From NCBI GenBank assembly GCA_029263415.1, contig JAJCXN010000054.1, forward strand, positions 124,001-188,000: DNA of 64,000 bases, written 5' to 3'. The notes beneath the pieces were generated by a model. The model was not told the origin of the DNA, ran no database searches, and worked only from the letters and a program-made list of their open reading frames with translations. How positions within the stretch are numbered: the stretch's first letter is position 1; every line of letters begins with the position of its first letter. The DNA is from Acidobacteriota bacterium (lineage in GTDB: Bacteria; Acidobacteriota; Thermoanaerobaculia; Multivoradales; Multivoraceae). Both the position numbers and the translations under genes were made by a program. Shown piece by piece: positions 1-64,000 of the stretch.

Positions 1-6
1 GGTCTG

Positions 7-930
7 CTAGCCGGTGATCACCAGGATGTACACACCGTAGCCCAAGAACATCAACCCGCCCTCCCAGCGGTTAAGCCGGTGATTGCCTAGGAACACCACC
101 AACAGCAAGAGCGAAAAGCCGAGCATGACGGCAATGTCGAGGCCAAACGCTGAAGGCTCGATGGCGACTGGCCGGACCAGGATCGCGGCTGGCAGAATCA
201 ACAGCGTATTGAAGATGTTGCTGCCCACGATGTTGCCCAACACGAGACCCGTCTCCCGTCTGATGGCAGCGATCAGTGACGCCACAAGTTCGGGCACGCT
301 GGTGCCGAAAGCAACGACGGTTAATCCGATGACGCGCTCGCTGACGCCGAAGTCTTCCGCGATCGCGCTGGCTGCGACTACCAGCCACTTGGCGCCCCCG
401 ACCAGAAGAAGCAAGCCCACGAGTGTCCCTAAGAGGGCCACCCACGGCGTGCCGGGTTGGTCAGTGTCGTCGATCCCTTCTTGAAGTTTTCCATCTTTCA
501 GCAGCATGCGTAGGAACAGTGCGAGAGCCACCAGTAACACAACGGCCATGATGCGGTTGATGGAGCCGATAGCAATGCACCCCATCAGCGCCGTTGCGGT
601 GGCGAGCAGGAACAGAATCTCCCGCCGCACGAAGCGCCGTTCGGCGAGCATGGGCGTGAACATCGCAGTGAGCCCCAATATCAAACCGATATTGGCGATG
701 TTGGATCCGATGACATTGGCGACTGCCAGCCGCGAATGGCCATCAACGGCAGCGATCACAGCGGTTGCAAGTTCCGGGGCCGAGGTGCCGAAGGCAACCA
801 CGGTGAGCCCGATCATCGTCGGGCTGATCTTCAGCGCCGCCGCGAGTTTGATTGAGTAGCGCACCAGCGCCTCGCCGCCAAACGACAACACCAAGATGCT
901 GCCGATGACGCCGACCCAGGAAGTCATCAT
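7..930 (-). CDS. Calcium/sodium antiporter, CaCA family (YrbG-like)
   Basis: Inner-membrane cation/Ca2+ exchanger of 307 residues, the usual size for bacterial YrbG-type proteins. The two family alpha repeats are clear: GLTVVAFGTSAPEL at residues 41-54 with NVIGSNIAN at 72-80, and GLTVVAFGTSVPEL at 202-215 with NIVGSNIFN at 233-241. These acidic/polar motifs form the ion-binding site in the family. About ten hydrophobic helices flank an acidic central loop near 146-160. The start is the first of two consecutive ATGs and overlaps the stop of a short upstream ORF that duplicates this gene's own first 26 codons, so translation may be coupled to that ORF. Which cation it moves cannot be told from sequence. 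Confidence 0.93.
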   Translation of the reverse strand: MMTSWVGVIGSILVLSFGGEALVRYSIKLAAALKISPTMIGLTVVAFGTSAPELATAVIAAVDGHSRLAVANVIGSNIANIGLILGLTAMFTPMLAERRFVRREILFLLATATALMGCIAIGSINRIMAVVLLVALALFLRMLLKDGKLQEGIDDTDQPGTPWVALLGTLVGLLLLVGGAKWLVVAASAIAEDFGVSERVIGLTVVAFGTSVPELVASLIAAIRRETGLVLGNIVGSNIFNTLLILPAAILVRPVAIEPSAFGLDIAVMLGFSLLLLVVFLGNHRLNRWEGGLMFLGYGVYILVITG

Positions 931-1007
931 GAAAACCGCACCAGCGTCTCACCACCAAACGACAGCACCAAGATGCTGCCGATGACACCGATCCAGGAAG
1001 TCTTCAT
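927..1007 (-). pseudogene. Truncated 5' duplicate of the adjacent CaCA antiporter gene (26 codons)
   Basis: A 26-codon ORF that reads like the first residues of the neighbouring antiporter: MKTSWIGVIGSILVLSFGG here against MMTSWVGVIGSILVLSFGG there. It ends in TGA, which overlaps the ATG of the full gene. The two DNA copies, 861-930 and 938-1007, differ at several mostly synonymous positions, so the duplication is not recent. An AAAGGAG ribosome site lies about 12 nt before its ATG. It may be a dead remnant or a leader peptide that couples translation into the antiporter; the sequence does not decide. Confidence 0.75.
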
Positions 1008-1132
1008 GAAGAAAGGGTGCTCCTTTGGAGCTTGCTCGAGTGCCTTGATCAGCTGATGATTGTCACGGCAAGGCGGCATCCTAGGGTTAACGAGACGAAT
1101 ACCACGAGTCGTCCTTCGCACGCTCCTTGATT

Positions 1133-2560
1133 TCAAGGAAAGATGCCCATGCTCTGGTAGGTGAGGGCGATTTTCTCGATCGCTACGGCGAGCGCGGCGG
1201 TACGTTGATCCACGGCATGGCGCTTTGCGGTCTCTCTGATGTGCTGGTATGCATCGGACATGGTCTCTTCTAGTCCGGAGTCAACCAAGTCCGCCTCGCT
1301 TGGCCCTTTGGTCAGCGCCAGCGCTTCGGCCTCGGTGAAGCGTTTTCCTGTCGCCCTCTCAACCGCGTTGATCAGGCCTTTGAAGGCGCGTTCCTCGAAC
1401 CTCTTTTGCAGGCGCCCGAACCGGACGTGAGAGAGGTTCTTGAGCCACTCGAAGTAGGACACGGTAACGCCGCCAGCGTTGAGGTACGCATCTGGGATGA
1501 CCAGGATTCCCCGTTCGACCAAAATCTCGTGAGCGGCGGCGGTGGTTGGTCCATTCGCTGCCTCGGCGAGGATCTTCGCCTTGATCCGCGATGCGTTGTC
1601 ATCGTTGATTTGGTTCTCGAGCGCAGCCGGCATCAGGATGTCACAGGGAAGCTCGAGAGCTGCGCGGTTCGGTATCAACTGAACGCCAGGAAACTTCTCT
1701 AGTGATTTGAAGTTGTTCTCTTGGCGGAATGTGACGACCTCTTCGAGGTCGATGCCGCCTTCAGCGTAGATGGCGCCCTCTCTTTCGGCAACGCCCACCA
1801 TGACCGCCCCGTCTTCGATCAGGTACTTTGCTGCGTGGTAGCCAACGTTACCGAGGCCTTGCATGACGAAGGTCTTGCCGGTAAGCCCGGTGTCGAGGCC
1901 TAGATCCTTCATGTCCTCTTCGTTTGCACAGGCTTCGCGCAGTCCGTAGAAGACGCCACGACCGGTGGCTTCTTTGCGGCCACGGATGCCGCCTTGAGCA
2001 AGCGGCTTACCGGTTACGCAGGCCATGGAATTCAGTTCGCCATGCTTAATCGCTTGATAGGTGTCGGCGATCCACGACATCTCCTGTTCGCCGGTACCGT
2101 AGTCCGGAGCTGGCACGTCGATGCCCGGACCGATGAAGTTCTTGGCGATCAGCTCGGCTGTGTAGCGTCGGGTGATGCGTTCGAGTTCGCCTTCTGAGTA
2201 GTTGTGGCGAGAGATGCGAATGCCGCCCTTGGCGCCGCCAAATGGCACATCAACGATCGCGCACTTGTAGGTCATCAGCGCAGCGAGTGCCATCACCTCG
2301 TCTTCGTTGACGGTGCTGGCGTAGCGGATGCCGCCCTTGCTAGGAAGCTTGTGATGGCTGTGCTCAGCGCGCCAGCCCTCGATGACCTCGATTGAGCCAT
2401 CGTCGCGCACCAACGGAAAGGCAATTCGGTAGACGGCGTTGACCAGTTTTACCTGATCAAGAAGCGTCTTGTCTGCGTCGACGAGGCGAGCAGCCTTGTC
2501 GAACGACTCGTTAACCTGAGCAAGGAAGCTGATTTCGGCGTGAGAAGACTGGCTGATCAT
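1133..2560 (-). CDS. gdhA: Glutamate dehydrogenase (Glu/Leu/Phe/Val dehydrogenase family)
   Basis: Catalyses reversible oxidative deamination of glutamate to 2-oxoglutarate and ammonia in the cytoplasm. At 475 residues it fits the hexameric family. The substrate-binding and catalytic lysines are in place: K75 in KLPSKGGIRY, K99 in LMTYKCAIVDVPFGGAKGG and K111. GPGIDVPAPDYGTGEQEM follows at about 144-161. The dinucleotide fold shows GLGNVG at 235-240. NAD or NADP preference cannot be read safely. The gene stands alone; it could receive L-Glu from the DgcN/DgcA-like pair at 46-48 kb, which is an inference from pathway logic only. Confidence 0.96.
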   Translation of the reverse strand: MISQSSHAEISFLAQVNESFDKAARLVDADKTLLDQVKLVNAVYRIAFPLVRDDGSIEVIEGWRAEHSHHKLPSKGGIRYASTVNEDEVMALAALMTYKCAIVDVPFGGAKGGIRISRHNYSEGELERITRRYTAELIAKNFIGPGIDVPAPDYGTGEQEMSWIADTYQAIKHGELNSMACVTGKPLAQGGIRGRKEATGRGVFYGLREACANEEDMKDLGLDTGLTGKTFVMQGLGNVGYHAAKYLIEDGAVMVGVAEREGAIYAEGGIDLEEVVTFRQENNFKSLEKFPGVQLIPNRAALELPCDILMPAALENQINDDNASRIKAKILAEAANGPTTAAAHEILVERGILVIPDAYLNAGGVTVSYFEWLKNLSHVRFGRLQKRFEERAFKGLINAVERATGKRFTEAEALALTKGPSEADLVDSGLEETMSDAYQHIRETAKRHAVDQRTAALAVAIEKIALTYQSMGIFP

Positions 2561-2708
2561 CGTAGGGCTTCTGAGTTCTCTGTCAAGGATGTTGGGACAC
2601 AGGAGCGTTGGATATTCGGTGCTCGCGGACGCTCGCTACGTTTTACCGTTCGCAGATACCAAGGCGGGAGCAACTTAACGCGACTTTGAGTCCACTACAA
2701 TCCCTGGA

Positions 2709-4241
2709 ATGAATGGATCCGATGATCGCTCGAACAAAGCTGCTTCCTCTGAAGGTGGACCCTGGGCAAATGCTGCGCCCAGGGTGCGCGAAGAGAAGCA
2801 GGACTCAGCAGCCGAAGAAGGTTCTCACCTCCCGCCACGGCCCGATTCTGAGCGACCCGCGCCAAGCAGTCCGGGTGCCAGCAAGCCATGGGCGACTAGA
2901 TCCCACCCAAGTCCTTCTAGTGCAGGCCGGCCGAATCCCGGCGGGCCGAATCCCAGCGGGCCGAATCCCAGCGAGGGAGAGTCGCCGGCGGCGAGCCGGC
3001 CGCCAGCCGTGGCGGGCGACGTCGGTCGACTTGCTTCGCACTTGATTAGCGAGGTCGAAGCGCGCGTCAACCGTCATCCCTCGGGTGCCCTGGTGCGAGC
3101 ACGGCGCGAGACGGTACCGATCACCCTTGAGGTGCCGATCAGGCGAGGTAAGGATCGCCTGGCGGCCTTCACTACGGAACTCGGCTCCGCCATGGACGCA
3201 GCTGTGCTGAGCCTGGTCAGCGAGCGGGAGGTCGCTGAATCTGGCCGCGCGTTCTGCTTGCGTTGTTCGAGTGCCAGCTGCGAGCACGGCGCTCCTGCTC
3301 CCAAGCAGGTGTTCACCGGCTATGGGCCGAGTGGCTTGCCACAGTTTGAAGACTACAGCCAAGCAATGCTCGATTTGGGCGACGACGGCATGCCCGAGTT
3401 GTTCGGCGCGTCAGGGCGTGTGGTGTCGCGACTGTGGACTGAGCTAGAGCTGTCGCAGCACCTGTTGCCTGCGTTCCAAGAGAGCGAGAACGGATATCGC
3501 GTCCTGGGGCAAGTTACTGCAGGTTGGTACTGGCTGCCCTCATCGTGGGAAGACGAGGCGAGGGCCAAGGGGCACTCGCGCAAGTTCGCGCTCAGTTTCC
3601 AGATTGCCTTGATCGACGTTCCGGGCCAGCCGCGAAGGCTCGCGTTGAACACCATCGGCACCTCACCAACAGAGGAACCGCTCGAGAGTTTGCACGATGC
3701 CTTTGGCGAAGTGCCCTGGGAGGAAGCGCGGCGCTGGTGCAGATTGGCTCTGGGTGACGTTGAACGATCCTTGCGCCGATTGCCGCCCTCGAAGGCGAAA
3801 GCAGTTGTGATCCCCAAGGGTGAGGTGGCTGATGCTGAGCAGGTCTGGCACCAGCGGACACTGAAGATCCTCGCTGGATTCGAACGGCGCTTGATGCGGC
3901 GCGAGCGCGCCAAGGGTCGCAAGACTCAGCACGCCGAGAGTCGTCGCAAGGAGAAGCGACCCACCGGTCATGCCCTGGCAGATCTGGCGGCGGCGCCCGA
4001 TAGTGCGGTGATGAAGGACACGCGTAAGGGCACCTTCGTGGTGCTGGGCGATCGTGGACGCACCCACATTTTTAATGGCACCGGGCGGTTGGTCACTTCG
4101 ATTGTCTATGGCACCGACGCGATCGAGAAGCGAATGACAAAGGGCTTTTGGGTTGGCGCCGACGGTGGGGAGATTGGGCACTTGCGGAAAGTCGTGGCCG
4201 CGGCCGGCGTTGCGGCCATTGGCGGTGTGAGTCAGGAGTGA
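2709..4241 (+). CDS. Unknown protein with a SWIM-like Cys/His motif, overlapping fdhD
   Basis: A 510-residue protein I do not recognise. Residues 1-105 are low complexity, rich in Ser, Pro, Gly and Asn, and contain a 15-bp DNA repeat giving PNPSG units. A folded region starts near residue 105. It carries FCLRCSSASCEHG at 182-194, with C183, C186, C191 and H193, a CxxC-x4-CxH pattern resembling a SWIM zinc site. Residues about 395-425 are basic and the C-terminus is Gly-rich. The stop overlaps the fdhD ATG (TGATG), so the two are co-translated. No coding evidence supports the low-complexity start over a later GTG near residue 104; the true N-terminus is uncertain. A link to formate dehydrogenase maturation is only suggested by the overlap. 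Confidence 0.75.
   Translation: MNGSDDRSNKAASSEGGPWANAAPRVREEKQDSAAEEGSHLPPRPDSERPAPSSPGASKPWATRSHPSPSSAGRPNPGGPNPSGPNPSEGESPAASRPPAVAGDVGRLASHLISEVEARVNRHPSGALVRARRETVPITLEVPIRRGKDRLAAFTTELGSAMDAAVLSLVSEREVAESGRAFCLRCSSASCEHGAPAPKQVFTGYGPSGLPQFEDYSQAMLDLGDDGMPELFGASGRVVSRLWTELELSQHLLPAFQESENGYRVLGQVTAGWYWLPSSWEDEARAKGHSRKFALSFQIALIDVPGQPRRLALNTIGTSPTEEPLESLHDAFGEVPWEEARRWCRLALGDVERSLRRLPPSKAKAVVIPKGEVADAEQVWHQRTLKILAGFERRLMRRERAKGRKTQHAESRRKEKRPTGHALADLAAAPDSAVMKDTRKGTFVVLGDRGRTHIFNGTGRLVTSIVYGTDAIEKRMTKGFWVGADGGEIGHLRKVVAAAGVAAIGGVSQE
2759..2785 (+). other. Perfect 9-bp hairpin near the 5' end of the unknown gene
   Basis: ACCCTGGGC at 2759-2767 pairs exactly with GCCCAGGGT at 2777-2785 around a 9-nt loop. 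It lies about 50 nt after the proposed ATG. If the real start is downstream, it would be a 5' leader structure. Confidence 0.5.
2929..2973 (+). repeat. 15-bp tandem repeat, 3 copies, in the N-terminal linker
   Basis: Three in-frame units, GGCCGAATCCCGGCG at 2929-2943 and twice GGCCGAATCCCAGCG at 2944-2958 and 2959-2973. They encode a PNPSG-type linker in the unknown protein. Confidence 0.9.
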
Positions 4242-5125
4242 TGGCCGAGCGACCATCTGGTCGCCACCCGGTTCGCCCGGTTTTGGGCCGCCCGGTTTTG
4301 GGCCGGACAGTTCAGGTCCGCACCGTCCAGGTACAGCGCGCTGGCGCGTCGACGCAAGATGTGGTCGCGGTTGAGGCACCACTTGAGATTCGCTTGGGTG
4401 GTCGCCCGCTAGCGGTGACCTTGCGGACGCCAGGTCACGACGTCGAGTTGGGCCTTGGGTTCCTGCTTGCCGAAGGGATCGTTGAAGAACTTGGCGACGT
4501 GGAGCGGTGGCAACTCGAAGAGCAAGAGTTGGGTGGCGTGCTCGACGTGGAGCTGATTCCTCAAGCGCTTGACCGCTGGGCGCGTCGCAAAGTTGAGCGC
4601 GAGTTCCGAACGAACTCAGCTTGTGGCGCTTGCGGTAAGCCTCGATTGCAAGACCTGTTCGTGGAGCCGCGAGCAGCAGCCGGGCAGGGCGGCAACGCGA
4701 AAAAGATCGCAGAAAACAGTGTGGAGAGCAACGGTCTGGATCATGTCGACTTCGGTGCTTGGATCGCTAGCGCACGGGATCAGCAGACGGTGTTTGAGCA
4801 AACCGGTGGCGTGCACGCGGCAGCCGCGTTCGATCGCGGCGGGGTGTGTCGGGCCGTGTTTGAAGATGTTGGCCGGCACAACGCCGTGGACAAGCTGGTT
4901 GGGCATGCGCTGATAGAGGAGCGATCAAGCGGAAAGATTCTCGATGGCTGGACCGTTCTCAGCACCGGACGCGCGGGCTTCGAAATCGTGCAGAAGTCGC
5001 TGCGGGCGCGCGCAACAGCGCTGGTCACGATTGGGGCCGCGACTAGCATGGCGGTCGACTTGGCGATTGAGGGTGGTCTACCACTGGTCGCCTTCTCAGG
5101 CTCTCAGAATCCGGTTGTATTCTAG
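4241..5125 (+). CDS. fdhD: Formate dehydrogenase accessory sulfurtransferase FdhD
   Basis: FdhD takes sulfur from a cysteine desulfurase and passes it to the molybdenum cofactor of formate dehydrogenase. The 294-residue reading from the ATG at 4241 carries NSACGACGK with C128 and C131, the conserved sulfur-relay pair, and DVGRHNAVDK at 209-218, both diagnostic. The region around 141-165 is a variable insert. The start is fixed by its one-base overlap with the upstream gene and a GGAG ribosome site just before it. The first 33 residues are an odd extension made of 15-bp DNA repeats (VLGRPVLGR, VRTVQVQ). No formate dehydrogenase subunit is in the window, so its client lies elsewhere. Confidence 0.95.
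   Translation: MAERPSGRHPVRPVLGRPVLGRTVQVRTVQVQRAGASTQDVVAVEAPLEIRLGGRPLAVTLRTPGHDVELGLGFLLAEGIVEELGDVERWQLEEQELGGVLDVELIPQALDRWARRKVEREFRTNSACGACGKPRLQDLFVEPRAAAGQGGNAKKIAENSVESNGLDHVDFGAWIASARDQQTVFEQTGGVHAAAAFDRGGVCRAVFEDVGRHNAVDKLVGHALIEERSSGKILDGWTVLSTGRAGFEIVQKSLRARATALVTIGAATSMAVDLAIEGGLPLVAFSGSQNPVVF
4276..4335 (+). repeat. 15-bp tandem repeats at the fdhD 5' end (2 exact, 2 diverged)
   Basis: CCCGGTTTTGGGCCG occurs at 4276-4290 and again at 4291-4305. Two diverged units follow in the same phase, GACAGTTCAGGTCCG at 4306-4320 and CACCGTCCAGGTACA at 4321-4335. All are in frame inside the non-conserved N-terminal extension of FdhD. Confidence 0.88.
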
Positions 5126-5311
5126 ATTCGGCCGCACGCCCGATCGAGCTTCTGGCCTCAGGCGAGGACCAGGTGCTTCGGCTCGAAGTTCCCGTTCTTC
5201 TTTTGAACCATCTATTGTGGATGCTGACTTCTAAGGCGATTGCAGTGAGTCGAGCGTTAGGATACACCTTCATCCAATTCGTCAAAGAACCGCGCACTCT
5301 ATGAGCACCCA

Positions 5312-7267
5312 ATGATTCACACCAGGATACTTTCGACCATGGCCGGGCTAGCGGCGGTCCTTCTTGGCGCAAATGGCGCCAACGGACAGTCAACGGCAGC
5401 ACCCACCCCCAACACCATCACCGTTCCAGCGATAGGGCTCACCCCGGCTGACGTGGATAAGCGCGCCTCAGGCCAGCGAGCGCGTTCCCCACAAATCGGT
5501 ATGTTCCACGACTTCTCCTTCTCTGATCAGCTCGAAGCGAGCGGCATTGAGTTTGTGCACCGTCCGACCTTGGACGGAACGTCCGAGTACAAGATGGTGC
5601 ACTACGACCACGGCAACGGCATTGCCGTCGCTGATGTCGATGTCGATGGCGCCCCCGACCTCTACTTTGTGAGCCAGCAAGGTTCCAACGAACTGTGGCG
5701 GAACAAGGGCGACGGTACCTTTGAAGACATTACGTCGCGTTCGCCCGTCCTTGGGCTTGCTGACCGAATTTCGGTTGCCGCATCGTTTGCCGACATTGAC
5801 AACGATGGCGACGCTGATCTCTATGTGACCACGGTCAACATGGGCAATATGCTGTTCGAGAATCGAGGCGGGGGGCGGTTTGTAGACATCACCGAACGCT
5901 CAGGCACTGGCCATGTCGCTCATTCATCGGGCGCTGTCTTCTTCGACTACGACAACGACGGACTGCTTGACCTGTTCGTCACCAACGTCGGTCAGTACAC
6001 GGGATCCACACGCGGCGAAGGAGACTACTTCGTTGGCTACCGGGACGCGTTTAGCGGGCACCTGCTGCCGGAGCGTACCGAGCAGAGTGTGCTGTATCGC
6101 AACTTGGGCAAGAACCGCTTCGCCGACGTTACTGCCAAGACCCAGCTCGCCGATCAGAGCTGGTCGGGAGACGCGTCGTTCGCGGACCTCAATGGCGACG
6201 GGTTTTTGGATCTTTATGTTCTCAACATGCAAGGCGACGATCATTTCTGGCGGAACCAAGGAGGCACCCGCTTCGTCGACGCGACCGCAACCACTTTCCC
6301 CAAGACTCCGTGGGGTGCGATGGGCGTCAAGTTCTTCGACTGGGACAACGACCGGGATCTCGATCTCTTCGTGACCGACATGCACTCGGATATGAGTATT
6401 TCCGTGTCGCCGGCAAATGAGCACACTAAGGCATTCATGACCTGGGACGAACACCACCTGCAGGGCGGCGGCAACAATGTTTTCGGTAATGCCTTCTATC
6501 GCAACGATGGGGACACCATGGCCGAGATCTCCGATCAAGTGGGTGCTGAGAACTACTGGCCCTGGGGCGTTAGCGTCGGTGACCTCAATGCCGATGGCTA
6601 TGAAGACGCGTTCGTCGCAGCCAGTATGAGCTATCCCTTCCGCTACTCTGAGAATGTGGTTCTGCTGAACGCGCGAGGAAAAGCCTTCGAGCGAGTCGAG
6701 TACTTGCTTGGTGTGGAACCGCGAGCCGGCGGCCAGAACAAGAAATGGTTCGATATTGATTGCCCGCCGGGGCCCGACACCGCGGAGCCCGCGTTACCTT
6801 CAGTGGAGGCCATGCTCACGCAGTGCGGCTTCCGCAAGGGCAAGGTCGCGGTCCACGGTGCCAAAGGGACCCGAACCGCCGCCATATTCGACATCGATGG
6901 CGATGGCGATCAAGACATCGTCACGGGCGAGTTTCATGATGTGCCCCAGGTGCTGGTCAGCAATCTGTCCGAACGCAAGGAAATCAACTACATCAAGATC
7001 GCCTTGGAGGGTAGCGAGTCGAATCGCGATGGCCTTGGCGCGACGGTCGTGGTCAAAGCGGGCGACGACACCTTCTACCGTCAACACGACGGCAAACTGG
7101 GCTACCTCGGCCAAAGTTCTCACGCGATCTTTGTTGGTCTCGGCGACAACGCAGCGGTGAGTTCCATCACGGTCAACTGGCCCTCTGGGTCGACTCAAAC
7201 TTTGTCGACGGGGCTTAAGACCAATTCAACCGTGACCATCAAGGAAGCGTTGATAGTTGAGAGGTGA
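5312..7267 (+). CDS. Secreted FG-GAP/VCBS repeat protein with ASPIC/UnbV domain
   Basis: Exported 651-residue beta-propeller protein of the CRTAC1/UnbV type. Residues 1-25 form a signal peptide ending near GANGANG. Several FG-GAP/VCBS blades follow, each with a calcium-binding Asp run such as DVDVDGAPDLYF, DIDNDGDADLYV, DYDNDGLLDLFV, DLNGDGFLDLYV and DIDGDGDQDIVTG. The C-terminal ASPIC/UnbV domain shows VNWPSGSTQTL near 625-635. These proteins are extracellular or periplasmic and common in Acidobacteria, Planctomycetes and marine proteobacteria; their ligand is mostly unknown. It converges on the CarboxypepD_reg gene, and both may serve the cell surface. Confidence 0.92.
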   Translation: MIHTRILSTMAGLAAVLLGANGANGQSTAAPTPNTITVPAIGLTPADVDKRASGQRARSPQIGMFHDFSFSDQLEASGIEFVHRPTLDGTSEYKMVHYDHGNGIAVADVDVDGAPDLYFVSQQGSNELWRNKGDGTFEDITSRSPVLGLADRISVAASFADIDNDGDADLYVTTVNMGNMLFENRGGGRFVDITERSGTGHVAHSSGAVFFDYDNDGLLDLFVTNVGQYTGSTRGEGDYFVGYRDAFSGHLLPERTEQSVLYRNLGKNRFADVTAKTQLADQSWSGDASFADLNGDGFLDLYVLNMQGDDHFWRNQGGTRFVDATATTFPKTPWGAMGVKFFDWDNDRDLDLFVTDMHSDMSISVSPANEHTKAFMTWDEHHLQGGGNNVFGNAFYRNDGDTMAEISDQVGAENYWPWGVSVGDLNADGYEDAFVAASMSYPFRYSENVVLLNARGKAFERVEYLLGVEPRAGGQNKKWFDIDCPPGPDTAEPALPSVEAMLTQCGFRKGKVAVHGAKGTRTAAIFDIDGDGDQDIVTGEFHDVPQVLVSNLSERKEINYIKIALEGSESNRDGLGATVVVKAGDDTFYRQHDGKLGYLGQSSHAIFVGLGDNAAVSSITVNWPSGSTQTLSTGLKTNSTVTIKEALIVER

Positions 7268-7296
7268 TGTCTGACTGAGAGGTCAGCAGTGGCAAT

Positions 7297-10200
7297 CTAC
7301 GGAACGATGACCTGAGTCGTCTGGTGCAGGATCACGTGGGCAGTTGTTTCCCACGTGTCCTGTCCCTCGGTGGCGGCCTCTTGTCCGTCGGTGGACGTCA
7401 CGGTCACCGTGTAGCTTCCACCCTCAAGCTCGCGGGTCGCAGTTCTTCCGTTGTGTATCCAGTGAGACGTAGCTCCCGGTGAGAGGGCCGTCCGGACCAA
7501 CTCTCCGCTTGCATCAGTCAAGGTGTATCGCGCTCGGCGTTTGGACGCCACTAACTCGGGAACGGTGATTGCCAGCCGACCAGAACCTGGAATCACTACG
7601 GTGATGCTGGCCGTTTCGCCGCGGTCTCTGGCCGGTATCGTCACCGTGCGCCGGACAGTGGGGGTGGCTTGGCTGGAGAAGAGGAACACGTGCTTGCCTT
7701 CGGGCGCCCGCCTGACTTCGGTGCTACCTGCGGCACTGAGTGCGGAAGAGTAGGTGAACAGCGTGTGGCCATTTGCGTCGATGGCCGACACGTATCCTTG
7801 TCTCAGCGGTCGACCGCGTGCGTCGAGAAACGTCGCGATCATCGGGCCGGCGCGCTCGAGTTTCAGGTCTGCGCGCAGTGGATCTCGCCCGTCGGTAACA
7901 GTGAGCTGGGTTCTGGCATCGATGAAGCCGTCGGCGTCGGCGCGTAACTCATAGGTGCCGGGGGGCACGTCGTCGTGAACCACTTGGCCGTTCGTGTCGC
8001 TGAACAGGGTCGCGCGAAAGCCGGTCGTTTGACTGTCCTTGTTCTGCACCACGACGGTCACTCGGACACCTGCAAGCGGAGCACCGGTTTCGGATTCGGA
8101 CACCCGCACCTCAACCGTCTGGCCCAGGAGTCGAAGGACGATGTCTTGATCTCCGTCTAGGACAATGGTCTCCAGGTAAGTACCGCTGATGTTGGTTCCG
8201 GCGAGTATCTGGTAGGTGCCGCTGTTCAGGTTCTCGATTTCGAAGCGACCGTTGGCATCAGTAGTGGTTAACGCTCCGCCCCGCTCTCCTAAGACGCTCA
8301 CCTCTTGGCCCATGACCGGTTCGTCATGACGAAGAACCTGCCCACTGAGGGTGTGGCCGGGAACGAACTCAAGATCAACTGCTTGAACCGTATCGCTCTG
8401 CTGGATGTGCAAGTCCTGGCTTGTCGCGCTGCGTCTTCCGAATCTGGCGCCGACCTGCCAGTCGCCCTGGGCAAGGTGGTCGAGCCGGTATCGCCCCTCA
8501 TGATCGGGTTGAGTTGTACGAGATCGACGGTGTGGTTCAGCGCTCCAGGCGGACACGGATGTTTCCGCAAGTTCGTCTGTGGTGAGTCCGATCACTGTGC
8601 CGGTGACGCTGCCGCCCGCTTCGAAGTGGATTTCGAGCCCGCTGACATCGTTGTCGCCAAGCAGGATTTCACCTTCTCCAACGGCCGTTGGCAAACCCTC
8701 GATGGATGCGTGGAGCTGGTACCGGCCTGGTGGCCGGGTCAAGCGGAACTCACCGTTTTCGTCTGAGCGAGGTGGGTGTGGTCCCGACCAACCACCACTC
8801 GATGCAAGAATCTTGACCGTGACTTCTGCTCCTGCCAGGGGTTCTCCATCGACTCCGTAGACCGTGCCGCTTATAGTTGGGCTGCGGTCCAACCTGACGT
8901 CGAGTCGGTTCGAGCCGGTTGTGATCTCAACATCGCGCACTGTTGGTAGGAAGTCTTGAGCCTTGATCTCGAACGAGGCCTTGCCGGGTACAAGTGTGTC
9001 GATCCGGTAGTTGCCCTCGGCGTCGGCCCGTGCGCCGGCCGGTGGACGTTTGTCGGTGCGATTCACGCTGATGGATTGGATACTGGCGTTGGCAATCGGT
9101 TGTCCATCGGAGTCGGTGATGTTGCCTTCCAGGGTCAGACCCTTGTTCAGCTGAAAGGCAAGGGGCTTTAGTTGTGCGTCGGCGGTGACCGTCCGTTCTA
9201 CCGGCGCGGCCCCGAGATAGCCACGGGCGGCGGCACTGATGGTCCAAGAACCGTGTCCGAGCAGGCCGAGCTTGAATCGACCGTTGCTATCGGTGGCGAC
9301 GTCGCTCGGATGATTCGCTCGGGGACCGCGGCCGTCTGGGCTGAAGGTAGCCTTTGCTTTGACCGAGGCGCCTTCAATCGGCGCTAGAGATCCGTCCGTG
9401 ACGACGCCCTCGAGATAGCTCCCAACTTCGAGTACAAAGAGAAGTGGACTCTCGGAGGGTGCCTTGCTCCTCTGACTAGGTGATCTGATCCGGTCTTCCT
9501 TGGTGGTCGAGATGCTGTAGGACTTGTCGGTCGTCAGGCTGTTGAAAGTGAAAGCACCGTTGGAGTCTGTCGTGACTTCAGCGGTCTCCACGTTCCACCA
9601 GTTGCCGAAGCTTCCCGGCTTAGCACTCGCCTGGACGACCGCTCCCTCGACGGGCAAGCCTTCGTCGTTCTCAACACGACCCCTGATGGTGGCGCCCGGC
9701 GACAGAGTGACGACGCCCAACTCGAACGTTCGTGGATGGTTTGTGGCGGTCCTTGCGTCGTCCGCTAGCGGCGGTGCGAGGACCTGCACCCCTTTGATCA
9801 ATGCTCGGGCGAAGCTGGGCGCATGCACGGTGAGGTCGTACTGCCCGGACGCCTTGTCAGTCCATTGAAATCGTCCGCTGGTGTCGGAAACTACTGTTTC
9901 GACATTGGAGGCCAAGCGAGCCTGCGCCAGCATGCTGCTGGTTGAGCGGTCTGTTCCACCTACGATGGTGGGTGCGAGCGAGATCTCAGCACCGGCGATC
10001 GCTTGTCCAGCTTCGTCTTGTACTCCGCCGGTGAGCAGCAGCCCTCGAACCATGCGAACTACTAGCGGATTGTTGTCGCTCGATCCGATGGCCTCGATCC
10101 GTGTCGTTGATGTGCCAAAACCCTTCTTGCTGGTTTGGATCTCTATGGGCGCATCGCGCGCAACGGGCCACAGTTCGAAGGTGCCGTCTTCACCTGTTCG

Positions 10201-11655
10201 AGCCGCAGCTTCTGCCACTGCCAGCCGACCCTCGTTGAATCGAAGCGGTTCTGTGACCTTGAGTTCCGCGTGGCGGACGATCGTGCCGCGCTCATCGACC
10301 ACGACGCCGATCAGTTTGATCGCGCGAGCGAGTGCGAACGGTTCGAGCTCATTGGTTTCGGCAAACCGCTGGCTCACCGACCGTTGCTTGCCGAAGTGGT
10401 CGGGTGCAGCAGCTCCGAAGAGGACCTGCGAAGGGCGGACCCCGCGATCAATGTTTGAGAACTGAACTGCCGGCGTTGTGAGGGTGAAACGCCCGTCGGC
10501 TTGTGCCTGTGATGGGTGCGCTCTCGATCTCCATGCCCACGCTTGCGGGACCGGTGCCTGTGTTGTTTGAGCGACGATGCGCCCGGATTGTTGTCGCGGA
10601 GACTGCAGAAGGAGTGGGCGCTTGCGGTCGGTCTCTGAGAGGGAGGCACGCAAGGTGAACTCACCGGACTCTTGGCTCGAGTGCAGGATCTTCACCTTCT
10701 GATCGCGGTCGAGTGGAATGGGGAGGATGATCTGCCCTAGGGCATCTGCAATTGCCACCGGAATGTCGGAGATGAAGGCGATCGCGCCCGGCGCCGGAAC
10801 ACCGTCCGCATGCGCGATGCGCAGTTGGAGCGACTTGGCTGCTTGCAAGGTGACGCGCTTCGTGTCGCTAGTGCCTGCGATCTCGATCGCTTCTGGGAGG
10901 TAGCCTTCAGCTCTGACGGTCATCTTGACGGCTTGGTTGATTGTGGGGATGGTGGCCCGGCCGCTCGCTGCACTCCTGCGTCTGCTTGTTACTGAGTGCA
11001 CACGGTTTGTGCGGCCAGGCTTGGCGTACATCGTGGTGAAGTAGCCGACACTTCGCGCTGCGACAAGCGCGCCCTGAATCGGTGCTCCTTGCTCGTTGAA
11101 GATGTCGATCGCGACCGTTCGACGAGGCAACAAGGTGACCGCGGCGAAGTGCGTGTCGCGGAAGATCGGGATCCAACTGAGTATCTGTGCTGGTGCGAAG
11201 TCCGGATGCTTGAGCTTCAAGTCCCAGAACCCATCGCCGCCGACGGTGGCCGAAAATGTGCCGTCACCAGCGGTGCGCTCCTCAGCGACGGACTCAGGTG
11301 GAACTCCTGTGAGAAACGTGGTTGCGATGTCGTACACCGATTGGGCACCGTGCACGGTGATCTTGACTCTAGGGACCGGATCGCCACTGTCATCGACAAC
11401 CGTGCCGGTGATGTGCCAGGGTCGATCGGTCCGTATGGGTGGCGGCGTCTCGACTTTCGTGGAGGACCTAGAAGCACCCTCTGTCTGGGCGACCGCTGGG
11501 GCCGTCTGGGCGACCTCTGGGGCTGTCTGAGCGACCGCTGGGGCCGTCTGGGCGACAGCTGGGACCAACGCCAAGCTCAGGGTCAACAGAACTGCGCTCA
11601 GAGCGATGGCACAGCGCGGCCTCGTGCTGAATCCGGCGTGGCGATGATCCGTCAT
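7297..11655 (-). CDS. Giant secreted protein of repeated CarboxypepD_reg (beta-sandwich) domains
   Basis: A 1,452-residue exported protein. I chose the ATG at 11655: it is preceded by GGGGA nine bases upstream, begins a proper signal peptide (MTDHRHAG then a hydrophobic stretch ending VPAVAQ), and clears the divergent gene at 11814; the open frame runs to 11895 but that would overlap. After the signal comes a 4-fold AQTAPAV repeat. The rest is about a dozen Ig-like carboxypeptidase regulatory domains, recognisable by repeated patterns such as GTVVDDSGDPVPRVKITV, GVVVDERGTIVRHAELKV, GRVENDEGLPVEGAVV and GNITDSDGQPIANASI, each followed by D..G.F/Y. No catalytic domain is visible. It is probably a surface or periplasmic scaffold. 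There is no TonB plug or beta-barrel, unlike many CarboxypepD_reg outer-membrane receptors. Confidence 0.88.
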   Translation of the reverse strand: MTDHRHAGFSTRPRCAIALSAVLLTLSLALVPAVAQTAPAVAQTAPEVAQTAPAVAQTEGASRSSTKVETPPPIRTDRPWHITGTVVDDSGDPVPRVKITVHGAQSVYDIATTFLTGVPPESVAEERTAGDGTFSATVGGDGFWDLKLKHPDFAPAQILSWIPIFRDTHFAAVTLLPRRTVAIDIFNEQGAPIQGALVAARSVGYFTTMYAKPGRTNRVHSVTSRRRSAASGRATIPTINQAVKMTVRAEGYLPEAIEIAGTSDTKRVTLQAAKSLQLRIAHADGVPAPGAIAFISDIPVAIADALGQIILPIPLDRDQKVKILHSSQESGEFTLRASLSETDRKRPLLLQSPRQQSGRIVAQTTQAPVPQAWAWRSRAHPSQAQADGRFTLTTPAVQFSNIDRGVRPSQVLFGAAAPDHFGKQRSVSQRFAETNELEPFALARAIKLIGVVVDERGTIVRHAELKVTEPLRFNEGRLAVAEAAARTGEDGTFELWPVARDAPIEIQTSKKGFGTSTTRIEAIGSSDNNPLVVRMVRGLLLTGGVQDEAGQAIAGAEISLAPTIVGGTDRSTSSMLAQARLASNVETVVSDTSGRFQWTDKASGQYDLTVHAPSFARALIKGVQVLAPPLADDARTATNHPRTFELGVVTLSPGATIRGRVENDEGLPVEGAVVQASAKPGSFGNWWNVETAEVTTDSNGAFTFNSLTTDKSYSISTTKEDRIRSPSQRSKAPSESPLLFVLEVGSYLEGVVTDGSLAPIEGASVKAKATFSPDGRGPRANHPSDVATDSNGRFKLGLLGHGSWTISAAARGYLGAAPVERTVTADAQLKPLAFQLNKGLTLEGNITDSDGQPIANASIQSISVNRTDKRPPAGARADAEGNYRIDTLVPGKASFEIKAQDFLPTVRDVEITTGSNRLDVRLDRSPTISGTVYGVDGEPLAGAEVTVKILASSGGWSGPHPPRSDENGEFRLTRPPGRYQLHASIEGLPTAVGEGEILLGDNDVSGLEIHFEAGGSVTGTVIGLTTDELAETSVSAWSAEPHRRSRTTQPDHEGRYRLDHLAQGDWQVGARFGRRSATSQDLHIQQSDTVQAVDLEFVPGHTLSGQVLRHDEPVMGQEVSVLGERGGALTTTDANGRFEIENLNSGTYQILAGTNISGTYLETIVLDGDQDIVLRLLGQTVEVRVSESETGAPLAGVRVTVVVQNKDSQTTGFRATLFSDTNGQVVHDDVPPGTYELRADADGFIDARTQLTVTDGRDPLRADLKLERAGPMIATFLDARGRPLRQGYVSAIDANGHTLFTYSSALSAAGSTEVRRAPEGKHVFLFSSQATPTVRRTVTIPARDRGETASITVVIPGSGRLAITVPELVASKRRARYTLTDASGELVRTALSPGATSHWIHNGRTATRELEGGSYTVTVTSTDGQEAATEGQDTWETTAHVILHQTTQVIVP
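11483..11566 (-). repeat. 21-bp tandem repeat, 4 copies, at the signal-peptide junction
   Basis: Four 21-bp units at 11483-11503, 11504-11524, 11525-11545 and 11546-11566 encode AQTAPAV-like heptapeptides at and after the predicted VAQ cleavage site. Units differ by one to four bases. Confidence 0.9.
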
Positions 11656-11813
11656 CGGTTGCAATCCCCGGAACGAGATCGGTGCTTTGAGGTGGGAAGC
11701 GGCGACCCCCGTTCTGTTCTCTGGCAGATCCAACGGTATCAACGGTTGCAGTAGGGTCACGGTTCCGATCTGTACTGCAAAGACCGATATCCCATACGGA
11801 GGCGCCATCAACG

Positions 11814-12827
11814 ATGACCCGAACCAACCGACAGTGGAAACTTGCCAAGAGGCCCGAGGGTGCAATCTCTGAAGGAGACCTTGAACTGGTGCCAAGCCTG
11901 GTCGCGGACCTTGAAGATGGGCAGGCGTTGATTCGCAACATCTATCTCTCGCTAGATCCGACCAACCGCATTTGGATGAGCGATATGGATCAGTACATGC
12001 CGCCGGTTGAGATCGGGCAGGTGATGCGCGGCGGGACCTTGGGCGTGGTGGAGGAGAGCCGCAACCCTGCGTATCCAGAAGGTGCGTTGGTGTCCGGCCT
12101 AGGTAGCTGGCAGGATTATGCGGTGGTGCCAGCCGACTTCTTCCAGACCTTTGAGAAACCGGCGGGTGTACCTTTAACTGCGTTTCAAGGCGTCCTGGGC
12201 ATGATCGGCGCCACGGCGTACTTCGGGCTGCTCGATATTTGCGACCCGAAGGAAGGCGAGACGGTTGTGGTGACGGCGGCGGCCGGCGCGGTCGGCTCGC
12301 TGGTGGGGCAGATCGCCAAGATCAAGGGCTGCCACGTTGTTGGGATCGCGGGTGCCGACGAGAAGTGTGAGTGGTTGCGCTCGCTCGGCTTTGACGCCGC
12401 GATCAACTACAAGACGGAAAATGTACTCGAGACGCTCAAGCAGCATTGCCCTAAGGGTATTGACGTGGTGTTCGAGAACGTTGGTGGCGAGATTCTGGAT
12501 GCGTCGTTGACCTTGATCAATCAGAACGCACGGATTTCGCTGTGTGGCTTGATCGCGGAATACAACGCGGAGGGTCCGGTTCCGGGACCGTACATGTTCC
12601 GCAACATCCTGATGAAACGCGCGCGTGTGCAGGGTTTCATCGTCACCGACTTTGCGCCCCGTTTCCCAGAGGCGATTGGCCAGCTCGCGCAGTGGATGGC
12701 GGAAGGCCGTTTGCAATACCGGGTGGATGTAGTGGATGGCCTGGAGAATGCGCCGTCTGCGGTCAAGAAACTGTTCGATGGCAGCAACAAGGGCAAGCTG
12801 ATGATTCGTGTTTCGGAGGAACCATGA
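11814..12827 (+). CDS. NADP-dependent medium-chain oxidoreductase (prostaglandin/2-alkenal reductase type)
   Basis: A 337-residue zinc-independent MDR enzyme of the leukotriene B4 dehydrogenase/CurA/YncB group, which reduces the C=C bond of alpha,beta-unsaturated carbonyls with NADPH. Family signs are LSLDPTNRIWMSD at 46-58, GMIGATAYFGLLDI near 129-142 and the nucleotide loop AAAGAVGS at 155-162. Later come NVGGEILDASL and the C-terminal GSNKGKLMIRV. A GGAGG ribosome site lies 11 nt before the ATG. Its stop overlaps the next ATG by four bases. The physiological substrate is unknown; detoxification of reactive enals is a reasonable guess. Confidence 0.92.
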   Translation: MTRTNRQWKLAKRPEGAISEGDLELVPSLVADLEDGQALIRNIYLSLDPTNRIWMSDMDQYMPPVEIGQVMRGGTLGVVEESRNPAYPEGALVSGLGSWQDYAVVPADFFQTFEKPAGVPLTAFQGVLGMIGATAYFGLLDICDPKEGETVVVTAAAGAVGSLVGQIAKIKGCHVVGIAGADEKCEWLRSLGFDAAINYKTENVLETLKQHCPKGIDVVFENVGGEILDASLTLINQNARISLCGLIAEYNAEGPVPGPYMFRNILMKRARVQGFIVTDFAPRFPEAIGQLAQWMAEGRLQYRVDVVDGLENAPSAVKKLFDGSNKGKLMIRVSEEP

Positions 12828-13216
12828 GCGGCCTGGTACGCCTTCGGGATGGCAAGTTGGCCGGTCTCCGTATCCTGGTCCCGGTGCGCGGCACCCTGGT
12901 CGCAGTGCTCTTGTTCGCGGCCTGTGCGGCGATCGAGGCGCCACCGCTCGAGATCATGCAGCGCGACTCGTTGCTCGGAATCGGCAAGATCTTGATCGTC
13001 ACCAATCCAAGTGAACAGGCTCTTGAAGAGGTCACGCTTCGCTTCGAGAATCCAAACGGCGACACCAAGAACTACACGCTTGGCAGTCTCAACACGGGAG
13101 CGGAGACGGAGGTCGGATGGAAGAAGCTGGACGGGTTCGAGGTCTCAGACGCAGCAAAGGTCGAGGTACGCGCGAAAGGTTATGGTCGCGCGCTGATCCT
13201 CGACCTTGGCCGGTGA
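12824..13216 (+). CDS. Small putative lipoprotein
   Basis: A 130-residue exported protein starting at the ATG that overlaps the oxidoreductase stop (ATGA). The N-terminus is basic (VRLRDGKLAGLR), then hydrophobic and ends LLFAAC, a plausible but not ideal lipobox (Phe at -3). The mature part resembles a small beta-sandwich with NPSEQALEEVTLRFENPNGD. I recognise no family. Co-translation with the oxidoreductase is certain from the overlap; a shared role is not. Confidence 0.7.
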   Translation: MSGLVRLRDGKLAGLRILVPVRGTLVAVLLFAACAAIEAPPLEIMQRDSLLGIGKILIVTNPSEQALEEVTLRFENPNGDTKNYTLGSLNTGAETEVGWKKLDGFEVSDAAKVEVRAKGYGRALILDLGR

Positions 13217-13289
13217 TGCCTCACTGTTTCGCCTGAGGGCGCCCGTATCGACTTTTGAGCCCGTAACGAAGCCCGCTCTTGGTTGGGGC

Positions 13290-13303
13290 CCCGACTGCTC
13301 GGG
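13290..13303. terminator. Weak hairpin between convergent genes
   Basis: CCCGA and TCGGG pair around CTGC between two convergent genes. The 5-bp GC-rich stem has no clear T tract, so a terminator role is tentative. Confidence 0.25.
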
Positions 13304-13356
13304 ATCAGCCTGATCGGGGTGGAGCCCGAGTGGTGAGTAAGGCTAAGAAGAGCCAG

Positions 13357-13719
13357 CTACTCCGCTTTCGCGGCGCCGGTTACCTTGATGGTGGTCTTCT
13401 CGCCGTCGACCTTGGTCTCGCCTTTGACGTCGGCGTTGTGGCCACCAAGCTTCTTCAATGTCTCGAGCGCGGCTTCGTCGGAACCCTCCATATCGACGAA
13501 GACCACGTCACCGTCGACCAAGAGGCCCATTGGCGAGCCGCCACCAAGGCAGCGCTGAGCGCAGCTGGCATGGCCTTCACCCTTGGCACCCCTGTCGTTA
13601 TAGCAGTTGAGGTCTAGGACTTCAGCTTCCATACTGACTTCGTCGGCAATGGCGACGCCGGCCATGGCAAGAGTTACGAGGCAAACGAGAAGCGCGATAC
13701 GGGTTGCTGTGATCTTCAC
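13357..13719 (-). CDS. Small secreted Cys-containing protein
   Basis: A 120-residue exported protein. The GTG at 13719 was chosen because CGGAG sits six bases upstream and it opens a good signal peptide (MKITATRIALLVCLVTLAMA, cleaved near VAIA-DE). The mature part has LNCYNDRGAKGEGHASCAQRC followed by GGSPMGLLVDGDVVFV. The C...H..C...C layout with GSP.GLL recalls small exported proteins of Acidobacteria and Planctomycetes that may bind metal. The C-terminal half is a short Lys-rich beta domain. It diverges from the sdh operon across a 199-bp gap. Confidence 0.72.
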   Translation of the reverse strand: MKITATRIALLVCLVTLAMAGVAIADEVSMEAEVLDLNCYNDRGAKGEGHASCAQRCLGGGSPMGLLVDGDVVFVDMEGSDEAALETLKKLGGHNADVKGETKVDGEKTTIKVTGAAKAE

Positions 13720-13772
13720 TTTGAACTCCGGGGTATGTCCGTAGGATCGGACGGGTGGTGGCCAGTGGCGCT

Positions 13773-13792
13773 GATACCTAGAGATACCTAGA
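13773..13792. repeat. 10-bp direct repeat, 2 copies, in the divergent promoter region
   Basis: GATACCTAGA occurs at 13773-13782 and immediately again at 13783-13792, between the secreted Cys protein and the sdh operon. It could be an operator or another short expansion. Confidence 0.6.
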
Positions 13793-13861
13793 ATTGCTCC
13801 TATGCGCGTTTGGCCATTGCGGGGCCAACTAGTGTAGCTCACAGATGGCAAGCGAACGTCA

Positions 13862-13892
13862 TTGATTCCAGCACTACCCTTTGGGTTACACT
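13862..13892 (+). promoter_or_regulatory. Possible sigma-70-like promoter of the sdh operon
   Basis: TTGATT at 13862-13867 and TACACT at 13887-13892 sit 19 bp apart, each matching four of six consensus bases, ahead of the ribosome site AGGAG at 13905-13909. This is a by-eye match only. Confidence 0.3.
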
Positions 13893-13918
13893 CCGCGCGA
13901 AACAAGGAGACTAAGTTT

Positions 13919-14704
13919 ATGGCTCGACTCGAGGTTCTCGAGAACGCTCGCTTCGGAGAGACCGACCGTGGGGATCGCTGGTGGCTTACCCCGGTGCTGG
14001 TTTTTCTGGGGCTGTCATCGTTCATTGTGTACTCAACGTGGGCTGCTTTTCAGGGCGCGCACTACGCGGTAGGCAACTACCTCTCCCCCTTCTATTCGCC
14101 TGAACTGTTTGGCGATACTCACCACGCTTGGTTTGGTCCCAAGCCGGGCTGGATTCCGTCGTGGCTGCCCTGGTCGCCAGCGTTCTTGATCTTGTGGGCA
14201 CCGGGCGGTTTTCGCCTCACCTGTTACTACTACCGTGGTGCGTACTACAAGTCGTTTTGGGGTGACCCGCCAGCCTGTGCAGTTGGTGAACCTCGCAAGA
14301 GCTATTTGGGCGAGCAGTCGTTCCCGCTGATCATGCAGAACGTACATCGCTACTTCTTGTACTTGGCCCTCGCCTTCATCGTGCTCTTGGCCTATGACGC
14401 CTTTAATGCCTTCCGCTTTGAAGACGGATTTGGCATCGGAGTGGGTTCCTTGGTGCTCACCGCGAACGTGATCTTGCTGGGTGGCTACACCCTTGGATGT
14501 CATTCGTTGAGGCACCTGGTCGGCGGCGGCAAGGATTCGATGTCGGGGTCTTCGAAGATCGCCTGTCAGGCGTATGGTTCCGTGTCTTGCCTCAATCGCA
14601 ACCACATGCGGTTTGCCTGGGCGAGTCTGTTCATGGTTGGTTTTGCCGACTTCTACATTCGCATGTGCTCCATGGGCATTTGGACCGATATGAGGTTCCT
14701 CTAG
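13919..14704 (+). CDS. Succinate dehydrogenase membrane anchor (mycobacterial Sdh1-like)
   Basis: A 261-residue membrane protein, first gene of the sdh operon. The ATG at 13919 follows AGGAG by nine bases; an earlier in-frame ATG at 13862 lacks a ribosome site. About five hydrophobic segments are visible, e.g. VLVFLGLSSFIVYSTWAAF and YLALAFIVLLAY. Conserved-looking residues include CYYYRGAYYKSFWGDPPACA, QNVHRYF and GCHSLRHLVGG, whose His residues could ligate haem or line the quinone site. Size and motif order match what I recall of the single-chain anchor of mycobacterial Sdh1, not the two small SdhC/SdhD chains of E. coli. It passes electrons from SdhB to quinone. Confidence 0.88.
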   Translation: MARLEVLENARFGETDRGDRWWLTPVLVFLGLSSFIVYSTWAAFQGAHYAVGNYLSPFYSPELFGDTHHAWFGPKPGWIPSWLPWSPAFLILWAPGGFRLTCYYYRGAYYKSFWGDPPACAVGEPRKSYLGEQSFPLIMQNVHRYFLYLALAFIVLLAYDAFNAFRFEDGFGIGVGSLVLTANVILLGGYTLGCHSLRHLVGGGKDSMSGSSKIACQAYGSVSCLNRNHMRFAWASLFMVGFADFYIRMCSMGIWTDMRFL

Positions 14705-16528
14705 ATGACTGCGTCCACTAATAGTTCGGACTTCCAAACCTTCGACTACGATGTCCTGATCATCGGGGCGGGTGGCGCTGGCCTGCGCGCCGCAATCGAA
14801 GCGGCCGGTGACTTGCGTGTTGGCTTGGTTTGCAAATCGCTGCTGGGCAAGGCACACACGGTGATGGCCGAGGGCGGCGTTGCTGCCTCGTTGGCCAACG
14901 TTGATGAGCGCGATAGCTGGCAAACCCACTTTGCCGACACCATGCGTGGCGGCCAGTATCTGTCTCAACCATTGATGCCTGAGTTCCATGCCAAGGAAGC
15001 GCCCAAGCGTGTTCTCGAACTCGAACAGTGGGGCGCTCTGTTCGATCGCACCAAAGACGGCAAGATCTTGCAGCGCAACTTTGGCGGTCATAAGTATCCG
15101 CGCCTCGCCCACGTTGGCGATCGCACCGGGCTCGAGATGATCCGCACTCTGCAAGACCACGGAATTCATCAGGGGATCGACGTGCACATGGAGTGCACGG
15201 TGACCAAGCTCTTGACCGACGATGGGCGCGTAGTGGGTGCGTTTGGCTACGAGCGCGAACTCGGTCGCTTTAAGGTGTTCAATGCAAAAGCCGTGGTGCT
15301 GTGCACCGGCGGCATTGGTCGCGCCTTCAAGATCACGTCCAATTCGTGGGAGTACACCGGTGACGGGCACTCCCTGGCATACCACGCGGGCGCTGAGTTG
15401 ATGGACATGGAGTTTGTTCAATTTCATCCCACCGGCATGGTGTGGCCACCGAGCGTGCGAGGCATCTTGGTGACCGAGGGTGTGCGCGGTGAGGGCGGCA
15501 TCCTCAAGAACACGGATGACAAGCGCTTCATGTTCGACGACATCCCGGACCTCTACGTGAACCAAACGGCAGACAACCCCGAAGAAGGTTGGCGCTACAC
15601 CCAAGGCGATCGCGATGCGCGTCGCCCGCCTGAGCTGTTGACCCGCGATCATGTCGCTCGCTGCATCGTGCGCGAGATCAGGGAAGGTCGCGGTTCAGAG
15701 CACGGCGGGGTCTACCTAGACATTGCGTGGATCAAAGAGAAGATGCCGAACGCTGAGGCGCACATCAAGAAGAAGCTGCCCAGTATGTACCACCAGTTCA
15801 AAGAGTTGGCAGGCATCGATATCACCAAGGAGCCAATGGAAGTCGGACCCACAACGCACTACGCCATGGGCGGGGTGCGGGTCGATCCAGCAACTCAGAT
15901 GTCAGGGGTACCGGGCTTGTTCGCGGCTGGAGAGTGTGCGGCCGGATTGCACGGAGCCAATCGACTGGGGGGCAACTCGCTCTCTGATCTGTTGGTGTTT
16001 GGCAAGCGAGCCGGCGAGTACGCTGCCAAGTTCGCTGCTGAGAACGAGGACACCAAGGCCGATCCTGCACAAATCGAGGCGGCTGCAGCTGAAGCACTTG
16101 CACCGTTCGAACGGGCCACCGCCAACCCATACGACATCCAGTTCGAACTGCAAGACTTGATGCAAGACAAAGTCGGCATCGTGCGCGTCGAGTCCGAGAT
16201 GGAGGAGGCGGTAACCGCCGTCAGAGACTTAAAGGAACGAGCGTCAGTGGTTGGCGTCAGTGGCAACCGGCAGTACAACCCGGGCTGGCACACGGCGCTC
16301 GATCTCGACAACCTGATGACCGTTTCAGAGGCCGTCGCAATGGCGGCTTTGGAACGCAAGGAGAGCCGCGGCGCTCACTTCCGCGACGACTATCCGGATA
16401 AGGAAGAGGAATATTCGAAGTTCAACTCAGTCCTCTACAAGGGTGAGGACGGCCAGATGGAACTCCGTCGAGAACCTGTGCCGGCGCTGAGTGAGGAACA
16501 AAGCGCGATCATCGAGGAGAACCGCTAA
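14705..16528 (+). CDS. sdhA: Succinate dehydrogenase flavoprotein subunit
   Basis: Catalytic subunit of 607 residues that oxidises succinate to fumarate with covalently bound FAD. The FAD fold GAGGAGLRAA is at 21-30. KAHTVMAEGGVAASL holds H51, the expected FAD-linking histidine. The substrate site appears as FVQFHPTGM, RGILVTEGVRGEGG and THYAMGGVRVDP; the FAD-binding end has GECAAGLHGANRLGGNSL. The ATG follows directly after the anchor's stop and its stop overlaps sdhB (TAATG), so the three are translated as one unit. Sequence does not distinguish succinate oxidation from fumarate reduction. Confidence 0.97.
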   Translation: MTASTNSSDFQTFDYDVLIIGAGGAGLRAAIEAAGDLRVGLVCKSLLGKAHTVMAEGGVAASLANVDERDSWQTHFADTMRGGQYLSQPLMPEFHAKEAPKRVLELEQWGALFDRTKDGKILQRNFGGHKYPRLAHVGDRTGLEMIRTLQDHGIHQGIDVHMECTVTKLLTDDGRVVGAFGYERELGRFKVFNAKAVVLCTGGIGRAFKITSNSWEYTGDGHSLAYHAGAELMDMEFVQFHPTGMVWPPSVRGILVTEGVRGEGGILKNTDDKRFMFDDIPDLYVNQTADNPEEGWRYTQGDRDARRPPELLTRDHVARCIVREIREGRGSEHGGVYLDIAWIKEKMPNAEAHIKKKLPSMYHQFKELAGIDITKEPMEVGPTTHYAMGGVRVDPATQMSGVPGLFAAGECAAGLHGANRLGGNSLSDLLVFGKRAGEYAAKFAAENEDTKADPAQIEAAAAEALAPFERATANPYDIQFELQDLMQDKVGIVRVESEMEEAVTAVRDLKERASVVGVSGNRQYNPGWHTALDLDNLMTVSEAVAMAALERKESRGAHFRDDYPDKEEEYSKFNSVLYKGEDGQMELRREPVPALSEEQSAIIEENR

Positions 16529-17274
16529 TGGCCACTCGATCCTTCAATGTTTGGCGCGGAGATAGCAGCGGTGGTGACTATGTCGAGTACACCACTGATA
16601 TCACCGAAGGCATGGTTGTGCTTGACGCGGTCCACCAGATCCAAGCCGAATCGGCGAACGACCTGGCGGTGCGCTGGAACTGCAAGGCGGGCAAGTGCGG
16701 ATCGTGTTCGGCTGAGGTGAACGGTATGCCGCGCCTGATGTGCATGACGCGCATGGCGGACTTGCCGGAGGGCCAGCCGGTCAACATCAAGCCGATGAAG
16801 GCCTTCCCGGTGATGCGTGACCTGGTGACCGACGTCTCCTGGAACTATCGCGTCAAAGAGAAGATCGCGCCGTTTGCTCCACGTGAACCCGATGTCGACG
16901 ATGGCACTTGGCGCTTTCCGCAAGAAGATGGCGATCGAGTTCAGGAGTTCCGCAAGTGCATTGAGTGCTACTTATGCCAAGACGTGTGCCATGTGCTGCG
17001 CGAGCACAACAAGCACGATGAGTTTGTCGGGCCGCGTTTCTTGGTGTACTTGGCAGCCTTGGAGATGCAACCGTTGGATACTGGCGATCGCTTGCTGGAG
17101 ATCAAAGACGACTACGGCATTGGCTACTGCAACATCACCAAGTGCTGTACGAATGTGTGTCCAGAGGGCATTACCATCACCGACAACGCGATCATCCCAC
17201 TCAAGGAGCGCGTGGTCGATCGATACTACGATCCAGTGCAGAAGATCTGGCGAGCGTTGACCGGGAAGTCGTAG
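16528..17274 (+). CDS. sdhB: Succinate dehydrogenase iron-sulfur subunit
   Basis: Electron-transfer subunit of 248 residues. The 2Fe-2S site is C52, C57, C60 and C72 in NCKAGKCGSC...LMCM. The cluster-binding C-terminal half has CIECYLCQDVC with C144, C147, C150 and C154, and CNITKCCTNVCPEG with C201, C206, C207 and C211. The start MATRSFNVWRGD and VRWNCKAGKCGSCSAEVNG closely resemble mycobacterial Sdh1 SdhB as I remember it. It overlaps sdhA by one base and closes the sdh unit; the next gene follows after 67 bp. Confidence 0.97.
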   Translation: MATRSFNVWRGDSSGGDYVEYTTDITEGMVVLDAVHQIQAESANDLAVRWNCKAGKCGSCSAEVNGMPRLMCMTRMADLPEGQPVNIKPMKAFPVMRDLVTDVSWNYRVKEKIAPFAPREPDVDDGTWRFPQEDGDRVQEFRKCIECYLCQDVCHVLREHNKHDEFVGPRFLVYLAALEMQPLDTGDRLLEIKDDYGIGYCNITKCCTNVCPEGITITDNAIIPLKERVVDRYYDPVQKIWRALTGKS

Positions 17275-17341
17275 CCAAGCGAGCGCAAAACACGTGGGTA
17301 GGCGAACGATTGATCAACAAGGCGGAAGGGACCTGAGGCTC

Positions 17342-17854
17342 ATGGGCGGACAAAGAGAACTAAAGCAACTGTCGCTCGAATCTGTCCCCGCTGCGCTTGA
17401 ACGAGCCCGTCACTACCGGTTTTTGAACGATCCTCGCCCAGCTGAGAGTATCTGCGAGGACGTCCTCACCGTCGATCCGGCCAATCAGGAAGCGACCCGC
17501 ATTCGGTTGTTGGCGATCTGCGATCGGCTGGAGAGCGCGGGGCCGGCAGGCTTGCGTCAGGCGCTCGAGTGCGCGCGCCAGCTAGAGGCCGAATACTCTC
17601 GGGAGTACTACCAAGGCCTGGTCTATGAGCGCAGCGCGCGCTTAGAGCTGCGTCGACGCATGCCTGAGTACATGCATACCTGCTACGAGTACCTACAGCT
17701 CGCTCTGGAACACTATGAGCGTGCGCAGGCGCTCGCCCCCGAAGCAAACGACGAAGCTTTGCTCCGCTACAACCACTGCGTGCGGCTTGAGCGCGCCAAT
17801 CCGGCGCTTTCACCGGCTCCAGTACAGCAGTACGAGCCGGCGCTGTTGGAGTGA
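17342..17854 (+). CDS. Small TPR-like cytoplasmic protein
   Basis: A 170-residue helical protein without a signal peptide. The pattern ALERARHYRFLNDPRPAESI..VLTVDPANQEA looks like a TPR, followed by helices with Leu/Ala/Tyr spacing (YLQLALEHYERAQALAPEAND is a second TPR-like unit). The function is unknown; it may be an assembly or scaffold factor for the sdh genes just upstream, from position only. An alternative GTG start at 17294 would add 16 residues. Its stop is followed at once by an out-of-frame ATG at 17855 that opens a 21-codon ORF before the decarboxylase. Confidence 0.75.
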   Translation: MGGQRELKQLSLESVPAALERARHYRFLNDPRPAESICEDVLTVDPANQEATRIRLLAICDRLESAGPAGLRQALECARQLEAEYSREYYQGLVYERSARLELRRRMPEYMHTCYEYLQLALEHYERAQALAPEANDEALLRYNHCVRLERANPALSPAPVQQYEPALLE

Positions 17855-17888
17855 ATGCTCAGCATCGCCCTTGCTCGGTGCGCTCTTC

Positions 17889-17918
17889 CTGGGTCAGCCC
17901 GTGCTGGGTCAGAGGGTT
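17889..17918 (+). repeat. 15-bp tandem repeat, 2 copies, at the decarboxylase 5' end
   Basis: CTGGGTCAGCCCGTG at 17889-17903 is followed by CTGGGTCAGAGGGTT at 17904-17918. The array overlaps the candidate start codons of the decarboxylase. Confidence 0.8.
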
Positions 17919-19421
17919 AGTGGGGGTTCGCTGTTGCAAGACTTAAGGGGCATCGTAGGGAAAGCTGCTGCGCGGGTTGAGGCGTTTCATCAGCGCGTCG
18001 ATCAACAGCCGATTGACCCTAAGATCGGCGTCGGCACAATGCGCCAGCGCCTAGCTGAGACCTTCGGTGACTTCAGTAGTGGCCTCAAAGACGATAAGTT
18101 GCTCGACACCGTCGATCAGCTGATGGCGGACTCGACCCTGCACACCACCCACCCTCGCTACTTTGGGTTGTTCAATCCTTCTGTGACCCCGGCGTCGGTG
18201 GCAGCGGATGTATTGGTTGCCGGATACAACCCGCAGCTGGCGGCGTGGTCGCATGCGCCATTCGCCAACGAGGCAGAGCGCTACACCTTGCGCTTCCTGG
18301 CGCGGCGCTTGGGCTTCGATACGGACCAGGTACATGCCAACTTCACTTCGGGCGGAGCGGAAGCCAACCACTCGGCGATCGTCACTGCCTTGGTGCATCA
18401 GATCCCAGGTTATGCGCAGGATGGGTTGGTGGGTGAGAGTGCAAGACCGGTGTTGTATGCCTCGGTCGAGAGTCATCACTCCATAGAGAAGATTGCACTG
18501 ATGTCAGGACTTGGTCGCGAGGCGGTGCGAGCGGTTCCGGTAGATGCAACAACACTGCGGATGAATCTGGAGGTTTTGCGCTCGCTGATCTTTCAGGATC
18601 GCCAGGCCGGGAACATGCCGTTTGCCGTCGTCGCAACGGCAGGCACGACCGGTGGCGGCGGGATTGACCCGCTTCCTCAGGCGGCTGACCTGTGCGTCGA
18701 AGAAGGGTTGTGGTTGCACGTGGATGCGGCGTGGGCAGGAGCTGCTTGCCTGTCGACCACGCTACGCTCCTGCCTTGCCGGGATCGAGCGGGCGGACTCG
18801 GTGACCTGGGATGCGCACAAATGGCTCTCGGTGCCCATGGGTGCAGGCATGTTCTTCTGTCGTCAGCCGACGTCGGTGCATCGAGCATTTGGCATCGCGA
18901 CACCCTACATGCCAGATCAATCGGACCAGGCCTACGACCCCTATTCGACCACCATGCAGTGGTCCCGTCGATTCATCGGGCTCAAGGTGTTCTTGAGCCT
19001 GGTCTCGCTAGGCGTTGACGGCTACCGAGCATTGATCGATCATCAAGTAAGAATGGGCGATCTCTTGCGACAGCAACTCACCGCCGCCGGATGGGACGTG
19101 GTCAACGACACGCCGCTTCCACTAGTCTGTTTCACCCGCAACGAGCTTGCTGGCGAAGGCCCTGCGAATGAAGGCCCTGCGAATGAAGGCGCTACGAATG
19201 AAGGGGGCGCGAGTGAGGGCACTGCTGAGGAAGGCATTGCTAAGGAAGCTACAGCTGTCGAGCGCGTGATAGACGCTCTCTCCCGCGAGAACTTCTGGGT
19301 TTCGTCGATCGCGTTGGCTGGAAGAGCGCCAGTCTTGCGGGCCTGCATCACCAATCATGCAACCAGAGCCAGCGACATCGAGGCGCTGGTCAAAGCTGCG
19401 ACCAATGCTGCTTTGGCCTAA
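17901..19421 (+). CDS. PLP-dependent group II decarboxylase
   Basis: Fold-type I pyridoxal-phosphate enzyme of the glutamate/aromatic-amino-acid decarboxylase group, about 506 residues. Key parts are HPRYFGLFNPSVTPASV, FTSGGAEANHSAIVTAL, the PLP-ring stacking ESHHSIEKIA, TAGTTGGGGIDPL, HVDAAWAGA with the PLP-binding Asp, and DAHKW with the Schiff-base Lys. The substrate cannot be told. The N-terminus is unsure: GTG at 17901 and TTG at 17934 (GGGGG eight bases before it) are the likely starts, and an out-of-frame ATG sits at 17855. Near the C-terminus a 7-fold 15-bp repeat inserts about 35 Glu/Gly/Ala/Asn residues into an otherwise conserved domain. Confidence 0.88.
   Translation: MLGQRVSGGSLLQDLRGIVGKAAARVEAFHQRVDQQPIDPKIGVGTMRQRLAETFGDFSSGLKDDKLLDTVDQLMADSTLHTTHPRYFGLFNPSVTPASVAADVLVAGYNPQLAAWSHAPFANEAERYTLRFLARRLGFDTDQVHANFTSGGAEANHSAIVTALVHQIPGYAQDGLVGESARPVLYASVESHHSIEKIALMSGLGREAVRAVPVDATTLRMNLEVLRSLIFQDRQAGNMPFAVVATAGTTGGGGIDPLPQAADLCVEEGLWLHVDAAWAGAACLSTTLRSCLAGIERADSVTWDAHKWLSVPMGAGMFFCRQPTSVHRAFGIATPYMPDQSDQAYDPYSTTMQWSRRFIGLKVFLSLVSLGVDGYRALIDHQVRMGDLLRQQLTAAGWDVVNDTPLPLVCFTRNELAGEGPANEGPANEGATNEGGASEGTAEEGIAKEATAVERVIDALSRENFWVSSIALAGRAPVLRACITNHATRASDIEALVKAATNAALA
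19155..19259 (+). repeat. 15-bp tandem repeat, about 7 copies, inside the decarboxylase
   Basis: Seven contiguous 15-bp units starting with GAAGGCCCTGCGAAT (exact twice, then GAAGGCGCTACGAAT and more diverged copies) encode EGPAN, EGPAN, EGATN, EGGAS, EGTAE, EGIAK, EATAV. The gradient from exact to diverged copies runs 5' to 3'. Confidence 0.92.
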
Positions 19422-19502
19422 GGGGCTTGGCTCGCGTCTAGAGGGCGCTCGAACTCGGCGCGGTGGACCCATTCAGGCTGAGGGATATCCGAGGAGCGCT
19501 TG

Positions 19503-19955
19503 CTACAGGTTGGTCAGTCGGACCGTGTAGTTGAGCATCTCTTCTGCGCCGAGCAGGCCTGGCTCGAACACGGTGAGGCACTGATCACCTGCATTGATTG
19601 CGACCAGCTCGATAGACCCATCCGTGCCGCCGAAGGAGAACCCATTGGTGCACTCGGTCCCGGTCGGGGTGCCGAGCGCAATGGATAGCGAAGTGAACGG
19701 CAGAGGGTTGTCGGAGATACGCTCGACCTCCACGATGGTGAAACGGATTGTGGTCTTGCCAGTCAGCGAGTAAAAGTGGTCCTGTTGTTCACCGAAACCC
19801 AACTGTCCGGTAAAAGTTAGGTCCACGGGCACGTCGTCGCTGCCGGTGTCACAGCCGGCCAACCCGAAAACGACGAGGGCCGCGATCAGGCACCAGGCCG
19901 TGCGTAGGTACTGATGTGAACGGAGGTTTGTTGAGGCGTTGACTGGGTACATCAT
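19503..19955 (-). CDS. Small lipoprotein of unknown function
   Basis: A 150-residue exported lipoprotein: basic N-terminus, hydrophobic stretch CLIAALVVFGLAGC with an excellent lipobox LAGC, then TGSDD. The residues after Cys are not a classic Asp+2 inner-membrane signal in full, so outer-membrane sorting is possible. The mature part is about 110 residues, probably all-beta, with two Cys that may form a disulfide (TECTNGF, GDQCLTV). The pattern GEQQDHFYSLTG..T..F..VEV is like prepeptidase C-terminal (PPC) domains. It converges with the decarboxylase. Confidence 0.75.
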   Translation of the reverse strand: MMYPVNASTNLRSHQYLRTAWCLIAALVVFGLAGCDTGSDDVPVDLTFTGQLGFGEQQDHFYSLTGKTTIRFTIVEVERISDNPLPFTSLSIALGTPTGTECTNGFSFGGTDGSIELVAINAGDQCLTVFEPGLLGAEEMLNYTVRLTNL

Positions 19956-20268
19956 TGGGATTGGATTCTGACCAGTGAGAGATCGAAGAGAAACCGTGCT
20001 TGCAGAGTTCCGCCACGCGGCATTGGGGTGTCGATGGGCACGCTATCCCAACTCGGACAGGCTGAGGCCCCTTTGATCAGTTCAATCTGTCGGTTGGACC
20101 GGACATTCCGGCTTGCGGCTTTGGTGTCGAGATGGGACCGCCGAGTGCGATGTCGTTCCCACCAAGATGGCCTCGCGAACTGGCTCCCTATTGGGAATCG
20201 CTCTGTGGAGTATGCTGCCGAATGAACAACTGACTACCTACCTCCCTTGGTCAAGCCGAGTCATCGAG
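19956..20268. other. Gene-free stretch of 313 bp
   Basis: Divergent region between the lipoprotein and the DUF1697 gene. I see no RNA gene, repeat or convincing small ORF; it should hold both promoters. Confidence 0.4.
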
Positions 20269-20661
20269 ATGCCTCAGTACGTCGCGCTTCTCAGGGGAAT
20301 CAATGTGACGGGCCGCCGGGTGCGGTCAGAACAGCTCTCAGAGGTTTTCGATGAGATCGGCCTGTTGGATGTGTCAACGTTTCTCGCGAGCGGGAACGTC
20401 ATCTTCTCGATGGATTGCTCAGATGTGGCCGAACTGGAGTCCATCGTCGAAGCGCGGCTTGCGAAGATGCTGGGCTTTGAGGTCGCAACGTTCGTGCGAT
20501 CTTCGCATCAACTCGAAGCGATCAGCGCCGTGCAACGGATGGGTTCATCTGGCTCAACGCTGTCCGTGATCTTCTTGCAGGAACCGCCGCTCGCAGCACC
20601 TCACACTATTCGCAGCATGAACACACTGCGACGGCTAGCAACGGAGTTCTTGAGGGCGTAA
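20269..20661 (+). CDS. DUF1697 family protein, C-terminally truncated
   Basis: Starts MPQYVALLRGINVTGRR and continues LLDVSTFLASGNVIFS, the signature of DUF1697. The family is normally about 180 residues; this one stops at 130, just after LSVIFLQEPPLAAP, so the second half with the usual T.RN..T motif is missing. The last 17 residues look unrelated. The other frame stays open from 20640 to 20765, which may hint at a frameshift, but its translation is not a clear family match. Likely a decaying or recently cut gene. The function of DUF1697 is unknown. Confidence 0.7.
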   Translation: MPQYVALLRGINVTGRRVRSEQLSEVFDEIGLLDVSTFLASGNVIFSMDCSDVAELESIVEARLAKMLGFEVATFVRSSHQLEAISAVQRMGSSGSTLSVIFLQEPPLAAPHTIRSMNTLRRLATEFLRA

Positions 20662-20832
20662 ACGAGCCGGCCGCGATCCACCGGTTGCCTTGGTTCATTT
20701 TGCGGGCTCAGCATCAAAGGTCCACAAGGTCTTGCAGATCGGCTACGGATGAAAACGGCGTGTAAAGGTGTGCGGTGCTGCAGATGAGACCGGGCTGCGA
20801 TCAACCGTGGGGCCAACCGGGGGCAACCACGA

Positions 20833-22035
20833 TCAATCCTTGTAGGGGTCAAACTCGCCGGCTGTGGCCATAGCGACTCCGATCGGGGTCAGCGTGTGGA
20901 GAATCCGTATGCTCTCTGCGTGGGCGTGAAGCACCTGGTCTAGCCGCTTGTAGGCGCGCGGTGCCTCGTCAGTGCCGCCGCCCCTGAGCACCACTCCGGC
21001 ACTGGTCACGTTCTCTTGCATTTCGCTGGCCTTGATCTCACCCTCCGTGACCTGGGTGAGCTGCTTCTTCCCGGTGTCGGGGTTGCGACGCCAGCGCTTC
21101 TTGCCAGCTGCTTGGGTGCGCGACATCACCCTGCCCGCGCCGTGCACCGTGGAGTAGAGCGAGGCCGAGGCGTCGTCGCTGTCAACGCCTTCAAGGATCA
21201 CACTGGGTTCGGCCATGGTTGCGCCGACAAATCCACGCTGACCTGGGAAGGCTGGGGTTGCGCCCTTGCGCACCACCCAAAGCTCCTTGCCTTGGTGCTG
21301 TTCAAGCCAGGCGAAGTTGTGATGGTTGTGCACCTCGTCGACGATCTCAGCACCGATGATGCTGGCTACCTTTTGGCAAACCCAATCGCGACCGGTGTAA
21401 GCGTACCTTCCGGCGAGCTCCATGCCAGCGATGTACTCCTGGCCTGTTTCTGAATCGGCCTCGAGCAGCGCAGGTGGCGCGTTGATCCCGTCCTTGCCGC
21501 CTGCCTCGCGCACGTAGTGAGTGGCAATCGTGTGGCCAAGGCCTCGGCTGCCGAAGTGAACGCCAACCCAGACTTGGTCGAGTTCATCAACGAAGATGTC
21601 CACATAGTGGTTGCCAGATCCAACGGTGCCTAGTTGAGCCCGTGCCTTGTCCTTGATCGGCGCGATGGCAGGGATGTGCCACGCGGGGTCGTCGTCGAAG
21701 AGCGGGTGGTCAACGTCTTCTTGATTGGACCTGCCGACCCCGAAGGAGATCTGGCGGAAGACGTCATCCATGATGCTCTCAATGCGATCTCGCACAGAAG
21801 AGGCAGGCACGTCCAGTTGAACCGCCTTGTTGCCGCACGCGATATCGAAGCCCACGCCGCTGGGGCTAACCAGGCCGTCGTATGCCACAACGCCACCAAT
21901 CGGTTGCGAGTAGCCAAGGTGGTGGTCTGCCATTAGAGCGACGGCCGCGGCCCCATGGGATCGCACCATCTTCATCTGCGCGATAGCGTTGTCTAAGGGG
22001 TCGCCCCAGACTGGAATGTCGTCAATCAGTTGCAT
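20833..22035 (-). CDS. rtcB: RNA-splicing ligase RtcB family protein
   Basis: GTP-dependent ligase joining 2',3'-cyclic phosphate (or 3'-phosphate) and 5'-OH RNA ends, used in RNA repair. The start at 22035 gives 400 residues and begins MQLIDDIPVWG like homologues; an upstream ATG at 22080 would add 15 residues. Metal and guanylation residues are present: C67 in GVGFDIACGN, H143 in GTVGSGNHYVDIF, H160 in GVHFGSRGLG, the run HNHHN at 236-240, and VHGAGRVMSR with the expected GMP-accepting His298. The usual partners RtcA, RtcR or archease are not next to it. It is divergent from the Ser/Thr kinase gene. Confidence 0.95.
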   Translation of the reverse strand: MQLIDDIPVWGDPLDNAIAQMKMVRSHGAAAVALMADHHLGYSQPIGGVVAYDGLVSPSGVGFDIACGNKAVQLDVPASSVRDRIESIMDDVFRQISFGVGRSNQEDVDHPLFDDDPAWHIPAIAPIKDKARAQLGTVGSGNHYVDIFVDELDQVWVGVHFGSRGLGHTIATHYVREAGGKDGINAPPALLEADSETGQEYIAGMELAGRYAYTGRDWVCQKVASIIGAEIVDEVHNHHNFAWLEQHQGKELWVVRKGATPAFPGQRGFVGATMAEPSVILEGVDSDDASASLYSTVHGAGRVMSRTQAAGKKRWRRNPDTGKKQLTQVTEGEIKASEMQENVTSAGVVLRGGGTDEAPRAYKRLDQVLHAHAESIRILHTLTPIGVAMATAGEFDPYKD

Positions 22036-22413
22036 GGAGCAAGTTTCTACAGTTGGTGGTCGATGTGGCTCGAAGTTCATTGTCTCGTAGTCGAGGCGGT
22101 GCTGAAGTGGCTCAACGAGACAACTGGTGCTGGTTGCTTACCAAGAAGAGGTGTCAGGCGTTGCATGGGGTCTCGGGCTTACGCAGTTCGCCGTGGCGGC
22201 ATATGCTGGGTCCTGGTGGGTTCTGTGACTTAGGTCTTCTGGAGTAGAGGAAGGGAGTGCGACCGTCAGAACTCGGAACCGCGGAAACACTAGCGCCCTA
22301 TACTTACGCGATCCGTTCTTCGAGCGCCGTCGAGATCTTGTCGCGCCGGGACCTGGAACAGTCGTCCCTACATCGCACAATCTAAACAAACGGCGGAAAG
22401 CTCTTCTTAGAGA
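22036..22413. other. Gene-free divergent region of 378 bp
   Basis: Between rtcB and the kinase. No RNA gene, tandem repeat or supported ORF was seen; it must hold both promoters. Confidence 0.4.
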
Positions 22414-25089
22414 ATGACCAAGAATCGAGATAGCCGAGAGGAACAGCCAACGACTCGTCTCGATCAAAGTGCGTTCGCAAGCAAACCTTTGAACCGCGAA
22501 CGCCACGACTCAGAACCGCTGAGAGTCGGTTCGTGGGTCGGGCCATACGAGCTGGTCGAGTTCCTTGGCGCAGGCGGCATGGGTACCGTCTTTCTCGCCC
22601 AGCAGACCGAACCGGTGACGCGAACCGTCGCACTCAAGGTAGTACAACCCCGCCTGTCCGACGGCGCGGAGTCTTGGGAATATGACCAGCGTTTTGCCGC
22701 CGAGCGTCAGGCGCTCGCGAAGCTCTCGCATCCTAACGTGGCGCAACTTTACGACTCAGGGGAAACAGCGGGCGGGCAACCGTTCTTCGCGATGGAGTTC
22801 GTCAAGGGCAAGTCGATTACGCAGTATTGCGACGAGAACTGTCTCGATGTGCACCAGCGTTTGCAGCTCTTCTTGGCAGTCTGTCGAGGCGTTGAGCACG
22901 CACACCAGAATGGTGTGCTGCACCGCGATCTCAAACCCGACAATGTACTCGTTGGGATGGGTGATCTACAGCCCTTGCCAAAGATCATCGACTTCGGGAT
23001 TGCCAAAGGTATCGACGAACCTCTAGCGGCAGTCACTCAGCTCACCCATGGAGGCGTTGTCGGAACCCTGGCGTACCTCAGCCCAGAGGCGATTCGCGCG
23101 GCCCAGGGACGCGCAACTCTCGACACTCGTGCCGACGTATTCTCACTCGGCATCCTGTTGCACGAGTTGCTGGTCGGGGCGCGACCCCAGAACTTCACTT
23201 CGCACAATACCGCCGAGGTCTTGGAGCGCATCTTGGCCGCAGATCTGCCGTCCCCGAGTGTTCACTGGAACTCACTGACTCAAGAGCAGCGAGCGCGTGC
23301 TTCGGGTGACCGCGAATCGACCCCAGAGGGCATCTTGGCGGCGCTCATTGGCGATCTCGATTGGATTGTGCTGCGAGCCACAGCACAGAACCGCGAGGAC
23401 CGTTATCCCTCCGCTGGCGCCCTAGCCGCGGATCTGGATCGGCACTTGGACGACCTGCCGGTCGAGGCTAGGCCGCCTTCAAGGATCTACTCACTGCGAA
23501 AGTTCGTGCGCCGCAATCGAGTCGGAGTGGCAGCTGCAGTGGCATTTGTTCTCGCACTCATTCTGGGAATGATCGGAACGTTTGCGGGCTTCCTTCAAGC
23601 ACGCGCTGAACAGGAGCACTCGGACCGACAAGCGCAAGCCGCGCTCCAGGCCCAACAGGAGTCCGACAGTGTTGTGAGATTTATGGTCGGCCTGTTCAAG
23701 GCTTCAAGTCCCGGCGCGGACCGCCGCGACTTGGAAGCAGTGGGTGAAGTGCTCAAACGCGGTGCGGACCAACTAAGAAGTTCACTGGAAGATCAACCCG
23801 CTGTCCGAGCTCGTCTGCTGTTGGCAGTTGGTGAAATCCTCAAAGAACTGGGCGACTACCCCAGCTCAACTCAACTACTGGAAGAAGCTGTTCGAATTCG
23901 CAGAGGTCAAACCGGCGAAGGCGCCTCTGCGAGATTGCGAACGGCGTTAAACGAACTCGGTATGGGCCTCGTGCAAGCCGGAGACTATTCCGCTGCCGCG
24001 CCGGTCTTGCGAGAAGCAGTTGACCTGCAGATGCAACTGGCTGATGGCAACGGAGTGGTCATTTCGTCCCTGGGCAACCTAGCGAATGCACTGCGTAGTG
24101 TCGGGCGCAAAGAGGAGGCCCTGGAGATCAGGCGACAATTGGTAGAGATGCTTGAGGCAGAGAGTCCCGAAGGTCGCGAGTCTCTGGCTCGAGCACTCGC
24201 GGGTCTTGCCAAGGACTTGCAGGCGTTAGACGAGCGTAATGAAGCAAAGGCAGCCTACGATCGTTCGATTAGCATGATTCGCCAACACGTGGCCGACCAA
24301 CCCATGCTTCTCGGGATTGTCCTGATCAATGCTGCAAGCGCCTACGAGAATCCGAATGACGTAGCCACTGGCATGCTGAGAGAGAGCCGCGATCTACTGG
24401 AGAACTCCGTGGGACCTGACCATCCGGCTACCCTCGCTAGTATTCAAACCCTTGCCAATCGCCTCCGCGAGACAGATGTCGTTGAAGCTCAGCGGCTGTT
24501 GCTCGACGTCACTCCGCGGATCGAGCACGCCTTCGGGCTTGCTCATCCCAACTCGGTCACCGCGGCATTCTCGCTATCTCTAACGTATCTCCAGCAGGGT
24601 CAATTGGAGACAGCGGTTGACCAGCTTGAGGCGGTCCTCGAGCGGAGGCGGAGTTCTTCCTCGAAGAATCTGGATCAAAGAAGCCACATCGAGGCAAGTC
24701 TTGCCGCGGCGCGTTGCGCTCAGGATCGCGCTGAAGAAACACAGACCGCGGTTGCTGCGATGCTGGGGTCGCTAGCGAAGAACGATAAGGAGGCTTCGAG
24801 CTTCGGCCACAGCCTGGTGGCTTGCTCGTTGTTGTTGGCGGGTAGCAGCAGGGAGTCTGAGGCTAGGTATCGAGTGGCTCATCAAGCGTTCAAGGATGAG
24901 GCAAACACTGATTCGGTTTTGGAGGGGCAGATCCTGTTGGGCTTGGGCAAGTCGCTGGCTCTACGCGGGCAAGATTCCCAAGCTGGTGCACAATTCGAAG
25001 CGGCGGAACAGGCGTTCCGCACGGAGCTGTCCGAGGATCATTTCTGGCTGGCCAAGCTGGCTGCTGCGAGAGAGGACATTCGAGGCTAG
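22414..25089 (+). CDS. Transmembrane Ser/Thr protein kinase with C-terminal TPR domain
   Basis: An 891-residue receptor-like kinase. The N-terminal Hanks-type kinase domain covers about 45-350: Gly-rich loop LGAGGMGTVF at 51-60, catalytic lysine K75 in VALKVV, HRDLKPDN at 170-177, DFG at 193-195, and GTLAYLSPE. One membrane helix lies at about 370-392, and the outer part from 400 on is a long TPR-rich sensor region with a tetratricopeptide pattern (e.g. LNELGMGLVQAGDYSAAAPVLREAV). It is probably a sensor of envelope proteins or peptides. It has no adjacent sigma factor, unlike the kinase at 30.5 kb; its substrate is unknown. Confidence 0.94.
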   Translation: MTKNRDSREEQPTTRLDQSAFASKPLNRERHDSEPLRVGSWVGPYELVEFLGAGGMGTVFLAQQTEPVTRTVALKVVQPRLSDGAESWEYDQRFAAERQALAKLSHPNVAQLYDSGETAGGQPFFAMEFVKGKSITQYCDENCLDVHQRLQLFLAVCRGVEHAHQNGVLHRDLKPDNVLVGMGDLQPLPKIIDFGIAKGIDEPLAAVTQLTHGGVVGTLAYLSPEAIRAAQGRATLDTRADVFSLGILLHELLVGARPQNFTSHNTAEVLERILAADLPSPSVHWNSLTQEQRARASGDRESTPEGILAALIGDLDWIVLRATAQNREDRYPSAGALAADLDRHLDDLPVEARPPSRIYSLRKFVRRNRVGVAAAVAFVLALILGMIGTFAGFLQARAEQEHSDRQAQAALQAQQESDSVVRFMVGLFKASSPGADRRDLEAVGEVLKRGADQLRSSLEDQPAVRARLLLAVGEILKELGDYPSSTQLLEEAVRIRRGQTGEGASARLRTALNELGMGLVQAGDYSAAAPVLREAVDLQMQLADGNGVVISSLGNLANALRSVGRKEEALEIRRQLVEMLEAESPEGRESLARALAGLAKDLQALDERNEAKAAYDRSISMIRQHVADQPMLLGIVLINAASAYENPNDVATGMLRESRDLLENSVGPDHPATLASIQTLANRLRETDVVEAQRLLLDVTPRIEHAFGLAHPNSVTAAFSLSLTYLQQGQLETAVDQLEAVLERRRSSSSKNLDQRSHIEASLAAARCAQDRAEETQTAVAAMLGSLAKNDKEASSFGHSLVACSLLLAGSSRESEARYRVAHQAFKDEANTDSVLEGQILLGLGKSLALRGQDSQAGAQFEAAEQAFRTELSEDHFWLAKLAAAREDIRG

Positions 25090-25281
25090 CCCGCGAAGGG
25101 CCATCGCGGCTTTGCGTCGAGTCTCGGTACACCTGGTGTCCTCTAGAAGTTGCGCGCTGTACAGTGGGGCGCCTCTTGTCCTGCACCTTGCGAGCGTTTG
25201 AGTGTCGAGGCCGATCCGCATCGCACTCCTCGTTGTTTCCTGGTCGATGTGGTTTCCAAAGCTAGTAAGATGCGATGCTGC

Positions 25282-25358
25282 GCGCCTGTAGTTCAACTGG
25301 ATAGAGCACCAGACTTCGGATCTGGGGGTTAGGGGTTCGAATCCCTTCAGGCGCGCCA
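25282..25358 (+). tRNA. tRNA-Arg (anticodon TCG)
   Basis: A full cloverleaf can be drawn by hand: acceptor GCGCCTG with CAGGCGC, D stem GTTC/GAGC, anticodon stem CCAGA/TCTGG with loop CTTCGGA (anticodon TCG, reads CGA), variable GGGTT, and T stem AGGGG/CCCTT around TTCGAAT. The discriminator is G and CCA is encoded at 25356-25358. No copy of its 3' end, as an integration site would leave, was seen elsewhere in the window. Confidence 0.96.
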
Positions 25359-25637
25359 TTTGACTTCTTGGGCAAGGAGCCATCGGGCCTTCACGCAGGT
25401 GTAGCCTGGACGACCTGGGCCAGCTCTTCGGCTTGAGCGAGGACCTTCTGGTCATCGTTGAGTCTGCGGTGCGGATTAGCTATCGGCGTCGCCTTGTACT
25501 TGTGCGCGCGCGGTAGCCCGCGTATGCGGAGAGGGCGCGGCGAGCCGCTCATTGGAGCCGACGGTACTCTACAGATCGCCGCTGGTCGAGCCCTCGCTAT
25601 GAAGGCTCGACCGCTACAGGTTTCAAGTCGAACTCCG

Positions 25638-27746
25638 CTACTCGATGTTCTGCGCCGGCAGGTCCTGGAACTTCTTGCCCGCCTCCGCCAGCTCAGCCAA
25701 CAGTGGCGACACCTTCCAGTGTTCACCCTCGAGGCCTGCGCCGTACTTCTCGAGCCCTGCTTTGACGTCGGCAAGGCCGCGTAGCTCTGCCCAAAACATG
25801 GGGCCGCCGTGGTAGACCGGCCAGCCGTAGCCGTTGACCCAGACGACGTCGATGTCGGAGGAGCGGATGGCTTTCTTCTCTTCGAGGATCTTGGCGCCCT
25901 CGTTGACCATTGGTAGCAAGCAGCGATCGAGGATCTCTTGGTCTGAGACGTCGCGTTGCTCGATGCCTTGTTTCTCAGCGAAGTCGCGGATCATCTGCTC
26001 GACCTCTGGGTCGGGCGAGGAGGCGCGGGTTTCTGGATCGTAGACGTAGTAGCCGCGACCGTTCTTCTGACCGCGTCTTCCGCTCTCACACAGCACTTCA
26101 CGCATGGTGCTCGAGGAAGAGCTTGCCTCGTCCCAGCCGATGTCGAGACCAGCGAGGTCGGACATCGCGAAGGGGCCCATGGGGAAGCCGAAGTCGTAGA
26201 GCACTTGGTCAATGTGGGCGGGCGTAGCGCCCTCGAGCACGATGTTGTTTGCCTCGACCTGACGTTGGGCAAGCATTCGGTTGCCAATGAAACCACCGCA
26301 GACGCCTGCGACCGCAGCTACCTTGTTGATTTTCTTAGCGACCTTGAGCACGGTTGCGAGCACGTCGGCGCTGGTCTTCTCGGCGCGCACGATCTCGAGC
26401 AGGCGCATGATGTTGGCCGGCGAGAAGAAGTGCATGCCGATGACATCCCCGGGTCGCGAGGTTTCAGCCGCCATCTCATTGACGTCGAGGTAGCTGGTGT
26501 TGGAGGCCATGATTGCACCCGGCTTACAGATGCCGTCGAGTTCCTTGAAGATCGACCTCTTGAGGTCCATGTTCTCGAAGACGGCTTCAATCACCAGATC
26601 TTTGTCAGCGAAGTCGTTCTTGTCGAGGGAACCCGTGATCAGGCCCATTAACCGATCGACGTCGGCCATGGTCATGCGGCCCTTCTTAGCGCCCCGTTCC
26701 CAGTTCTTGCGCATGACGCCCAGGCCGCGATCGAGCGCTGCTTGGTCACGCTCCACGATGGTCACCGGGATGCCCGCCTGCGCGAAGTTCATTGAGATGC
26801 CGCCACCCATGGTGCCAGCGCCTAGAACGCCGACGCTCTTGATCTCGCGCACGGGAGTGTCGCGACCGATGTCGGGAACCTTGGCTGCTTGCCGTTCGGC
26901 GAAGAAGTAGTAGCGCTGGGCGGCGGACTGGTTGCCCGACATGAGCTTGCCGAAGAGTTCACGTTCGATCGCGAGGCCTTCATCGAACGGCTTGTTGACC
27001 GCGGCTTCGATGCACTGGATGTTGGCTTCGGGTGCTTCGAAGTTGCGGGTCTTGCGACCGATCTTGCGACGGAAAGCGTCGAAGATGCCGGGCTCCGCTC
27101 GGGCAGCCTCGACCTTGTCGTTCTGGTCGCGAATCTTGACCAAGGGTTTGCCTTCTTCGACGACCTTGGTGGCAAAAGCGATAGCACCTTCAGTGAGATC
27201 GCCATCGACGATCTGATCCACCAGACCGTCAGCAGCGGCTTCTGCTGAGCCGATCATCTTGCCTGAGGTGACCATCTCGAGTGCCTTTTGCACGCCAACC
27301 ACGCGTGGCAGGCGTTGGGTTCCACCGGCGCCTGGCAGTAGGCCTAGTTTGACTTCGGGAAGGCCAAAACGTGCTGCGCCGTCGCACACACGGTAGTGGC
27401 ACACGAGTGCTGTTTCGAGGCCACCGCCGAGAGCGGTGCCGTGAATGGCTGCGACCACAGGCTTGGTGGCGTTCTCGATCGCTTCCATGGCGTCCCACAA
27501 GCTGGGGCTTTGTGGCGGCTTGCCGAACTCGGTGATGTCTGCACCGGCGATGAAGGTGCGGCCGGCGCAGGCGAGCACGATGCCCTTGATGGAGTCGTCA
27601 GCGTCGGCTTGCTTGATGCCTTCGAGAATGCCTTCTCGCACACCGAGCGACAGGGCGTTGACCGGAGGGTTGTTGATCATGATGACGGCGATATCGCCGT
27701 GCTGCTGGAGGGTGGCCATCGAAGACAGTTCACTGCCGTTGCTCAT
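25638..27746 (-). CDS. fadJ: Fatty-acid oxidation bifunctional enzyme (enoyl-CoA hydratase / 3-hydroxyacyl-CoA dehydrogenase)
   Basis: A 702-residue beta-oxidation protein. The N-terminal crotonase domain (about 10-200) has [24 protein letters not shown] and the catalytic-type [19 protein letters not shown] with [17 protein letters not shown]. The dehydrogenase begins near 305 with [21 protein letters not shown] (NAD fold), then [32 protein letters not shown] and [13 protein letters not shown], with [19 protein letters not shown] in the C-terminal part. It turns enoyl-CoA to 3-oxoacyl-CoA; the partner thiolase is not in the window. The stop is 279 bp from the tRNA gene. Confidence 0.96.
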
Positions 27747-27949
27747 CGCTTAGGGCTCCTAGGAGAGATCTGTGTTGAATCGGAAGATTGTTCTACCTAC
27801 CGTTCGGTCGGTTGGTTGGTCTTTGGGGGAGAGATTACACGATTGCTACAGGCGAACTTAGCGCAGAAGAAACCGAAACGACCGGACGCGCGGATGAAGC
27901 GCCCGGGCCCCCGATCTGAAACGAGCGGCCGGCTATCGACTTGAGTCCT

Positions 27950-30415
27950 CTAGCGCTCGCCCGTGACCACGTATGAACGCTGGACGTCCGCTGCAATCTC
28001 GGCTTCCTCGAACAAGATCGGGCGCCATTCCTTCTTGGAATAGAGCTCGGTTTGATCCCAGAAATGTTCGGACTCAGGATCTCCCGATTGGCCGTAGGTC
28101 AGAAACGCCTGGGCCTTGGGTGAACCATCCGCTTGATACTCAAGAGCCATGATGAAACTCGATCCGGAGTTGACCGGATAACCCTTCTCAGTCAAGCGTC
28201 GACTGCCTTCGAGGGCGCTGGGATCGAGCTTCGGCTCGAGGGTGGTGCTATTGCCGCCGTTGCGCACGAAGTTGGCGATGCCTTCGTAGGTGCCGCCGCC
28301 GCCGTGCATTGGAATGCGCTTGCCGCCGCGTTCTGCGTATTGGACTGCGCCGAGTTCCACGTCGAGTGCCAGGTCACGAGATTGCATGAACTGCGCCGCT
28401 TTGGCGAGGCGTTCGAGTGCGACGGCGTCCTTCTTGAGGTCCCGAGGAGTGTTGATCGGATCGCCCGAGTCAAACCCGACCGAGAACAAGGAACCGGCGT
28501 CGAGAGTGTCGGCGACCTCGTACTGGGTGATCCATTCGCGGAACAGGACCGCTCCACGACTATCAAGATCGTAGGTGCCGTCCCAAGCATCGAGCACGTT
28601 GCATGCGGCACTGAGGTCGACGGCGATTCCTGTTGCAGTGGGCGTGGCTCCCAACTGGACTCGCGGCTGTCGCTTGCAGCGCGCGACCAACTGTTCGCGC
28701 AGCAGCTCGGCGGCCAGGCTGCGGTTGTTGAGGATCGCTGCGGAGAGTTCGTCGAGCGTGAACTTGCCGTCCTCACCTGAAGCGCCCGAGGGTGTGCGGT
28801 CGTTGAGAACGACATCGTTCATGCGCGTACGGAGCGTGCGTCGGGTCTCTTCACCACCCATCAGCGGTGAGTAGCCCTCGAGCAGTGCGTTGGAGTTGTT
28901 CAGCCAGTAGCTGTCGTTGGCGTTGAACACGTAGTCAGCTCGAGTGACCTTCGGGTGCTGGTCGAAGGAGGCGACGCCGGGGTCGCGCGCACCGTCTGCT
29001 GATTGCCACTCAAACATCGAATTGGATCCATCTAAGAGCACGATGCCGCGGCTCCAGAACGATTGGGCGATCGGGTTTGCCTCGAGGCTTGTCTGCCACG
29101 CGTCGATGGCTGCATCGCTTAAGTGCGGCGTCGAAGAAGAGTCGATCAACCAGGCTTCGCCATCCACACTGGCTGAGATGGTGTTGACCCATGGCAGACC
29201 GCCCCAGCGCTTGTGTGCAGCTTGGAACTCCTCCATAGTCTTCGCTCGATCCATGTCGAGCCACTGCATGCGGCTCTCCTCGTTCTCTTCGTTGGCGTCA
29301 CGCACCGCCAGCACCATCTGCGGCGACCAACCCACGCCTGGGAAGTTCACTACTGGCCCGTAGTGGCTCATCCACACCGTGTGCTCGACCGCGTCCGAGG
29401 CACCGGAGACGCCCTTCACCTGAACCGAGACGGAGCGTGCTTCGAGATCGCGCCAGGAATCGTCGTATCGATACTGAGTGGCGTTCTCGGGATTCAGGGT
29501 CAGCGAGTAGGCGGTGTAGCGCTTGCCTGCGGAGACGGTGTGAGTCCAGCCCACAGCTCGATTGAAGCCGATGGCAACGCCCGGGATACCGACCAAGCCC
29601 ACGCCGTAGATGTCTAGTTCGCCGTCCGCGCTGCCGTCTTCGAGGGTTAGGTGCTTCTCCCAAAAACGGTTGGCGCCCAGCCATGGGTAGTGGGGATTGG
29701 CGATCAACATTCCACGACCTTGAGCCGAGAGATCTTTACCGATTCCCCAACCGTTGCTGGCCTGATCAAACGTTGGCCACTCGGGTTCGTAGGCGGGCTT
29801 GCTCATTGCCGCACTCGTCTCGCCCTCAGTAGTGGGCGGTTGCGCGCTTGCGATCATGCTGGCGAAGTTGCCAATGATGGTGGTGACGGATCGTTGGTAG
29901 GCGACCAGGTCGGTTGCCGAGATGGGTTGGACCCAGTCCTCGCCTCGGCACCATCCAGCGACGTTTTCCTTGCCGGTTTCCTCAAGGTACTGGTTTGCTC
30001 CGGCCACGTAGCCCTCGGTCCAACTCCGTGTGACGTCGTCCATTTCCGCAAGCTCTTGCGCGGCGCGCTCGTGCATGCGCAGCGCCTTCATGGTGACATC
30101 GCTGTTGAAATGGCGATCACGTTCGCCCCGGCCAAAGTACATCGAACGTTCGCCTCGCGCACGGACAGCGACGTCGACCAGGCTGCAGAGGTGGTCTTCG
30201 GCCAAGGCGTAACCCTCGCCGAAGCCGAGGTTTGCCATTGAGTCGGCCTTGATGTGCGGAATGCCGTAGCTGGTCCGACGGATCTCGGCCTGGTAGCCAT
30301 CGGCACCACTGCCAGTGCCACCGCTGCCAGTGCCACCGCTGCAGGCGATGGCGAGGGCACCAACAATCGAGATGGCGAGGATGGCTGCGCCGGGTAAGGA
30401 GAGAGGATGCTTCAT
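27950..30415 (-). CDS. Penicillin-acylase family lipoprotein (Ntn hydrolase, acylase)
   Basis: An 821-residue exported acylase. The ATG at 30415 has GGAG eight bases upstream; the frame extends further up without a ribosome site. The N-terminus runs MKHPLSLPGAAILAIS, hydrophobic to Cys25 (LAIAC), a non-ideal lipobox, then a GTGSG repeat linker. The family fold shows RTSYGIPHIKADSM, GEGYALAEDHL, and the autocatalytic Ser220 in FDQASNGWGIG that becomes the N-terminal nucleophile. The beta subunit shows ANPHYPWLGANRFWEKHL, GIPGVAIGFNRAVGWTHTVS, WLIDSSSTPHL and a C-terminal SGDPESEHFWDQ. Substrates in this family include penicillins and N-acyl homoserine lactones; which applies cannot be told. 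Confidence 0.9.
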   Translation of the reverse strand: MKHPLSLPGAAILAISIVGALAIACSGGTGSGGTGSGADGYQAEIRRTSYGIPHIKADSMANLGFGEGYALAEDHLCSLVDVAVRARGERSMYFGRGERDRHFNSDVTMKALRMHERAAQELAEMDDVTRSWTEGYVAGANQYLEETGKENVAGWCRGEDWVQPISATDLVAYQRSVTTIIGNFASMIASAQPPTTEGETSAAMSKPAYEPEWPTFDQASNGWGIGKDLSAQGRGMLIANPHYPWLGANRFWEKHLTLEDGSADGELDIYGVGLVGIPGVAIGFNRAVGWTHTVSAGKRYTAYSLTLNPENATQYRYDDSWRDLEARSVSVQVKGVSGASDAVEHTVWMSHYGPVVNFPGVGWSPQMVLAVRDANEENEESRMQWLDMDRAKTMEEFQAAHKRWGGLPWVNTISASVDGEAWLIDSSSTPHLSDAAIDAWQTSLEANPIAQSFWSRGIVLLDGSNSMFEWQSADGARDPGVASFDQHPKVTRADYVFNANDSYWLNNSNALLEGYSPLMGGEETRRTLRTRMNDVVLNDRTPSGASGEDGKFTLDELSAAILNNRSLAAELLREQLVARCKRQPRVQLGATPTATGIAVDLSAACNVLDAWDGTYDLDSRGAVLFREWITQYEVADTLDAGSLFSVGFDSGDPINTPRDLKKDAVALERLAKAAQFMQSRDLALDVELGAVQYAERGGKRIPMHGGGGTYEGIANFVRNGGNSTTLEPKLDPSALEGSRRLTEKGYPVNSGSSFIMALEYQADGSPKAQAFLTYGQSGDPESEHFWDQTELYSKKEWRPILFEEAEIAADVQRSYVVTGER
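30304..30348 (-). repeat. 15-bp tandem repeat, 3 copies, after the acylase lipobox
   Basis: CACCACTGCCAGTGC at 30304-30318, CACCGCTGCCAGTGC at 30319-30333 and a partial CACCGCTGCAGGCGA at 30334-30348 (plus strand). They encode the GTGSG linker right after the putative lipidated Cys. Confidence 0.9.
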
Positions 30416-30528
30416 GAAGGAGTCTCCGATCGATGACTGGTAGACCGACGATAGGGGGTCTTTGGGGGGGAGGGTCGATGTTACCTGCACTCAGGCAAAC
30501 AAGGGCTGCTCGTTGCTTGCAGGGTTGT

Positions 30529-30573
30529 TTGCTGCGGGCTCAGTTGCTGCGGGCTCGGCTGCTGCGGGACTTG
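30529..30573 (-). repeat. 15-bp tandem repeat, 3 copies, spanning the kinase stop codon
   Basis: TTGCTGCGGGCTCAG at 30529-30543, TTGCTGCGGGCTCGG at 30544-30558 and CTGCTGCGGGACTTG at 30559-30573 (plus strand). The kinase TGA lies inside the first unit, so part of the array is intergenic. Confidence 0.88.
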
Positions 30574-33128
30574 GCCTGCTCCAACCACTCCGCAGCCTGG
30601 CGGACTTTGTCGTGATCTTCGCCAACGGCTTCTAGGAGGGTTGCGTAGGTGCGGGTGAGCAGTGTTTCGGCTTCTTGGAAGCGGCCCTGTTGGTTGAAGC
30701 TCGCCCCCAAGAGATTCTCAGCGGACGCGATCAACCAGTGCCCTTCGGGCAGGGACTCCGTTCGACTTGCAATGGCCGCTCGAATCTGCGGCTCGGCATC
30801 GGCCCCTAGGCCTTGCTCGATGCGCACACCGGCGTAGACCACTTGGGCGTAGGCGAGGATGGGGTGGCCCTCAGGAAGCGCGGTGGTGGCGCGCTCCAGC
30901 AACTGGGTGGCGTTCGAGGCGGCTTCCTCGAGGCGCTCCACCCGTTGATAAAAATCGACCAGGCTTGCCAGGGTTGTCAGCGTCTGGGGATGGTCGGGAC
31001 CGAGTAGGTCATCGCACAGAGCGAGCGACTCGAGGTACAAGGGCTCGGCCTCGTCGGTTCGCCGCTCAAGAGTGGCGTATCCAGCTAGGTTGGCGAGCAA
31101 CGAAGCGAACAGCGGTGACGGCGGTAGGCCGACATCCCTGTGGATGGTCGCGGCATCTTGAAACAAGGCGTTAGCTTCCTCACGACGATTGCTCTGCAGC
31201 AGAAATACACCGTAGTTGTTGAGCATGATTACGTCGCCCTCGTCTGCGGGGTCTTGCGCAAGCGCGTCGACGCGCAACTGCTTGTACAGGCTCTCTGCTC
31301 GCTCTCGTTCGCCGACGTCGAGTAGGGCTGTGGCGTACTGTGACTGAACCACGGCCAACTCCTCATACTGCGCGCGTTCGAGTGCAGGCAGCGCCGCCTC
31401 TAGGAGTTCCACGGCCCGTTCGGTTTCGCCTAAGTCAGAGACTGCAATGGCTAGCATCTGGCGAGCCAGCGAAGTCTCGACGTGGTCCTCACCGAAGACG
31501 CGAACGTTCTCAGCTTCGGCGCGTTCGAGAACCTCGACCGCCTTCTCTTCCAAACCGAGGTTGCGGTAGGTCTCGCCGATGGTGACCAACAGCGCTCCGG
31601 CTTCATCCATCGGTTCTTCATCGTCCAGGCGTTCCACCGCAGTGTCGAGCAACTCAGCGACCGTTGTCTCTTTGCCCATTCCGTACATCGGGTCGGGCGC
31701 GCTGAAAAGCGCGTTGAGAAACTCGTTGGTGCGTTCCAGTTTCTTTGCTTCAAGAAGCGCGCGGCGCCCTTCAGAGGCGGCGCGCAGGCTCTGCACAATG
31801 CCGACGCTGATGCCGCCCAAGGTGAGGAGCAGGATCCCCATAAGCAGTGCCACGCGTTGCTTGTTGCGCGCCAAGAAGCGGCGCAGCAGATAAGTAGGCG
31901 TCTGAGCGCGCGCAGTGACCGGGCGACTGGCTAGAACGTTGCGGAGATCGTCGGCAAGCTCTTCGACCGAACCATAGCGGTCACTGGCGTCCTTCTCGAG
32001 CGCGGCCATTACGACCGCATCAAGGTCGCCCGCGAGATCCCGTTCGAGCCGCTCGCCGCTGGTTGCTCTTAGATCTGCGATGGCGTTTTCGGCTTGACGG
32101 TCGAAGGTCTTCACTAGATTACTGGGAGTCGGCGGACGGGTCTCGCAGACCATTCGTTCGATGTGGCGCGGACTGCGATCTTCGAGTTGGTACGGGCGGC
32201 GACCGGTGAGGAGTTCGAACAAGACCACCCCGAGCGAATAGACATCGGAGCCGACCGTGATGGGCTCCTGCCTGACCTGCTCCGGGCTTGCGTACTCAGG
32301 CGTCATCGCGCCCATGCCGAACAGCGTTGCCGTCTGGCCGGGCTGGTCAAGATCGATCAGCTTCGCGATGCCGAAATCGAGCAGCTTGGCTTCGCCTTCG
32401 TCGGTGACCAGAATATTGTCGGGCTTGAGATCGCGATGAACCACTAGTCGGCGATGCGCGTGCAAGACTGCCTCGCAAACGGTCAAGAACAGTTCAATAC
32501 GGGCTTTCAGCGAGAGCCGGTGTTCGTCGCAATAGCGGTTGATCGGAGCGCCTTCGGCCAGCTCCATGACCAGGTAGGGCGATCCATGCTCGGTGTGGCC
32601 ACCATCGAGAATGCGAGCGATATTGGGATGACTTAGCCGGGCGAGAATCTGGCGTTCAGCTTCGAAACGTTGGAGTGCCGCACCGGGCAGGGCTTGCATG
32701 ACTTTGAGCGCCACCGCGAGATCGAAGCTTTCATCGGCCCGGTGAGCCCGGTAGACCACCCCCATACCGCCCCGCCCGATCTCTTGGTCGATTCGGTAGT
32801 TGCCGATCTGGTCGCCGCGGTGGTGGGGTGAAGGCGCTATGCCGGGCTCATCGGGATCGATGTTGCGGGTAAGAGCCTCTGACAAGTCGGCTGCCTCTGA
32901 GTCTTGAGGTGGTGAGTCGCTAGACGGTAGGACATCGGTAAGAGCGGGCTCGTCGCGTGCGAGGGCGAGCAGTTCGAAAGCGCGGGCTCGCAACCTGGCG
33001 GAGTCGGCGGTGCGCTCGTTGAGCCATGCGGTTTGCAGCTCAAGGTCTTGACCAAGCGCGTCTTCGGCCAGGTCGAGGGCTTCGCGCTCAATGCGCAGCA
33101 AGGTGGTGGGTCGGGGTTCGGTATTCAT
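30540..33128 (-). CDS. Transmembrane Ser/Thr protein kinase with TPR domain, coupled to an ECF sigma factor
   Basis: An 862-residue kinase. Residues 1-105 are a helical N-terminal extension with an acidic linker. The Hanks-type domain has IGRGGMGVVY at 117-126, K142 in VALKVM, HRDLKPDN at 231-238, DFG at 251-253 and a GAMTPEYASPE activation end. A single membrane helix spans about 425-446; the C-terminal region is TPR-rich (e.g. LGETERAVELLEAALPALERA). Its ATG overlaps the stop of the ECF sigma gene (TGATG), so the pair is co-translated. This arrangement suggests the kinase acts on that sigma factor, as PknT does on EcfP in Vibrio. The C-terminus ends within a 15-bp repeat (SRSSRARSN). Confidence 0.94.
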   Translation of the reverse strand: MNTEPRPTTLLRIEREALDLAEDALGQDLELQTAWLNERTADSARLRARAFELLALARDEPALTDVLPSSDSPPQDSEAADLSEALTRNIDPDEPGIAPSPHHRGDQIGNYRIDQEIGRGGMGVVYRAHRADESFDLAVALKVMQALPGAALQRFEAERQILARLSHPNIARILDGGHTEHGSPYLVMELAEGAPINRYCDEHRLSLKARIELFLTVCEAVLHAHRRLVVHRDLKPDNILVTDEGEAKLLDFGIAKLIDLDQPGQTATLFGMGAMTPEYASPEQVRQEPITVGSDVYSLGVVLFELLTGRRPYQLEDRSPRHIERMVCETRPPTPSNLVKTFDRQAENAIADLRATSGERLERDLAGDLDAVVMAALEKDASDRYGSVEELADDLRNVLASRPVTARAQTPTYLLRRFLARNKQRVALLMGILLLTLGGISVGIVQSLRAASEGRRALLEAKKLERTNEFLNALFSAPDPMYGMGKETTVAELLDTAVERLDDEEPMDEAGALLVTIGETYRNLGLEEKAVEVLERAEAENVRVFGEDHVETSLARQMLAIAVSDLGETERAVELLEAALPALERAQYEELAVVQSQYATALLDVGERERAESLYKQLRVDALAQDPADEGDVIMLNNYGVFLLQSNRREEANALFQDAATIHRDVGLPPSPLFASLLANLAGYATLERRTDEAEPLYLESLALCDDLLGPDHPQTLTTLASLVDFYQRVERLEEAASNATQLLERATTALPEGHPILAYAQVVYAGVRIEQGLGADAEPQIRAAIASRTESLPEGHWLIASAENLLGASFNQQGRFQEAETLLTRTYATLLEAVGEDHDKVRQAAEWLEQAKSRSSRARSN

Positions 33129-33760
33129 CAGCTAGGCCTTGATGCGGTGGCTTTGGTTGGGTCGCCGGTCGCGTTGTCGGTCGCGTCAGTTGCGGAAAGG
33201 CCCTGTAGGTAGGCCTTGAGCCAAGCGCGCGTGGTTTGCCATCGTCGCTTGATCGTGCGTGTCGAAACGCCAAACACGTCAGCGAGTTCATCGCTGCTCA
33301 GGCCTGAGTAGAAACGCATGACCGCCAGCCGCGCGCGGTCGGGATCCACTTCTTGCAGGGCGTTGAGCGCTTGCTCGATTGCGAGAATGTCGACCGGGTC
33401 GGTCCAAGCGATCGACCCGAGCGGCAGTTCCGTGCGCACCCATTCACCACCCCGTTTGTTGGAAGCACGCGCGCGTGCGTGATCGACCAGGACTCGCCTC
33501 ATAGCGGTCGCAGCAAAGGCGTAGAAGTGATTGCGATCCTGCCACTCCATGTCGCGGATCCCCAGCAGGCGCACGAAGGCTTCATTGACCACCGCGGTCG
33601 GCTGAAGAGTGTGGCTGCCGCGCTCATTGCGAAAGAGGTGGCCAGCGATCTTGCGCAGCTCCGTGGCTGCGGCCGAGAACAGTTGGTCGGCGGCGTTGGA
33701 GTCTCCCTCCCGCCATCGGTGGAGGAGGTAAGTGACGGGTGGATCGTGGGGCTGGTGCAT
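33128..33760 (-). CDS. ECF-type RNA polymerase sigma factor (TIGR02999-like)
   Basis: A 210-residue ECF sigma factor. Region 2 runs about 25-95: TELRKIAGHLFRNERGSHTL, then QPTAVVNEAFVRLL at 53-66 and NHFYAFAATAMRRVLVDHAR. Region 4 has YSGLSSDELADVFGVSTRTIKRRW, a helix-turn-helix for the -35 element. No anti-sigma gene is adjacent; instead the kinase gene overlaps it. Where most ECF factors have an acidic DAED-like motif in region 2.2, this one has QPTA, with T51 and T55 available for phosphorylation. The tail has a 12-bp DNA repeat (ATDATDNAT). It likely activates a regulon only after phosphorylation, which is inferred by analogy to ECF43. Confidence 0.92.
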   Translation of the reverse strand: MHQPHDPPVTYLLHRWREGDSNAADQLFSAAATELRKIAGHLFRNERGSHTLQPTAVVNEAFVRLLGIRDMEWQDRNHFYAFAATAMRRVLVDHARARASNKRGGEWVRTELPLGSIAWTDPVDILAIEQALNALQEVDPDRARLAVMRFYSGLSSDELADVFGVSTRTIKRRWQTTRAWLKAYLQGLSATDATDNATGDPTKATASRPS

Positions 33761-33854
33761 TCGAGGTCTGAGTCGTTCCCTGTGGATTGTTGATGGCAGG
33801 TGCAGAGTTTACCCGCGGCGTCGATCGACGATTCCTAGTGCTAGCCTTTTGTCT

Positions 33855-35330
33855 ATGGTTGATCTGAGTTCTGTGGCCTGGAGTTGGCGATCTCGTCTGA
33901 GACTGAGCGCAGTTGCCTGGCTGGTCACTTCGGCGGTCTCTATTCCAACCTACGCGCGTGCCGAGACAACTCTAAGCGTTCCTCAGACGGTGCCTGGGGA
34001 GGTGCGAGGTGTCTTTGCAATTCGAGGAGACGTTGAACTCGCGGCCGAAGGGGCAGATCAACGTCTGACGCCGGCGTCGGTGCTTAAGCTAGTGGTCGCT
34101 GCTGCGGCCTTCGACGTGCTCGGGACCGAGTATCGTTTCTTGACCGAGATCTATGCGCCACAACGGCAAGGCAGAAGCGAACCGACCAAGGTTGGCCAGC
34201 TACTGGTGGTCGCTGCAGGCGATCCGAGTTGGAATGCGGATCATTTCGAGAACGACGTTGAGGCCCCATTGAAGCAGTTGGCAGCAGGGGTTGCAGCGAG
34301 TGGGATCAAGCGCGTTGAGGGTGACTTGATTGTCGATACCTCGCGCGTCGTGGGACGTCGGGTGCCGACCGGTTGGTCTGCCTCTGACGCGAGTCTTGGA
34401 TACGGCGCAGCACCAAGTGCTCTGGCTTGGCGCGACAACCGCTCGAAGGTGCGGATCGCACCGGGTGCGAGAGTCGGCGCGTTGGCACAGATCGAGGCTC
34501 TGGATCCGATTGTCTGGCACAACGACACCACCACCGCACCTGCTGAGCGTGACGGTCGAGGCAGCGTCGAGTTTGATCAGGAGTGGGGAGCGGGTCGCGC
34601 GGTCCTGCGCGGGGAGTACCCGATCACTGAACGACCGTTCACGGTTGAGATCGCAACGCCTAATCCAGACGAACGAACAGCTCGGGCCCTGCTTGACGCT
34701 TTGTCGAATGCTGGGGTGGTGGTAACTGGTGATCTGGTGCTGCGATCGCAGCCACAAGCCCGGGACGGATTCGAACAGGTGGCGGCGTTCGAGTCGCCGC
34801 CGTTGCGAGCGATATTGCAGCCCTTGCTTGCAGACAGCAACAACTTCACCGCAGAGATGCTCTTGCGGACCGTGGGTTATGCAGTTCACGGCGAAGGCCG
34901 ACTGGATCTTGGCCTAGATGCACTGACTGAGTTCCTGGTTGAGCGGGTTGGCGTGCCGGAAGAGAGTTTCTCGATCGATGATGGGTCTGGCTTGTCGCCA
35001 TCGAATCTGGTCTCAGCTCGGTCAGTTGTGCGGGTGCTGCAGTGGGCATGGAAACAGCCTTGGCGCACGGTCTACTTCGACGCGATGGCGAGCGAGAGCG
35101 CGGGCACCATCAAAGATTTCTGGCCGCGCGCTCCGGCGATCCGTGGCAAGACCGGAACCCTGCGTCATACCCAGTGTCTTGCTGGAGTACTTCTGCCGCA
35201 GGCTTCGTCCGAGTCAGCTCAGGAGCGTGAGCCGATCTTCTTTGCGTGGATGATCAACCACAGCCTCAGAGAGCGGACCCTGATCAGAAGGAGCCTGATC
35301 GACACCTTGTGGTCGTGGAGTCGCCAATAG
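33855..35330 (+). CDS. dacB: D-alanyl-D-alanine carboxypeptidase/endopeptidase (PBP4, S13 family)
   Basis: Periplasmic peptidoglycan hydrolase of 491 residues. The start is the ATG at 33855, which begins a signal peptide (basic WRSRLRLS then AVAWLVTSAVSI, cleaved near YARA). All three S13 active-site motifs are present: S75-V-L-K78 in LTPASVLKLV, SNN at 328-330, and KTG at 432-434. The large insert between the first and second motifs is typical of PBP4. It cuts the D-Ala-D-Ala cross-bridge or stem peptide. It diverges from the sigma factor gene and precedes the DprE1-like gene by 98 bp. Confidence 0.94.
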   Translation: MVDLSSVAWSWRSRLRLSAVAWLVTSAVSIPTYARAETTLSVPQTVPGEVRGVFAIRGDVELAAEGADQRLTPASVLKLVVAAAAFDVLGTEYRFLTEIYAPQRQGRSEPTKVGQLLVVAAGDPSWNADHFENDVEAPLKQLAAGVAASGIKRVEGDLIVDTSRVVGRRVPTGWSASDASLGYGAAPSALAWRDNRSKVRIAPGARVGALAQIEALDPIVWHNDTTTAPAERDGRGSVEFDQEWGAGRAVLRGEYPITERPFTVEIATPNPDERTARALLDALSNAGVVVTGDLVLRSQPQARDGFEQVAAFESPPLRAILQPLLADSNNFTAEMLLRTVGYAVHGEGRLDLGLDALTEFLVERVGVPEESFSIDDGSGLSPSNLVSARSVVRVLQWAWKQPWRTVYFDAMASESAGTIKDFWPRAPAIRGKTGTLRHTQCLAGVLLPQASSESAQEREPIFFAWMINHSLRERTLIRRSLIDTLWSWSRQ

Positions 35331-35428
35331 AGAGCTTGATTCGCTGGTCCCAGTAGAGCGACCCAGCACCCGAAAGAACGGCTTCTCCCGTTGCTTGCTG
35401 GGGCACGCTTCGTTAGGTTGGTTTCGAG

Positions 35429-36844
35429 ATGACCGACGCACCTTCAAGTCACCCTGGTTGGGTTGAACAAGAACTCTATGGCTGGGGACGGTACCCACGT
35501 ATTGGCTCCCTAGTTGCGCGACCCGAGAGTCAGCGAGGCCTGGTTGCAGCCGCCACCAGCGCTGCTTCAAATGGGGACTCTTCAAGCGGACTGATCGCGC
35601 ACGGCCTTGGTCGTAGCTACGGAGACGTCGCTCTATTGCGCAATGGGCGGGTGATCCTCACCCGCCGTCTTGACCGCATGCTGGCCTTTGATGAGAGCAC
35701 CGGTGTGCTGCGCTGCGAGGCTGGGGTGTCGCTTGAGGATTTGCTCGAGGTGTTCTTGCCACGTGGGTGGTTTCCACCGGTTCTTCCTGGGACCAAATTC
35801 GTGACGGTTGGAGGCGCCGTGGCCAACGACATCCACGGCAAGAGCCATCACGCTGATGGCACGTTCTGCGATCACGTGAACAGCATCGACCTCTTGCTTG
35901 CTTCAGGTGAGATGGTGACGGTCAGTCGTGATCAGCACTCAGAGCTCTTTTGGGCAACGGTCGGCGGGATCGGTCTGACCGGCATCATTTTGGCGGTCGA
36001 GTTCGCCTTGAGACGTGTTGATGGACCGTGGTTTGAAACCGAGTCGATCAGAATCCGGGATCTTGACCACTTCTTTGAAGTGAGTGCCGCGTCCACCGGT
36101 TTTACTCATGTGGTCAGTTGGATTGATACCTTGGCCAAGGGCAAGCGGTTGGGGCGAGGCACCTTCTCGCGCGGTCGGCATGCAGTGGGCAACAACCAGC
36201 CGGTGGGCAAGGGCCTGTTCAGCAAGCTTCCGTTGACGGTGCCGATCGACCTGCCCAACCTGGTGTTGAACCCGTTCACGCTACGCGTGTTCAACGAGGT
36301 GTTCTACCGCAAGCAATGGCGAGCAGAGACGAAGGGGTTGGTGCACTTCGAGCCGTGGTTCTTCCCGCTTGATGTGATCGGGAACTGGAACCGCGGCTAC
36401 GGACCACGCGGCATGATCCAGTATCAGATCGTAGTGCCGCCGGATCCCGAGCACCGAGCGATTAGGACGGTGATCGAAGGCATTGCTACCTCGGGCATGG
36501 GCTCGTTTCTAGCGGTGCTCAAGGAGTTCGGCGACAACGCTCATGGTGGACTCTCGTTTCCGATGCCAGGAGTGACCTTGGCGTTGGACTTCCCCAACTA
36601 CGGCAAGCCGTTGTTCGAATTGCTCAATCGCATGGATCGCGTGGTTGCCGAAGCCGGTGGGCGCGTGTACCTTGGCAAGGATTCACGTCTATCGAAAGAG
36701 ATGTTTCAGCAGATGTACCCAGGTTGGCAGGAGTGGAAAGCGGTGCGAGATGAATGGGATCCGACCGGACGGTTTCAATCCGAGCTCGGCCGAAGGCTTG
36801 GACTAGTGCAAGGTCCGGTTGACAAAGCGGAGGAAGCGGCGTGA
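35429..36844 (+). CDS. dprE1: FAD-dependent oxidoreductase, DprE1-like
   Basis: A 471-residue flavoenzyme of the VAO/PCMH type, like decaprenylphosphoryl-beta-D-ribose 2-oxidase. It shows HGLGRSYGDVALL, PPVLPGTKFVTVGGAVANDI followed by HGKSHHADGTF, and FWATVGGIGLTGIIL. In mycobacteria DprE1 oxidises the 2'-OH of polyprenyl-phosphoryl ribose so that DprE2 can invert it to arabinose. The next gene, overlapping by four bases, is the SDR partner, so the pair is probably the same epimerase system. In a Gram-negative it could make D-Ara for surface glycans. The active Cys of mycobacterial DprE1 (the benzothiazinone target) was not located. Confidence 0.88.
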   Translation: MTDAPSSHPGWVEQELYGWGRYPRIGSLVARPESQRGLVAAATSAASNGDSSSGLIAHGLGRSYGDVALLRNGRVILTRRLDRMLAFDESTGVLRCEAGVSLEDLLEVFLPRGWFPPVLPGTKFVTVGGAVANDIHGKSHHADGTFCDHVNSIDLLLASGEMVTVSRDQHSELFWATVGGIGLTGIILAVEFALRRVDGPWFETESIRIRDLDHFFEVSAASTGFTHVVSWIDTLAKGKRLGRGTFSRGRHAVGNNQPVGKGLFSKLPLTVPIDLPNLVLNPFTLRVFNEVFYRKQWRAETKGLVHFEPWFFPLDVIGNWNRGYGPRGMIQYQIVVPPDPEHRAIRTVIEGIATSGMGSFLAVLKEFGDNAHGGLSFPMPGVTLALDFPNYGKPLFELLNRMDRVVAEAGGRVYLGKDSRLSKEMFQQMYPGWQEWKAVRDEWDPTGRFQSELGRRLGLVQGPVDKAEEAA

Positions 36845-37656
36845 GTGAGGACGTAACTGAGAACGCAACGGAGGACCAACCAGGACGCGGTTGCGCGGTG
36901 GTGTTGGGTGCCACGTCGCCGATCGCGGAGGCATTTTGCCGGCGAGCCGCTGAGGCCGGATACTCGGTGTTTGCGGCGGCTCGTAGCGCTGAGGCGGCTG
37001 CCGCCATCGCAGCCGATGTATCAGTTCGCAGTCGCCAAAGCACAGGGTCGTGCGCGTTTGACGCACTCGACGCAGCGACGATCGAAGCGGTGTTTGCTCA
37101 GGCCGAGCAAGAACTCGGCAGGATCGCTCTGGTGTTGGTGGCGTTCGGCGACATGGGCGACGTGGGCGGTGCCGACGTGGGTGGTGCCGGTGAGCTGGAA
37201 GCAGCGCGTCGTGTGTTGGATGTGAACTACACGGGCGCCGCTTTGGCCAGTGAGGCGGGTGCGGGTGCACTGCTGCGCGGCATCGGTGGTTCTCAAACCG
37301 GTGACGTTCCGACCCTGTTGGGGATCGCCTCGGTCGCGGGGGATCGTGGTAGGCAGTCCAACTATGCATACGGATCAGCCAAGGGCGGCTACGCACTCTA
37401 CCTGCAAGGTCTCCGTAATCGACTGTTCAAACTAGGTGTGCATGTTGTGACGGTCAAGTTCGGCTTCATCGACACTCCGATGACGCATGGTATGAAGACC
37501 GCGATTCCCATCGCCAGTCCCGATGCAGCTGCCCAAGCGCTACTGAAGGCGGCACGGAAGGGGACAGACGTCCTCTATTTCCCGTTCTTTTGGCGCTTCA
37601 TCATGTTCATCATTCGCTCCATTCCTGAGCGTTTGTTCAAGCGCCTCTCGCTGTAG
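36841..37656 (+). CDS. dprE2: SDR reductase, DprE2-like
   Basis: A 271-residue short-chain dehydrogenase. It starts at GTG 36841 within the DprE1 stop (GTGA). The N-terminal Rossmann motif is VVLGATSPIAEAF; the active site Y..SAK appears in YAYGSAKGGYALYLQGLRNR, followed by GFIDTPMTHGM as in DprE2. It would reduce the 2-keto intermediate made by the DprE1-like enzyme using NADH or NADPH. A hydrophobic C-terminus (FPFFWRFIMFIIRSIPERLF) may anchor it to the membrane where the polyprenyl substrate lies. A 15-bp repeat lies in a surface region (GDVGGADVGGAG). Confidence 0.88.
   Translation: MSEDVTENATEDQPGRGCAVVLGATSPIAEAFCRRAAEAGYSVFAAARSAEAAAAIAADVSVRSRQSTGSCAFDALDAATIEAVFAQAEQELGRIALVLVAFGDMGDVGGADVGGAGELEAARRVLDVNYTGAALASEAGAGALLRGIGGSQTGDVPTLLGIASVAGDRGRQSNYAYGSAKGGYALYLQGLRNRLFKLGVHVVTVKFGFIDTPMTHGMKTAIPIASPDAAAQALLKAARKGTDVLYFPFFWRFIMFIIRSIPERLFKRLSL
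37159..37188 (+). repeat. 15-bp tandem repeat, 2 copies, inside the DprE2-like gene
   Basis: GACGTGGGCGGTGCC at 37159-37173 then GACGTGGGTGGTGCC at 37174-37188, preceded by a partial unit GACATGGGC at 37150-37158. The array is in frame in a loop after the Rossmann NAG-like region. Confidence 0.85.
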
Positions 37657-37689
37657 AACTACCTTTATCTGCCTGCAACGCGATAGCTT

Positions 37690-37709
37690 CGCCTTCCAAT
37701 CGGAAGGCG
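37690..37709 (+). terminator. 8-bp hairpin downstream of the DprE pair
   Basis: CGCCTTCC at 37690-37697 pairs exactly with GGAAGGCG at 37702-37709 around AATC, 33 bp after the DprE2-like stop. No long T run follows, so termination is likely but unproven. Confidence 0.55.
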
Positions 37710-37803
37710 CTTGTTGGCTTGCGTGCTCTTGTTCTTGCGATCAAGACAGGCCCCCCAGCAATACGAAATTCAACTCAGCACTCTCTAGCGACGGATCAAG
37801 GCC

Positions 37804-39489
37804 ATGACTGAAGACACGAAGAAGATCATTTACAGCATGGTTGAGGTCGGCAAGGCCTACGACGGCGGCAAGGTGGTGTTGAAAGACATCTCGCTGTCGT
37901 ACTACTACGGTGCCAAGATTGGCGTCTTGGGTCTCAACGGTTCTGGTAAGAGTTCACTGCTCAAGATCATGGCCGGCGCGGATAAAGATCACCTAGGCGA
38001 GACGGTCTTGAGCGAGGGCTTCAGCGTTGGCTACTTAGAGCAAGAGCCGCAGCTCGATGACTCGAAGACGGTCAAAGAGATCGTTGAAGAGGGTGCGGCC
38101 GAGACCGTTGCGCTCTTGGCCGAGTTCGATCTGATCAACGACAAGTTCGCCGAAGAAATGACTGACGATGAGATGAACAAGCTCATCGCGCGTCAAGGCG
38201 AGGTGCAAGAGCAGCTCGATCGCGTCAACGCTTGGGATCTCGACTCGCGACTCGAGCTGGCGATGGATGCGCTGCGCTGCCCGCCCAGTGAGACCAACGT
38301 CGGCATCCTGTCCGGCGGCGAGCGTCGTCGGGTGGCGTTGTGTCGGTTGTTGCTTCAAGCCCCAGACATCCTGCTCTTGGATGAGCCCACCAACCATCTC
38401 GATGCTGAATCGGTCGGCTGGCTCGAGAAGCATTTGCAGCAATACGCGGGCACGGTGATCGCAGTCACTCATGATCGTTACTTCCTCGACAACGTCGCTG
38501 GTTGGATCTTGGAGCTCGATCGCGGCTATGGCATCCCCTGGAAGGGCAACTACTCCTCTTGGCTCGAGCAGAAGCAAGGTCGTTTGCAGAAGGAAGAGAA
38601 GGCCGAGTCGTCCAGGCAGCGCACGTTGGAGCGTGAACTCGAGTGGATCCGAATGTCGCCCAAGGCGCGGCAAACCAAATCCAAAGCGAGGATCAACGCC
38701 TACAACAAGCTCTTGGAGCAAGAGTCGGAAAGCCAACGAGAGAAGATGGAACTCTACATCCCACCGGGACCGCGACTAGGCGGCAAGGTGGTTGAGGCCG
38801 AAGGACTCTCTAAGGCATATGACGACCGCCTGCTCTACGACAACGTCAACTTCATGCTGCCGGCCGGTGCGATCGTCGGCATCGTCGGTCCCAATGGTGC
38901 TGGTAAGACGACCCTGTTTCGCATGATTGTTGGGCAAGAGGAACCGACCGACGGCACTCTGGTGGTCGGTGAGACGGTGAAGCTCGCCTATGTCGATCAG
39001 AGCCGCGACAGCCTCGAAGGCGACGTTCCTGTGTGGAAAGAAATCTCTGGCGGCGGCGAGACCATGTTGCTCGGCTCGAAGGAAGTGAACTCGCGCGCCT
39101 TCGTTTCGAAGTTCGGTTTCACCGGTTCAGACCAGCAGAAACCCGTGGGCGTGCTCTCGGGTGGAGAACGCAATCGGGTCCATCTGGCGAAGATGATGAA
39201 ATCTGGGGCCAATCTGCTGTTGCTCGATGAGCCCACCAACGATCTCGACGTGAACACCCTGCGGGCGCTAGAAGAAGCGCTGGAAGGGTTCGGCGGAAGC
39301 GCGGTTGTGATCTCCCATGACCGCTGGTTCTTGGACCGCATTGCGACCCACATCCTGGCGTTCGAGGGCGACAGTGAGGTGTACTGGTTCGAAGGCGGAT
39401 ACAGCGAGTACGAAGCTGATCTCAAGAAACGGAAGGGTGATGCCGCCGATCGACCGCACCGAATCTCGTATCGCAAGATGACGCGCTAG
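37804..39489 (+). CDS. ettA: Energy-dependent translational throttle protein EttA (ABC-F)
   Basis: Cytoplasmic ABC-F ATPase of 561 residues, usual for EttA (about 555), which binds the ribosomal E site and gates the first elongation step by ADP/ATP ratio. Walker A GLNGSGKS at 43-50 and GPNGAGKTTLF in the second domain; signatures LSGGERRRVALCRLL and LSGGERNRVHLAKMM; Walker B LLLDEPTNHLD and LLLDEPTNDLD. The linker between domains contains the EttA-type arm and P-site tRNA interaction region (RTLERELEWIRMSPKARQTKSKARI is the diagnostic stretch in shortened form). No membrane domains are present. Ends RKMTR. Confidence 0.96.
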   Translation: MTEDTKKIIYSMVEVGKAYDGGKVVLKDISLSYYYGAKIGVLGLNGSGKSSLLKIMAGADKDHLGETVLSEGFSVGYLEQEPQLDDSKTVKEIVEEGAAETVALLAEFDLINDKFAEEMTDDEMNKLIARQGEVQEQLDRVNAWDLDSRLELAMDALRCPPSETNVGILSGGERRRVALCRLLLQAPDILLLDEPTNHLDAESVGWLEKHLQQYAGTVIAVTHDRYFLDNVAGWILELDRGYGIPWKGNYSSWLEQKQGRLQKEEKAESSRQRTLERELEWIRMSPKARQTKSKARINAYNKLLEQESESQREKMELYIPPGPRLGGKVVEAEGLSKAYDDRLLYDNVNFMLPAGAIVGIVGPNGAGKTTLFRMIVGQEEPTDGTLVVGETVKLAYVDQSRDSLEGDVPVWKEISGGGETMLLGSKEVNSRAFVSKFGFTGSDQQKPVGVLSGGERNRVHLAKMMKSGANLLLLDEPTNDLDVNTLRALEEALEGFGGSAVVISHDRWFLDRIATHILAFEGDSEVYWFEGGYSEYEADLKKRKGDAADRPHRISYRKMTR

Positions 39490-39652
39490 CAGCGACGCCT
39501 CGTCAGCGCGGCTTGGCATAGCGAGCGCCAGTGGCAGTTGACGGGCTTCATCGAAGGCCCGTCCGTGGTTGCCCTGTGCGGTAGGTGTTAGCACCACGTG
39601 AATTAGACTGGACGAGAGAGTCACCACTCACTTCGCTTGGAAGGGGAGAGCC

Positions 39653-40897
39653 GTGTTCGATTGCTTCTTGTCTCGGTCGGCGCTTGGACTGTTTTTGATC
39701 GCTGCGGTCGGGTTGGCCGCGCCGGTCGGTGCGCAACCGGACATGTCCGATGAAGAACTCGCACTCTTGCGCGAGGGCGTTCAGCTTCACAACGCAGGCG
39801 ATTTCGTCGGTGCGATCAATCTCTACCGCAAGGCGTTGATGATAGATGCGTCAAATGCCACAGCGCACCACCAAATCGGATTCGCCTACATGATGCAGGG
39901 TGCTCATGTGGAGTGCCTCGCTGCTGCGAAGAAGGGCATCGAGGTGACCGACCAGCCGATGGCAGAACTATTCGGAATGGCAGCTTCGTGCGCCGATGAT
40001 CTCGAGCGCTACGACGAAGCCGCGGAATACTTCGCCGAGGGTCACAAGTGGTTTCCTTCAAACCAACGCTTGCTGTACAACTACGCTGTGCACAAAGCTC
40101 GGATTGACGAAGCCGAGGCAGCGTTGGATCTGACAGCGGCTTCTCTGGACGAGGAGGCACACCATGCGTCAAGTCACTACCTCGCAGCGATGCTGCTCGG
40201 CCACCGGGGGCGTGACGATCTGGCCATCCTGGCTGCGCTACGGTTCTTGAGCTTGGAACCGGCTGGAGATCGGGCGCTGTCGATTCTAGGGGTGATGGAA
40301 TCGTTGTTCCGGCGACAGGAGGTGGCTCTAGCAACGGAGGAGCCGGCCCACGATGAGGCTGCGACGGCCTGGACCGCAGAAGATCAAGTCCCTGGAGCGA
40401 ACCCGGGCGCCGGGATCTCAAGAGGGACTTCAGACGCTGGGAACTCAGACGCGTCGATAGCGGAAGCGCAACCCGCCACCGAAGGAGATGGCGAGGGTCC
40501 GCGCGACGAAGGCATCGATATTGGGTCGATTCAGGTTGCCGGTCCGCTCGAGACCGAGGAACAGCAGGAACGGTTGATTGATGTGGTGCAGTCGGCTGTG
40601 GCCGCGTCTACGAGTTTCTCGCCCGACGGTGAACCAAGGTTTCCGACCTACAGTCGGCGGTCCGACATTGTGACTTTGATCGTCCGCGCGAAAGCGATCG
40701 TGGATAACGAACTTAGTCCTGCCGAGAAACGAATTGCGGTGCGCTATGGCAGCTTCTTCGGCGGTATGCACGAAGCTGGGATCATTGAGGCTTTCAGTCA
40801 GTACGTCCTGCAGATGGTGGCGGAAGAAGTGCAGGGGTGGGCTGCGGACAATTCAGTTGCTGTTGAGCAACTCGGCCTCTTCCTACGGTCGCGCTGA
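39653..40897 (+). CDS. Periplasmic TPR repeat protein
   Basis: A 414-residue exported protein. The GTG at 39653 has GGGGAGAG close upstream. The signal peptide is LFLIAAVGLAAPVGA-Q. TPR units follow at about 35-200: LLREGVQLHNAGDFVGAINL, AYMMQGAHVECLAAAKKGIEV, and ERYDEAAEYFAEGHKWFPSN. Residues about 225-300 are an acidic low-complexity linker, and a helical C-terminal domain runs from 310 (ADNSVAVEQLGLFL). Function unknown; probably a scaffold in the periplasm. It converges with the PQQ-like propeller gene. Confidence 0.82.
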   Translation: MFDCFLSRSALGLFLIAAVGLAAPVGAQPDMSDEELALLREGVQLHNAGDFVGAINLYRKALMIDASNATAHHQIGFAYMMQGAHVECLAAAKKGIEVTDQPMAELFGMAASCADDLERYDEAAEYFAEGHKWFPSNQRLLYNYAVHKARIDEAEAALDLTAASLDEEAHHASSHYLAAMLLGHRGRDDLAILAALRFLSLEPAGDRALSILGVMESLFRRQEVALATEEPAHDEAATAWTAEDQVPGANPGAGISRGTSDAGNSDASIAEAQPATEGDGEGPRDEGIDIGSIQVAGPLETEEQQERLIDVVQSAVAASTSFSPDGEPRFPTYSRRSDIVTLIVRAKAIVDNELSPAEKRIAVRYGSFFGGMHEAGIIEAFSQYVLQMVAEEVQGWAADNSVAVEQLGLFLRSR

Positions 40898-40964
40898 TAT
40901 AGCCCGCGTGCGAGAGCGGTGAGGAACTTGAGGGAGCCGCGCGAGTTGCAGCCGCTGGTCGCGA

Positions 40965-42344
40965 CTACTCAGGAGTTTCCGCGATCCGGTACAGATGATG
41001 CCGACCGCGGATGTAGAGATCATTGCCGATGATCGCGGGGGTGGCATCGATGCCATCGTCGAGCACATTGGTGGCGAGGACCTCGAACTCTGGTCCTTGG
41101 CGGATGACCAATGAAGTGCCGCCGCGTCCGAACAGATAAACGCGGCCGTTGGCACCCAGAGGAGAGGCGTAGACGTTGTGGATGCCTGGCAGGCGTGTGG
41201 TGTAGAGGTTCTCACCCGTGGTTGCGTTGATGCTCGAGAACACGCTGCGAAAGTGCTTGGCGAAGTACAGCTGATCGCCCATCAGCAAGACTGAAGCGAC
41301 GTAGGGTGTGTCGCGATCGTAGGTCCAGCGGACGGACGGTGTTCCGGCGAGGTCGCCTTTGGCGCCATCCAGAGCCACCGCTTGCATCATTGTGCCGCGA
41401 TAGCCGCTCGCGAGGTAGACGATGCCGTCTCGGTGAACAGGCGTGGGAATGGTGTTGGTGGTCATGCCCGCGAGGCGCCAGATCTCGCGGCCGTCCTTGA
41501 CGTTGTAGCCACGACTGAAACCGGTGGCGGGCACGATGACCTGGGTTTCGGTCTTGGTTGGCACGATCAACGGTGTTGCCCACGAGGTGACCTCGCCTGG
41601 CCGATCGGTGCGCCACATTACCTTGCCGGTGCGTTTGTCGAGAGCGACGATGAAGGAGTCACCCTCGTGGTCCCAGTTGATAATCAGGGCGTCGCCTGCG
41701 ATGGCGGGCGAGCTGCCCTCGCCAAAACCGCGGCGGGTGGTCATATTGCCTAGGTCGACCTGCCAAGAAAGTTTGCCGTCGAGCGTGTACGCGTAGGTGC
41801 CGTTCGAGCCAAAGTGCGCGTAAACCAGTTCGCCGTCGGTTACAGCCGAAGCACAGGCAAACGAAGAGTCGAGGTAGTGACTCTCATGGGGCACGCCTTC
41901 GCGGGCGATACGACTCCACAGCACACGACCGTCTTCAGGCGAGCGTGCCTCGATGATGAACTGTTGTTTGACCGGTTCGACTTTGGGTGGCCACTCACCA
42001 CTGTCGAAGACCTCCTGCGCTGCTTCGACGCTTTTCTTGTACGCAGCGTTGTCCTGTGAGACCGCCGTCAAGAGGAACAGTTTGTCGCCCCACAGAATCG
42101 GCGACGCCAGGCTCTCGCCTGCCACTGCTACCTTGAAGCGGACGTTCTTGCTTTCGCTCCAAGTGAGCGGCGGCGTGGCATCGGGGCTCTCGCCGGTACC
42201 GAGTGGGCCGCGCCATTGCGACCAGTCCGAAGCAGCCGTGAGTTCTTTCTTCGGTTCCTCTTTGGCCGACTGCGCGCTCGCGCAAGGCGCAAGCAGCGCC
42301 GCGGTTGAAGCAACAAGTGTTCCGACGCTAACGGCTAGCTTCAC
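40965..42344 (-). CDS. Exported PQQ-like beta-propeller protein
   Basis: A 459-residue exported propeller. Two GTG codons stand together; the second at 42344 has GGAGG six bases upstream and is preferred. The signal peptide is LAVSVGTLVASTAALLAPCASA. WRGPLGTGESPD near the start, then blades with the PQQ-type pattern, e.g. LDGKLSWQVDL, ALDKRTGKVMWRTD, and GREIWRLAG. No haem site is visible. Similar proteins are abundant in Acidobacteria and Planctomycetes with no known function; a BamB role is less likely because the WRG opening is typical of the other group. Confidence 0.85.
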   Translation of the reverse strand: MKLAVSVGTLVASTAALLAPCASAQSAKEEPKKELTAASDWSQWRGPLGTGESPDATPPLTWSESKNVRFKVAVAGESLASPILWGDKLFLLTAVSQDNAAYKKSVEAAQEVFDSGEWPPKVEPVKQQFIIEARSPEDGRVLWSRIAREGVPHESHYLDSSFACASAVTDGELVYAHFGSNGTYAYTLDGKLSWQVDLGNMTTRRGFGEGSSPAIAGDALIINWDHEGDSFIVALDKRTGKVMWRTDRPGEVTSWATPLIVPTKTETQVIVPATGFSRGYNVKDGREIWRLAGMTTNTIPTPVHRDGIVYLASGYRGTMMQAVALDGAKGDLAGTPSVRWTYDRDTPYVASVLLMGDQLYFAKHFRSVFSSINATTGENLYTTRLPGIHNVYASPLGANGRVYLFGRGGTSLVIRQGPEFEVLATNVLDDGIDATPAIIGNDLYIRGRHHLYRIAETPE

Positions 42345-42543
42345 CACGCACCTCCGGTCAGGGGCCCCTTTCCATCGTTGCGATCGGCATTGGTCTGCTC
42401 GATTGCAAGGAAATGGGGCGATTCAGTTCTTTTGACGAGTGATTAGAACACGAGGTCCGGTCGAGACCAGAAGCCTAGAGCCGGTGGGAAACCTCTTTAG
42501 CAGGTCTCTGGGTGGCAATCGGCCGAGAGTTTGGCCGGTGGCG

Positions 42544-43344
42544 TTACTTCGCCCGGTGGTGCAGGTCGACTGGATCTTGCTCTTGTTTGCGCTCCAGCCA
42601 GTTCTGGTAGAGGTCGACCGCGAACATCAACAGCAGGATGAAGATCACGATCCATTGAGGGATGTACGGGAACTGAGTCTGGGCGATCTCGAGGTGGGCG
42701 ACGTGACCGCCCTCGAGCATCAGCACGAAGCCGATGAGGAGCAGCACAAACAGGCCCAGAATCTCAAAATCTGGGTTCTTTGCTAGGAACTCCGAGATCG
42801 CGCCAGCGAAGGCCAGCATGAGTGCGACCGAGATCAATACCGAACCGATCATCACCAGCATGATGTCGGTCATGCCGACGACGGTGAGAATTGAGTCAAC
42901 CGAGAACAGGAGATTCAAGCCAACGATGGTAGTGACCACCTGGCTGAACTTCTGTGCATTGCCGATGGTCTTTTCGTGCACGCCTCTGGCCTTGACCCGC
43001 AGTTCCTTGACGCCCTTCCAGATCAAGAACAGACCGCCGAGGAAGAGCACCGCTGCTTTGCCGTTGACGGAGCCCTTTGCATCGAGGCCTAAGAAGTTGC
43101 CGTCGAACTCCCAGAACACGGTGGTTGCGTACTGAAGAATCAGCGAAACCCCCATCAATAGCACGATGCGGAACATCATCGCGAGAGCCAAGCCCCACTG
43201 GATCGCTCGTTTGCGCTCGGCCTTGGGCAGCTTGTTGGCGATGATCGTAATAATGATCAAGTTGTCGGCGCCCAACGCGATCTGGATCAGGGTGACCGAG
43301 AGCAAGGCGGCGTAGAACGAAGGTTGAAGCAAGAGGTCGAGCAT
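42544..43344 (-). CDS. TerC family membrane protein
   Basis: A 266-residue integral membrane protein with seven or so helices. Family marks are the acidic helix IQIALGADNLIIITIIANKLP, RAIQWGLALAMMFRIVLLMG, LFLGGLFLIWKGVKEL, and the second acidic motif NLLFSVDSILTVVGMTD. TerC proteins export metal ions such as Mn2+ in some bacteria, and their Asp-containing helices form the path. The metal here is unknown. It faces the S9 peptidase gene across a 139-bp divergent gap. Confidence 0.93.
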   Translation of the reverse strand: MLDLLLQPSFYAALLSVTLIQIALGADNLIIITIIANKLPKAERKRAIQWGLALAMMFRIVLLMGVSLILQYATTVFWEFDGNFLGLDAKGSVNGKAAVLFLGGLFLIWKGVKELRVKARGVHEKTIGNAQKFSQVVTTIVGLNLLFSVDSILTVVGMTDIMLVMIGSVLISVALMLAFAGAISEFLAKNPDFEILGLFVLLLIGFVLMLEGGHVAHLEIAQTQFPYIPQWIVIFILLLMFAVDLYQNWLERKQEQDPVDLHHRAK

Positions 43345-43483
43345 TGGCGGTCTCGGTAGTTGGAATCGGGATGAATTGGGATGAATCAGGATCGTGTGGT
43401 GCGAGGTCCGATTCTAGTCGGCGCAGCGGTATGCTGTTGCCTCATCTATGATCATCGCCTTCGGAATCTCAAGGAGTTCGCTC

Positions 43484-45508
43484 GTGTCACACCAAAAACT
43501 CTCGTTCCAATGTCGGCCTGCGCGCAAGGGGATTGCTGCTTGCCTATTGTTCCTACTCCTTGCCGCTGGCCCCGCCCTTGCCGCCGCCAGTTCCGCGAGT
43601 GACAAGACGACGAAGGCGATCGTGCCGAACGACAACCTGCTGGTTCAGGAGATCCCGGCGATTGCGGCAGATATAGCCTTAGCGGCAAGGCCCTACACAG
43701 AGATTCGAAGTGCCGGGTTCGGCGGCTGGCACCCCATCGATCGAGAGATGTTGATCTCAACTCGCTTTGGCGCCACGCAGCAAGTGCATGGAGTCGATCG
43801 GCCCCTGGGCGCTCGCTCGCAGCTAACGTTCTTCGATGAGCCGGTGCGCGGTGCGACCTTTGATCCCACACAGGGCAACTTTTTCACGTTCACCAAAGAC
43901 ACCGGCGGCGACGAGTTTTACCAGATCTATCGATTCGATTTCGCGAGCGGACTCTCAACACTCTTGACTGACGGTGAAAAGCGCCACGCGCCAGGACCGT
44001 TCTCCAACGCTGGGGATCGGCTAGCGTTCGAACGAGTCGATGCGAACGCTTCAGGTGCCTTCACTGACTTCTTCACTGTAGATCCGCGCAGCGCTCAAAG
44101 CCGTCGCAAGGTGTTGCGAGTTGAGGGTGGCGGTTGGGGAGTCTCTGATTGGTCAGCGGATGATCAACAGTGGTTGATGAGCGAGTACATCTCAATCAAC
44201 CAGAGCCACCTTTGGTTGTTTGATTTTTCGACCGGCTCCTTGCGTCGCATTTCCACGGATGTAGATGCGCAGGGCGGGCAGAAGGTGGCTCACCGGGGTG
44301 GGGTCTTTTCCGCTGATGGTGCGGCCGTCTACACTGCGAGTGATCAACGCGGCGAGTTTCGCGAACTGACGCAACTCGACCTTGGGACGGGCGAGTACAC
44401 CGTCCTCACTGCCGACATTCCCTGGGACGTGAGTAGTTTCGAGTTGTCGCCAGACGGCTCCACGATCGCGTTCTTGACCAACGAGCGCGGCTTCTCCAAG
44501 CTGTACCTGCTGGATGTGGCGTCCGGCCAGCATCGGCCTGGACCGACGCTTCCGATCGGTGTGGTTGGGGGGCTTGAGTTTCACAGCAATGGAGACGACT
44601 TGTCCTTCACTCTTACCTCGGCCAAAACCGCAGGCGACGTCTACAGCGTCCGCTTGTCGACAGGTGAAATTGAGCGCTGGACCAAGAGCGAGACCGGTGG
44701 CCTTGATACTGAGCGCTTCGTTGATCCTGAGCTAGTGACTTGGACGGCGTTCGATGATCGCGAAATCAGTGGTTTTCTGTATCGCCCGGATCCAGAGAAG
44801 TTCTCCGGCAAGCGCCCGGTCATCGTCAACATCCATGGCGGCCCGGAAGGCCAGTCGCGGCCGACTTTCAAAGGCCGCACCAACTACTACATCAACGAAC
44901 TCGGCATAGCGGTGATTTACCCCAATGTGCGTGGCTCTGCAGGGTTCGGCAAGTCGTTCTTGCAGCTTGATAACGGCTTCTTGCGCGCGGACTCCTACAA
45001 AGACATTGGTGCCTTGTTCGACTGGATCGATCAAGACGCCTCTCTAGACGCCAACCAGATCATGATCACGGGCGGTAGCTACGGCGGCCACATGACCTTT
45101 GCCATCGCGACCAACTACTCGGATCGGATCTGTTGCTCGTTGCCCGTGGTTGGGATTTCGAACCTGCGCACTTTTCTTGAGAACACTCAGGGGTATCGGC
45201 GCGATCTGAGGCGCGTCGAGTATGGCGACGAGCGCGACCCCAAGATGTATGAGTTCTTGGAGAAGATCGCACCGCTCAACCAAGCTGAGAAGATTCAAAA
45301 GCCGATCTTCATCGTGCATGGCCGAAATGATCCTCGTGTGCCCGTCAGCGAGTCCGAACAGATCGTGGGCGATGTGCGCAAGAACGGTGTTCCCGCCTGG
45401 TATTTGGTTGCCGAGGACGAAGGGCACGGCTTCCGCAAGAAGCCGAATTCGGACTACCAGTTCTACGCCACGGTTGCGTTTGTGCGCGAGTTCTTACTGG
45501 ACGAATAG
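43484..45508 (+). CDS. S9 family prolyl-oligopeptidase-type serine peptidase
   Basis: Exported peptidase of 674 residues. The GTG at 43484 is preceded by AAGGAG with seven bases spacing and opens a signal peptide (CLLFLLLAAGPALAA); an upstream ATG at 43448 has no ribosome site. The N-terminal part is a WD-like beta-propeller with repeats such as LSPDGSTIAFLTNERGFSKL. The alpha/beta hydrolase domain starts near 435 with PVIVNIHGGPEGQ. Catalytic residues are Ser532 in GGSYGG, Asp616 in HGRNDPRVP and His648 in DEGHGF. It likely degrades short peptides in the periplasm; the exact specificity (dipeptidyl or acylaminoacyl) is not readable. Confidence 0.95.
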   Translation: MSHQKLSFQCRPARKGIAACLLFLLLAAGPALAAASSASDKTTKAIVPNDNLLVQEIPAIAADIALAARPYTEIRSAGFGGWHPIDREMLISTRFGATQQVHGVDRPLGARSQLTFFDEPVRGATFDPTQGNFFTFTKDTGGDEFYQIYRFDFASGLSTLLTDGEKRHAPGPFSNAGDRLAFERVDANASGAFTDFFTVDPRSAQSRRKVLRVEGGGWGVSDWSADDQQWLMSEYISINQSHLWLFDFSTGSLRRISTDVDAQGGQKVAHRGGVFSADGAAVYTASDQRGEFRELTQLDLGTGEYTVLTADIPWDVSSFELSPDGSTIAFLTNERGFSKLYLLDVASGQHRPGPTLPIGVVGGLEFHSNGDDLSFTLTSAKTAGDVYSVRLSTGEIERWTKSETGGLDTERFVDPELVTWTAFDDREISGFLYRPDPEKFSGKRPVIVNIHGGPEGQSRPTFKGRTNYYINELGIAVIYPNVRGSAGFGKSFLQLDNGFLRADSYKDIGALFDWIDQDASLDANQIMITGGSYGGHMTFAIATNYSDRICCSLPVVGISNLRTFLENTQGYRRDLRRVEYGDERDPKMYEFLEKIAPLNQAEKIQKPIFIVHGRNDPRVPVSESEQIVGDVRKNGVPAWYLVAEDEGHGFRKKPNSDYQFYATVAFVREFLLDE

Positions 45509-45578
45509 GCTGATGCTTCGTCCCAGTTGATATCGCTACTCGCGCCAGGGCAGTGTGGGCTGCGGCTATCATGGGTGG

Positions 45579-45947
45579 ATGACTATTGAACGGCAACCTC
45601 TCGACCGGCTCCGTCGGATTGTGACCCAATGGCCTGAGGTCTCGGAGAAACTGTCGCATGGCGCTCCAACCTTCTGGGGCGGCCGCAAGACGTTTTGCAA
45701 TTTCGTCGACAACCACCACGGTGACGGTCGCATGGGCGCTTGGGTGAAGGTGACGCTCGACATGCAAGAAAGCCTGGTGGCTGCTGATCCTGAGATCTAC
45801 TTCGTGCCGCCGTACGTTGGGCACAAGGGGTGGGTAGGCGTGCGGTTTGACCGCGAGACCGACTGGGGGCAGGTAGAGGATCTACTTGAGACTGCATATC
45901 GGAGCGTGGCGCCCAAGCGGGCACTCAAACAGCTCGACGACCTCTAG
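45579..45947 (+). CDS. MmcQ/YjbR family DNA-binding-like protein
   Basis: A 122-residue cytoplasmic protein. Matches the MmcQ/YjbR fold: LSHGAPTFWGGRKTFCNFVDN, ADPEIYFVPPYVGHKGWVGVR, and a terminal DDLLETAY-like helix (VEDLLETAYRSVAPKRAL). The start at 45579 follows a GGGTGG stretch. The family has a CyaY-like fold and its function is mostly unknown. It lies 70 bp after the S9 peptidase and converges with the epimerase gene. Confidence 0.88.
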   Translation: MTIERQPLDRLRRIVTQWPEVSEKLSHGAPTFWGGRKTFCNFVDNHHGDGRMGAWVKVTLDMQESLVAADPEIYFVPPYVGHKGWVGVRFDRETDWGQVEDLLETAYRSVAPKRALKQLDDL

Positions 45948-45984
45948 TTCGGTCTAGCGCGTCGCTACGGAGCTCCAGGAGTGA

Positions 45985-46995
45985 CTAGCCCCAGAAGTCC
46001 AGTCGTGGCTTGATCCAACCGTCTTGTCCTAGATCGAGTGCCGGCTTACGGTCTTCGGCCAAAAGATAGGGGCCGTCGAGATCAACCAGATCGACGCCTT
46101 GAGCGAGGATCAAGGCTGGCGCCATGGCTAGCGATGTGCCGACCATGCAACCAACCATGATGTCGAGACCGAGAGCACTTGCTGCGGTCTTGGCTTCGAG
46201 CGCGTGGGTGAGGCCGCCGGTCTTGTCGAGTTTGAGGTTGACGATGTCGTAGCGCGCTGCGATTCGATCGAGGTCTGCTGTGGTGTGAAACGACTCGTCT
46301 GCGCACAGTGGGATCGCCGACTTGAAGGTTTCGAGGATGGCGTCTTGGTCAGCGGGCACAGGTTGTTCAACAAGTGATAGGGCAAACGGAACTAGAGCCT
46401 CAATGCGAAGCTCTACGACATCGGGCGACCAGCTCTCGTTGGCGTCGACCACCAGCTGGTGATCTGGGACGGCCGCTCGGACCGCTGCGACACGATCGAT
46501 GTCGGCGTTTCCAGGCTCTCCGCCGAGCTTCAGTTTGAGGCTTGAGAAGTTGGGCGCGACCCGCGTGGCTTCACTGGCCATTTCCTCGGGAGTCGCAAGA
46601 CTCAAGGTGCGGACCGTCCTAACCGGCCCAATCGGGCCTTCCCATGGGCTAGGGCTGCGAGAGGCGCGAGCCGCCTTGAAGTCGAGATCCCAAAGGGCTG
46701 CGTCGATTCCATTGCGTGCGGCTCCCGCGGGCAGCAGGTCGAGCAAGTCACTACGACTCGCGCCTGCTGCGACCTGGGCAGCGACCGATGCGATCTGGTC
46801 TTGGGTGCCGCCCATCGTTTCGCCGTAGTGGGCGTAGGGAACGCATTCACCGCGCCCGGTTTGCTTGAGGGCAGGGTCAAAGATAGCCACGGTCAGAACG
46901 TGAGCCACAGTGCGTGATCCGCGAGCTATCGTGAAACTACCTCGGATCGCGAAATCCTCGGGGCACGACGTGAGCGTTCGGGCGGCCTGTGTCAC
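45985..46995 (-). CDS. dgcA: Enolase-superfamily epimerase/racemase, DgcA / dipeptide epimerase type
   Basis: A 336-residue member of the muconate-lactonising subgroup. The catalytic Lys pair K154 and K156 in SLKLKLGG, metal ligands D184 in VVDANES, E210 in SLVEQPVP and D233 in CADESFH, and the second catalytic lysine K258 in NLKLDKTGG are all in place. It overlaps the DUF1611 gene by four bases (ATGA). In marine bacteria a DgcN/DgcA pair turns D-Glu to L-Glu through N-acetyl-D-Glu; the pair here fits that. Alternatively it is an L-Ala-D/L-Glu epimerase for recycled murein peptides. The sequence does not separate these two. Confidence 0.9.
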   Translation of the reverse strand: MTQAARTLTSCPEDFAIRGSFTIARGSRTVAHVLTVAIFDPALKQTGRGECVPYAHYGETMGGTQDQIASVAAQVAAGASRSDLLDLLPAGAARNGIDAALWDLDFKAARASRSPSPWEGPIGPVRTVRTLSLATPEEMASEATRVAPNFSSLKLKLGGEPGNADIDRVAAVRAAVPDHQLVVDANESWSPDVVELRIEALVPFALSLVEQPVPADQDAILETFKSAIPLCADESFHTTADLDRIAARYDIVNLKLDKTGGLTHALEAKTAASALGLDIMVGCMVGTSLAMAPALILAQGVDLVDLDGPYLLAEDRKPALDLGQDGWIKPRLDFWG

Positions 46996-48032
46996 AAGCT
47001 TTCGGTTTCCGTTGCTGGCAGGCGGTCGATGAGTTGGCCCAGGCCTGTGCGAGACGGGTCAGTCGCCGGCAAACCGTGCTGCGCACTGATGTCCTTGAGC
47101 AGCTGGTGCGCTGCCTTCTCATCCATATGCTGGGTGTTAATGCTGAAGCCGAGAACCTCTACAGCGGGATTGGTTCGTCGGGCGTGAAGGAGGTTCAGCT
47201 TGACCGTCTCCTCGAGGCTCGGCAGAACAACGTGAGGTAGGTGCCTCATGTGAGAGCGGGTAGGTTCGTGGCACACCACCAGGTAGTCGGGTTGCGCGCC
47301 ATGCAAGAGCCCGAGCGAGACTCCGGCGAATGCTGGATGGTGGAGTGACCCTTGGCCCTCAATGACGTGGATTCGACCAGGATCTGCGGGCGACAGCGCC
47401 TCCACCGAACCGGCGATGAAGTCCGCCACCATGGCGTCCACCGGGATGCCGTTACCTGCTATGAAGATGCCGGTTTGGCCAGTGGCCTTGAATTCGACGT
47501 CCTTGCCGCGCTCGGTCAGCTCGCGCTCGAGGGCGAGTGCTGTGTACATCTTGCCCGTACTGCAGTCGGTACCGACGGTGAGTAGCCGCGTGCCTGCGCG
47601 AGGCTGCCCGGTCGCGACCATCCAGGCGCCACCTTCGTTGAAGTGGTCTTGCCAGAGGGTCGGGTTACGCACGTCGATCAGGGCGACGCGTGCCTGCTCG
47701 GCGGCGGCGGTGAGCTCGGGCTGGTCGTTCAAGAACTGATGCATCCCCGAGACGATGTTGAGGCCGGCCTCGATCGCCTCCAGCAGCAGAGGGAGCCAGC
47801 TCACAGGCAGCATTCCGCCAGCGCTGACGGTGCCAATGACGAGCGTCCTAACGCCCAGCGCTCGCGCTGCACTGGGCGTGCATCTTTGAAGACCCACAGT
47901 CTGTTCGCATCCGTCGAGAGCGCATTCTGCGACGCACAGTTCGCTGCGCCACTCGACCATGCCGCGTGCGCTCTTGCAGTCGAGAGGCAGTTTGGCTTGA
48001 CCCAGGAATAGCAGGTACGGAGACTCGATCAT
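46992..48032 (-). CDS. dgcN: DUF1611 family protein, DgcN-like
   Basis: A 346-residue cytoplasmic protein of the DUF1611 family. A P-loop-like GTDCSTGKM lies at 154-162, followed by VEFKATGQTGIFIAGNGIPVD and VIEGQGSLHHPAFAGVSLG. One member, DgcN, was described as the N-acetyltransferase acting on D-Glu in marine bacteria. The overlap with the enolase-superfamily gene makes a common pathway very likely. Together with glutamate dehydrogenase at 1.1 kb, the product L-Glu could enter central metabolism. The start at 48032 is an ATG with weak ribosome site. Confidence 0.88.
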   Translation of the reverse strand: MIESPYLLFLGQAKLPLDCKSARGMVEWRSELCVAECALDGCEQTVGLQRCTPSAARALGVRTLVIGTVSAGGMLPVSWLPLLLEAIEAGLNIVSGMHQFLNDQPELTAAAEQARVALIDVRNPTLWQDHFNEGGAWMVATGQPRAGTRLLTVGTDCSTGKMYTALALERELTERGKDVEFKATGQTGIFIAGNGIPVDAMVADFIAGSVEALSPADPGRIHVIEGQGSLHHPAFAGVSLGLLHGAQPDYLVVCHEPTRSHMRHLPHVVLPSLEETVKLNLLHARRTNPAVEVLGFSINTQHMDEKAAHQLLKDISAQHGLPATDPSRTGLGQLIDRLPATETESL

Positions 48033-48062
48033 GGCGTTGAACTGCCTTGTGTTGGTTGAACT

Positions 48063-49295
48063 CTAGCAGTCGCCAGGGAGGCTATTGATCCACGCTTCGA
48101 GCAGGGCCACGCCTTGGTGATGGATTGTGCCGCGGCCCAGCTCTGGCATCGCGACATCAGGCTCCAGAGAGTTCATGCGAGCGGGCAAGATCGAGAGATC
48201 CGCACGGCCTGGAAAGATCGCGTAGAGCCGGTCCTGAGTGCCTCGACCTGCCGCGACCGGGGGCTTGCAAAGGCCAAGCTGGAAACCGCCAGTGGTCTCA
48301 CGGTCGAGCAGCAAGCCTGAGGTGTCGGCCGGGCCATTGGCGTTGTGACAGTGCGAACAGTTGACATCGAGGTAGGAGCGCGCCAGTTCGTTGAGTGCTT
48401 CTGAGTTAGCCGCTGCTGCCTCAAGCGTCGCAGCGTCGCCGGTCCAGAACGCGTTGGCCGGTGCCGACGTGCTGGCGGGTGCGCCATCGAGCAAGCCTGA
48501 ATCGGTCCAGTGCGCCAGCTGGTTCACGGATTCAGCCTCGCCCAGTGAGCTGGCGTGGTACGCGAAGTCACGATTCAAGTGGCGCGCCTTGGGGCCGATC
48601 GGTTCGATCGTTCCGCTGGTGTGATTGGTGGCGTGACAGCCCGCGCACTGGTTGGTGTCGGGGACCAGGTAAATGAACGGTTCCGCGGGCTGGTCAGGCT
48701 GTGTCGGATCGGCGAGCGCGAGACGCATTGGCTTGCCGATCATGGCGAAAGTGGCCTCGGTTTGCTCGTCGTTCCACACGTAGGGCAAGGCGATCCATCC
48801 AGTCTCTCGATGCACCAAGAGTCGAGTTTCGATGATGCGGTGCTTAGCAAGATCGATCGTGCTGGTCCCGGCCGGCGGGGCGGACGTCTTGAGCATCGCT
48901 CCGCTTGGATCGACCGGATAGAAGAAGGTCTTGGTGATGACCGTGCCCACCGGGAAATCGAATGTGTCAACGTTGTCGTACTGTGCCCTAGTGCCATCAG
49001 GCATCCAGACGGTACGCAGTTTGTGCGCGTGGTCCGAGAACAACGCGGTATTAAGGTCGAACGGGATCACTCCGGCGTTGGGCTCTAGTGTCTCTCCGTC
49101 CTGCACCAGCATCGCCCATTCGCTGAGTTGCTTGGGAACTCGGTCCGCATGAAAGGTCGGCTCAGGGGCTGCACATGCGGTCAGCGCGACGGCGAACACG
49201 AGGGGCATGGAGAGTGCGCGCGGCGCGCGGCGCATCGACAGCACTGCGCAGCCCGCGAACCCGGTGGTCCGCGGATGGATCGAGACCTTGCTCAT
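48063..49295 (-). CDS. Diheme c-type cytochrome lipoprotein (SO2930 / TIGR03806 type)
   Basis: A 410-residue exported cytochrome. An in-frame ATG about 20 codons in may be the true start; both precede a signal ending VALTAC, a good lipobox with C41. Two CxxCH haem sites are visible: CAGCH at 217-221 and CSHCH at 313-317. TGWIALPYVWNDEQTEA and the end of the chain match the SO2930 family as I recall it. It lies next to the beta-helix gene with a 12-bp gap; that pairing recurs in distant bacteria. The electron partners are unknown. Confidence 0.88.
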   Translation of the reverse strand: MSKVSIHPRTTGFAGCAVLSMRRAPRALSMPLVFAVALTACAAPEPTFHADRVPKQLSEWAMLVQDGETLEPNAGVIPFDLNTALFSDHAHKLRTVWMPDGTRAQYDNVDTFDFPVGTVITKTFFYPVDPSGAMLKTSAPPAGTSTIDLAKHRIIETRLLVHRETGWIALPYVWNDEQTEATFAMIGKPMRLALADPTQPDQPAEPFIYLVPDTNQCAGCHATNHTSGTIEPIGPKARHLNRDFAYHASSLGEAESVNQLAHWTDSGLLDGAPASTSAPANAFWTGDAATLEAAAANSEALNELARSYLDVNCSHCHNANGPADTSGLLLDRETTGGFQLGLCKPPVAAGRGTQDRLYAIFPGRADLSILPARMNSLEPDVAMPELGRGTIHHQGVALLEAWINSLPGDC

Positions 49296-49307
49296 CAGTG
49301 CTGAACC

Positions 49308-50558
49308 TTAAGTAGTGCCGAGTGTGGCGAGGTCCACTGGCTCCAGCTTGGCGTGGCTGCAGCGATAAGGATCGCTTGCCGTGGTCGGCGCCTTGAATCC
49401 ATTCGGCCCGTCGATGTTGAGTACCTGGGAGTCGCCGTTGTCTAAGCAAATGGCGAAGGCCGGCTGCATCGAACCATCAGCGGCCATCTTCTCGGGATTG
49501 GTGAAGCCATCCCAGATGACATCAGGGAAGGAGCCGCCGTCGCCGTAGACCCCGGCGCGCAGCGCTTCGAACTCTTCAGTGCCGGGTGCGTCGCCGCCGC
49601 CTTCGAAGCGGTTGCCGTAGATGTAGATGGTTTCAGGGAACGCGTCGTACTCTGCTGCCAGCTCGTACTTGCCCTCGTAGCCGGTTGAGTAGTAGCTGGC
49701 GAGCAGCACGTTTGCTGTGGCGTTGTCCTTGATGTCGTTGTCGAACACCTCAACGCGATCGTTCGAGTTGATCAATACGCCCGAACCAGCTGGTACCGCT
49801 GACACGGCCGTCCCTGGCGCGGCAAAGTTGGCGATGTTGTTGCTGTAGACCTGGTTGTTGTAGACCCGGGTGCTGTGCCCTTCCTTGGGGATGTTGGGCA
49901 TGTTGAAGACCAGGATGCCGCCAGTGTTGTTGGTGGCAACGTTCTCGTAAACGTCGGCACGCACACTGTTCTCGATCTCGATGCCGGCTACGTTGAATTC
50001 GACACGGTTGCCACGGACGATGATGTTGTCCGACTGACCAACATAGATGCCCGCGTCCGAAGCACCAATCGCGACGCAATCCTCCACCAGGAGATTGGTG
50101 GTTTGCACTGGATAGATCCCGTACGCGCCGTTGTCGACGTGCGGGCCGTTGGTCCACTCGGTGCGCACCCGTCGGACGACGATGTTGCGTCCCTCGTTAA
50201 TCTTCAGCGCGTCACCCCTGGTGTCGATGATCGCAAAGTCCTCGACGATGAGGTCGCTGCCGCTCATTAGAACGCCCTCAGCTCCCATTAGCTGGTCTTT
50301 GAAGTCGAGGATGGTGGCGTCGATGCCAGCGCCACGCACGGTGACGTTGTTCGCGTACAAGATCAATGGGCGATCGATGGCAAAGGTCCCTGCGGGCATC
50401 TCAATGACGTCGCCTGGTTCAGCGGAGAGGAACCGCTCGCGGATGTCGTCGGCGGTTTCAATAGGGGGCAAAGGAGCAGCGCTCTCGGCGCAGGCCAGCA
50501 GGCCCGCACCGGCGAGGAGCAGGCAGAGCAGGAGGAGTACGGTGTTCTTGATAGTCAT
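49308..50558 (-). CDS. Parallel beta-helix lipoprotein (TIGR03805 type)
   Basis: A 416-residue exported protein. The ATG at 50558 has AAGGA nine bases upstream and begins MTIKNTVLLLLCLLLAGAGL with lipobox LLAC. The mature part is a right-handed beta-helix: repeated NNVTVRGAGIDATILDF, NIIVRGNRVEFNVAGIEI, NVATNNTGGILVFNMPN and VEVFDNDIKDNATANVLLA. The family resembles polysaccharide lyases or epimerases but lacks an assigned activity. It belongs with the diheme cytochrome downstream. A divergent glycosidase gene starts 140 bp away. Confidence 0.88.
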   Translation of the reverse strand: MTIKNTVLLLLCLLLAGAGLLACAESAAPLPPIETADDIRERFLSAEPGDVIEMPAGTFAIDRPLILYANNVTVRGAGIDATILDFKDQLMGAEGVLMSGSDLIVEDFAIIDTRGDALKINEGRNIVVRRVRTEWTNGPHVDNGAYGIYPVQTTNLLVEDCVAIGASDAGIYVGQSDNIIVRGNRVEFNVAGIEIENSVRADVYENVATNNTGGILVFNMPNIPKEGHSTRVYNNQVYSNNIANFAAPGTAVSAVPAGSGVLINSNDRVEVFDNDIKDNATANVLLASYYSTGYEGKYELAAEYDAFPETIYIYGNRFEGGGDAPGTEEFEALRAGVYGDGGSFPDVIWDGFTNPEKMAADGSMQPAFAICLDNGDSQVLNIDGPNGFKAPTTASDPYRCSHAKLEPVDLATLGTT

Positions 50559-50698
50559 TGCGGGAGTCCTTGGCAAAAGGATGATGTGAGCGATCGGTAC
50601 ACGCTGTTGCGGCGGGAGAGGCAGTACAGTAACAGTGTTGGTGGATGGCGTGCCCGCGCGTGAAGGGCCGGCCATCGAGTTGGCATAAGGAGAGGATC

Positions 50699-51835
50699 GT
50701 GCGACAGCTGTTGACGCTCTGCGTGACGGGGATTGGAATGTTGGCTGCGCCTCTGCTCGCTGTGCCTGGGCTGGCTGCGTCTGGACTAGCTGGCCCTGGA
50801 CTAGCTGCCCCTGTACTAGCTGCGGGTGTGGTCCCTGGGCTTGGCGCGACCGCGACCGCGACTGGGGTCCCAGGCACCGTTGCTAAGGCGGCCGAGCTGC
50901 CGGTCCGGGGCGTCACCGTTTCGACCCATCGCGGGGGACGCGAGTGGGGTGACCGAGAGATCATGACGGCAACTTACAAAGAGCTGGTCTCGGTTGGCGC
51001 CAACTGGGTCGCCATTCATCCGTATGCGCGGATTGCCTCTAACGGAGAAGTGTCAGTGCGATCGGAAGATATGGCTTGGCTTTCCGAGCCAATCAAGGCG
51101 GCGCACGCCCTGGGACTGCAGATTCTAATTAAGCCTCACTTGGCATACTGGGGGTCTCCGTTCTCATGGCGCGGCGAGATCACTTTTGATGAACCCGCTG
51201 AATGGGAACGCTTCTTCGAGAGCTACACACAGTGGATCGTTGGCGTCGCCGAAGCCACGGTCGGGGCCGATGCCTTCGCGGTCGGCACCGAGCTTGACAA
51301 GACGCTTTCCCATGAGGCCGAGTGGCGCCAGATCATTTCTCGCATAGAGACGGTGAACGGGGCCGCGCTCACCTTTGCCTCGAACTGGACCGACTACTGG
51401 CGGGTGCCGTTCTGGGACGCCTTGGACGCGATCGGCATCCAGGCCTACTTTCCGCTCAGCCAGGACGAGCGGCCGTCGGAAGCAACTCTCCGCGCCGCGT
51501 GGGTCTCAAGGATGAACGAGTTGCGCAAGTTCTCGAGCGACTGGCAGAAGCCGATCGTGTTCACCGAGCTCGGTTATAGCCGGACCTGGATTGCTGCGCG
51601 CGAACCGTGGTTGGCGCGCACCGAAGAGCAAGAGTCCGAGTCCCTGCAGCGGTTATGTTTGCGACTCGCGTTGGAAGCGATCGAGCAAGAGCCTGCTGTA
51701 GTCGGCTCGTTCTTGTGGAAGTGGTTCCCAGAACCGCGACCAGTGGGGCGCGACTTTCAGATGGCCGCACCTGGAGTCCGAGAAGAACTCAGGAGTGTTT
51801 GGCGATCGAGCTTGGATGGAGCTCTTGAGGATTGA
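50699..51835 (+). CDS. Exported TIM-barrel glycosidase-like protein (GH113-like)
   Basis: A 378-residue secreted protein. GTG at 50699 follows AAGGAGAGG. Signal peptide of hydrophobic residues LLTLCVTGIGMLAAPLL, then an Ala/Gly/Pro/Leu linker made of 15-bp repeats. The barrel begins near 70 with RGVTVSTH. AVGTELDKTL with E198 and PIVFTELGYS with E290 are the acid/base and nucleophile expected of clan GH-A enzymes; AIHPYARI and QAYFPLSQDE also fit GH113 mannanase relatives. Substrate unknown. It overlaps the glycerate kinase gene by four bases, first gene of a four-gene run. Confidence 0.82.
   Translation: MRQLLTLCVTGIGMLAAPLLAVPGLAASGLAGPGLAAPVLAAGVVPGLGATATATGVPGTVAKAAELPVRGVTVSTHRGGREWGDREIMTATYKELVSVGANWVAIHPYARIASNGEVSVRSEDMAWLSEPIKAAHALGLQILIKPHLAYWGSPFSWRGEITFDEPAEWERFFESYTQWIVGVAEATVGADAFAVGTELDKTLSHEAEWRQIISRIETVNGAALTFASNWTDYWRVPFWDALDAIGIQAYFPLSQDERPSEATLRAAWVSRMNELRKFSSDWQKPIVFTELGYSRTWIAAREPWLARTEEQESESLQRLCLRLALEAIEQEPAVVGSFLWKWFPEPRPVGRDFQMAAPGVREELRSVWRSSLDGALED
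50766..50825 (+). repeat. 15-bp tandem repeat, 4 copies, after the glycosidase signal peptide
   Basis: CTGGGCTGGCTGCGT at 50766-50780, CTGGACTAGCTGGCC at 50781-50795, CTGGACTAGCTGCCC at 50796-50810 and CTGTACTAGCTGCGG at 50811-50825. A more diverged unit precedes it at 50751-50765. They encode GLA-rich pentapeptides. Confidence 0.92.
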
Positions 51836-53289
51836 GCAGGGCTGAGTCCGCCGGTCGAGGCGCTGTTCAAGACCCGAGTCGGGACCCGCGTCAAGAGACT
51901 GATCGTGCCTCAGGGTTTGATTCGGCGTGCTCGATCGTTGATCGCCTGCTGCGGCATGGCCTTGCCGCAGCAGAACCGCGCCTGTGCCTAAGTAGAGCCT
52001 TCGCAGAGCTAGATATCGCTGGCCGTTTGGGCGGTGCGGCGCGCGTTGATGTGATGGCGCTAGGGAAGGCGGCGCCCGCACTGTTCGCTGCTGCGGAAGA
52101 GTGCTTGAAGCAGGCGGGCGTCGAAGTGGGGTCGGGCTTGGTGGTGGGGCCGGAAGGGCATCTGCCGAGCTCGAGCGTTGGTGCGACGGTAGAGTTCTTC
52201 GAGGCCGAACATCCCCTTCCGGGTGCCAAGGGGAAAGCGGCGGCGCACGCAGTGCTCGAGTTTGTTGGTCAAAAGGCAGAGAGAAGCGCCGAAGACACCC
52301 TGTTGGTCCTCCTGTCAGGAGGGGCGTCAGCGATGCTTCCCGCCCCCTTGCCCGGCACCACCCTGGAAGATGAGCGCGACCTGACCGATCGGATGTTGCG
52401 CGCAGGTGCAGATATCCGAGCACTCAACACACTGCGCAAGCGCTTGTCGCAAATCAAGGGAGGACGATTGGCGCAGGCGAGTCGGTACCCTCGGACGCTA
52501 GTCCTGGTTCTATCCGATGTGGTTGGTGACCATCTGCCGACGATTGCCTCAGGACCGCTAGTGGCGGATACAGCGTGCAACGACGACGTGATCGCGATCA
52601 CACACCGCTACTTTGGCGCTGGTGCGGAGACTGTGTTGGAACTATTGGATCGCCTACCGCGCCTGCCCGCGACTGACGATCGCTGCTTTGACAATGTCGA
52701 ACACTTGGTCATTGGCGGGGGTACTCAGAGTCTGGAGGCGATGCTGGATTCGGCATCGTCGATGGGCCCGGCGGAGGCGGAGCAGGACGAGGAGTCACAG
52801 GCTCTGGTCCGGGTCGTGAGTCTGGGCGCCCGCGTGGAGGGAGAGGCGCGAGATGTGGCGATCAGGCTCGTTGAGCGGACACTTCGGGAACTCTCGACAT
52901 TGCAGCCGGGAGGTTCTCTAGTCTTGCTGGGCGCCGGGGAAACCACGGTGACTGTGCGGGGCTCAGGGAGTGGTGGTCGCAATCAGGAATTGGCCTTGGC
53001 TTTTGGGCTGGAGTGGCATCGACATGGCCATTGCCGCGCGGTTGCAGATTTCGCGTTCGGGGCGTTGGGTACGGACGGCCGTGACGGGCCGACCGATGCT
53101 GCCGGAGCCCTGTTGGATCAATCGACCATCTCGAGGCTCGAGGCGTTGGGAATCGACGCTAAGTTGGAACTCGACCGCAACAACAGCAACGGAGCTTTGG
53201 GCTCTGTTGACGCGCTCATCACTACCGGTCCATCGGGCACCAACGTTGGCGACATCTTTGCTTTGGTGTTGTTAACCTCCCGGCCATGA
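51832..53289 (+). CDS. Glycerate 2-kinase (MOFRL family)
   Basis: A 485-residue type II glycerate kinase making 2-phosphoglycerate from D-glycerate. It starts with TTG overlapping the upstream stop (TTGA), since no later ATG or GTG is in frame before the conserved part. LVLLSGGASAMLPAPL, LNTLRKRLSQIKGGRLA, LVLVLSDVVGDHLPTIASGP are the DUF4147 signatures; the C-terminal MOFRL domain has ALGTDGRDGPTDAAGALLD. Its product feeds the enolase reaction, whose gene is 1.7 kb downstream. The stop overlaps the asd start by four bases. Confidence 0.92.
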   Translation: MSRAESAGRGAVQDPSRDPRQETDRASGFDSACSIVDRLLRHGLAAAEPRLCLSRAFAELDIAGRLGGAARVDVMALGKAAPALFAAAEECLKQAGVEVGSGLVVGPEGHLPSSSVGATVEFFEAEHPLPGAKGKAAAHAVLEFVGQKAERSAEDTLLVLLSGGASAMLPAPLPGTTLEDERDLTDRMLRAGADIRALNTLRKRLSQIKGGRLAQASRYPRTLVLVLSDVVGDHLPTIASGPLVADTACNDDVIAITHRYFGAGAETVLELLDRLPRLPATDDRCFDNVEHLVIGGGTQSLEAMLDSASSMGPAEAEQDEESQALVRVVSLGARVEGEARDVAIRLVERTLRELSTLQPGGSLVLLGAGETTVTVRGSGSGGRNQELALAFGLEWHRHGHCRAVADFAFGALGTDGRDGPTDAAGALLDQSTISRLEALGIDAKLELDRNNSNGALGSVDALITTGPSGTNVGDIFALVLLTSRP

Positions 53290-54458
53290 TGACCGCCGCT
53301 AGTGAACCCAAAGAAAACATGAGCCAAAAGAAGACGTTGAAGACCGCCATGGTTGGCTGGCGCGGCATGGTGGGTTCGGTACTGATGCAGCGCATGGAAG
53401 AAGAAGGCGATTTCTCTTCAATCGAAGCGGACTTCTTTTCGACCAGCCAGGCCGGCGCTCCACCGCCGATGGGCGACCGACCGATCCTCGATGCTTCAAA
53501 CCTCAAGCGTCTGGCCGAGTACCAAGTCATTCTCACTTGTCAGGGCGGTTCCTATACCGAAGCGACCTACCAGCCCCTGCGCGACGCCGGCTGGAACGGC
53601 ATTTGGATCGACGCGGCTTCGACCCTGCGCATGCAGGATGACTGCGTCATTGTGCTCGATCCGGTGAACCGTGCAGCCATCCATCGAGCTCTTTCGAGTG
53701 GCGTGCGGACCTTCGCCGGCGGTAACTGCACGGTCAGTCTGTTGCTGATGGCAATCCTTCCGCTGATCGAACGAGGATGGGTCGAGTGGGTCAATTCAAT
53801 GACGTATCAGGCGGTGTCGGGCGCCGGAGCTCAGGCCGTTCTCGAAATGATCGAACAGACGCGCCATCAGGTGAGGAGCCTCGACGCCGCGCCGGAGCAC
53901 GCGACGGTGATGCAGCTTGCCGAGGTTGCCAACCTGTCGCTGACCACGCCTGGGTTAGCGGAAGTCCAAGGCGCTCCTATTGCTTCCAGCTTGCTGCCTT
54001 GGATCGATAGCGAGACCGGGGATGGTCGCAGTCGGGAGGAGTGGAAGGGCGTGGTGGAGTCCAACAAGATCCTGGAGCGTGGCGGGGCGAATCAACCCGA
54101 AATGATTCCGATGGATGGTCTTTGCGTGCGGGTCCCGACGTTTCGTTGTCACTCTCAGGCCGTGACCATCAAACTCACCGAGGCCCTGCCGATCGAGCAG
54201 CTCAATAGAGCGCTACTGGGCGGCCACCGATGGCTGGAATTCGTTGCCAATGCAAAGCAAACGTCGATCGAACGGCTGACTCCGCTTGCTGTTTCTGGGT
54301 CTTTGACTGTCGCCGTCGGCCGAGTGCGTAAACTTCAGCAAGCTGATGACATGGTGACTCTGTTCACGGTTGGCGATCAACTTCTGTGGGGAGCGGCCGA
54401 GCCTCTGCGGCGGATGCTGAGAATCGCGGTTGAACGTTCCGATGAGCTGGAGCTGTAG
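53286..54458 (+). CDS. asd: Aspartate-semialdehyde dehydrogenase
   Basis: A 390-residue enzyme of the E. coli type that reduces aspartyl phosphate to the semialdehyde, precursor of lysine, diaminopimelate, methionine and threonine. Nucleotide loop GWRGMVG at 24-30; catalytic C148 in AGGNCTVS; TYQAVSGAGAQ and VRVPTFRCHSQAVTI near the end. Two starts are possible: ATG 53286 overlapping the kinase stop, or ATG 53319 (MSQKKTLKTAMVGWRG), which matches family starts better. It is oddly placed between glycerate kinase and a GFA gene. Confidence 0.93.
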   Translation: MMTAASEPKENMSQKKTLKTAMVGWRGMVGSVLMQRMEEEGDFSSIEADFFSTSQAGAPPPMGDRPILDASNLKRLAEYQVILTCQGGSYTEATYQPLRDAGWNGIWIDAASTLRMQDDCVIVLDPVNRAAIHRALSSGVRTFAGGNCTVSLLLMAILPLIERGWVEWVNSMTYQAVSGAGAQAVLEMIEQTRHQVRSLDAAPEHATVMQLAEVANLSLTTPGLAEVQGAPIASSLLPWIDSETGDGRSREEWKGVVESNKILERGGANQPEMIPMDGLCVRVPTFRCHSQAVTIKLTEALPIEQLNRALLGGHRWLEFVANAKQTSIERLTPLAVSGSLTVAVGRVRKLQQADDMVTLFTVGDQLLWGAAEPLRRMLRIAVERSDELEL

Positions 54459-54460
54459 GA

Positions 54461-54886
54461 ATGGTTGAAGAAGATGTGCTGGAGACCCACCAGGGCGGGT
54501 GTCATTGCGGTTTGATCCGATTTGAAGTCGATGCGCCTTCCACTGTGGTCGTGGACGAGTGCAACTGCTCTATTTGCAGAGCCGTTGGCTTCGTTCACCT
54601 GATCGTGCCGGCAGACCGGTTTCGTTTGCTCGAAGGTTCCGAGCAGCTGACCGAGTACAGGTTCGGTACTGAAACTGCGAAACATCTGTTTTGCAAGCGC
54701 TGCGGCGTTAAGTCTTTCTATGTTCCGCGCTCTCACCCCGATGGCATTAGCGTCAATTTTCGGTGTCTCGATCAGGACCGGTTCCTGGACGCCGAGGTGA
54801 AACCCTTTGATGGCGCGAATTGGGAGCAGAACGTTGCCGAACTTCGGGATCGCGATGCGAACGGCGGCGCGGAGAGCCAAGACTAG
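54461..54886 (+). CDS. GFA family (CENP-V/GFA) zinc protein
   Basis: A 141-residue protein of the glutathione-dependent formaldehyde-activating fold. Zinc ligands appear as GGCHCG (C14, C16), CNCSICR (C34 is in DECNC, C36, C39) and LFCKRCGVKSF (two Cys). It follows asd by two bases, so it is the last gene of this co-transcribed run. The family name is historical and most members are not shown to act on formaldehyde. Confidence 0.9.
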   Translation: MVEEDVLETHQGGCHCGLIRFEVDAPSTVVVDECNCSICRAVGFVHLIVPADRFRLLEGSEQLTEYRFGTETAKHLFCKRCGVKSFYVPRSHPDGISVNFRCLDQDRFLDAEVKPFDGANWEQNVAELRDRDANGGAESQD

Positions 54887-54889
54887 GGG

Positions 54890-54915
54890 GGCGCAACTTG
54901 GCGTGACGTTGCGCC
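54890..54915. terminator. 8-bp hairpin between convergent GFA and enolase genes
   Basis: GGCGCAAC at 54890-54897 pairs exactly with GTTGCGCC at 54908-54915 around a 10-nt loop. Position between two convergent stops suggests a shared terminator, though no T tract follows on either strand. Confidence 0.6.
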
Positions 54916-54978
54916 GCTGGATCGAGCATTCCGCGGTGTGTGCTTGAGCGGTACTGATTATTGGCTCGGCGATTGAGA

Positions 54979-56346
<1,368 letters not shown>

Positions 56347-56463
56347 CTATCTTGCCAGCGGTGTCGTGGGTGCTTGAGAAGTGGCGGCGCCAGTTGGTCA
56401 TTTCGCCGCGTTGTTGATGGGGTTGAGGTCCCGCTCGGAGAATTGTCCTATAGACTTTCGGCT

Positions 56464-57732
56464 ATGAGTAATCGGTGCCCGTCCCCTACGCCGCCTGGTC
56501 GATCGAGAATTATCGGACCGCTCCTCCTCGCTTGGGCGACCTGCGCGAGCATGGCTGTGCCTACCGGCGCTCAAGGTCCAAACATCACCGTGGTTGAGCG
56601 CACTACTAGCTTGCGTGGAGACACCGTCGGGTTAGCACGGCCGGGAGATGGTACTGGGCGGATTTTCACCATTGCTCAAGGAGGCTACGTCGAGATCTGG
56701 ACAGGCAGCGCGTTGCTGGGTAGTCCGTTTCTCGACATCAACACCTTGGTTAGTACTGGCGGTGAGCGGGGCCTGCTTGGGCTCGCGTTTCATCCGGACT
56801 ACGCGTCTAACCGCTATTTCTTTGTCTACTACACGGACTTGTCTGGCGATTCGGTCATCGCGCGGTACCAGGTCTCAGTGGGCGATGCCAATGACGCCGA
56901 TGAGGGCACGGCTACGCCAGTCCTCTCGTTCTCTCAGCCTGCTCCCAACCACAACGGTGGCGATCTCCATTTCGGCGATGATGGCTATCTCTACATCTCG
57001 AGTGGCGACGGTGGTGGCGACTGGTGTGGGTCGCAAGACAACGCTTCGCTGCTCGGTAAGATCCTACGGATCGACGTGGACACCGATGACTTTCCGATGG
57101 ACTCGGATCGCAACTACGGCATCCCACCGACCAATCCCAATGCCGGGACCGCTGGTGCTGCGCCCGAGATTTGGGTCATGGGCCTGCGCAATCCGTGGCG
57201 GTTCAGTTTCGACCGAGCGAACGGCGACCTCTTTATCGGAGATGTAGGTGAGGGGACCTGGGAAGAATTCGACCACCTTCCGGTTGGTTCGCAAAGCAAC
57301 GCCAACCTCGGCTGGCCATGGTTCGAAGGTGACAGCACCTTTACAACCTGCTCAGAGCCGATGGGTCCGTTCACGTCGTGTGATGATTCTCCCTTTACCT
57401 GCCCGGTCCTCGAACTCAACCAATCGGTAGGTGCGTGCTCGGCCATTGGCGGATATCGCTATCGGGGCAGTGGCTATCCAAGCCTCCAAGGTATCTATTT
57501 TTTTACCGACTGGTGCGAGGGTGAACTGCATGCAGGCATCGAAAGCGCAGGGGGTTGGTCCTCCTTTGACGTCGGTTTCATTGGTGGATTTGGTCCAACC
57601 GGTTTTGGAGAGGACGACGACGGAGAACTCTATTTCGTGAACGGGTCCGGTCTGTACCAGGTGACTGGTAGTTACAGCGGACTATTTAGCGATGGCTTTG
57701 AGAGTGGCGATACCAGCGCCTGGTCCCCTTGA
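56464..57732 (+). CDS. Secreted PQQ-type sugar dehydrogenase with DGFESGD C-terminal tail
   Basis: A 422-residue exported protein starting at ATG 56464, with signal peptide PLLLAWATCASMAVPTGA-Q. It belongs to the glucose/sorbosone dehydrogenase (GSDH) propeller family: GERGLLGLAFHPDY, FVYYTDLSGDSVIARYQV, NHNGGDLHFGDDGYLYISSG with the expected active-site His, and GLRNPWRFSFDRANGDLFIGD. GSDH enzymes oxidise aldose sugars with PQQ. The chain ends in FSDGFESGDTSAWSP, a tail found on many surface proteins of acidobacteria and xanthomonad relatives; its role is unknown, perhaps sorting. Confidence 0.9.
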   Translation: MSNRCPSPTPPGRSRIIGPLLLAWATCASMAVPTGAQGPNITVVERTTSLRGDTVGLARPGDGTGRIFTIAQGGYVEIWTGSALLGSPFLDINTLVSTGGERGLLGLAFHPDYASNRYFFVYYTDLSGDSVIARYQVSVGDANDADEGTATPVLSFSQPAPNHNGGDLHFGDDGYLYISSGDGGGDWCGSQDNASLLGKILRIDVDTDDFPMDSDRNYGIPPTNPNAGTAGAAPEIWVMGLRNPWRFSFDRANGDLFIGDVGEGTWEEFDHLPVGSQSNANLGWPWFEGDSTFTTCSEPMGPFTSCDDSPFTCPVLELNQSVGACSAIGGYRYRGSGYPSLQGIYFFTDWCEGELHAGIESAGGWSSFDVGFIGGFGPTGFGEDDDGELYFVNGSGLYQVTGSYSGLFSDGFESGDTSAWSP

Positions 57733-57761
57733 GTTCTCATCGTCGCTGCACCGCTACAAGA

Positions 57762-58784
57762 TTAGTTGACGGTGTCGTCGGGCTCTTCGAGCCAAGGGTT
57801 GATGGGAACAGCGTCCCTTGCTTCTTCCTCTTCCCAGCGCTGATACTGCTCTAGCTTCTGGCGCCGACGCACGAGGAACGCGGCGAAGGCCAGGATCGCC
57901 ATGGATACCCAGAGCCAGTTGGAATTGAGCAGAACTGGTAGCCAGCGGGTGAGTCGATAAATGCTGCGTCGCCACTGCTGCTCACTGAGCTCCAATGGCG
58001 TTCCAGTCGCGTCTTGCCACGCCGCCTCGAACGGAGTTCGGGAGTCGAATGGGTTCTGGCCGTTCCTCAAATAGCGTTGGGTGGCATCCATGACGCTCGG
58101 GATGAAGTCCTCGCCGTGCCGGCGGATGGCCCAGCTCAGGAACTCAAACGAGACCGCGTAGGAGGTGTTGGCTGCAGTCTCTGAGCCATTGAAGCCGCGG
58201 TCGAGCGCGGCTAGCGACGGGGTTCGGCGAAAGACCACGGCGCTGGTGAACAAGAAGAGGTCGCGAGCGCCACGGGTCCGGCCCTCGTGGGTGGCTACGG
58301 CCTCATCGAACCAACGGGGCACGTTGCGACCGACCTTGTCGTGCATCAGCAAATGGCTGATTTCGTGCACCAAGACCATCTCGGTGCTGTTGAAGGGATA
58401 GTTCGTTACCCGATTCATCCGGATCGCGCCGATGCGTTGAAGCGGTAACATGAAGCCTGCTGCCCACGGTTGGGCGGCTCGGTTGAGAGATTGCAGAGCC
58501 TGTGGAACGGGATCAAAGATGAGGGCGATGGCCACGGGCTGGGTGAGGGGCTGCCTCAGGTCGGCTTCGAGACGGGGGAGGAGTTCACTCACTCGTTGGC
58601 TCAAGCGATCCGCCTCTAAGCGCATTGCAGTCGGCGCAGCGATGGTGACCAGCCCTCGGCTGATCTCGACTAGGCCGTCCCGAGTCCGCTCTTGCGCTGC
58701 AGGCTGGCCGGCAAGGGGCAGGGCCCATAGCGTCGCCACGAGCAAGGCAGCAACGCGGGTAGAGTGGAGAAGAAGTGAGTGCAC
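57762..58784 (-). CDS. Membrane-anchored HEISH zinc protease-like protein
   Basis: A 340-residue protein starting at GTG 58784, chosen because it begins a signal peptide (RVAALLVATLWALPLAG-Q) and does not overlap the divergent ankyrin gene, although the frame runs on to 58928. The zinc motif HEISH at 140-144 with E161 in WFDEAVATHE fits a gluzincin metallopeptidase. A single transmembrane helix at about 290-310 is followed by a basic RRRQK and an acidic tail in the cytoplasm. I recognise no named family; it resembles exported M1-like fragments. Substrate unknown. Confidence 0.78.
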   Translation of the reverse strand: MHSLLLHSTRVAALLVATLWALPLAGQPAAQERTRDGLVEISRGLVTIAAPTAMRLEADRLSQRVSELLPRLEADLRQPLTQPVAIALIFDPVPQALQSLNRAAQPWAAGFMLPLQRIGAIRMNRVTNYPFNSTEMVLVHEISHLLMHDKVGRNVPRWFDEAVATHEGRTRGARDLFLFTSAVVFRRTPSLAALDRGFNGSETAANTSYAVSFEFLSWAIRRHGEDFIPSVMDATQRYLRNGQNPFDSRTPFEAAWQDATGTPLELSEQQWRRSIYRLTRWLPVLLNSNWLWVSMAILAFAAFLVRRRQKLEQYQRWEEEEARDAVPINPWLEEPDDTVN

Positions 58785-58824
58785 AGGGTTTCGGGTCTTA
58801 TGTAGTAGAGAAGGTGGAATCTCG

Positions 58825-59553
58825 ATGGCGAAGAACGGTGGCGATCGAAGTGCTAGTAGCACTGCCCTTGTAAGCATCCACGCGTGCAGCGAGGTGAAGG
58901 CCGTCAGGCAGATGCATACGGATCTCATCGAAGGGTTCTTCGCCGGTAATCACAGTGTCCGCGACTTTGTCGATCAGCAGGCCGACCGGCTATATGAGCA
59001 GCATGCTCAGGCTAACCCAGCTACGGTCACGCACCTCAAGAGTTGGAGCCCGACGTTTCTTGGTCGGCCTTCTGACGAGATCGCGGCGGCCGAGCTGACT
59101 CGGTGTGAAGCCCGCGAGACCATGGCGAGAGAGTACGGCTTCGATGGTTGGCAGTCTCTCGCGGAAGAACCAACGATACTGCCGGACCTGCAGTTCGAGC
59201 GGACCGTAGAAGCGGTGATTGGGGGCGATCTTTCGCGGCTTGAGGCGGCTCTCAGCGCCGATCCAAGGCTGGTTGATCAGCGATCGTGCTTTGGCCACCA
59301 GTCGACTTTGCTGCACTACGTCGCGGCCAACGGCGTCGAGACGTTCCGGCAGCAGGTACCGTCGAATGCAGTTGCGGTTGCACAGCTGTTGCTGAATGCG
59401 GGCGCTGATCCCAACTCGCGAGCCACGATGTACGGGGGCGCCGATGTGCTCGGGTTGCTGCTGAGCAGCGCACACCCGGCCGAAGCCGGGGTGACGCCTG
59501 CAGTAGCAGCGGTCCTGCGAGCTGCGATCAACCCGAGCGCCCGCCAGTTATAG
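58825..59553 (+). CDS. Ankyrin-repeat protein
   Basis: A 242-residue protein starting at ATG 58825 with GAAGGTGG upstream; ATG 58912 is a shorter option (MHTDLIEGFF). Residues 40-115 have the DF.D.QADRLYEQHAQ stretch and AREYGFDGWQSLAEE, as in ankyrin proteins of acidobacteria. Ankyrin-like units follow: LSRLEAALSADPRLVDQR, STLLHYVAANGVET and AVAQLLLNAGADPNSRA. No signal peptide is visible, so it acts in the cytoplasm. Probably a protein-binding module. Confidence 0.8.
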   Translation: MAKNGGDRSASSTALVSIHACSEVKAVRQMHTDLIEGFFAGNHSVRDFVDQQADRLYEQHAQANPATVTHLKSWSPTFLGRPSDEIAAAELTRCEARETMAREYGFDGWQSLAEEPTILPDLQFERTVEAVIGGDLSRLEAALSADPRLVDQRSCFGHQSTLLHYVAANGVETFRQQVPSNAVAVAQLLLNAGADPNSRATMYGGADVLGLLLSSAHPAEAGVTPAVAAVLRAAINPSARQL

Positions 59554-59590
59554 CGTTCGCTCAAGTCGTAAGTCCCTGAAACGAGTATCC

Positions 59591-59650
59591 CCGGCACAAG
59601 GAGTCCCTGCTACAAGGTGTCCTGCTACAAGGTGTCCTGCTATTCGGAAT
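59591..59650 (-). repeat. 15-bp tandem repeat, about 4 copies, across the pntB stop codon
   Basis: Plus strand: CCGGCACAAGGAGTC (diverged) at 59591-59605, CCTGCTACAAGGTGT at 59606-59620 and again at 59621-59635, then CCTGCTATTCGGAAT at 59636-59650. The pntB stop at 59640-59642 lies in the last unit, so most of the array is intergenic. Confidence 0.9.
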
Positions 59651-61043
59651 CCTTGAGTGCGTTGTTGATCCCGATTACTGCCTCTTTGCCGTCGCCAAAC
59701 AACATCACGGTGTTGTCGGCAGCGAACAAGGGGTTGGGGATTCCGGCAAAGCCTGGGCTCAAGGAGCGCTTGATCACAACCACAGTCCGTGCTTTGTCGA
59801 CGTTCAAGATCGGCATGCCAGCGATTGGTGAGGTCGGATCTTCGCGCGCGATCGGGTTTACAACGTCATTTGCGCCGATCACAATAGCGACGTCGCACTG
59901 CTCGAACGTCGGGTTGATTTCGTCCATTTCTTTGAGATTCTCGTAGGGAACCTCCGCTTCGGCGAGCAGCACGTTCATGTGCCCGGGCATACGACCGGCA
60001 ACCGGATGGATCGCGTATTCGACCGTCACTCCCCGAGCTTCGAGGGCGTTGCCAAGATCGCGGGTGACGTGTTGTGCCTGTGCCACTGCCAGGCCGTAGC
60101 CGGGGATGATGACCACCCGCTGTGCGGTCTCAAGCATCATGGCGACCTCATCTGGAGATGAAGCCTTGACCTTGCCTGCGTAGACTTCGTCGGCGTCCGC
60201 TACGGCTCCGCCGGTGGCAGTGCCGCCGCCAACCAAGACGTTGCCCAACGAACGGTTCATCGCCTTGCACATGATCTTGGTGAGGATCAGTCCGCTAGCA
60301 CCAACCAGCGCGCCAGCGATGATCAGGAGGGAATTGCCGAGCACGAACCCAGTTGCGGAGGCAGCGAGTCCTGAGTAGGAGTTCAAAAGGGCGATTACCA
60401 CTGGCATGTCGGCGCCACCCACTGGGGTCACCAACAAGATGCCAAGTAGGCAAGCGGTACCGGCGAGTGCCCAGAAGAAGAGCGAGTTGCCCGGATCGCC
60501 GATCATGGCGCCGCCTACGCCGAGGCAAGTAAGGAACAGCAGCACATTGAGGAACTGGAAGCCGGGGAAGGTGATGGACTTGCCGGAGATGACCTCTTGC
60601 AGCTTGCCGAACGCGATCACGCTACCGGTGAAGGTGACGCCGCCGATCAATGCGGTGACTGCGGTGGCCACGTTCATTTGCAAATTGTCTTGTCCGCGAC
60701 CGACCGCTTCAAGAAAACTGCCACCGGCGACTAGGACCGAGGCGACGCCGCCGAACCCGTTGAACAGTGCGACCAGCTGGGGCATCGACGTCATCTGCAC
60801 TCGAGTTGCTAGCAGAGCGCCGACGATCGAGCCGAGTACCAGGCCACCCAGGATGATCCGGTAGTCGATGATCTGACGGTCGAGCAAGGTCACCACGACT
60901 GCGAGCAGCATGCCCACAGAGCCCATCAGGTTGCCCTTCACCGCTGTGCGCGGATGGCCCAGTCCCTTCAGTCCGAAGATGAAGAGAGCAGCGGAAACTA
61001 GATAGCCGATTTGAGCGGCGTAGTCTTGTAGGAGCTGCAACAT
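59640..61043 (-). CDS. pntB: NAD(P) transhydrogenase subunit beta
   Basis: A 467-residue membrane subunit of proton-translocating transhydrogenase, which uses the proton gradient to make NADPH from NADH. The N-terminal two-thirds are membrane helices; the C-terminal dIII domain binds NADP, with VIIPGYGLAVAQAQH, GRMPGHMNVLLAEAEVPY, EQCDVAIVIGANDVVNP and MPILNVDKARTVVVIKRSL. It directly follows pntAB (no gap). The three-gene layout (pntAA-pntAB-pntB) is the split type of Rhodospirillum. The end of the gene lies in a 15-bp tandem repeat, leaving the last residues ENALKDSE-like (NNALKDSE). Confidence 0.96.
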   Translation of the reverse strand: MLQLLQDYAAQIGYLVSAALFIFGLKGLGHPRTAVKGNLMGSVGMLLAVVVTLLDRQIIDYRIILGGLVLGSIVGALLATRVQMTSMPQLVALFNGFGGVASVLVAGGSFLEAVGRGQDNLQMNVATAVTALIGGVTFTGSVIAFGKLQEVISGKSITFPGFQFLNVLLFLTCLGVGGAMIGDPGNSLFFWALAGTACLLGILLVTPVGGADMPVVIALLNSYSGLAASATGFVLGNSLLIIAGALVGASGLILTKIMCKAMNRSLGNVLVGGGTATGGAVADADEVYAGKVKASSPDEVAMMLETAQRVVIIPGYGLAVAQAQHVTRDLGNALEARGVTVEYAIHPVAGRMPGHMNVLLAEAEVPYENLKEMDEINPTFEQCDVAIVIGANDVVNPIAREDPTSPIAGMPILNVDKARTVVVIKRSLSPGFAGIPNPLFAADNTVMLFGDGKEAVIGINNALKDSE

Positions 61044-61322
61044 CTATTTGCGACCTTTGAACATGTCGAGCATCCGGTGGGTCACCATGAAACCGCCGAC
61101 CACATTGACGGTCGCCAAGGTCACGGCGCCGAATCCCAGGATCGAGGTGAGTTGCGAGTACTGCGTGCCCGCACTCAAGACGGCTCCGACCAAGGTGATG
61201 CCAGAGATTGCGTTTGAGCCCGACATCAGTGGTGTATGCAGGGTGGGCGGGACTTTGGTGATCAGCTCAAAGCCAAGAAAGATGGCGAGCAGCAAGATCG
61301 TCGAAGCGAAGAAGAATTCCAT
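61044..61322 (-). CDS. pntAB: NAD(P) transhydrogenase alpha subunit part 2 (membrane)
   Basis: A 92-residue membrane piece of the alpha subunit with three or four helices: FFASTILLLAIFLGFELITK, then MSGSNAISGITLVGAVLSAG and VTLATVNVVGGFMVTHRMLDMF. PPTLHTPLMSGSNAISG is a family hallmark. It completes the membrane domain with pntB. It sits 43 bp after pntAA and abuts pntB. Confidence 0.95.
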   Translation of the reverse strand: MEFFFASTILLLAIFLGFELITKVPPTLHTPLMSGSNAISGITLVGAVLSAGTQYSQLTSILGFGAVTLATVNVVGGFMVTHRMLDMFKGRK

Positions 61323-61365
61323 ATCGGTCTATAGTTCCTGAATGGTTATCTGGTGGGAACCGGTA

Positions 61366-62586
61366 CTACTCGTTTGAATCGGCCTCAGAGTTCGACGCGG
61401 CGGCTTCGGGCTCGGGTGCGCTGGTCACAAGCTCTTCGAGGCCGAGGATCTTACGCATTAGCGGGTGCCTGACCTCGCCGCCATGAGCGACCAAGATGTT
61501 GCTGGTGATCTCATCGTCGAGGTCGAGCTTGAGCACCGCTTCGTCGCCGGTGAGATGTTTGAGCAAGGTGGTGACGTTGTTGCCGAACATCTGACTCGCG
61601 TGTCGTGGGACTCGCGAAGGGAGATCGGTGGGGCCGAGTACGGTGACGCCGTTGTGATTGACCGCTTCGTCGGCTTGGCAAACCTCACAGTTGCCACCTC
61701 GCTCGGCGGCCAGGTCGATGATCACCGATCCAGCCTGCATTCCTTCAACCGCAGCCTTGGTGATCAAGAGCGGTGATTGACGGCCGGGAATGGCGGCGGT
61801 GGTGATGACCACGTCGCTGCGCGAAACTACCTTGGCCAGCTCTTCTTGCTGGCGGCGATTAAAGTCTTCGCCCTGCGCCTTGGCGTAACCGCCAGCGTCT
61901 TCGGCGTCACCCGAATCAAGGTCGAGTTTGACTGACTTGGCGCCCAGACTCTCGATCTGCTCAAGGGCTGCTTCGCGCACGTCGTAGCCTTCGACGATCG
62001 CACCCAGGCGTCGCGACGATGCGATGGCTTGGAGGCCCGCGACGCCCGCTCCAATCACGAACACTCGGGCGGCGGCCACTGTGCCAGCGGCCGTCATCAG
62101 CATTGGGAACATTTTGGGTAGATGGTCGGCGGCCATCAAAACGGCCTTGTAGCCGGCGATGGTCGCCATGGACGAAAGGACGTCCATGCTCTGTGCTCTC
62201 GAGATACGGGGAATGGTCTCGAGCGCGATGATCGAGACACCGGCCGCAGCCGCGGTTGCAGCGGAGGCGGGGTTGCCGAGCGGGTCTTGCAAGCCGAGCA
62301 AGAATTGTCCTGGCTTGGCGTCACGGATCTGCTGGTCGCCAGCGGGATCGGCTCCCGGTCCGCGTACTTGCACGATGAGCTCGGCGTTGCTTGTCGTTGC
62401 AGAACGCGAGCTTTCAACGGTGGCCCCGGCGTTTGCGTACTCCTCGTCGCTATAGCCGGCAGCAGTGCCAGCGCCGCTTTCGACCGTGATGCTGTGGCCG
62501 AGCTTGGTCAGCTGACTGACGTTGTTCGGCACCAGGCCGACGCGCCACTCTCCGGCGTGAGTTTCCTTGATGAGGGCAATCTTCAA
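61366..62586 (-). CDS. pntAA: NAD(P) transhydrogenase alpha subunit part 1 (soluble NAD-binding)
   Basis: A 406-residue dI domain that binds NADH. It starts with TTG at 62586, MKIALIKETHAGEWRVGLVP, with AAAGGA about a dozen bases upstream. NAD fold FVIGAGVAGLQAIA and RRLGAIVEGYDVR; later DVVITTAAIPGRQSPLLI. It is homologous to alanine dehydrogenase. The leader before the start holds five copies of an 11-bp repeat, a candidate regulatory site. The C-terminal tail (EPEAAASNSEADSNE) is a low-complexity extension. Confidence 0.95.
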   Translation of the reverse strand: MKIALIKETHAGEWRVGLVPNNVSQLTKLGHSITVESGAGTAAGYSDEEYANAGATVESSRSATTSNAELIVQVRGPGADPAGDQQIRDAKPGQFLLGLQDPLGNPASAATAAAAGVSIIALETIPRISRAQSMDVLSSMATIAGYKAVLMAADHLPKMFPMLMTAAGTVAAARVFVIGAGVAGLQAIASSRRLGAIVEGYDVREAALEQIESLGAKSVKLDLDSGDAEDAGGYAKAQGEDFNRRQQEELAKVVSRSDVVITTAAIPGRQSPLLITKAAVEGMQAGSVIIDLAAERGGNCEVCQADEAVNHNGVTVLGPTDLPSRVPRHASQMFGNNVTTLLKHLTGDEAVLKLDLDDEITSNILVAHGGEVRHPLMRKILGLEELVTSAPEPEAAASNSEADSNE

Positions 62587-63006
62587 CTGAAGGGAGTCCT
62601 TTCTATGGCCGATCTATGGCCGATCTATGGCCAATCTATGGCCGATCCATGGCCAAATGGTTCGCTTGGGCGATCACTCTTAGGATCGACGCAACAAACA
62701 GCCGTTGTGGTTCACGTGGCTTCCCGCGGCTTCAGACCAAACGTCCGGGTGCGCCGAGAGTTTGGTTTGCTGCCAGGTGGATCTGCCTTGAGATTCTTGC
62801 GCGAGCGCCGAGTCTTCCGAAGGCCCGGTGGATCTTGAAATGATGGAGGCGATTGGGTTCGAGCTTTCGATTCTAACTGTCATAGCGGCCCGATAGTGCA
62901 ACACAGGGGCAACACCTACGCGCTGTGAGCCGCTGTGAGCCACCCTGGCAGCCGCGCGATCGTGAGCCGGTCGCGAGCTCGCCGGTACTGGTCTCCAGTC
63001 TCTTGG
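62587..63006. other. Gene-free stretch of 420 bp ahead of the transhydrogenase operon
   Basis: Apart from the 11-bp array at 62603-62657 I found no RNA gene and no convincing ORF. It should carry the pnt promoter. Confidence 0.45.
62603..62657. repeat. 11-bp tandem repeat, 5 copies, in the pntAA leader
   Basis: CTATGGCCGAT units at 62603-62613, 62614-62624, 62625-62635 (AAT end), 62636-62646 and a diverged CCATGGCCAAA at 62647-62657. They lie 17-71 bp upstream of the pntAA start. Each contains TGGCC, so protein sites on one helix face every turn are possible. Confidence 0.9.
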
Positions 63007-64000
63007 TTATGGGGTGATGCGTAGGAAGGCCTCTCCCAAGCGCCTGACCTCTTGTTCGGTGTTGTAGTGCGCCAACCCAATTCGGACCATTCCTCCAGAC
63101 CCGGTGAGGCCCAGCTGGTCGACCACATCAACCGCGTAGTAGTGGCCGTCCCAAACGAAGATGTCTTGATCGCCAAGTGCTTCGGCGACGGCGCGTGGGG
63201 TGTGACCCTCGACGGTGATGGAGACGGTTGGGACGCGTTCGGTCGCGCGGTCTGGGTCGGTGATGCCATAGACAGTGATCGCTGGGTTTGCTCTCAGCGT
63301 CTTGATCAGGATGTTGCAAAGATCTTGTTCATACTTCTGCATGACGCCGAACGACTCAACCAGTCGGCTCCGGCGGTCGGAGGTGGCGGTGCCTGTGGTG
63401 CTTGCGAGCCCGGCGAGGTAGTTGATCGCAGCGGTAGTTCCAGCGATACCTTCGTGGTTGAGCGTCCCGGTCTCAAACTTGTCCGGTGCTGAATCCTTTG
63501 CTGGACGAACCTTGTAGGCCTCAAGTTCTTCGAGCAGGCTGTGTCGGCCCCACAGGATGCCGACGTGTGGGCCGAAGAACTTGTAAGCGGAACAGGCGAG
63601 AAAGTCGCAGTCGATGTCGCTCACCGAGATCGAGCAGTGCGGTGCGTACTGAACAGCGTCAACGAAGCTCAGCGCACCCACGGCCTTCGCCTTGGCACAC
63701 ACCTCAGCCACTGGATTGATGGTGCCGACTGCGTTCGACGCCCAGCCGATCGCGACCAGCTTGGTCCGTTCGCCGATCAACTCGTCGAGCTGATCGAGGC
63801 GCAGGGTGCAGTCGGTGGGATCGAAGTCGAGATGCTTGATCGTGGCGCCAGTGTCGCGCGCCAGGGTCGTCCACGGGGAGATATTGGCGTCGTGATCGAG
63901 TCGGGTGACAACGATCTCGTCTCCTGGTCTGAAACGAGAGGCAAGTGACCGAGCCAAGTTGAAGGTCAGCGTGGTCATGTTCTGGCCGAAGACAATCTCG
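63007..64000 (-). CDS. Cysteine desulfurase-like aminotransferase class V (5' end cut by window)
   Basis: The C-terminal 331 residues of a PLP enzyme of the SufS/IscS type, subgroup VC1184. The frame continues to the window edge, so the ATG at 63978 is internal: the residues before it read EIVFGQN, as in the family. The PLP part shows DHDANISPW, GWASNAVGTINPV, VDAVQYAPH with the cofactor Asp, and CSAYKFFGPHVGILW with the Schiff-base Lys. HYYAVDVV and VRIGLAHYNTEQEV follow. Without the active-site Cys loop in a classical position the subgroup may not be a true desulfurase. Its relation to FdhD sulfur relay is unknown. Confidence 0.88.
   Translation of the reverse strand, partial: EIVFGQNMTTLTFNLARSLASRFRPGDEIVVTRLDHDANISPWTTLARDTGATIKHLDFDPTDCTLRLDQLDELIGERTKLVAIGWASNAVGTINPVAEVCAKAKAVGALSFVDAVQYAPHCSISVSDIDCDFLACSAYKFFGPHVGILWGRHSLLEELEAYKVRPAKDSAPDKFETGTLNHEGIAGTTAAINYLAGLASTTGTATSDRRSRLVESFGVMQKYEQDLCNILIKTLRANPAITVYGITDPDRATERVPTVSITVEGHTPRAVAEALGDQDIFVWDGHYYAVDVVDQLGLTGSGGMVRIGLAHYNTEQEVRRLGEAFLRITP

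Follow-up and report, generated by a model that had tools for sequence, protein, structure and literature searches.

Two described systems are closest to the gene pair reported here, EcfP/PknT of Vibrio parahaemolyticus and EcfK/PknS of Xanthomonas citri, both of which belong to ECF43. EcfP has an uncharged region-2.2 tetrad (STTA) with a phosphorylated threonine at the third position, and no anti-sigma factor (PMC8999054). According to passages of PMC13147305, the tetrad consensus of ECF43 is QTTA, and the tetrad-equivalent threonine is phosphorylated directly in EcfK and, as cited there, in EcfP. EcfK likewise has threonine at the third position, and its gene adjoins that of a transmembrane kinase with TPR repeats, PknS, for which phosphorylation of EcfK was shown (PMC13147305, in part). 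The crystal structure 9EED is that of PknS; residues 1-81 are not seen in it, three to four helices being predicted for them, and the passages of PMC13147305 give no function for this part. The phospho-threonine mechanism itself is already published for EcfP and EcfK.

The window, i.e. the whole stretch of 64,000 nucleotides that was analysed, contains on its minus strand a 210-aa sigma factor gene (33128-33760) of the TIGR02999 / Sigma70_ECF type, recognized from its open reading frame, family profiles, a helical model and matches to solved ECF sigma factors. With 189.7 bits against TIGR02999 (Sig-70_X6; curated cut-off 126.15) it is a member of that family, and it scores 185.2 bits against PF07638; the family name is silent on mechanism, and the family includes threonine-bearing as well as EPxx members. 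The structure model, built from 69 aligned sequences, is helical with a mean pLDDT of 84.5. As in the original prediction, a DAED-type motif is lacking, and the alignment places QPTA at residues 53-56 (33593-33604, minus strand), where the region-2.2 helix (54-66) begins. The two threonines named for its vicinity, T51 (33608-33610) and T55 (33596-33598, both minus strand), were found where expected; an acidic motif elsewhere in the register was looked for and none was seen. Ordinary ECF sigma factors of the same genome have an acid in the QPTA register, e.g. EAED (four of six sub-threshold loci were readable there). Judged from the alignment, T55 is the equivalent of the phosphorylated threonine of EcfP and EcfK. 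EcfK differs in its tetrad, QATE, which retains one acid, whereas QPTA is uncharged.

The sigma gene is followed by the gene of an 862-aa transmembrane Ser/Thr kinase (30540-33128, minus strand); base 33128 is common to both reading frames (TGATG). The kinase has a three-helix N-terminal module, here called NTD (residues 7-59 approximately, 32952-33110), and a Pkinase catalytic domain (residues 111-325, 32154-32798) in which the Gly loop, Lys, HRD and DFG motifs are all intact. A single hydrophobic helix, predicted from hydropathy to span the membrane, covers residues 426-446 approximately (31791-31853). It is followed by TPR repeats (30609-31691, approximate borders), matched by the TPR_12 profile and presumed, with a topology that is likewise predicted, to be the sensor. 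The one-base overlap with a transmembrane TPR kinase thus stands as first described, its sensing role being putative. The closest solved relative is PknS (PDB 9eed, 192 bits), which has the same order of helical NTD, kinase domain, transmembrane helix and TPR repeats; in the NTD the sequence match of the window kinase is weak (7.6 bits).

No anti-sigma gene was found beside the pair, in agreement with the earlier claim: both flanking genes were profile-scanned and belong to the Penicil_amidase and Peptidase_S13 families. The penicillin amidase family gene (27950-30490, minus strand) lies immediately downstream of the kinase gene on the same strand, and is possibly co-transcribed with it, or a target. 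The gene of an S13 D-Ala-D-Ala carboxypeptidase (33732-35330, plus strand) is divergent and adjoins the sigma gene; a link of the signal to the envelope is conceivable. A second TPR kinase in the window (22414-25089, plus strand) has neither a sigma neighbour nor the NTD and is a useful internal control. A 1532-aa protein with seven CarboxypepD_reg repeats is encoded at 7297-11895 (minus strand). The pair shows the traits of ECF43, namely an uncharged region-2.2 tetrad with threonine at the third position, an adjoining Hanks-type kinase and no adjacent anti-sigma gene, and is probably a new member of that kind. EcfP/PknT responds to polymyxin.

We propose, with a probability of about 0.7 for the explanation as a whole, that the sigma factor is switched by phosphorylation of T55 and is held by the NTD of its kinase. 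The sigma factor would be silent when made, because QPTA, the tetrad that contacts RNA polymerase, is without negative charge. The membrane kinase, translated together with the sigma factor, would sense a signal via its TPR domain and, as PknT and PknS suggest, phosphorylate T55; phosphorylated T55 would restore the charge, and the sigma factor would bind core polymerase. The NTD would probably hold the sigma factor, most likely by the T55-bearing domain sigma2, and in this way each kinase could find its own partner. With 22 sigma factors above the family cut-off and 57 distinct kinases in the window genome, the matching of sigma factors and kinases is a wiring problem. Gene anatomy, alignment, co-occurrence, the pattern of charge compensation and a near one-to-one coupling of the NTD and sigma families are the direct observations on which this proposal builds.

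The survey of relatives covered 11 genomes and 148 of their 186 places: every match in ten genomes, and 17 of 55 in genome G044. Of these 148 sigma genes three are below the family cut-off; 61 relatives that were found with a QPTAVVNE search seed were left out of the threonine counts. The third tetrad position is threonine in 134 of the 148 and serine in four (138 with either). QPTA is therefore present as predicted, and is the ordinary signature of the family rather than a distinctive feature. The ten tetrads without threonine or serine are EPQA, EPAA, EPGV (twice), EAPG, DTVG (twice), DPAT, RTGD and EPAG, with A, G, V, Q or P in place of T55. In every one of them position 1 or position 4 is acidic, which holds for 45 of the 138 others (Fisher 2.9e-5, kinship ignored). 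On a tree computed with the tetrad columns left out, parsimony counts approximately six independent losses of the threonine; at a background of 0.326, an acid in all six has a probability of 0.326^6 = 0.0012. For the DTVG of genome G002 the closest relatives already have Asp, and the acid is probably older than the loss of the threonine. A fixed acid in threonine-less tetrads fits the charge model of sigma activation, and these exceptions can be read as natural support for it. T51 (conserved as S/T at 86%) is retained in all ten members without T55 and is therefore not the charge-bearing position; its role is probably structural. Of the two candidate charge sites originally named, T55 stands, by its alignment with the phosphorylated threonine of EcfP and EcfK, and T51 does not.

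A kinase gene is adjacent to 131 of the 148 sigma genes; it lies downstream and on the same strand in 102 cases and upstream in 12, and is convergent in 11 and divergent in 6. The pair arrangement is therefore not due to chance, and the co-occurrence in relatives, on which the original prediction had staked itself, was found. All 16 untruncated orphan sigma factors, i.e. those with no adjacent kinase gene, keep threonine or serine at the third position; a partly structural role of the threonine, or kinases that act in trans, could account for this. Among the 148 surveyed sigma factors no association of the threonine with kinase adjacency was found, and a substitution of an acid at position 1 for an adjacent kinase was not significant (Fisher 0.12, Asp only). 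On the EPxx branch (L047, L049, L050 and L326-L330) the threonine was lost, Glu was fixed and the kinase was kept. The catalytic motifs are intact in all three EPxx kinases of the window genome, and in further genera of the order the tetrads EPGV, EPAA, EPAG, EPSA and EPRV (L326-L330) are accompanied by a kinase in five of five cases.

The retention of T55 in orphan sigma factors and its position at the beginning of helix 54-66 in the model would also be expected if T55 were kept for structure and the kinase acted on other sites, such as the linker between sigma2 and sigma4, as at T106 of EcfK. The T51A form of EcfK is functional in vivo (PMC13147305, in part), so that a second site can matter, and the phosphorylated linker stretch of EcfK is T104-S110. 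A possible counterpart in the present family, with the register to EcfK taken from sequence comparison, is linker column 111, where 53% of 145 letters are S/T and 70% are S/T/D/E; the window sigma factor has Glu there (codon 33428-33430). T110, a candidate for the counterpart of T106 by spacing, was rejected, as its column is mostly V/I/L. A purely structural role of T55 is distinctly unlikely: it does not predict that the ten replacements among 148 always coincide with a fixed tetrad acid, and with Glu at column 111 the window sigma factor already has an acid at the proposed alternative site. The alignment of T55, the charge pattern and the kinase co-occurrence support the EcfP/PknT (ECF43) logic that was first suggested for this locus, and T55 very probably acts as a phospho-switch, by analogy with EcfP/PknT and EcfK/PknS.

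Sigma-linked kinases begin with a helical segment of approximately 45 residues ahead of the kinase domain. An NTD profile was rebuilt from 82 of 88 sigma-linked kinases of other genomes, those in which the NTD is detectable; in six it is not. In the window genome all 18 sigma-linked kinases score 7.5 bits or more, as do 7 of the 39 unlinked ones (Fisher 1.5e-9), and the remaining 32 unlinked kinases score at most 3.4 bits; the window kinase itself has one of the two lowest scores among the linked kinases. Its NTD is modelled as three helices (7-25, 29-39 and 44-59) with a core pLDDT above 90, from an alignment that presupposes homology. No family of Pfam or NCBIfam covers the NTD, one weak TPR_14 match apart, and among solved folds the best results were a Foldseek E of 2.2 and a VIA-align Z of 4.1. 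Against 177,635 distinct PDB sequences the NTD profile gave one strong match, PknS (9eed) residues 9-55 (E 5.5e-9), followed by designed proteins (E 0.002). The searched literature, which included the EcfP and EcfK work and reviews, reports no sigma-docking module; within the literature and families searched, the NTD of sigma-partner kinases is what is new. Being almost confined to such kinases, it offers a sequence marker for pairs, non-neighbours included, and a part to delete or swap. The window genome has five orphan sigma factors and seven orphan kinases with the NTD, so that partners encoded far apart could form pairs.

Evolutionary distances of the NTD were compared in 145 sigma-kinase pairs. 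They correlate with those of the partner sigma factor at 0.24 and with those of the kinase domain of the same chain at 0.06, and the bootstrap interval of the difference is 0.09 to 0.26. In each of the three subsets the NTD follows sigma2 more closely than it does sigma4. In the strictest subset of 64 pairs the NTD-sigma correlation is not clearly above that of NTD and kinase (interval -0.01 to 0.29), and 6 of 33 kinase windows of 42 columns correlate with the sigma factor as well as the NTD does. Mean-field coupling placed 87 NTD-sigma contacts in the top 400 (62 expected), from too few pairs for any one to be singled out. The coevolution supports a contact of the NTD with sigma2 and is not proof of it. 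The lack of individual contacts from the coupling analysis, together with the disorder of the PknS NTD in the crystal and its flexible linker (PMC13147305, in part), would suit an NTD that regulates the kinase itself, by autoinhibition or dimerization, in a lineage that merely lives with these sigma factors. Such a role, free of sigma contact, is unlikely, as the NTD distances are nearly unrelated to those of its own kinase domain and related to those of the partner sigma factor. Alternatively, the kinase could be mainly a membrane tether whose NTD sequesters the sigma factor in the manner of an anti-sigma factor until phosphorylation releases it; the pair has no adjoining anti-sigma gene, and the NTD is small, helical and nearly one-to-one with the sigma factor. 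We regard the tether as very unlikely, given that, according to PMC8999054, EcfP is intrinsically inactive and that no anti-sigma factor is among the Foldseek and VIA-align matches of the NTD, which are all weak, so that this last argument is not exclusive. The NTD is very probably a sigma-partnering module; whether it works by docking the sigma factor directly, as the coevolution suggests, is an even call.

The number of NTDs tracks the number of sigma factors near 1:1 across genomes. A first sample comprised 41 genomes, the window genome and 40 relatives. In the 16 sigma-bearing genomes outside the profile with complete counts, NTD and sigma counts correlate at r 0.97 (sums 203 and 210), with a partial r of 0.96 given kinase number. 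Few kinases occur in the 21 sigma-less relatives, which therefore provide little test; one borderline NTD match was found in them (G020, E 0.0065). A second sample comprised 60 genomes from the phylum of G044, which itself gave some of the profile sequences. The sigma factor occurs in 22 of them, and all 22 have the NTD (r 0.98 for the 21 genomes with complete counts). In the 38 sigma-less genomes of this sample the NTD is absent except for two weak single matches (G088, E 0.005; G106, E 9.5e-4), which also stands against an NTD that serves the kinase alone: kinases occur in 58 of the 60 genomes and in 36 of the 38 sigma-less ones, which hold 571 kinase candidates. Kinase counts are of first-look candidates and some are "at least" values, as is the sigma count of G026. 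G063 and G110 appear to duplicate G024 and G044, respectively (places and scores the same or nearly so); G063 is from the second sample, and G024 belongs to the order of the window genome.

A wider statement has, in our estimate, about the same chance of holding as of failing: across bacteria, sigma-activating kinases would share a hitherto undescribed three-helix NTD that docks sigma2 and fixes the choice of sigma factor, the presence of the NTD alone would predict a sigma partner, non-neighbours included, and the EPxx side branch would have swapped the phospho-threonine for a fixed acid and kept the kinase. Within the family of the window genome, one genus (g2; G001 and G004-G023) has no TIGR02999 sigma factor above the cut-off and just 2 to 4 kinases, and its sister genera have more than 20 sigma factors each, a contrast that represents wholesale loss or expansion.
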